Shown piece after piece: positions 1-32,715 of a stretch of DNA of 32,715 bases (its first letter is position 1; each line of letters starts with the position of its first letter). A program made the position numbers and the translations under genes. The notes below the pieces were generated by a model, which saw only the letters and a list, made by a program, of their open reading frames with translations, did not search any database and was not told where the DNA came from. The DNA is from Staphylothermus sp. (GTDB lineage Archaea > Thermoproteota > Thermoprotei_A > Sulfolobales > Desulfurococcaceae). The stretch is taken from positions 1-32,715 of the forward strand of contig JAGGVR010000138.1 in assembly GCA_021157925.1 (NCBI GenBank), read 5' to 3'.

Positions 1-801
1 CATGCATCCTCTTATTAAGAAGGGCTGATGCAGCTATCGCTTTCAAAGCTTTCCCTTTTCTACGATCAGTTATATGTATACCTTGGTCCTCCAATATAGC
101 ATATAGTTTTAATAACTTTTCTTTCACCGGGCTGAGATCAACTTCAAAGAGTAGTTTATTAAGCATTTTTATGTCATCCATGTTGAGTATTGGCTCAGCA
201 TGTTCATAGTATCCAGCTTCGATTTTCCAAGCAGCGTCCAGTAGTTTAGCCCACTTATCTTCGCTTATAGGTCTCACGAAGTGTCTATATAGAAATCTAT
301 CATATAGAGCTTGTAGTTCCGGTTCATCAGGTACATTATTGCTAGCAGCAATCATTGTCCACAGAGGTACTTTTATCTCATTATATCCATCATATAGAAT
401 TCTCTCATTCATTATCGTCAAAAACATGTTCAATATAGCAGAATTTGCATTAAAAATTTCATCAATAAAAGCAATCTCAGCTTCAGGGAGTTTGTTCTTA
501 GTGATTCTAATGTATCTGCCTTGCTTCAAAGCTGTAATGTCGAGAGGACCAAATAATTCATCTGGTTCAGTGAATTTGGTTAACAAGTACTTGAAGAACC
601 TAGCATTTATTAGTTCAGCAGCTCTTCTAGCTAGAGCTGATTTAGCCGTACCAGGTTCCCCAATCATGACTACATGTTCTCCAGATATAATAGATAATGC
701 TATTACTTTAGCTTCTTCTTCTCTACCAACAAATGGTTTTGCTAATTCATAAACAAATCTGTGTGACTGATCAAGCAATTTTTTAAAGCTTTGTTCCATA
801 A
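1..801 (-). CDS. MoxR/RavA-family AAA+ ATPase, C-terminus cut by window edge
   Basis: Minus-strand frame open from ATG at 799-801 to the window edge: [63 protein letters not shown]...[28 protein letters not shown]; Walker A GEPGTAKS and Walker B IAFIDEIF. Confidence 0.93.
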
Positions 802-892
802 TATAATTACCTCTGCAACATCTAAGTACTCAATCATATTAATCCATACAAAAACCCTAATAAAGTAACTATCTTGGCCTCAATAATCTTTG

Positions 893-953
893 AGGTCAGC
901 TGAGCAACTCCTCAGCATCAACGATCAGCTGAAAACCGGGCTCTTCATCCCCA
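893..953 (-). ncRNA. candidate archaeal C/D box sRNA
   Basis: Minus strand: GGGATGA (C-like) - 16 nt - CTGA (D') - 3 nt - TTGATGC (C'-like) - 15 nt - CTGA (D); lies in the intergenic gap between two minus-strand genes. Confidence 0.62.
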
Positions 954-1008
954 TTCAAATAAATTATAATTACGATATTATCTTGATATCTTTCGGTAGA
1001 AATTTCTT

Positions 1009-1305
1009 TCACAAGAGATCCTTAACTAGTTCTTCGGCATACCTAATATTGATTAAATGTTCATCCAATAGATCCTTTAATCCTTTTTTCTTTCTTTTCA
1101 TCAATAATTTTCCTGCGGCAATCATAGATAAACCAATACTTGTCGATATCATTGTGGGATCTGGGACCATCAAGAAGAAACCACTAGCTTTTAATAATTT
1201 CTCTCCTCGTTCGTCGGGTCCTCCCATAAGGATTCTTGCAACATCCTTTATGTCATTGATAACATATTCTATTTCATTCTTTTTCTTATTCCTAGGAATA
1301 ATCAT
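1009..1305 (-). CDS. conserved hypothetical protein, 98 aa
   Basis: ORF track; same orientation as the moxR gene; the antisense ORF 890..1324 looks non-coding. Confidence 0.65.
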   Translation of the reverse strand: MIIPRNKKKNEIEYVINDIKDVARILMGGPDERGEKLLKASGFFLMVPDPTMISTSIGLSMIAAGKLLMKRKKKGLKDLLDEHLINIRYAEELVKDLL

Positions 1306-1404
1306 TATAAAACACCTAATGTAAACCTTATTTTTCGAAGAGTTTTATTCATCGTAATCCAAATAATTAAATGATCGTATTAAAATAATGGGGGCTAAAT
1401 AATA

Positions 1405-1905
1405 TTGAATTTTTACGAGTATATTCCATCATTACCTGGATATTATTTATTGATCTTTAGAATCTATAAAAAATTAACAATCATTACACGTGGTAATAAG
1501 GTATTTTCTTTGAACCCAGGTATATACGTTTACATCGGATCTGCTTACGGGCCAGGTGGTCTAAGATCTCGTATAATACGTCATTTAAGAAGAAATAAGA
1601 AGGTATTTTGGCACGTTGATTATTTAACAACAAATAAATACGTAGAACTTGTTGGTTTTGTTATAATAACTATTACTTCTAACAAAACTATTGATCTAGA
1701 GAACCTATTAAGTAAAAAAATACAGAAACATTTAGAACCCATATTAGGTTTTGGTTGTTCTGACAAAAGAAAAGATAAATCCCACTTATATTATTGTATG
1801 AAGAATTTTCCGGATTGTTTAAGGATTATTGATGAGATTCTATCATCGATAAAAAATATTGGTATAGAATATACAATTAATATATTAACCCCGATCAATA
1901 TATAA
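1405..1905 (+). CDS. GIY-YIG-like DUF123 domain protein
   Basis: PGIYVYIGSAYGPGGLRSRIIRHLRRNKKVFWHVDYLTT is typical of archaeal DUF123/GIY-YIG proteins; TTG start. Confidence 0.85.
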   Translation: MNFYEYIPSLPGYYLLIFRIYKKLTIITRGNKVFSLNPGIYVYIGSAYGPGGLRSRIIRHLRRNKKVFWHVDYLTTNKYVELVGFVIITITSNKTIDLENLLSKKIQKHLEPILGFGCSDKRKDKSHLYYCMKNFPDCLRIIDEILSSIKNIGIEYTINILTPINI

Positions 1906-1947
1906 TGCCTCATACCCCATAACTCATAAAAGGAGTCGAAACTCGTA

Positions 1948-2418
1948 ATGTATGTAGATCCGGAACCAGATAAAAAAGAATCTAAACCTGCAACACATAT
2001 AATTGATCTAAAAGCTGGAGAAGAAAACGTTCACCTAAAGGGAAGAGTTCTAGAAACTTCTCCGCCACGAGTAATTCAGACAAGAAAGGGTCCAAGAACA
2101 ATTAGTAATGCTATAATAGGCGATGAGACTGGCCGTGTTCAAGTGACATTGTGGGGGACGAAAGCAGGCAGTTTAGAGAAAGGTAAAGTAGTTGATATTC
2201 AAGGAGCATGGACTACAAGTTATCGCGGTAAGGTACAAGTAAATATTGGCAGGTCTTCAGAAGTAACTGAATTAGACGATTCAGAAGCCCCTCAACCAGA
2301 AAGCATTCCTGAGGAACAGCCCGAAGCACCTTATGAGCCTAAACAACGTAGAACAGGTGGTTTTAGGAAGCAAGGATACTATAGGCAGAGCAGGGGTATA
2401 TATAGAAGAAATAAATAA
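1948..2418 (+). CDS. OB-fold single-stranded DNA-binding protein, crenarchaeal SSB type
   Basis: Single OB fold (VHLKGRVLETSPPRVIQTRKGPRTISNAIIGDETGRVQVTLWGTKAGSLEKGKVVDIQGAW) and a flexible acidic/basic C-terminal tail. Confidence 0.87.
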   Translation: MYVDPEPDKKESKPATHIIDLKAGEENVHLKGRVLETSPPRVIQTRKGPRTISNAIIGDETGRVQVTLWGTKAGSLEKGKVVDIQGAWTTSYRGKVQVNIGRSSEVTELDDSEAPQPESIPEEQPEAPYEPKQRRTGGFRKQGYYRQSRGIYRRNK

Positions 2419-2433
2419 TCAAGGTGTAAACAT

Positions 2434-2757
2434 ATGAGTGAAGAACAGGTAGGAAGAGACCAAGCTATAAAAGCTAAGGAATTATTTCAAGAGATAAAGA
2501 CACTTAAACCATCGAGACAAGGAGTCTTTCTAGGCGAGGAGGATGAGAAATTCTACGTTGCTAAGACAGAGGAAGAAGTATATGAATTATCAGCATTAGC
2601 ATACTATGTATGGCTACTATGTGATGGAGAACACACGGTAGAAGAAATGGTTACAAAGATGAGTCAAGACGTACAAGTATCAGAGGAAGAAGTAATAGAA
2701 CCCCTAGTAATAGCTTTAGATAGCTTGTCACACGCTGGTCTAATAAAATTTATCTAA
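2434..2757 (+). CDS. PqqD-fold protein
   Basis: ELSALAYYVWLLCDGEHTVEEMVTKMSQDVQVSEEEVIEPLVIALDSLSHAGLIKFI matches the PqqD/RRE winged-helix pattern. Confidence 0.78.
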   Translation: MSEEQVGRDQAIKAKELFQEIKTLKPSRQGVFLGEEDEKFYVAKTEEEVYELSALAYYVWLLCDGEHTVEEMVTKMSQDVQVSEEEVIEPLVIALDSLSHAGLIKFI

Positions 2758-3004
2758 TAAATACACTGGTAAAAACGCCATAGTACTGTATATTCATAAT
2801 TATTCATCTAATTTTTATATGGCAAAAGTTATTCTTCAAAGAACATATTGAGGATAATAATACTTTACAAATAATATTTCTGAAAATATGAATTGTTAAA
2901 AATAAGTGAATCATTGATAAAATTAATATATTCTTTGTGTGTTAGAGAAAACACATGACAATAGAATAATGTAATAATAATCCTACTTATAGGGAGTCTT
3001 TACC

Positions 3005-4384
3005 GTGATGACAAGTTTTAGGGTAAGGGCGGGGATTAGTAGAGCAAAGTTGTCGAAGGTTGATTTCCCTAGTTTAATGTTTATTCTTGAGGCATTTTTT
3101 GGTGGTTTTTATATAGCTATAACTCGTGGAGTAACTCCCATTTTCCTAGTTACTATTGGATATGGTCTGAAAGATTTAATGTTGCTTAATGGATTAGGCA
3201 GTTTGTTTGCTTTATTACTTGTTATAATGATTTATAATTTAGGATCAGTTTCTGTCACAAAATCTAAATTAATAATGGCTTTATTGATTGAAAGGATCAT
3301 ATGGTTTATTATACCCTTTACATCATTTGAACGGAGACTTGTGCTTCTTGCTTATGGATTAGCATTAGCATCCACTCTTCCTAGTAGTATATTTATGAAT
3401 ATTGCTATTCTTTCATTGTTTTTAGGCGATAAATATCGTAGAGTAGTTTCTCTTAGAGGAGCTCTTGGAGGAATAGCTAGTATTTTGGGTCAATTAACCG
3501 TTGTGCTTGTTCTTGCAGCCATGAATACTATTCAGAAATACTACATACTATATATCATTGCTTTTATGACTAGTTTATTTTCATGCATACTGCTCTTAAT
3601 AGTGTCAAATATACCAAAAATACCTAAAACTATAGTTAAAGCTGAAGAAGAAGTAGAGATCAAAGCATCAACAATATTCTTAATGGTTACTTCATTTATG
3701 GTTTCTACGACTCTTCTCAGTATTGCTTGGACGCCATACATTATGAGAGATCTAGGTGCTCCTGACTATATAGCGGCATCGATTGGATTTATTCAAGCCA
3801 TATCAGCTGTATTATCGAATGTTTTTTGGATTAAGAAAAAACCTAAAACTTATAGAATAGCGATCCTATTATTAAGTGCTACTCCGTTCCTTATATATGT
3901 CACTAAAAACCCCCTTTTACACCTAGGATATGCAGCTATATATGGATTCACGCTTGTAGCAGCGAATCTTTATGCAAGCTTAGCCTATGCTGGCTTGTTC
4001 AAAAAACTTGGTGCTTTCAAGGCAGGAGTCATGTTATCATCAACGTATTTTCTCGCACTGTTTCTAAGCGGCTTCACGGGTTATTTCTTATCATATAACA
4101 TCATATTGGTTTTCATAGTATCATCTATATTTGCAATAGTTGGTTTATCTATTGGTTTAGTTGCCATACCGGAGCTTGCTGTTGTAAAACCCATTTATAC
4201 TAGGCTCTATTCGAGAATATTGTATAACGTTAGCTTAACAGGATACTCGACAGTAGTATATGGTTTAACTGGTACAGCAAAAGTTGTGATAAAAACTACG
4301 GGCCTTATTCTAGCATTATTGATTCTATACATAATTTACCGTATGTTATATTATATTGTGCTTCTTAGTGGTGGTTTGTCTTGA
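3005..4384 (+). CDS. MFS-like multi-pass membrane protein
   Basis: 459 aa, about 12 hydrophobic segments; overlaps the next ORF. Confidence 0.75.
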   Translation: MMTSFRVRAGISRAKLSKVDFPSLMFILEAFFGGFYIAITRGVTPIFLVTIGYGLKDLMLLNGLGSLFALLLVIMIYNLGSVSVTKSKLIMALLIERIIWFIIPFTSFERRLVLLAYGLALASTLPSSIFMNIAILSLFLGDKYRRVVSLRGALGGIASILGQLTVVLVLAAMNTIQKYYILYIIAFMTSLFSCILLLIVSNIPKIPKTIVKAEEEVEIKASTIFLMVTSFMVSTTLLSIAWTPYIMRDLGAPDYIAASIGFIQAISAVLSNVFWIKKKPKTYRIAILLLSATPFLIYVTKNPLLHLGYAAIYGFTLVAANLYASLAYAGLFKKLGAFKAGVMLSSTYFLALFLSGFTGYFLSYNIILVFIVSSIFAIVGLSIGLVAIPELAVVKPIYTRLYSRILYNVSLTGYSTVVYGLTGTAKVVIKTTGLILALLILYIIYRMLYYIVLLSGGLS

Positions 4385-5037
4385 GAAATGTATTAGTAGA
4401 CTTGAATAATATGAGTTCTGGAAACTATACAGGAACGGAGATCTTGTGGAAAGCTCTACAATATTCATTAAGAGACCTAGTAAGTATACTGCCGCTTATT
4501 CTAATAGCTTTACTTGTAATTGCTGTTTATGCATTAGTCGCTATAATTCTCACTAGACTTATAAGATCTATTCTTAGATTGATAAATATAGATGAACTAG
4601 CTAAACCCTTGATAAAGTATAGGATCAGTTTAACAAATATTATCATTATATTGCTCAATCTGGGGATCGGGTTACTAGCAGTATACTCAATAGCATTGAT
4701 AATGTATCCTACGCAAGTAGAAGTAATTACCTCTATAGTATCATATATTGCTAGAGTAGCTAGTGTAGTGTTTCTAATAATATTTGTCTTCATAATGCTA
4801 GAGACAATTATTGAGAAAATAAGGATGGAAGCTAAACTACGCGGTTTCATGTTCTTGATCATATTATTTGTAACTCTTGCATTACTTCTAGACATAACAG
4901 CTCTTTCAGAAGAAGTAAAACATGCCCTTGCACTTGGTATCAGTATAGGTATTGGGCTTAGTATAGGTGTTTTTTCACTATGGTACTTCTTCCATGACTT
5001 ATTCGAGAAAAAATACTCTGGTAGTGACAAGAAATGA
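4381..5037 (+). CDS. multi-pass membrane protein, unknown function
   Basis: 218 aa, several TM segments; Gly-rich final helix LALGISIGIGLSIGVFSLWYFFHDLFEK; overlaps both neighbours. Confidence 0.75.
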   Translation: MRNVLVDLNNMSSGNYTGTEILWKALQYSLRDLVSILPLILIALLVIAVYALVAIILTRLIRSILRLINIDELAKPLIKYRISLTNIIIILLNLGIGLLAVYSIALIMYPTQVEVITSIVSYIARVASVVFLIIFVFIMLETIIEKIRMEAKLRGFMFLIILFVTLALLLDITALSEEVKHALALGISIGIGLSIGVFSLWYFFHDLFEKKYSGSDKK

Positions 5038-6137
5038 GCTATAGGTTGTTATTTACCATATTATTTCTGATAATTTTGATTTTGAATCTTTACGGATTAT
5101 CTATTTATTCATTTAATGATACAGCTAATTCTCGAGATGTCTTAATAGGTATTAAATATTATGGTAATGTGACTAATAATGGTATTAAGCCTATTATGAT
5201 TAATGAAACAGATATAATGGTGTTTGATTACCCCTTAAACACTTCTACTCAGAAAATAATAAATGTAAAGACTTGGATTAATGGATATGAATACCCATAT
5301 AAAATAATTAGAGAGAATAACCAGTATGTTTTAGTAATTCAATCTCCTTATACTAATTCATCTTTAAAACCGGGAGAGTCTATCAGTGTTGGTGTAGAAT
5401 ACAATGTGTCTATTAATATGTTTCAACGGATTAATAGCATAGGTGATATACTATTAACTAATAACATAACAAAATTAGTTAGAATGTCTGGTACGTGGGT
5501 TGACATCAATTATACAGAAATTGGCGCAGAATACATTAATGTAACTAGTTTGTGGAATTATACTAACCCCTTGATCAAACTTCTTGTTAACTATTTGAAT
5601 AGGACGAATAACGAATCTAAACCATTATCATTTATACTAAGTATTCTTAACTGGATCGATGATAATATAGTATATTCGACTCGTATCCCCCCAAGGCATC
5701 CCTGGGAGGTAATAGTTGAAGGACTTGGTGATTGTGATGATCAATCTAATTTATTAATAACGCTTGCTAGGTCATTTAAGATACCGAGTTATTTAGAAAT
5801 AGGGATCGTATATATTGGTCCGAACTTTAAGTATGAGAATATTGAAGCTGAGGGATATTATCACTATATATTCTTAGGAGGAGGTGGTCATGGGTGGGCT
5901 GCTGTTTACATTCCTCCATGGAAATGGGTTAGAGTAGATTTAACAATAGGATCTGGTAAAGGTGTTGGGCATATAAAAGGTGCTGCATACTATATCTTTC
6001 CAACTGTGGTAATAAATAAAGTTGTATTAGGCGATTATGCTACACAATCAGCTGAGTATACAGAAGAGATCATATCTAAGAAGATCAAATATGACTCAGT
6101 TCTTGAGATTACTAATTACAACTTAACGAAGAAGTAG
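5034..6137 (+). CDS. exported transglutaminase-like (papain-fold) protein
   Basis: N-terminal hydrophobic signal/anchor; Cys-His-Asp pattern GDCDDQSNLLITLARS...GHGWAAVYIPPWKWVRVDLT. Confidence 0.85.
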   Translation: MSYRLLFTILFLIILILNLYGLSIYSFNDTANSRDVLIGIKYYGNVTNNGIKPIMINETDIMVFDYPLNTSTQKIINVKTWINGYEYPYKIIRENNQYVLVIQSPYTNSSLKPGESISVGVEYNVSINMFQRINSIGDILLTNNITKLVRMSGTWVDINYTEIGAEYINVTSLWNYTNPLIKLLVNYLNRTNNESKPLSFILSILNWIDDNIVYSTRIPPRHPWEVIVEGLGDCDDQSNLLITLARSFKIPSYLEIGIVYIGPNFKYENIEAEGYYHYIFLGGGGHGWAAVYIPPWKWVRVDLTIGSGKGVGHIKGAAYYIFPTVVINKVVLGDYATQSAEYTEEIISKKIKYDSVLEITNYNLTKK

Positions 6138-6232
6138 CGATATAAGCCTCGTAATACTAGTTATTAATTTAGATGACCGAAGACTCCAGTACCGAGACAC
6201 GTCGTCTATGAGGAAACTCCACCCCTCGGGAC

Positions 6233-6571
6233 TTAGTACCATGTAATCTCCGAGTAATTCTTCACTAGCTCTTCGTACTTCTCCTCGACCATGTTAAGTA
6301 TTTCATCGCCGTGTATTCTTATGAGGTGAAGATATAATCCTCTCCTAGTAAATGGGCCTTTCCCGCATAATCCGCATCTTAAATGACCATTTTTCTCCGT
6401 AACTATTATAGATGCTACGCTTCCTACTGCTTTCCTCATAAGGGTATATTTTGATGAACCAACTATTTTTTGGAGATCAATATCATCTGCTGGGAGACCT
6501 ACGGCTCTCTTAACTATAAATTTCAGCAAACGATCAGATAAAATACTAAACCCCAATCCCAACACCTCCAC
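6233..6571 (-). CDS. small C2H2-type zinc-finger protein
   Basis: LRCGLCGKGPFTRRGLYLHLIRIHG: CxxC-x12-HxxxxH finger. Confidence 0.8.
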   Translation of the reverse strand: MEVLGLGFSILSDRLLKFIVKRAVGLPADDIDLQKIVGSSKYTLMRKAVGSVASIIVTEKNGHLRCGLCGKGPFTRRGLYLHLIRIHGDEILNMVEEKYEELVKNYSEITWY

Positions 6572-6699
6572 ATACGAATATATTTCTTGGTTAACTGTTT
6601 TAAGGGAGGTGACTCATGATATTATTTAGTAAATGATTTATGTAGTTCGCATTTATAAAATAGGTGTAAGTGACTATTCATATGTGGATGTGATAGATC

Positions 6700-7875
6700 A
6701 TGGATCGTGTGTTTATTGTTGGCGTCGGCATGACTAAGATCGGGAGATTTTATGATAAAAGTGGAAGAGAGTTAGTATCGGAGGCTATTCTTAAAGCATT
6801 GGAGGATGCTGATAATATTAAACCCAAAGCGCTTGTTCTTGGGAACATGACCTCTAGTGTTTTAATGGAACAAGACAGCCTCGCAGCACTAGCAGCAGAT
6901 TATAGCGGTCTAAGAGGTATTCCAGCATTTAAAGTAGAGGCAGCATGTGGTAGTGGTGGAGCAGCTTTTTACGCGGGGTATAGCTTAGTTAAATCGGGTC
7001 TTGCTGATACAGTTGTTGTTGCTGGAGTAGAGAAGTTGACTGAGAAACTAACAGCTGACGCCACCAAGGCTCTTGCACAAGCAGCCGATGCCGAATATGA
7101 GGTTTTCTATGGTGTTACTTTTACGGGTCTCAACGCATTAGTTGCGAGGCTTTATATGAATAAATTCGGATACACGAGAGAAGATTTAGCTTATTGGCCT
7201 CTTAGAATGCATGAGTATGCATCATATAATCCATATGCTCAATTACCCAGAAAAACCAGTCTTGAAGCAATACTTAAAAGCCCAGTAGTAGCTGAACCTC
7301 TCCATCTATTTGATTGCTCACCTATAGGTGATGGTGCGGCTGCAGTAGTTATTACTAAGAATGAAGAATTGGCAAAGAATATAGCCAAGAATACAGGCAA
7401 AGACGTGCTTGTCGAAGTAGCTGGTATTGGTATGGCTACGGACTCAGTTGACCTTGGTTCTAGGAGAGACCTCTTAACACTCGAATCCACTGTGAAGGCT
7501 AGTAGAGATGCTTATAAGATGGCAGGTGTGTCTGTGAAAGACATTGATTATGCAGAGGTACACGATGCTTTCCATATTACAGGGTATTTAGCCTTAGAAG
7601 ATATGGGTTTTGCACCTAAGGGAGAAGCACCAAAGCTATGGAAAGAAGGAAAATTCGCTAAAGGCGATAAGCCAGAGGTAAACTTTAGTGGTGGACTAAA
7701 AGCAAGAGGACACCCTGTAGGAGCTACTGGTATTTATCAAATAGTTGAAGCCACTATGCAGATTAGAGGCGATTTTCCAGGATATAAGGCTTCTGATCCA
7801 GTCATTGCTGTTACACAGAATATAGGTGGTATAGGGACATATTCAATAGTGACAATTCTGAGGAGATATCGTTAA
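6700..7875 (+). CDS. archaeal thiolase-family protein (acetyl-CoA acetyltransferase-like)
   Basis: VEAACGSGGAAFYAG nucleophile region, EVHDAFHITGY, GGLKARGHPVGATG. Confidence 0.93.
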   Translation: MDRVFIVGVGMTKIGRFYDKSGRELVSEAILKALEDADNIKPKALVLGNMTSSVLMEQDSLAALAADYSGLRGIPAFKVEAACGSGGAAFYAGYSLVKSGLADTVVVAGVEKLTEKLTADATKALAQAADAEYEVFYGVTFTGLNALVARLYMNKFGYTREDLAYWPLRMHEYASYNPYAQLPRKTSLEAILKSPVVAEPLHLFDCSPIGDGAAAVVITKNEELAKNIAKNTGKDVLVEVAGIGMATDSVDLGSRRDLLTLESTVKASRDAYKMAGVSVKDIDYAEVHDAFHITGYLALEDMGFAPKGEAPKLWKEGKFAKGDKPEVNFSGGLKARGHPVGATGIYQIVEATMQIRGDFPGYKASDPVIAVTQNIGGIGTYSIVTILRRYR

Positions 7876-7915
7876 AACTATAAGATCTAGATGAGGCGTT
7901 GAGAGGTAATAAGTT

Positions 7916-9481
7916 GTGGAGAAAAAGGATATACGTGAACTAATAGAAGAAGTCGAAAGCTATCGTAAGAAATCTATCATGGGTGGTGGAGAAGAAAGAA
8001 TTAGGAGACAGCGAGAGAAAGGCAAGCTCTGGGTAAGGGATAGGATTGAAAGACTACTCGATCCCGGTTCTTTTGAAGAACTACAGTGGATGCGGCTCCA
8101 TAGATCAACGTACTTTGGATTAGATAAGCTAAAGTACTATGGTGATGGAGTAGTAGTTGGTTATGGTAGAATTGATGGAAGACTAGTATTCGTATACGCA
8201 CAAGACTTTACAGTTATGGGAGGTAGTATTGGAGAATCACATGCGGATAAGATTGTTAGAGTAATAGATATGGCTATCGAAACAGGCTCACCTGTAATAG
8301 GATTATATGATTCGGGAGGAGCAAGGATACAAGAGGGAGTAGCTGCCCTACATGGATGTGGTAAAATATTCAAAGCAAATGTTAGAGCAAGTGGAGTTAT
8401 TCCACAAATAAGCTTAATCCTGGGACCATGTGCTGGAGCAGCAGCTTATAGCCCGGCCCTAACCGATTTCATAGTCATGGTTAAGAGTTCTTACATGTTT
8501 ATTACAGGTCCTGAAGTCGTTAAAGCAGCTACTGGAGTCGAAACAACATTTGAAGAACTAGGAGGAGCACATGTCCATGCAATTGAGAGCGGTGTAGCGC
8601 ATTTCATAACTGAGGACGAGGATAGTGCTTTCCAGTTGACGAGAAAACTATTATCATACTTGCCGAGCAGCTTTGATGAAGACCCACCATATGTCAGAAC
8701 AGATGATCCCATCGATAGGAGAATAGAAGATCTATATGAAATAATACCATCTGATACGATGAAACCTTTTGATGTAAGAGAAGTTATTTACAGAGTTGTA
8801 GATGATGGGGACTTTTTAGAGGTTCAACGGGATTATGCTAGGTCAGCGGTTGTGGGTTTTGGGAGAATAGGTGGTTTCACAGTAGGTATTGTTGCTAATC
8901 AACCAGCTGTTAACGCTGGCGTAATAGATATCGAAGCGTCTAATAAGATAGCGAGATTTGTAAGATTTTGTGATTCCTTCAATATACCAATTATAACTTT
9001 TGTTGATACACCGGGATTTATGCCGGGAATAGACCAGGAGCATGGGGGAATAATTAAGCATGGAGCAAAAATACTCTATGCTTATTCAGAGGCAACTATT
9101 CCTCTTATAACGATAATAATGAGGAAAGCATATGGAGGAGCATATATTGCAATGGGTAGCCGAGCTCTCGGAGCAGACGTAGTTTATGCGTGGCCTACAG
9201 CTGAAATAGCAGTTATGGGTCCCGAAGGAGCCGTTAGGATATTATACAGAAAAGAAGCAGCAAAACACCCAGAACCAGACAGGTTCTTGGCTGAGAAACT
9301 TCTTGAATATAGAAAAGTATTCGCCAACCCTTATAGAGCAGCTGAACTTGGATACGTCGACGACGTTATAGATCCAGCGATAACAAGGCTAAAGATCTAT
9401 AATGCTCTGAGAGTATTGAAGAATAAGAAAGAAGAAATGATCCACATAATACCACATAAACATGGAAATATACCGTTATAA
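7916..9481 (+). CDS. acyl-CoA carboxyltransferase (methylmalonyl-CoA decarboxylase alpha / propionyl-CoA carboxylase beta)
   Basis: GTG start with upstream GAGGT; GGSIGESHADKIVRVIDMA, GLYDSGGARIQEGV, FVDTPGFMPGIDQEHGGIIKHGAKILYAY. Confidence 0.94.
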   Translation: MEKKDIRELIEEVESYRKKSIMGGGEERIRRQREKGKLWVRDRIERLLDPGSFEELQWMRLHRSTYFGLDKLKYYGDGVVVGYGRIDGRLVFVYAQDFTVMGGSIGESHADKIVRVIDMAIETGSPVIGLYDSGGARIQEGVAALHGCGKIFKANVRASGVIPQISLILGPCAGAAAYSPALTDFIVMVKSSYMFITGPEVVKAATGVETTFEELGGAHVHAIESGVAHFITEDEDSAFQLTRKLLSYLPSSFDEDPPYVRTDDPIDRRIEDLYEIIPSDTMKPFDVREVIYRVVDDGDFLEVQRDYARSAVVGFGRIGGFTVGIVANQPAVNAGVIDIEASNKIARFVRFCDSFNIPIITFVDTPGFMPGIDQEHGGIIKHGAKILYAYSEATIPLITIIMRKAYGGAYIAMGSRALGADVVYAWPTAEIAVMGPEGAVRILYRKEAAKHPEPDRFLAEKLLEYRKVFANPYRAAELGYVDDVIDPAITRLKIYNALRVLKNKKEEMIHIIPHKHGNIPL

Positions 9482-9488
9482 ACAGTAA

Positions 9489-10028
9489 TTATTTTTCTTC
9501 CTCAAGAGGCCTTATCCTTAATAGAACTGTTCCTCTATTAACAGCCTTACCTGGCTCAACTTTTACTTCTTCTACAACACCATTTACATCACTTTTAATC
9601 TCTGTAACCATCTTCATAGACTCAAGCAAGACGACAACATCTCCTTCCTTCACAATATCTCCTCTCTTGACCTTTACCTCTATGATCTTCCCTGATAACG
9701 GAGCCCGTATCTCTCCCTTCCTCTTAGTAATAACTTGTTTCTTTCCTTCATAACCTGTCTTCAAACCTATTGGTATTAGCTCGACTATCTTATTTATCAG
9801 GGATGGTTCTTGGTCGATAAATATTGCTTCATTGCTTAGATCAACTTTGAATATTTCCCCGTCAATCTCTACGATTGCTTGATCGTCTCCAAAGATCTTC
9901 TTAATAATAACTTTTATTTCTCCCTTCTCACTTGGGATTTTTATTGCCACAGTTTTCTTATCAATGTCTACTACTTCTATGTCTATAACATCTCCGCTAA
10001 ATGTTTCTACTCTATATCTTCGTGGCAA
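9489..10028 (-). CDS. biotin carboxyl carrier protein
   Basis: C-terminal lipoyl/biotinyl domain with VVLLESMKMVTEIKSDVNGVVEEV. Confidence 0.92.
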   Translation of the reverse strand: MPRRYRVETFSGDVIDIEVVDIDKKTVAIKIPSEKGEIKVIIKKIFGDDQAIVEIDGEIFKVDLSNEAIFIDQEPSLINKIVELIPIGLKTGYEGKKQVITKRKGEIRAPLSGKIIEVKVKRGDIVKEGDVVVLLESMKMVTEIKSDVNGVVEEVKVEPGKAVNRGTVLLRIRPLEEEK

Positions 10029-10089
10029 TACTGGTGCACCATAGTATGGGTTTTTATCACGTTAGAGAGTATTCATTAAAAGATATAAA

Positions 10090-10168
10090 AATGGGTGCCA
10101 CCCGACGGATCCCGCCATCACAGCTTCCCCGATACGCGGGGATCTCTGGCGGGCGAGGGCTCCGCCGC
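10090..10168 (-). ncRNA. candidate structured ncRNA with a k-turn (possibly H/ACA-like)
   Basis: GC-rich island in an AT-rich intergenic gap; minus strand has stem CCCGCCA/TGGCGGG, GA/GA tandem with 3-nt TGT bulge, apical CCCCG-CGTAT-CGGGG hairpin, lower GGCGGA/TCCGTC helix; TATA-like ATATAAAT upstream (about 10179-10186) and a TTTTT run at the 3' side. Confidence 0.6.
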
Positions 10169-10222
10169 TAGTCTTATTATTTATATTGTAAAGACTTATA
10201 TCGTTTATATTGGTGAAAATAT

Positions 10223-10969
10223 TTGGATAAAGAATTAATGGATTTTCTATCATGTGTTGGGTTAATACCGTATCATGTTTCACAGATTTATTTGTCTGTC
10301 CTAGATAAGTTATTTGATAAGATCTCCAAGGATACTGGTTTATCAATAATATATAGTTTGGTTCTAATGAGTGTAGGTAGCGGATCTGATAAGGAGTCAT
10401 ATATTGTAGGAACTGTTTTTCAATACTCTCGAGGAACATGTGAATACTTGACGAATTGGGATCTAAGTATTTATAAACCTTTGTACCACCCTGTCGAGTA
10501 CTTGTTTATTCAGACTAGAAAAAATCTTGGGAAAGTATTGAAGAATATAGGGAATGACATACATAAAAAGAGGAAGGAGATACAAAAGAAGACGTGTACT
10601 TGTTTCAGAGAGAAGAAGAATAGAATATGTATATTTAGCACGTTACCGAAGTTCACTTATACTATTGGGTATTTATCCATGGCTATTAAGTGTCATAGTG
10701 GAAGTGTTTATGTTAAAACAGAGGAACTAGTTAAGGATATTCTAGGAATACTTAGGCAACCATTTCTTGAATTATTTAATGATCTTTTTGGTAATGATAC
10801 TGTTTTTATAAATTCATATATGAAGATTGTTGATTCATGTATTGTTGATAAAATCTCTGAGTTGGTTTCACGCTATGAAATTGTTTTTCCAAATAATATT
10901 GATCTACAGAGATTGATGAGAATATACTATACTGGATTTAGTGGGGAGAGCCTTGGTTACTCGTTTTAA
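10223..10969 (+). CDS. hypothetical protein, 248 aa
   Basis: TTG start preceded by GGTGA; long ORF overlapping the start of the next CDS; no recognised family. Confidence 0.65.
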   Translation: MDKELMDFLSCVGLIPYHVSQIYLSVLDKLFDKISKDTGLSIIYSLVLMSVGSGSDKESYIVGTVFQYSRGTCEYLTNWDLSIYKPLYHPVEYLFIQTRKNLGKVLKNIGNDIHKKRKEIQKKTCTCFREKKNRICIFSTLPKFTYTIGYLSMAIKCHSGSVYVKTEELVKDILGILRQPFLELFNDLFGNDTVFINSYMKIVDSCIVDKISELVSRYEIVFPNNIDLQRLMRIYYTGFSGESLGYSF

Positions 10970-11540
10970 ATGTCTTATGAGAGGAGAGATATGCTGTTTT
11001 TTCAGAGATTATGAGGAAATGCCTGTGGTTTTTCCATGGGAGAAGAGAAAATTAGAGAAACTAAGTAGTTTGATTAATAAAGATCTCATGTTTAAGCCAT
11101 ATATAATATACTCTGTTGGAAACAAGAACATAGTTGTACTCTACAAGTGGATGATCAATGGATTATGCCCGTTCCTTAAAAACAATAAATGCAGCATTCA
11201 TGAGTATAAACCATTAGCATGTCAAATGTATCCTCTACTAGTAGGATGGGATGATAATACCTTAAGAGTGAGTCTGGAGTGTCCATGGATTAAAGATAAT
11301 ATTGATAAGGTAAAACGATTAGATCCAGCGAAAGTTTTTGAAAAAGAATACAGTGTAGCGGTAAAGGTGTTTCTGATACTCAAGATCATTGAGGAATACG
11401 CTCGTCGTAATAACTGGGTGAAAAGAGTAATTGGTAAAGAGGAAGAAGTAAATAATTATATTGAGATAACTGATGTTCTAGAAAACATCGTAGATCTAAT
11501 GGAAAAGTTTGAAATGCAGGGAGAAGTAGATGATCAGTGA
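10941..11540 (+). CDS. YkgJ-family Cys-cluster protein
   Basis: GEICCFFRDYEEMPV...LCPFLKNNKCSIHEYKPLACQMYPLLVGW. Confidence 0.85.
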   Translation: MGRALVTRFKCLMRGEICCFFRDYEEMPVVFPWEKRKLEKLSSLINKDLMFKPYIIYSVGNKNIVVLYKWMINGLCPFLKNNKCSIHEYKPLACQMYPLLVGWDDNTLRVSLECPWIKDNIDKVKRLDPAKVFEKEYSVAVKVFLILKIIEEYARRNNWVKRVIGKEEEVNNYIEITDVLENIVDLMEKFEMQGEVDDQ

Positions 11541-12714
11541 GGAGTTTGCTGCCGAGCTCTTACTAGATCTTGCAGTCATAATTCTTGTCGCAAAAATCTT
11601 TGAGGAAATAATCGGTTATTACGGTTATCCCCCTGTATTAGGAGATATATTAGCTGGAATTCTCTTAGGCCCGTCAATACTGGATTTCCTAAAACCGGAA
11701 ATAGTAGAATATTTAGATGTTCTGAAATGGCTCGGTATTATTAGCTTATTATTCTTAGCGGGGATGGAGACAAAGTTTTCAGAATTCGTAAAAAGCATTA
11801 AAGGCAGCTTATATATTGCTGTAGGAGGCATAGTTTTCTCCTATTTTCTTGGTTACTTGGCAGGGTTATTGGCGGGGCTTAATCAGGCTCAAAGTATGTT
11901 CTTGGGAGCAATCCTTACAGCGACTAGTGTTGGTTTAACCGTTAAAACTCTAACCGATATAGGCGCTCTTGGAACAAAGATCTTCTCTACCATTCTTGGA
12001 GCAGCAGTACTAGACGATGTTGGCGGGCTAATTGTTCTAGGCATAACTACAGCTATTGTAGCTACGGGTGCTCAAAGAATCGAGGATTTATTCATCTCGG
12101 TTGTTATTGCTATTGCATTTTATATTGTAGCAGTTTATGTGTTGCACAGAGAATCGAGAGCCATATGGAGAGGAATAAGGTACGTTAGTCATTTAGAAGA
12201 TACAAGTATAGCACTACTATTATCACTAACGCTGGTCATAGCTTGGGCAAGTGTCAAGGTTAACTTAAGCCTTGTCGTAGGCGCATACATTGTCGGACTA
12301 GCATTTAGCGAGATCAGAGGGGCAGAACGTGTTATCAGCAGATTCAGATTAATACCGAATATTTTTGCATCAATATTCTTCGTCTTATCAGCAGCAACAA
12401 TCGATATTAAACCCTACTTAGCGAATCTAGAACATCTTGGATTTATCGGAATAGTATTATTGGCAGGTTTTGCTGGTAAAATAATCGGTTGTGGAATATC
12501 TGCTAAGTTAAGCGGTTTCAATAAATATGAATCAATATTTATAGGTTTCGGGATGTTGCCTAGAGCAGAAGTAGCGCTTGTTATAACTGCTCTTGGTGCT
12601 GGTTATGGTGTTGTTACTGATTCTATGATTGCTTCTGTTATTATCCTTATTTATGCAACAAGCATTGTTACACCAATAGTTTTAGCCAATATTTGGAAAA
12701 AGATCAAGAAATAG
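11530..12714 (+). CDS. CPA2-type Na+(K+)/H+ antiporter
   Basis: PPVLGDILAGILLGPSILDFLKPE, ATSVGLTVKTLTDIG, AAVLDDVGGLIVLG, multiple TM helices. Confidence 0.92.
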   Translation: MISEEFAAELLLDLAVIILVAKIFEEIIGYYGYPPVLGDILAGILLGPSILDFLKPEIVEYLDVLKWLGIISLLFLAGMETKFSEFVKSIKGSLYIAVGGIVFSYFLGYLAGLLAGLNQAQSMFLGAILTATSVGLTVKTLTDIGALGTKIFSTILGAAVLDDVGGLIVLGITTAIVATGAQRIEDLFISVVIAIAFYIVAVYVLHRESRAIWRGIRYVSHLEDTSIALLLSLTLVIAWASVKVNLSLVVGAYIVGLAFSEIRGAERVISRFRLIPNIFASIFFVLSAATIDIKPYLANLEHLGFIGIVLLAGFAGKIIGCGISAKLSGFNKYESIFIGFGMLPRAEVALVITALGAGYGVVTDSMIASVIILIYATSIVTPIVLANIWKKIKK

Positions 12715-12720
12715 AATTAT

Positions 12721-13236
12721 CTAGCTCCATGCTCTAAGAAATAATCCTATATCATAGATATTTCTATATACCTTCTTGTTCGTCCCGATCGGTTTTGCAA
12801 CTCCTATTACTGAGTAATCTTTTTCATCAACTATTGCTACAATTGTATTCAAAGGTTCGTATTCCTTAATTATACTAGTTGGTAAGATATCGTTCCCATA
12901 AAGGAAATTTTTCACACCTTTTTCTCCAACAATAATTGTAGCTCTAAATTCTCCGAGATCATTATATATTTCTTCATAGATAAGCGGTGACAGATACGGC
13001 TTATTGCCTATAACAATACCGATCCATTTTCCAGAAAATAAGAGAGTTGCTCCATCAAATTTCCCCGAACCTTGGTGGATGAAACAGTATTTATCGAAAC
13101 AAGCTAGATATTGCTCAAGACCAATATATTTAGTGGGATTTACTTGGAGGATCTCTCTGATGTAGTAATTCAAGATACTTCTAATCCTATACGGTAATTT
13201 CCCTATTTTATAGTCTAATTGATTGTGATCTCTCAA
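12721..13236 (-). CDS. PUA-domain protein, NIP7-like
   Basis: EKGVKNFLYGNDILPTSI...NTIVAIVDEKDYSVIGVAKPIG resembles a PUA domain; pre-PUA N-terminus. Confidence 0.68.
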   Translation of the reverse strand: MRDHNQLDYKIGKLPYRIRSILNYYIREILQVNPTKYIGLEQYLACFDKYCFIHQGSGKFDGATLLFSGKWIGIVIGNKPYLSPLIYEEIYNDLGEFRATIIVGEKGVKNFLYGNDILPTSIIKEYEPLNTIVAIVDEKDYSVIGVAKPIGTNKKVYRNIYDIGLFLRAWS

Positions 13237-13241
13237 TTTTA

Positions 13242-14276
13242 CTACACCTTCTTAATCAAGCAGGTGGTGAAACCTATCATTCTATGCTTATGTGGCCATA
13301 TCCGTATACATTTCTTGAATTCGCTTGGGAAATCCATGTTTAAATAATTTGTTAGCCAAGGATCCCAGTCAAAAAGCTTGATGGGGGGACTGGATATTTC
13401 TATGTCATCTCTTATTTCGAGTACTTTGTTCAAAACATACTCGTTTTCCTCTGGAGCAATGCTACAGGTAACATATGCTAGTATACCACTTGGTTCGAGT
13501 AAATCGATTGTATGGTATAATATTTCGATTTCTCTTCTGACGATTTTGGCCAGGTCTTTAAGAGTAGTTCTTGTCTTACGTCCTGGGTCAATCATAATCG
13601 TGCCTTCTCCGCTGCAGGGTACATCAGCAAGCACTCTCGAGTACTTTTTCTCCAATAGGATGGGGAGTTTTCTTGCATCACTCCATAGTACTCTTACATT
13701 CTTGATCTTCATTCTCATCAAGTGGCTTATAAGTGCCTTCAGTCTATATAATACGAGGTCATTAGCTATGACATAGTATTTGTTTCCTAGCATTTGTGCT
13801 ATATAAGTGGTTTTTCCTCCTGGTGCAGCACAAGTATCGATGACTTCTCCTTGATAGTTATGCATTAATAATATTACTGGTACAAGACTAGCAGCGTCTC
13901 TATGGATATAATAATATCCTTTTAAATACTCATGTGTTGAACCTATAGTAGGAGATTTTGGCATTTTAACTACTCTAAAAGCGATTGGTGCCCAAGGGAT
14001 TTTTTCTAGTTTAAAACCTAAGTCATTAAGTCTGGTCACGAGTTCTTCTGGCGTTATAAGCATCGTATTTGTTCGAATAACAGGTTTTAGGGGTTTCTCA
14101 AAGGATTCTAATAATTCCTTTGCTTCGTTAAAACCTAGCATTCTAATATATCTCTCAATCATATAGGGTAAATAACCATATTTCTTGCTTAGATTCTTTG
14201 CAATATTACTTGGCCTAACAAAAATATCTTCGTATATCTCCTTAATGCTTGGAATACGATCTTTTGACTTCTTCAT
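13242..14276 (-). CDS. NOL1/NOP2/Sun (NSUN) family RNA m5C methyltransferase
   Basis: DTCAAPGGKTTYIAQM SAM motif; catalytic cysteines in ADVPCSGEGTI and VTCSIAPEENEYV. Confidence 0.95.
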   Translation of the reverse strand: MKKSKDRIPSIKEIYEDIFVRPSNIAKNLSKKYGYLPYMIERYIRMLGFNEAKELLESFEKPLKPVIRTNTMLITPEELVTRLNDLGFKLEKIPWAPIAFRVVKMPKSPTIGSTHEYLKGYYYIHRDAASLVPVILLMHNYQGEVIDTCAAPGGKTTYIAQMLGNKYYVIANDLVLYRLKALISHLMRMKIKNVRVLWSDARKLPILLEKKYSRVLADVPCSGEGTIMIDPGRKTRTTLKDLAKIVRREIEILYHTIDLLEPSGILAYVTCSIAPEENEYVLNKVLEIRDDIEISSPPIKLFDWDPWLTNYLNMDFPSEFKKCIRIWPHKHRMIGFTTCLIKKV

Positions 14277-14323
14277 TTCCGGGTTCTTCCCAAATTAATT
14301 ATTTAATTATTTACTTCGATTTT

Positions 14324-15028
14324 CTAAGCGTATTGTAAGAGTATATTATACATTTTCCTTGCATTCTCTAGCATCCAATGATCATTATTGAAAAATACAT
14401 AGATCCTGTCAGGTTTAAGAAGCATTGTTTCTTCAGCTAGTTCTCTTAGTTCCTCCTCTGAATAATCATGAGCATACCAGTATTCTTTTCCATGCAGTCT
14501 CAAATATACATTACGATTACTTTTGACTATCCATGTGGCTATAGGTGCATCAATTGATACAACAGTGAATCCGAGTTTTTCAGCCCACTTGATAGTTGAT
14601 TCATTAAACCAAGATTTGTGTCGAAACTCGATAGCGAATCGTTCTCCAAGATCAGTTTTTTCATAAAAGTATTCCACGCGCTTAATATTTTCATCTGTTT
14701 TACTAAAGGATGGCGGCATTTGAAACAGGTAGAAATCAATAAATTGATCTAGTGGTTCAAAGAGATTTTTGAATTTATTCCATATATCAATACTTTTATC
14801 AGAGAGTTTTCTATAGTGTGTAATACTGCGGTGAACTTTGATGCTCCATCTAATGTTTTTCATTTTAGTTTTTCTATTCCATCCCAAGACTTGATTTCTG
14901 AAAGGAAATCTGTAAAAGCTGGCATTTAATTCTACGGCATTTAATCCGCTATATCTAATATACCAGTCAAGACTGGCTCCTTCGTTCCAATCATATATCC
15001 AACCAGAAGTACCTACAAAGATCTCCAA
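14324..15028 (-). CDS. DUF72 family protein
   Basis: MEIFVGTSGWIYDWNEGASLDWYIRYSGLNAVELNASFYRFP...FAIEFRHKSWF...VYLRLHGKEYWYAHDYSEEELREL...VFFNND. Confidence 0.93.
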   Translation of the reverse strand: MEIFVGTSGWIYDWNEGASLDWYIRYSGLNAVELNASFYRFPFRNQVLGWNRKTKMKNIRWSIKVHRSITHYRKLSDKSIDIWNKFKNLFEPLDQFIDFYLFQMPPSFSKTDENIKRVEYFYEKTDLGERFAIEFRHKSWFNESTIKWAEKLGFTVVSIDAPIATWIVKSNRNVYLRLHGKEYWYAHDYSEEELRELAEETMLLKPDRIYVFFNNDHWMLENARKMYNILLQYA

Positions 15029-15107
15029 TCAATCCACCTTAGTAAAAACTATGTAATTAATAAAATATTTACTTAAACACAGTATTGATTTATTAATGAA
15101 TTAATTG

Positions 15108-15800
15108 TTATGGAAGGGTTGATAATTTTTCTTCGGGTTTTCCGAGGATAGCTTCTAGTTCATTAATTGGAAACTTTAGCTCTTTTGATACGAGCTTGAG
15201 TGCTGTCGTGGATAGTTTGCTTGTTATCTTTTTTATTTTCTTATCCAGTACTTGGTCTAATTCCTTTATCTCTAGTAGCGCGATTCTTATGGGAGTATCT
15301 AGTGGATATGATTTTTCAATTTCTATAATAATTGTTGTTTCATCTCTGTTTGTTTCTACATTAAATCCTAGGTCCTTTGCTGTCTTTACTATAATGTATA
15401 GAAATAAATCTAGAGGGATCCATGCCTTGAAAGCATATTTGGCCGGATATAATATATGTTCTAGATATACATATCCTCTTTCTCTATTTCTCCATATACT
15501 AGCCTCATTAAAGAATTTCAAGCCCTTCGCCTCATATAGATATTCACTCTTTTTCTTAGAGAAGGGGAGATACTCTATGATTATATCGCCTCTTCCCGTT
15601 TCAGGATATGGTAGATCCTCGAATTTGTATTTCATAAGGGTTTTCGGCGAAACCAATACTGAATAATGTGTTTCATCTATTTCTTCTAACTCATATTTTC
15701 GCTTACCTATAATGATTCTTGGCCTATCTTTATTTAGATCGACTATTTTTATTGAAGACATACCGTTTACACCTATGCTTAGATCTTCTGTGGAGATCAA
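15108..15800 (-). CDS. conserved hypothetical protein
   Basis: Up to 230 aa; a downstream ATG (MSSIKIVDLNKDRPRIIIG...) may be the true start. Confidence 0.65.
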   Translation of the reverse strand: MISTEDLSIGVNGMSSIKIVDLNKDRPRIIIGKRKYELEEIDETHYSVLVSPKTLMKYKFEDLPYPETGRGDIIIEYLPFSKKKSEYLYEAKGLKFFNEASIWRNRERGYVYLEHILYPAKYAFKAWIPLDLFLYIIVKTAKDLGFNVETNRDETTIIIEIEKSYPLDTPIRIALLEIKELDQVLDKKIKKITSKLSTTALKLVSKELKFPINELEAILGKPEEKLSTLP

Positions 15801-15954
15801 AACTATACATGAACTCTTTCTGCCCTATTATTGAATTCAATAATTTGTTCTGGTAAACCTTTCTTATAGTATTTACGGACAATACTAATATAAGGGAACA
15901 AGGAGAAAACATATTGATCTGCATAATTAGAACCTATATAAACCATTATATTTC

Positions 15955-17103
15955 CTAATCCAGAGGAGAATACCCCGTTTCTAGCATTTTCGAATATGTA
16001 CTATGAGTTTCTTTCATCTTCATTAATTCAACTATTATTTTTTCCTCTCTCTCCTCTAAAACTCTAGTTATGAACTCTACTCCGAGCGACTCCAAGAACT
16101 CGATGAAATCCTCTAGGTCTCCCATACTGTAAAAGACAAGTATGTATGATGATGCAATAATTTCTCCTTCGGCCCTTTGTTTTAATGACTTAATAGCAGG
16201 CTCTAGGATAGCTTTACCTAGTTTTAGAGCTATTCTGTTTAATTCATCATTGTTCCAATTATATTCATAGCCTTGTGCAATTAGTCTCACTATTCTAGAA
16301 AATAAGTATCCTCTTCCTTCATCGAAAGGATATCTCATTCCCTCTTCGATATCCTTTATATTAATATATACTGTGGTATACTTTAAAGGAGGCACTCTAT
16401 GGTCTGGATCCTTTAGTACTACTCCCTCTCTTTTCTCCTTTTCAAGATTGTTAATCACTAGCCTAAGCGAGGATATATCGTTTTTATCGACAACTGATAA
16501 TTCCCTAACTGTTTTCATACTATATTTTTCTGCAATTTCTCTCTTGATACGTAGAGGTAATAATTTATCACCATCCATTATATCGAAAATAAAATAGTCA
16601 AAGCCTCTTGCCTCTGGATAATCATAGACCACATATGGGTTCTCAGTACCAACAACTTCTCCCACTAGTACATAGTTTCCATACTCCTTATAGAGGAATT
16701 CAATGTTTTTACCATATAGTTTCCTTATTCTTGAAGTAGTATATGGACATATATATCCTCCTCTAGTTATAGCATAGATTTTTCCTTCATAATATACTGT
16801 TCTTACGTTGTATCCATTCATTTTTTCCTCTACAACCACTTTATCGATCATATGTTTTCTAACTCCCTCTAAGAGAGCCAGTCTCTGGATACTAGGATAA
16901 CCATGAACTATGAACGGTTCTTCTCCTAGAAGAATAGTTGTTCCTTCTCTAAAACCTAATAATTCTCTTCTAAAAACAGCGTATTCCAGATCTTTATACT
17001 TCATCAATCTAATTGATCTGCCTAGATGCTTCTTTAGGTCTTTTTCACTAATTCCTAGTGTATTTGATAGTTTTGGTACAATTTCCCTAGATGTCTCATT
17101 CAC
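15955..17103 (-). CDS. ATP-dependent RNA ligase, archaeal Rnl3 type
   Basis: Nucleotidyltransferase motif I VEEKMNGYNVRTVYYEGKIYAITRGG; EGVVLKDP (motif IV); LKYTTVYIN (motif V). Confidence 0.9.
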   Translation of the reverse strand: MNETSREIVPKLSNTLGISEKDLKKHLGRSIRLMKYKDLEYAVFRRELLGFREGTTILLGEEPFIVHGYPSIQRLALLEGVRKHMIDKVVVEEKMNGYNVRTVYYEGKIYAITRGGYICPYTTSRIRKLYGKNIEFLYKEYGNYVLVGEVVGTENPYVVYDYPEARGFDYFIFDIMDGDKLLPLRIKREIAEKYSMKTVRELSVVDKNDISSLRLVINNLEKEKREGVVLKDPDHRVPPLKYTTVYINIKDIEEGMRYPFDEGRGYLFSRIVRLIAQGYEYNWNNDELNRIALKLGKAILEPAIKSLKQRAEGEIIASSYILVFYSMGDLEDFIEFLESLGVEFITRVLEEREEKIIVELMKMKETHSTYSKMLETGYSPLD

Positions 17104-17192
17104 ATTATCACGCTCGAATACTGTATTGTATATATCGATTTAAAAATATGAGTTTACATGTAATAAATAACTAACAAAGAAAAGTATTATGG

Positions 17193-18065
17193 GTGAATAT
17201 AATGAGTAAAGAAGATCCAGGTTATAGCGGATTGATTTTAATAGAACCAACTTCTCATAGTGTTGCTTCACTGTTTAAAATTAGAAAAGTACTGGTTACC
17301 GAGAAGACTCCTTATCAAGAAATAATGTTTGTAGAAATAGAAGAATTTGGTAGGGCACTGATAATTGATAATCTTATTCAAAGCACAGAGCGAGATGAAT
17401 ATATTTACCATGAATCACTCGTGCATCCAGCTATGTTGATACACTCTGATCCTAGGAGAGTATTAATTATTGGTGGCGGTGAAGGAGCGACTCTTAGAGA
17501 AGTATTGAAGTATAAAAGTGTTGAAGAAGCAGTAATGGTAGATATTGATGAAAAAGTTGTTGAATTCTCTAAGAAATATCTAGAATTTATGCATAGAGGA
17601 AGCTTCTATGATGACAGAGCTAAAGTGATCATAATGGATGGTTTAAAATATGTTCGTGAGACACCCGATGAGAGTTTTGATGTAGTAATACTAGATCTAA
17701 CAGATCCATATGCGGGCGAAGTCGCTAAACCATTATACTCAGAAGAATTCTATAGAGACATTTATAGAATCCTTAGAGATGATGGAGTGATGGTTACACA
17801 AGCTGGTAATAGCTTCTATTATAAGGATGAATATGAGTATGTCTACAATAATATTAGAAAAGTCTTCCCATATACAGCGGAGTACTGGGTATGGGTTCCC
17901 AGCTTCAACTACACATGTAACTTTGTACTAGCAAGTAAGAAGCAGGATCCATATGAGTTCACGGAAGAAATGTTTGCTGATAGATTGAGAAATAGAGGGA
18001 TCGAAACTATATTCATAAATCCGAGCAAGCTAATTGCTTTATTGAAGATGGGGATTATAAAGTAA
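17193..18065 (+). CDS. speE: spermidine synthase / polyamine aminopropyltransferase
   Basis: RDEYIYHESLVHPAMLIHSDPRRVLIIGGGEGATLREVLKY; DVVILDLTDPYAGEVAKPLYSEEFYRD. Confidence 0.93.
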   Translation: MNIMSKEDPGYSGLILIEPTSHSVASLFKIRKVLVTEKTPYQEIMFVEIEEFGRALIIDNLIQSTERDEYIYHESLVHPAMLIHSDPRRVLIIGGGEGATLREVLKYKSVEEAVMVDIDEKVVEFSKKYLEFMHRGSFYDDRAKVIIMDGLKYVRETPDESFDVVILDLTDPYAGEVAKPLYSEEFYRDIYRILRDDGVMVTQAGNSFYYKDEYEYVYNNIRKVFPYTAEYWVWVPSFNYTCNFVLASKKQDPYEFTEEMFADRLRNRGIETIFINPSKLIALLKMGIIK

Positions 18066-18068
18066 GAT

Positions 18069-18827
18069 GTGCGATCAGAATTGAGCGCAAAAGATGTTGT
18101 TATTCAGCTAATAGGTGTGAAGAAGGCATATAGGGTTGGAGAAGTAATTACGTGGGGTCTTCGTGGAGTAGATCTTAAAGTTAGGAGAGGAGAGTTTATA
18201 GCTATAATGGGACCTAGTGGTTCAGGAAAAACTACATTATTAAACATGATCGGATTACTTGACAAGCCTACTGAAGGAAAAATATTGATTGACGGAGTAG
18301 ACGTATCTAGATTAAAATCAAAGGAATTAGCATATATTAGAAACCGTAAAATAGGATTTGTTTTTCAATTCTTTAACCTAATTAACAGATTAACAGTTTT
18401 GGAGAATATAGAATTACCCCTTATAGTTAGAAAAATACCTAGAAGAATAAGGATTGAAAAAGCGAAACAAGCACTTCTATTAGCGGGAGGAGATTTATCA
18501 TGGCTTCCTAAGAGACCCAATCAACTAAGTGGTGGACAACAGCAACGTGTAGCAATTGCGAGGGCTATTGTCGGCGAACCAGCTATTATCCTAGCCGATG
18601 AACCTACTGGAAACCTCGATAGACACTCTGCTCGTTCAGTGATAGATACTTTCTTAAAATTGAATAAAAAAGGTCAAACTATCATTATGGTAACACACGA
18701 TCCCGAGGTAGGTAATTGTGCACAAAAAATTTACTTGTTAAGAGATGGGAAGATCATAAGTATTCAGGAACCAGATAAAGATAAATGCATACTTGCAACA
18801 GTTTCACTTACAAAAAGTAGAGAGTAA
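18069..18827 (+). CDS. ABC transporter ATP-binding protein (MacB/LolD-like)
   Basis: [50 protein letters not shown] start. Confidence 0.96.
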
Positions 18828-18933
18828 TATAAGTTTTTAAACCTTGGATAAATCAATATTTTTTCAATGATTATCAATAAGAATAGGGTTATACATTATT
18901 GAGATAATAAGAACATAATGGGGTGAACACTTA

Positions 18934-21900
18934 ATGAGTTCATTGTTTAAGAAAATAACAACACACCTGATACTATTTATTATTGTTTCATCGTTGCTTT
19001 TATTGCCCGTGAATGTTTTATCTATGGGGGACTATTTCTATATTAAGAATTATAATTACAAATCAAGTAGTGGTGGAGACGTATACCCTGGTAGCGAAAA
19101 CACTCTTTTAACTATTGAAGCACAGTACAATGGTACATTGAACGCGACAAACATATTTGCATGTTTAAATGTTCCTCCGGGTTTTAGTTTTCCAACAACT
19201 AGATGTTCTCCTGCATATAAATTGGGAACAAATGAAATAGCTAGTGAGGTATCCGGCGGAGAGATCGTTAGGTTTTCTTTCAGAATTAATATAGATAAAA
19301 CAGTTTCTCCTGGACATTATATTTTTACACTTAATATATCGTTCAATTATAACGGCGTGTTTATGTATGAACTTCATAATATAACTATTCATGTGAATCC
19401 TTATCCTCAGCTAATTCTTAGTATAATAGACACATATTTCACTCCATCAGCTTATCCGGGTCAAACCAATGCAAATCTAGTCCTAGAAGTAAAGAATAGT
19501 GGAAATTCTATAATACGTTATGCTGATATAAAAGCAGAATTACCAAGCATAATTGAACCTGCTAATCCTCGGGCGACTCTGAATAACCTAGACTCTGATC
19601 AAATAACATCAATTACTTTCAATAACTTAATGATATCACCAGATGCAGAACCCGGTGTATACAATGGAAAGCTGAACATATATGCCCAAATGGAAACAAG
19701 TGACGGTGTAAGATATGATTATTCAACTACTATAATCTTTACCTTTAAAATAGAAGAACCTCCACCACTCAATTATACAGTACTCGATTATGGGTTAACA
19801 TCTAATTATCCATTACCAGGCACACGAAATACTAGGTTTTACCTAAAAATACAAAATATGGAAGGATCAGTTTTCAGAATAATAGTTGCTAATATTTCAT
19901 TATACAACGCCTCATTTGAAAGCGGATCTAAGAGTTCAGTCTCAGTAGTAAATGGCCCAATCAATTATGGAGATGTATTCACAATAACATCTGATTACAT
20001 CAATACTATGAATAATACTGATTTTATCAAAGTACAAGTTGAAATGAATGTATTGGTAGAGAATAATGGTAAATCCTATTGGGTGAAAACAAGTAATGTA
20101 TTTTTTATAAAACTGAGAAAAGAGAAGCCGCCAGTAATACTACTTAATAACTATTGGTTATCACAGCACGTATATCCCGGGTCTACTGATCAAACATTAG
20201 TTGTTGAATTATTAATAAATGCAAACGTAGATATTACTAGCGGATACGCAATATTAGCATTTGATCAAGGAATCTTTTATCCTAGAAAAATAACTATTAG
20301 CGGATTAAATCTCCAGGGCAATAACATAGATGAATTGAGATTTTCACCAATAGATATAAGCATAAATGCTACTCCTGGCAACTATACAGCCAGTCTCTTC
20401 CTCGCACTAAATATTAGGGATAATGATGGATCCTATAAACTTGTTAATTATACCTATAAATTAATTGTTGAAATAAGTAGTTTAGAAGTAGATCCTATAA
20501 AAATAATCAATGTTAAATGGAGTAGTGGTACGGCATATATAAACAGTACTGGGAATACTTTAGTTATCACGGAGCAAAACATTATAGATGTTATCATTGA
20601 GTCAATAACAGCTAAGATAATATTCCCTAATGGAATATATTCTGAAAACACCAAGTCAAACTATGATATAAAAACGATAACTGATACAATAAACTATGGA
20701 AAATACCTTACAATAGAGTATAATAACATAGTCATAACAAGACATGCATCACTAAAAGACCCGTTCATACTCGAACAATATTTATTAGTAGATGTAGATG
20801 GAAGTCAAGCATGGATAAACAAAACATACATTCTTTGGCCAAAAATAAACAGCCCCAAACTCAACATATCACTACTAGACGCAGGATTCACTACAAGATT
20901 TATTGGGAGAGAAACAGATAATGCTGGTATATACTTTACATTCCAAAGCTACTCACATGACCAAATTAATCAATTAATACTTACAGTAGAACTCCCGGAA
21001 GGAGTAGTGGGTCCCAATGAGAAGAAAGAACTAGTCATTACAGAAAAAACAACTATCAATTACTTGGATACATTCACTATAACTATTGATGGGCTCAGAA
21101 TAAACACTACTCAATCAGAACTATTATTAAAGATTAACGTACGTGCTAGACTCATTGCTGGGAACGCTATCTATGAGGTATCCAGTAAATATAGTGCAAA
21201 GCTCTTCCTTAACTCATCTTACTTTCCCATAATAGTTACAGGTAGTAGAGTTGCATACAATAATCAGCCGGCAACGATCATGCCTAATAGTTATGGCTTA
21301 AGTCTAAGCCTTATAATGACAAATTATGCTGCAACAACTATTTCATCCTTAAGAGTAAGGCTTGTAATGCCAAATGGCTTCAAATTACTTGGATCAGATT
21401 CAAGTTATATTAATAACGTTGCCCCAGGTACAACATTATCTATAACATATAGATTCAATACTGAAAACATAACCCCTGGAATATACACTGCACTAGCAAA
21501 AATAGAAGTAATAATCAATGAAAAAGGCTCCACCGCAGTCTTGGAGAAAACATATAAAATAAAACTTGTTGTAGAACCGCCCAGCGTGTACAAGTCAAAA
21601 ATAAAGATTTTATCATATTATTGGGGCACAACAACTCCTACACAAGTATTTCCAGGTGATAGGAAGGCACCGCTGACGATAAATATAATAAATCTAGGTC
21701 CATACAGAGTACCTACCCTTAAAGCAGAGCTGGTCCCATTAGACTCATCAATAAAAGTCTTAAATAATGATGTTTTCTGTCAAGCCATAGAAGTAGGATC
21801 ATCTTGTAGACTAACATTTTATTTGGACCTGGCCAATGTATCAGCAGGAATAAAGAAGTTTACAATAAAAATAAACTATCTTCAAGGACTATATGGCTCG

Positions 21901-23601
21901 ACCAATATTATTTCATATACATATAATTTATCAATAATCTTAACAGACTATAGTGGAATATACAAGGGTATGAGAATATATGTCACAGATATGGGTTGGC
22001 TAAACAATTGGCCAGCATATCCAGGATCGAGAAGAGCCGTTTATACAATTACTCTTGCTAACCTTGAACCCTATAACATTGGTTCAATAATAGGAGTTCT
22101 GGAGACAGACATTAATATAACAAATGCGACACTCAACGGTTTACAAGCCTATGTAGCGGGCCCTGTCAATTCATTACAAACATTCACACTAAGCTTTACC
22201 ATAAATGTTGGAGAAAATGTTAAGCCAGGAATATACCCTGGTGTAGTAAAGATAAGCTACTATATTTATAGTGGAAACGGTGGCATTAGGAGAACCCTCC
22301 TATTACCAATAGCAATAAACATAAGTGATCCAGCAAAGGCATTTGATATAATACAGTATGGATGGATCAATGGACAACCGCCTCTTAAAATCCATGGCGC
22401 TGAATATTATGTCGTTCTAAGAAACGAAGAGATACCCTCGTTAACAGGGTTATTTATGGAAGTATTTTTACCAGACAATATAACATTGTCAACAACGAAC
22501 ACTAGTACTGGAAAAGTTGCTCCCAGAACAATATTGCCATCAATATCAAGTAGACAATTATCGCAGGATCAGTTGCTAAAAATGCTAATGCAGCAAACCA
22601 CCATGATACCTCGGGAACAAACAACGATTAGTATAGGGGACTTCGCATCTTTTATCATAAAAGTTAATTTGTATCTTAAGCAACCAATTAATACATCCTT
22701 ACGTGCTAAGGTACACTTTATAGATCATTGGGGCTCGGAATATTCAGTGCCTATAGAAATTCCATTACTGATCACTGGAATTCCCGAGAAATTGATCGTG
22801 AGGCCGTCTTCACCTGTAGTTGTTTTTAAAAATGGTACGAGTTACATTGATGTATTAATAGTGAATAAGTATATTGGTGAAATATATGATAGTTACTTAG
22901 TTTTAATTCCACAAACACCTAATATCGTTCCAATAGATAACGTTAAGTATATAAATGCCATTAAGAGTGGTGAAAATGTTACGGTAAGATATGAACTTAT
23001 ATACAATCCAGTAATGGCTTCTGGATATGGGGGGTATATGCAGGGATCATCAGCTATTTTTAGTGTGGCACTAATATATAGAGATCTTAGCGGGGTAGTA
23101 AATGTATATAATACAACACTAGCAACCAAGGTAGCCCCCTTTATAGACATAGAGCTTTCTAGAGACTCTACCGTAAAATATAAAGATGGAGCAATATACG
23201 TTAATGGTCTATTGGTAAACTATGGTATATCACAGGCTAGAAGTGTCTATATAGAGATTGTTTATAAGAACTATTCTTCACTATCATTCCTAGGAGATAT
23301 AGACCCTGCTTCACAAACGGCATTTAGAGTAGAATTAAAATTACCCATAGTACCAGAGGGTAATTTAACAGTAATTATTGGTTATAGAGATGAATACAAT
23401 TCACAGTACACTAAGAAGTATTATTTACCGATAATGTATGAGGAAGTCAAATCAATTACAGCAACAACCACTCTAGCAGGCGGGGAAATCCTTAATTATT
23501 ATAATTTAACCATTATAATCATAGCTGTTTTCTTAGCAGGAGTGTTCTATTTAATATATAAGTATTCATCTAAAGCGCTTAAGCAACGCAAAACGTTCTA
23601 G
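18934..23601 (+). CDS. giant secreted, C-terminally anchored protein with tandem Ig/COG1361-like repeats
   Basis: 1555 aa; N-terminal signal (LILFIIVSSLLLLPVNVLS), repeated units with Y-W/G...YPGS motifs, many N-x-S/T sequons, C-terminal TM LTIIIIAVFLAGVFYLIYKY. Confidence 0.88.
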   Translation: MSSLFKKITTHLILFIIVSSLLLLPVNVLSMGDYFYIKNYNYKSSSGGDVYPGSENTLLTIEAQYNGTLNATNIFACLNVPPGFSFPTTRCSPAYKLGTNEIASEVSGGEIVRFSFRINIDKTVSPGHYIFTLNISFNYNGVFMYELHNITIHVNPYPQLILSIIDTYFTPSAYPGQTNANLVLEVKNSGNSIIRYADIKAELPSIIEPANPRATLNNLDSDQITSITFNNLMISPDAEPGVYNGKLNIYAQMETSDGVRYDYSTTIIFTFKIEEPPPLNYTVLDYGLTSNYPLPGTRNTRFYLKIQNMEGSVFRIIVANISLYNASFESGSKSSVSVVNGPINYGDVFTITSDYINTMNNTDFIKVQVEMNVLVENNGKSYWVKTSNVFFIKLRKEKPPVILLNNYWLSQHVYPGSTDQTLVVELLINANVDITSGYAILAFDQGIFYPRKITISGLNLQGNNIDELRFSPIDISINATPGNYTASLFLALNIRDNDGSYKLVNYTYKLIVEISSLEVDPIKIINVKWSSGTAYINSTGNTLVITEQNIIDVIIESITAKIIFPNGIYSENTKSNYDIKTITDTINYGKYLTIEYNNIVITRHASLKDPFILEQYLLVDVDGSQAWINKTYILWPKINSPKLNISLLDAGFTTRFIGRETDNAGIYFTFQSYSHDQINQLILTVELPEGVVGPNEKKELVITEKTTINYLDTFTITIDGLRINTTQSELLLKINVRARLIAGNAIYEVSSKYSAKLFLNSSYFPIIVTGSRVAYNNQPATIMPNSYGLSLSLIMTNYAATTISSLRVRLVMPNGFKLLGSDSSYINNVAPGTTLSITYRFNTENITPGIYTALAKIEVIINEKGSTAVLEKTYKIKLVVEPPSVYKSKIKILSYYWGTTTPTQVFPGDRKAPLTINIINLGPYRVPTLKAELVPLDSSIKVLNNDVFCQAIEVGSSCRLTFYLDLANVSAGIKKFTIKINYLQGLYGSTNIISYTYNLSIILTDYSGIYKGMRIYVTDMGWLNNWPAYPGSRRAVYTITLANLEPYNIGSIIGVLETDINITNATLNGLQAYVAGPVNSLQTFTLSFTINVGENVKPGIYPGVVKISYYIYSGNGGIRRTLLLPIAINISDPAKAFDIIQYGWINGQPPLKIHGAEYYVVLRNEEIPSLTGLFMEVFLPDNITLSTTNTSTGKVAPRTILPSISSRQLSQDQLLKMLMQQTTMIPREQTTISIGDFASFIIKVNLYLKQPINTSLRAKVHFIDHWGSEYSVPIEIPLLITGIPEKLIVRPSSPVVVFKNGTSYIDVLIVNKYIGEIYDSYLVLIPQTPNIVPIDNVKYINAIKSGENVTVRYELIYNPVMASGYGGYMQGSSAIFSVALIYRDLSGVVNVYNTTLATKVAPFIDIELSRDSTVKYKDGAIYVNGLLVNYGISQARSVYIEIVYKNYSSLSFLGDIDPASQTAFRVELKLPIVPEGNLTVIIGYRDEYNSQYTKKYYLPIMYEEVKSITATTTLAGGEILNYYNLTIIIIAVFLAGVFYLIYKYSSKALKQRKTF

Positions 23602-23626
23602 CGATTTTGAGGGGGCAAGAATAAGA

Positions 23627-24838
23627 ATGTATCTTAGCGATATTGTAAGACTAGCCGTTAAAACGTTATTGGAGAAACGTACAAGAGCTATTCTAACAAT
23701 TATAGGTATAGCTATCGGCCCCTTAGCAATGATCATGATTAATGGAGTAACGAGTGGTTATTCCAAATATATTGTAGAGCAAATACAAGGTCTTGGACAG
23801 AACTTAATTGTAGTAACCCCCACTGAAGATTATGAATTAACAGAGAGTGATCTTGATTTTTTCAAGTCTTTGAACGGTGTAGCCGACGCTGTACCATTCT
23901 ATACCACACAAGGCAGGATACGGGTGGGTAGTGAAGAAAAGGATGTATACGTATATGCTGTGGATTATGATTTTTTATTCAAAGCTATTCCAAGTCTAGA
24001 GGTTAGGAAAGGAGTAATTCCTTCTTCCAGCGATATTATTAAGTGTATTATAGGATACGATATAGCTTATGAGGATAATGACAGAGTATATGAATTAGGT
24101 GATGTTGTAAGTATAGAGATTATAAACGTGAAACCTGGTGGGAAAGTCGAAATTAAACACCTCAATTTAATTGTATCAGCAATTTTGGAAAAATATGGTG
24201 GAGCAGCATTCCTAAACCCGGATCAGACGATTTTCATGAGTCTTGAAAGTGCTGAGAGACTTCTAGGAGTAAAAGATTGGGCAGGCATATTAATTCTTGC
24301 CGAAGACCCGATCTATGTTAATAATATAACTGAGACGATTAACAATGTCTATGGAAGAAACGTAAACGTTATATCTTTCCTTGCTATAGCTGAAATAGCA
24401 TCGTCTATTACAGGTGCGGTGAACTTCATGACATTTGCGGCTAGTTTGGCCGCATTCGCTGTTGCCGTTGCAGGTGTAGCAGCTACAATGATCACATCTG
24501 TTATTGAAAGAACTAGAGAAATAGGAGTTATGAAGGCATTAGGCTTTACAGATGGTCAAGTATTGATCCTTATAATCTCGGAAGGAATAATTATGAGTCT
24601 AATAGGTGCAGCAATAGGTATCTCGTTGGGTTCTATTGGTGCATATATACTTTCTTCTAGGGGGTTAACCATTTCTAGTGGTTTCACAGAGATCGTTATA
24701 AATGCTCCCCCAGATATAAACATCTACAATATATCACTAACAACTCTTATGACTATCTTCATTGGTATTATTGGCAGCGCTTTTCCAGCATATAGAGCGG
24801 CTAAGATACCTCCAGCCATGGCCTTAAGATACGAATAA
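23627..24838 (+). CDS. ABC transporter permease, FtsX/MacB family
   Basis: ARTILTIIGIAIG-like N-terminus (RAILTIIGIAIGPLAMIMI); ATMITSVIERTREIGVMKALGFTDGQVL; C-terminal FPAYRAAKIPPAMALRYE. Confidence 0.95.
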   Translation: MYLSDIVRLAVKTLLEKRTRAILTIIGIAIGPLAMIMINGVTSGYSKYIVEQIQGLGQNLIVVTPTEDYELTESDLDFFKSLNGVADAVPFYTTQGRIRVGSEEKDVYVYAVDYDFLFKAIPSLEVRKGVIPSSSDIIKCIIGYDIAYEDNDRVYELGDVVSIEIINVKPGGKVEIKHLNLIVSAILEKYGGAAFLNPDQTIFMSLESAERLLGVKDWAGILILAEDPIYVNNITETINNVYGRNVNVISFLAIAEIASSITGAVNFMTFAASLAAFAVAVAGVAATMITSVIERTREIGVMKALGFTDGQVLILIISEGIIMSLIGAAIGISLGSIGAYILSSRGLTISSGFTEIVINAPPDINIYNISLTTLMTIFIGIIGSAFPAYRAAKIPPAMALRYE

Positions 24839-24842
24839 GATT

Positions 24843-26222
24843 TTAATCAATGACTCTTTTTAGCCAACCCCATCTAAGAACCCAGAAAAGTGCCAATATA
24901 CCGGCAACTATGTTGCTTATAGCCATTGCTGTCCATACACCTGTGGTGCCCATTCCTAGAAGTATTCCGAATACATAGCTAAGCCCTATTCTTAGAATCC
25001 ATAATCTGATGATTGAGATTACCGCGAATACCCTTGTGTGACCTGAACCACCTGCTATTGCGCCACCAATGAAGAATAATCCGAAGAATGGTATAGACCA
25101 TGTAAATATACTCAAGACCTTAGAGCCTTCTATTATAACATCCTCTTCTGGAACAAAGAACGATACAGTGATGTCTCTTGTAAAATAGATAAATATAGAA
25201 CCAATTAATAAGAGTGTAAAGATCAGTGTTATTGCCTTTTTAGCTATAATTCTTGATCTTTCATAATTCTCTGCTCCAAGGTTTTGCCCGATCATTATTT
25301 GTACTGCTCTATTGATTCCCCAAGTGAAAGCTTGCATGACATCAATAATTCTAATAGCAACACCGTATGCTGCTATAGCTGCAGAGCCAAACCTTGATAC
25401 TATGCTCATCATGATAGTGAAGCCAAGTGAATTAGATGATTGCTGTATAGCCAGAGGAGTGCCTATGTCGAAAACTTTCTTGAGCCACCATTTTTCTATC
25501 CATAGATCTTTAGTTGTTATTTTGATTCTATGATAACCCGTAATTAATAAATAGAGTCCTACAACTGATACTATTGAACGAGAAAGTATTGTTGCGACAG
25601 CTGCTCCCATGACACCCATTTTTGGGAAACCAAAATAGCCAAATATGAATAATGGATCTAGAACCATATTTGTAACAGACGATACTATATTTATTAGTGT
25701 AGGTGTTCTTGTATCACCTAAGCTATTGGCGATTGTATTGAATGCAAATCCGATGAATGTAAGAGGCATACCTATAAAGATAACTCTTATGTATTCTACA
25801 GCAAATCCGTGAACATCAGGGGGTACTTGCATAAGAGTTAATATTATTGGTGAAAGAAGGTAGCCTATTAAACTTATCAACAAAGCCATAGTTGTCATTA
25901 AGGAGATTAAATTACCAGCTGATTTATTTGCTTTCTCATAGTCTCCAGCGCCAATATATTGTGATATGAGGGAAATACCTGCTCTTGAATACCCCATTCC
26001 TAAGGAATAAAAGAGCATTATTAATGGCCAACTAACGGTTGGGGCTCCAAATGCTTGTTTACCTAGTTTACCAAGCCAATATGCATCGATTAAGTTATAT
26101 GACATATTAACTAAGTTGGCGATAATGATGGGATAAGCTAGCCATAATATAGTCTTTAAGATACGACCTTCTAGTATCCTCCCACGTATCTTTTCGTAAT
26201 CGCTAATGCTTCTCTTAAACAC
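24843..26222 (-). CDS. MATE family efflux transporter
   Basis: ILKTILWLAYPIIIANLVNMSYNLIDAYWLGKLG; 459 aa, ~12 TM. Confidence 0.93.
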   Translation of the reverse strand: MFKRSISDYEKIRGRILEGRILKTILWLAYPIIIANLVNMSYNLIDAYWLGKLGKQAFGAPTVSWPLIMLFYSLGMGYSRAGISLISQYIGAGDYEKANKSAGNLISLMTTMALLISLIGYLLSPIILTLMQVPPDVHGFAVEYIRVIFIGMPLTFIGFAFNTIANSLGDTRTPTLINIVSSVTNMVLDPLFIFGYFGFPKMGVMGAAVATILSRSIVSVVGLYLLITGYHRIKITTKDLWIEKWWLKKVFDIGTPLAIQQSSNSLGFTIMMSIVSRFGSAAIAAYGVAIRIIDVMQAFTWGINRAVQIMIGQNLGAENYERSRIIAKKAITLIFTLLLIGSIFIYFTRDITVSFFVPEEDVIIEGSKVLSIFTWSIPFFGLFFIGGAIAGGSGHTRVFAVISIIRLWILRIGLSYVFGILLGMGTTGVWTAMAISNIVAGILALFWVLRWGWLKRVID

Positions 26223-26298
26223 TATATTTCACCGGAATATATTCAAACAGAAGATATTTATAACATGAGAATAAAAAAATTATTTTCTAGAACAACAT

Positions 26299-26745
26299 GT
26301 GAGAAGGAAGATTAGATTGAAAACCTCAAAAAAACATTTGAGGAGCTTACTACGAGTATACATACTGGGATTAATTATTAAGAACGAAAAAGTACATGGC
26401 TATAGTATATATAAAGAACTTCTTGAAAGAATAGATGAAAACATCTATAAGAAATCAGGAACCCCCTCGATAGGTACTATATATAGAATACTCAAAGAAC
26501 TCGTAGATGAGGGACTTGTCGTAAAAGAGGAAAAAACCAAAAATGGTAGAAAAATAATATACTACACTCCTACTGATAAGGGAATTGAAGAATTCTTATC
26601 TATTAGTAAAATGTTTGTTACCAAAGTCGTTATGGGATTATCGCTAATAATAGACGTTGTTAAGGCTCTCGATAAGAAAGGATATGACATAGTAGATATA
26701 TTTTACGATATTAAGAAGGTTAACCATATTGTCTCCAAATTATGA
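26299..26745 (+). CDS. PadR-like winged-helix transcriptional regulator
   Basis: YILGLIIKNEKVHGYSIYKELLERI...GTPSIGTIYRILKELVDEGLVVKEEKTKNGRKIIYYTPTDKG. Confidence 0.9.
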   Translation: MRRKIRLKTSKKHLRSLLRVYILGLIIKNEKVHGYSIYKELLERIDENIYKKSGTPSIGTIYRILKELVDEGLVVKEEKTKNGRKIIYYTPTDKGIEEFLSISKMFVTKVVMGLSLIIDVVKALDKKGYDIVDIFYDIKKVNHIVSKL

Positions 26746-26762
26746 AATTGTTATGAGACAGA

Positions 26763-26865
<103 letters not shown>

Positions 26866-26960
26866 ACAAGTATTCATCAATTTGTTTTAGAATTTATATT
26901 TTTAATTAGTTGATCATGATTATGTTCTTAACAGCCAAATAAATGTATAATCAAGCATAT

Positions 26961-27587
26961 CTATGATCTTAAGTCTCGATATCTCTTAACATACATATTT
27001 ATACCGGCTAAAAATATTTCTTTATCAAAGATATCAATTCCTAGCTCCTTAGCTTTTTCCAATGCTTTTGACTTAATATTGTTTCTCTTGTTAGTTTCTT
27101 TCAGTGATAAACTGAATAATGTTTCAACTACTGACCAAGGGAAAAACACCCATTTCCAGCTAGGTAGTTTCTCTGCATAGTAGTCTGGGACATAAATTGT
27201 ATTTGGTTTCACATAGATCACAGCTGAACGGATCTCTATAGGATTGTATTTTTCATATAGTGTATCAACAATTTTCCTAAGTGTTTTACCCGTGTCAACA
27301 ACATCATCTACGATAAGGATTCTCTTGTCATTAAAATTGCCTTGAATAGACAGTATTTGTGGTTCATCATATATTTTTTCACCAATTCCCCAGTGTCTTG
27401 TCCTTATTGTGTAGAAGTTCTCAATGCCTAAATAATCGCTTATTATTAAAGCTGGGAGTGTCCCTCCACGTAAAACAGCTGCTATAGCGTCTGGGTTAAA
27501 CCCTGATCTGAGGATCTTGTATGCTAATTTATAGCATTTCTTAACTACATCTTCCCATTTTACACATAACATCTCCATTATAGTCAC
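26961..27587 (-). CDS. purine (xanthine/guanine-type) phosphoribosyltransferase
   Basis: PRPP motif KRILIVDDVVDTGKTLRKIVDTL; PDAIAAVLRGGTLPALIISDYLG. Confidence 0.9.
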   Translation of the reverse strand: MTIMEMLCVKWEDVVKKCYKLAYKILRSGFNPDAIAAVLRGGTLPALIISDYLGIENFYTIRTRHWGIGEKIYDEPQILSIQGNFNDKRILIVDDVVDTGKTLRKIVDTLYEKYNPIEIRSAVIYVKPNTIYVPDYYAEKLPSWKWVFFPWSVVETLFSLSLKETNKRNNIKSKALEKAKELGIDIFDKEIFLAGINMYVKRYRDLRS

Positions 27588-27590
27588 CCA

Positions 27591-29153
27591 TTAACATGGT
27601 TCTATTGTTGAAGGGGGTTTAGGAGTAATAGAATATGCAACCATTGTAACATGCGGGATCTCAGAAGTGATTCTTTTAGATATTTCTTCGAGGATGCTGT
27701 ATGGTATTCTAGCCCAATCAGCTGTCATGCCGTCAACACTTTCAACTATTCTTACAATAACGATGTATCCCTCCGCTCTTCTGTCACCTTTAACACCGAC
27801 CCATTTATCATCACCAACAACTGCGAATGCTTGCCAAACTTTATCATATATTCCATGTTTCTTCAGTACTTCTTCAACTATTTTTGAAGCCTTACGGACA
27901 ATTTCGAGTTTTTCCTTTGTAAAAGTGCCGATTATTCTCACACTCAATCCTGGGCCTGGAAATGGATGACGTTTTATAATATTTTCAGGGACTCCTAAAT
28001 AATAGGCGATTTTCCTCACTTCGTCTTTATAAAGCATTTTTAATGGTTCGATTATCTTTAAGTTAAACCATTTGGGCAAACCGGCTACATTGTGATGGGA
28101 TTTAATCTTGTTAGCATGGGGTACCGAGCCGCTTTCTATGATATCGGGATAAAGGGTTCCTTGAGCCAACCATTTAATTGACGGATCTCTTTCTATGATC
28201 TTGCTGAATATCTTTGCAAATAATTCTCCTACAATTTTTCTGCGTTCCTCGCAATCATTTACTCCTTCGAGTCTATTCAAGAATTCGTCTCTTGCATTTA
28301 CCAATATTGGTTTAATACCTGCTTTGTTAAGATTATTAAGTATTTCACTAACTTCTCCTTCCCTTAATAATCCGTGGTCTACAAAAACAGTTACCAATCT
28401 ATCTCCTACGGCTTTCTTAATAAGGAGAGCTGTAACAGTTGAATCTATGCCGCCGCTTACAGCAACTAAGACTTTTTCTTCAGGTGGTATTTTTTCTCTT
28501 ATTTCTTCTATGAGTTTGTTGACGATTTTTTCTGGAAACCAATATGGTTTTATGCCTGCAATTCTATGGATAAAGTTCTCCAATAATACATTTCCTTTGG
28601 GGGTATGAATAACTTCTGGATGAAACTGTACACCATATATTTTCTTGTTTTTAACTCTAAATGCCGCTATGTAATTGTTTTCGGATAAAGCTAAGACTAT
28701 GCTGTTTGGAATGTATTCAACATAGTCACTATGGCTCATCCACACAGTCTCCTCATTTTCCCAGCCGATAAATAAGTCATCTTTATTAATTAACCTTATA
28801 GTAGTCGGGCCATATTCACCTATGCCACGATTGATTTTTCCTCCAAGGATTTTGGCTAAGAGTTGATGACCATAGCAAATTCCAAGAATGGGTATATTTA
28901 AATTGAGAAACCAATTACTAATACCAGGGGATTGTTTCTCAAGCACGCTTGAAGGACCTCCTGATAATATTATTGCTCCAACACTGTATTTGTTAAGGAT
29001 TGATTCATTGAATTCATTGAAGTTTACTAGTATAGAGAATACGCCTAGTTCCCGAATTCTCCTAGCGATCAAATGTGCATATTGGCCTCCAAAATTTATT
29101 ATAACAACAACTTTATGCTCCTTATCATGAATAATATTATTAGAGAACAACAA
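27591..29153 (-). CDS. guaA: GMP synthase (glutamine-hydrolysing), single-chain
   Basis: GATase GICYGHQLLAKILGG, GVQFHPEV; PP-loop VAVSGGIDSTVTALL; FPGPGLSVRIIG; C-terminal KPPSTIE. Confidence 0.96.
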   Translation of the reverse strand: MLFSNNIIHDKEHKVVVIINFGGQYAHLIARRIRELGVFSILVNFNEFNESILNKYSVGAIILSGGPSSVLEKQSPGISNWFLNLNIPILGICYGHQLLAKILGGKINRGIGEYGPTTIRLINKDDLFIGWENEETVWMSHSDYVEYIPNSIVLALSENNYIAAFRVKNKKIYGVQFHPEVIHTPKGNVLLENFIHRIAGIKPYWFPEKIVNKLIEEIREKIPPEEKVLVAVSGGIDSTVTALLIKKAVGDRLVTVFVDHGLLREGEVSEILNNLNKAGIKPILVNARDEFLNRLEGVNDCEERRKIVGELFAKIFSKIIERDPSIKWLAQGTLYPDIIESGSVPHANKIKSHHNVAGLPKWFNLKIIEPLKMLYKDEVRKIAYYLGVPENIIKRHPFPGPGLSVRIIGTFTKEKLEIVRKASKIVEEVLKKHGIYDKVWQAFAVVGDDKWVGVKGDRRAEGYIVIVRIVESVDGMTADWARIPYSILEEISKRITSEIPHVTMVAYSITPKPPSTIEPC

Positions 29154-29306
29154 TATATTGCCCTCTTTTTAGGAGTACCTTTTTATTATAGAATTTTTAA
29201 ACACTTATTTAAAGATTTACGTATAATGCTTATTTAATAGAACATAGATAGTATATAATCTTGGACAATTATATGATAATGTTAAAAAATCGTTATTTAC
29301 GAATGA

Positions 29307-30185
29307 TTATTTTGTTAAAGCAAAATAATTTTCCAGGATATCAGTTATTCTTCTTGGTTTTAATGGTAGATATGCTAATGGCGGATTATTCTTTATTGGT
29401 TCCAGTCTTTCTTCTAGCGTTGGTTTTTCTTCTATATAGAATATTCCTATGGGGATCTTGTCTCCCCACTCGTATGCTTTTTTCATTGCTTCCTCCCAGT
29501 TTCTGGGGTCGTGGTTTGTTTCTTCTAGTTTGTATATTCTTTGCCTATACCATGCATATGTATGTATTCTATCAAATGTTACACATGGTTGTAGTACGTC
29601 TATGAAGCTGAAGCCTTTGTGTTTGATCGCTTCTTTGATGATGTATTTCAAATGTTCTACATCTCCTGCGAACCCTCTTGCTATGAAGCTTGCTCTTAGA
29701 GCAACCATCATGGCTATTGGGTTAAGTGGTTCTTCCCATTGTCCCCAAGGAGTAGTTCTTGTTTTTTGTCCCTTCTCTGAGGTTGGTGATGCTTGACCTG
29801 TTGTTAATCCAAATACTGTGTTATTGTGTACTATTAAAGTTATGTCAGGGTTTCTACGTATAACATGTGGTAAGTGACCTGCTCCTATAGCATATTGGTC
29901 ACCATCACCAGCGAAGCCTACTACGGTTAATTCTTTGTTCATTGCTTTTATAGCCGTGATCATCGGCAATACTCTACCATGTATTGTATGTATGGTATTC
30001 GTGTTAAGATAATTAGCTAATTTTCCATGACAACCAATACCAGTAACAACTACAAGTTTATATGGATCTATTCCAAGCTCACTAATTGCTTTCTTAAATG
30101 CTTGTATGATACCGTAATTTCCACAGCCCGGGCACCAAGTCATAATGGCTCCTGTTTCAGAAACAGGTTGTTTAAAGAAAGACAC
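29307..30185 (-). CDS. 2-oxoacid:ferredoxin oxidoreductase beta subunit
   Basis: TPP-binding WCPGCGNYGIIQAF, GIGCHGKLANYLNT, GFAGDGDQYAIGAGH. Confidence 0.95.
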   Translation of the reverse strand: MSFFKQPVSETGAIMTWCPGCGNYGIIQAFKKAISELGIDPYKLVVVTGIGCHGKLANYLNTNTIHTIHGRVLPMITAIKAMNKELTVVGFAGDGDQYAIGAGHLPHVIRRNPDITLIVHNNTVFGLTTGQASPTSEKGQKTRTTPWGQWEEPLNPIAMMVALRASFIARGFAGDVEHLKYIIKEAIKHKGFSFIDVLQPCVTFDRIHTYAWYRQRIYKLEETNHDPRNWEEAMKKAYEWGDKIPIGIFYIEEKPTLEERLEPIKNNPPLAYLPLKPRRITDILENYFALTK

Positions 30186-30186
30186 T

Positions 30187-31998
30187 TCATGTCCACCTCC
30201 TTACTTGTCTACTTGTTAAAAAATCGTTGATCTTAGAAGCAAGGTCTTCAGCTCTAAACGGTCTTCCATCTATTTTACCCATATGAGTGGATATATTGAT
30301 CCCGGTCTCCATCCTTATGAGTAAGCCAAGTTGTCCACGATAATTATATTCAACAGTTATTATTGGTTTATCCATAGCATTCGAGATTACTTCGATGAAC
30401 TTACTTCTCGGGAAAGGCCATAGGTAGATTATTTGTATGATGCTTAGCTTGTATCCTTTCTCTTCTAATATTTTGTTTGCTTCAAGTGCTGCCCATGCAG
30501 CTGATCCCCAAGTCAGTACTATAGCATCTGCGTCCTCGGGTCTATGACCATATATTCTCATAACTTCGTATTTCTCCTCAAGTTCCTTCCGGAGTAGTTC
30601 TTCTTTTTTCATTCTTCTATTATATTGTTTAGAAGCTATGACTGGGTGCTCAGTAACTATTCCTCTCTCATCGTGTTCACTACTATCACTTTTCACTATT
30701 GCTCCCTGAGTACCTGGAGGTACCCATGGTGGCACAGCTTTATCGGTGATCTCGTATGGTAGGAATTTCCACCCATTTCTAATCATTTCTTCTGCTTTCT
30801 CCTTAGGTATTAATGCACCATATTCTAGTTTTACTTCTTCACTAAATGCTGGAACAGACCTAATGCTTTCAGCCATGTGTTTATCGATGAGAATTATTCC
30901 GGGGACTCTATATTTCCATCCAAGGTTTAATATTTCTATTGCTCTATAGTATGCATCTCCCTGATCTGCTGGGGCAACAACTATTCTCGGGTATTCTCCG
31001 TGTCCTGCGAAAAGAGAATATAAGAGTTCTCCTTGAGCAGAATGTGTTGACATCCCAGTACTTGGACCAGGTCTCATAGCTAATACTATTATTAGTGGTA
31101 GTTCGAACATGCCTGCTTCGCTCAATGTCTCGTTCATTAAAGCGAATCCTCCACCACTTGTTCCGGTTGCTGCTCTAACTCCTGTCCATGTTGCTGCTAA
31201 AGCCATTTGTGCAGCAGCTATTTCGCTCTCTGCCTGGATAACGGGTATGTTTTTCTCTTTCATCATGCGCACCATAAAGTGTAGGATAGGTGATGCAGGC
31301 GTCATCGGATATGCAACATATAGTCTTAGATCCGCTTTAACGAATCCAGTAGCTATTGCTTCGTTGCCAGTTAAGATTATTCTTGGCTCTTTTCTATTGA
31401 TTGGAGGCTTGAGTCTTGGTGTATCTATTGGTAAGGGCTTACTAGCCATGTATTCATACCCGATCATAGCCGCCTTAACGTTTTCTTCGATTACTTCTTT
31501 CTTTCCTTTGAATTGGTACTCTATTGATTTTTTCATGTATTCTACTGGTAGTCCGAGTAGAGAAGATAATGCACCAACAGCTATCATGTTCATTGTAATA
31601 GGTTTCAACTTGTGTTCTCTTAATAATTTCTTCAAAGGTAGTTCTAGCTTGATACCCCTTGGTGGTTCTTTCTTAACTACTTCGGGATCATAGAGTACTA
31701 AAGTGTTTTCTCCAAAGTCTTTTTCCTGCCTATTATATGTTTCCTCATCAAATGTTACTACGTAATCACTTATCCTAACAAGTTCATAGATCTTATCTAT
31801 TCCTCCCCTAACCCAATAAGCTGTGTGTCCTCCCCTAATAATGCTGGGATATTCTGAAACACCTATGACGTCGTAGCCCATGAAATGCATTATTCTAGCA
31901 ATTACTACTCCACTAGTAATGTTTCCGCTCCCAGCAGGTCCAGCTATGAGGATTTGAACAGAATCTTTTTGAGCCAAGACGTTCCACCTGGTGATCAA
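30187..31998 (-). CDS. 2-oxoacid:ferredoxin oxidoreductase alpha (gamma-alpha fused) subunit
   Basis: N-terminal gamma domain GPAGSGNITSGVVIARIMHFMGYDVIGVSEYPSIIRGGHTAYWVR; alpha YPMTPASPILHFM; TTG start. Confidence 0.94.
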   Translation of the reverse strand: MITRWNVLAQKDSVQILIAGPAGSGNITSGVVIARIMHFMGYDVIGVSEYPSIIRGGHTAYWVRGGIDKIYELVRISDYVVTFDEETYNRQEKDFGENTLVLYDPEVVKKEPPRGIKLELPLKKLLREHKLKPITMNMIAVGALSSLLGLPVEYMKKSIEYQFKGKKEVIEENVKAAMIGYEYMASKPLPIDTPRLKPPINRKEPRIILTGNEAIATGFVKADLRLYVAYPMTPASPILHFMVRMMKEKNIPVIQAESEIAAAQMALAATWTGVRAATGTSGGGFALMNETLSEAGMFELPLIIVLAMRPGPSTGMSTHSAQGELLYSLFAGHGEYPRIVVAPADQGDAYYRAIEILNLGWKYRVPGIILIDKHMAESIRSVPAFSEEVKLEYGALIPKEKAEEMIRNGWKFLPYEITDKAVPPWVPPGTQGAIVKSDSSEHDERGIVTEHPVIASKQYNRRMKKEELLRKELEEKYEVMRIYGHRPEDADAIVLTWGSAAWAALEANKILEEKGYKLSIIQIIYLWPFPRSKFIEVISNAMDKPIITVEYNYRGQLGLLIRMETGINISTHMGKIDGRPFRAEDLASKINDFLTSRQVRRWT

Positions 31999-32303
31999 TT
32001 ATTTTGTGTACAAGCGTATGAAAAATGTTCATTAACGTAATTAGCCCAGTTCTCTAGGTCAATTGGTTTAATCTCGTGAGATTCTCCCTGATACATTGTA
32101 ATACAGTCTTCGATAACATAGTATTCGTTCTCTATTCTACCCTTCAGCCTAAATTGTATACCTCCTGGTACTTCTTCGACAATAACGGGAAGAACTACTT
32201 CTGCTTCTTTATTCTCTTTGATTATGTTACCACCAGTTTTTCTAACATATTCCTCCAGGGCGCACCAGAGTATCTTTATTTCCTCTTTATTGTTTTTAGA
32301 AAT
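31995..32303 (-). CDS. hypothetical 102-aa protein with apparent non-standard start
   Basis: Continuous frame [ATT]SKNNKEEIKILWCALEEYVRKTGGNIIKENKEAEVVLPVIVEEVPGGIQFRLKGRIENEYYVIEDCITMYQGESHEIKPIDLENWANYVNEHFSYACTQNN; stop overlaps the TTG of the alpha gene; not in the ORF track. Confidence 0.6.
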   Translation of the reverse strand: MSKNNKEEIKILWCALEEYVRKTGGNIIKENKEAEVVLPVIVEEVPGGIQFRLKGRIENEYYVIEDCITMYQGESHEIKPIDLENWANYVNEHFSYACTQNN

Positions 32304-32452
32304 ACATCATCACCTAATACTGGGTTCTATTATCGGTCAAACATTTTCTATTTAAGTCCTACTTTAAATATATTAAACGTACGAGAACTACTTACTTGTT
32401 TTTGAAAAATATGTAGTAATCAGTTACTAAACATAAGTAATAAGTACAGGAA

Positions 32453-32526
32453 TGATCAGCGGGTAGTCCCTGCCAGATCATCCCCTCATGATCCGGGGTC
32501 AGACGCGTCATCTTTCTTCATCAAAA
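32453..32526 (-). ncRNA. candidate archaeal C/D box sRNA
   Basis: Minus strand: TGATGAA (C, 32517-32523) - 14 nt GAAAGATGACGCGT - CTGA (D', 32499-32502) - 15 nt - GGATGATC (C', 32476-32483) - 16 nt TGGCAGGGACTACCCG - CTGA (D, 32456-32459). Confidence 0.75.
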
Positions 32527-32662
32527 ATACGTATTTCTAGAACGTGTGATTTATATGTTCTTCCAGCTCATTAAGTCATTATCGAATAATTAATAAGTAA
32601 TGAGCTAGGTTTATTCATAACAGGGAAAACCTAAGACTATTGTTCTCGTATGGTGGTATAAT

Positions 32663-32715
32663 ATGATCGAAATCCGTTGGCATGGTCGTGGCGGGCAAGG
32701 TGCTTGGACAGCGGC
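32663..32715 (+). CDS. pyruvate/2-oxoacid:ferredoxin oxidoreductase gamma subunit, N-terminal fragment
   Basis: MIEIRWHGRGGQGAWTA, hallmark N-terminus of the gamma subunit; runs off the window. Confidence 0.88.
   Translation, partial: MIEIRWHGRGGQGAWTA

Follow-up and report, generated by a model that had tools for sequence, protein, structure and literature searches.

The closest described systems are the archaeal C/D box sRNAs (Dennis et al., 2015, PMC4644070; Breuer et al., 2021, PMC7994747). The locus reported here, found in a window of 32,715 nt (the whole stretch of DNA that was analysed, from the heat-loving archaeon Staphylothermus sp.), resembles them in its four ordered boxes, a length of about 66 nt, a 12-nt D′ guide and agreement with the N+5 rule, as well as in having both guides complementary to 16S rRNA and a host that encodes fibrillarin and Nop5. 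It departs from them in the deviating sequences of its boxes C (AUGAAGA) and C′ (AUGAUCU), in a 17-nt D′-C′ spacer with a possible stem, and in the spacing of its 16S targets, which lie about 560 nt apart whereas those of most dual guides are separated by less than 100 nt. These departures from the class are small. Long-range dual guides, namely N. equitans sR15 and sR17 and P. calidifontis sR56, have been proposed as 16S folding chaperones and likewise carry two guides for distant 16S segments (PMC4644070). The published examples pair with opposite strands of one helix or with sites that are near in secondary structure, whereas helix 24 and helix 43, the targets here, belong to separate domains. 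Searches of Rfam at gathering and permissive thresholds placed the sequence in no family at cut-off, and sR18 (RF01141), which has the C/D layout alone in common with it, reached 17.1 bits, below its cut-off of 45, making the locus a non-member. The gene is genuine and conserved and, since no Rfam family reached its cut-off, a previously unlisted member of a well-known kind, an ordinary dual guide.

Sequence and syntenic copies identify minus-strand positions 32456–32521 as a C/D box sRNA gene of 66 nt from box C to box D. Read from 32521 to 32456, its order is AUGAAGA-AAGAUGACGCGU-CUGA-CCCCGGAUCAUGAGGGG-AUGAUCU-GGCAGGGACUACCCG-CUGA. This is the archaeal layout C-D′-C′-D, and the size agrees with the roughly 50–70 nt and the 10–12-nt guides beside D and D′ that define the class, the D′ guide having 12 nt and the D guide 11 pairing nt. 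The features, with the evidence for each, are as follows.

32456–32521, minus strand: core of the sRNA, box C to box D, 66 nt; boxes and guides kept in six syntenic copies.
32515–32521, minus strand: box C, AUGAAGA (RUGAUGA consensus with U5 changed to A); no variation in six copies; AUGAUGA at the equivalent place in genomes G005 and G004.
32503–32514, minus strand: D′ guide, AAGAUGACGCGU (DNA AAGATGACGCGT), 12 nt; top site in the G016 rRNA operon; compensatory change in G129.
32499–32502, minus strand: box D′, CUGA; from the sequence.
32482–32498, minus strand: D′-C′ spacer, CCCCGGATCATGAGGGG, 17 nt, with a potential 4-bp stem beside the C′/D′ motif; from the sequence; copies differ in length.
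32475–32481, minus strand: box C′, AUGAUCU, degenerate; AUGAUYU in the window copy, G002, G016 and G024, AUGUGGU in G013 and G014.
32460–32474, minus strand: C′-D stretch, GGCAGGGACUACCCG (DNA GGCAGGGACTACCCG), 15 nt, of which the 3′-most 11 nt pair with 16S CGGGUAGUCCC, placing N+5 at U801; 11 of 11 pairs.
32456–32459, minus strand: box D, CUGA; from the sequence.
32548–32557, minus strand: TATA-like element, CATATAAATC, about 26–36 nt 5′ of box C; from the sequence; also in G002.

Boxes D and D′ are exact and box C deviates once; box C′ is degenerate yet retains the GA for sheared pairs. A reading of box C as UGAUGA was dropped, and AUGAAGA was taken instead because it is kept in six copies and because AUGAUGA aligns there in the canonical boxes of other genera. 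A terminal stem beside boxes C and D is a trait that derives from the L7Ae binding studies as they are cited in PMC7994747. In the window copy, reading and folding gave no convincing terminal stem at C/D, and a stem may lie further out; the G024 copy has about 3 bp. RNA folding of the whole sRNA was no better than that of shuffles (z −0.87), which is expected for C/D sRNAs. The CCCC/GGGG of the 17-nt spacer may allow the inner motif to form a k-turn instead of the usual k-loop, an idea that is suggestive only because folding does not rise above shuffles.

Copies were sought by DNA search in 61 relatives and were found in G002 (94%), G016, G024, G013 and G014, along with a degenerate one in G001. 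All five good copies lie near porG. When these are aligned with the window copy, ATGAAGA, the D′ guide GATGACGC and GCAGGGACTACCCGCTGA are invariant and the D guide followed by its box, GCAGGGACTACCCG|CTGA, is identical in 6/6 syntenic copies, with the flanks and the D′-C′ spacer varying in both sequence and length. The six conserved copies span four genera. Judged by this comparison, conserved boxes and guides amid drifting surroundings mark a functional C/D sRNA, not a set of chance boxes. The copy in G001 (L006/L051), which belongs to the same genus, retains GCAGGGACTACCCG, has CGGA for box D and has lost the D′ guide, reflecting either decay or a sequence error.

The host assembly (archaeal, 1.58 Mb, 158 contigs) was searched and contains neither 16S nor 23S, and for this reason targets were judged on the rRNA of relatives, chiefly the operon of the Staphylothermus-type genome G016. 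This genome was taken in place of G024, of the same genus, in which the 16S stretch consists of N. The G016 rRNA operon and its flanks (6.2 kb) were scanned with each guide anchored at its box. The top rRNA site of the D guide is 16S CGGGUAGUCCC, with 11/11 Watson-Crick pairs, the next anchored site having 7. By the N+5 rule the fifth base of the guide, an A, stands opposite U801; at −12 an A faces G and the duplex ends at 11. The numbering is consistent with the published intron locus 803 of the Desulfurococcales (PMC4496867), which lies two bases past this U and immediately 3′ of CGGGUAG in the relatives examined. The preliminary description, which had proposed a four-box C/D sRNA candidate with the fifth guide base opposite U801, is borne out on both points, and the mismatches within 10 nt of box D that it named as a possible refutation do not occur in the 16S duplexes of relatives. 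Its quoted complement, CGGGTAGTCCCTGCCA, is correct as a complement and its first 11 nt match the 16S of relatives; the additional CTGCCA is not 16S sequence (A·G at −12).

Pairing on the 16S of relatives reaches 11 consecutive Watson-Crick pairs for the D guide and 9 plus one G-U for the D′ guide, compared with the usual requirement of at least nine that include the N+5 base. Among 20,000 shuffled D guides, a fraction of 0.0036 (0.36%) matched the rRNA operon with 11 Watson-Crick pairs. With G-U permitted, 15/400 shuffles reached 11 pairs for D and 31/400 reached 10 for D′. As these shuffle statistics by themselves are too weak to be strong support for the targets, we relied upon conservation and covariation.

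Evidence for the U801 target extends beyond the syntenic copies. A gapped pattern of C box, guide and D box containing GGACTACCCGNTGA was found, in a search across the class, in 12/229 genomes from three families, the reversed control giving 1. In families f3 and f6 the same D guide, preceded by a C box, adjoins a D box and is accompanied by unrelated D′ guides, for which no clean common target emerged, and in G125 the D guide pairs over 10 nt with that genome's own 16S. Because the pattern recurs in three families, f3 and f6 share the D guide and G125 pairs with its own 16S, U801 is a recurrent guide target within the host's order. G005 carries a canonical sRNA with an identical D′ guide and a D guide that fits U801 at −2 to −12, and a second 16S site fits the latter equally well. 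In five relatives (L037–L041: G060, G047, G020, G028, G015) the 16S is interrupted directly after CGGGUAG, within the U801 guide target, and this insertion is the known intron locus 803; full D-guide pairing there is feasible only after splicing. Pattern searches found the U801 guide sRNA in 0/5 of these intron-bearing relatives, and it was absent too from most intron-free relatives.

The D′ guide had been left without an assigned target in the preliminary description, which was wrong, since it fits 16S helix 43. Its top anchored site in the G016 operon is GCGCGUCAUC, with 9 Watson-Crick pairs and one G-U (10/10), and the next has 8 pairs, four of them G-U. The N+5 base is the G preceding UCAUC, presumably about E. 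coli position 1357 in helix 43, a count along the E. coli sequence that could be one base off. For an independent test of this target we used a C-box pattern accepting either GATGACGC or GTTGACGC, and full C/D sRNAs were recovered with the former in G005 and G004 and with the latter in G128 and G129. The guide GATGACGC in G005 and G016 faces 16S GCGTCATC, and in G129 the guide GTTGACGC faces that genome's own 16S GCGTCAAC, where GUCAAC is matched by guide GUUGAC. Each helix 43 guide thus pairs with its own 16S, and exchanging them introduces one mismatch. We consider the helix 43 target credible on these alignments because of this compensatory guide-target change in another family. The sRNAs of G128 and G129 are built differently, with the helix 43 guide at the D position; a 16S site near 1335 was tried for the D′ guide of G129 and rejected, as G129's own 16S offers no good match. 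A C/D sRNA in G004 (L116) combines the helix 43 D′ guide with another D guide, AGGGATTAGCTT, for which 16S GGGCTAATCCC of G005 provides a fitting site. This sRNA exemplifies guide re-pairing.

We regard with high confidence the predicted role of this RNA as a dual-guide archaeal C/D sRNA for 2′-O-methylation of 16S U801 (D guide) and of a G at about 1357 (D′ guide); on comparative evidence it very probably steers ribose methylation of the small-subunit rRNA to two positions. What sequence comparison shows is the gene, how well it is conserved and how the two guides pair with their targets; transcription, RNP assembly and methylation are inferred. The RNA would be transcribed from the minus strand and bound by L7Ae, Nop5 and fibrillarin, the D guide then directing 2′-O-methylation to U801 in helix 24, in the 790 loop region, and the D′ guide to a helix 43 G that corresponds approximately to E. 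coli 1357. With the two targets some 560 nt apart in 16S, the double binding may also have a folding-chaperone effect. Fibrillarin (E 2.6e-108) and Nop (E 2.5e-80) are encoded in the host genome by adjacent genes on contig 32. The locus would provide a concrete conserved guide in the Desulfurococcaceae for ribose methylation at U801, by the P site and the subunit interface, and at helix 43. For one methylation site, the compensatory change between guide and target provides support from comparison that does not depend on RNA-seq, and the service of one 16S site by sRNAs with differing partner guides across families corresponds to the guide re-pairing known for archaeal sRNAs.

An unlikely alternative is that the D guide alone is productive, at U801, with the D′ guide binding helix 43 without efficient methylation or simply drifting. 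In G016, G024, G013 and G014 the D′ duplex has an A opposite C at −2, which leaves a clean duplex of 8 nt, G001 is without the D′ guide, and second guides lacking productivity have been described (PMC4644070). The window copy, however, has 10 pairs, GATGACGC is constant in six copies, and the guide tracks a 16S change in another family, all of which speak against this alternative. We think it improbable that, besides guiding both methylations, the sRNA links helix 24 (790 loop, platform) with helix 43 (head) and works as an assembly chaperone through which folding of the central domain is coupled to that of the 3′ major domain. For the chaperone proposal of PMC4644070 to apply, helix 24 and helix 43 would have to approach each other.

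Retention in 6/6 copies of GCAGGGACTACCCG, which extends past the 11-nt 16S duplex, could point to a target outside 16S, which would explain why GCA is kept at −14 to −12 although −12 is unpaired with 16S. Other families with the same 10–11-nt core, however, differ in the flanking bases, and no longer match was found within the rRNA operons examined, so that we give this idea very little weight. It is harder still to credit a box arrangement that arose by chance in intergenic DNA, or a decayed sRNA. The imperfect C and C′ boxes, the weak terminal stem and the failure to reach any Rfam family are what such an origin might leave, but boxes and guides are conserved across six genomes of four genera and covary with the target. 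The dual-guide reading is the one we prefer.

The sRNA is flanked by porG (plus strand, truncated by the window end) and by a gene for a 2-oxoacid-ferredoxin-oxidoreductase-like subunit (30187–31998, minus strand); a near relative's version of the neighbouring protein is 96% identical. The TATA-like element upstream of box C is a candidate promoter. The interval separating the sRNA from the oxidoreductase gene encodes a protein of roughly 100 aa (31998–32300, minus strand) that is conserved, with 59% identity to the G016 and G024 copies. No ATG, GTG or TTG start was seen in its frame within the window, and for this reason a rare start codon or an altered N-terminus is likely. Elsewhere in the window, ARAGORN reported no tRNA, and Rfam identified one at 26766–26865 on the minus strand (56 bits, 100 nt, covering the full 71-position model), which is probably an intron-containing tRNA gene.
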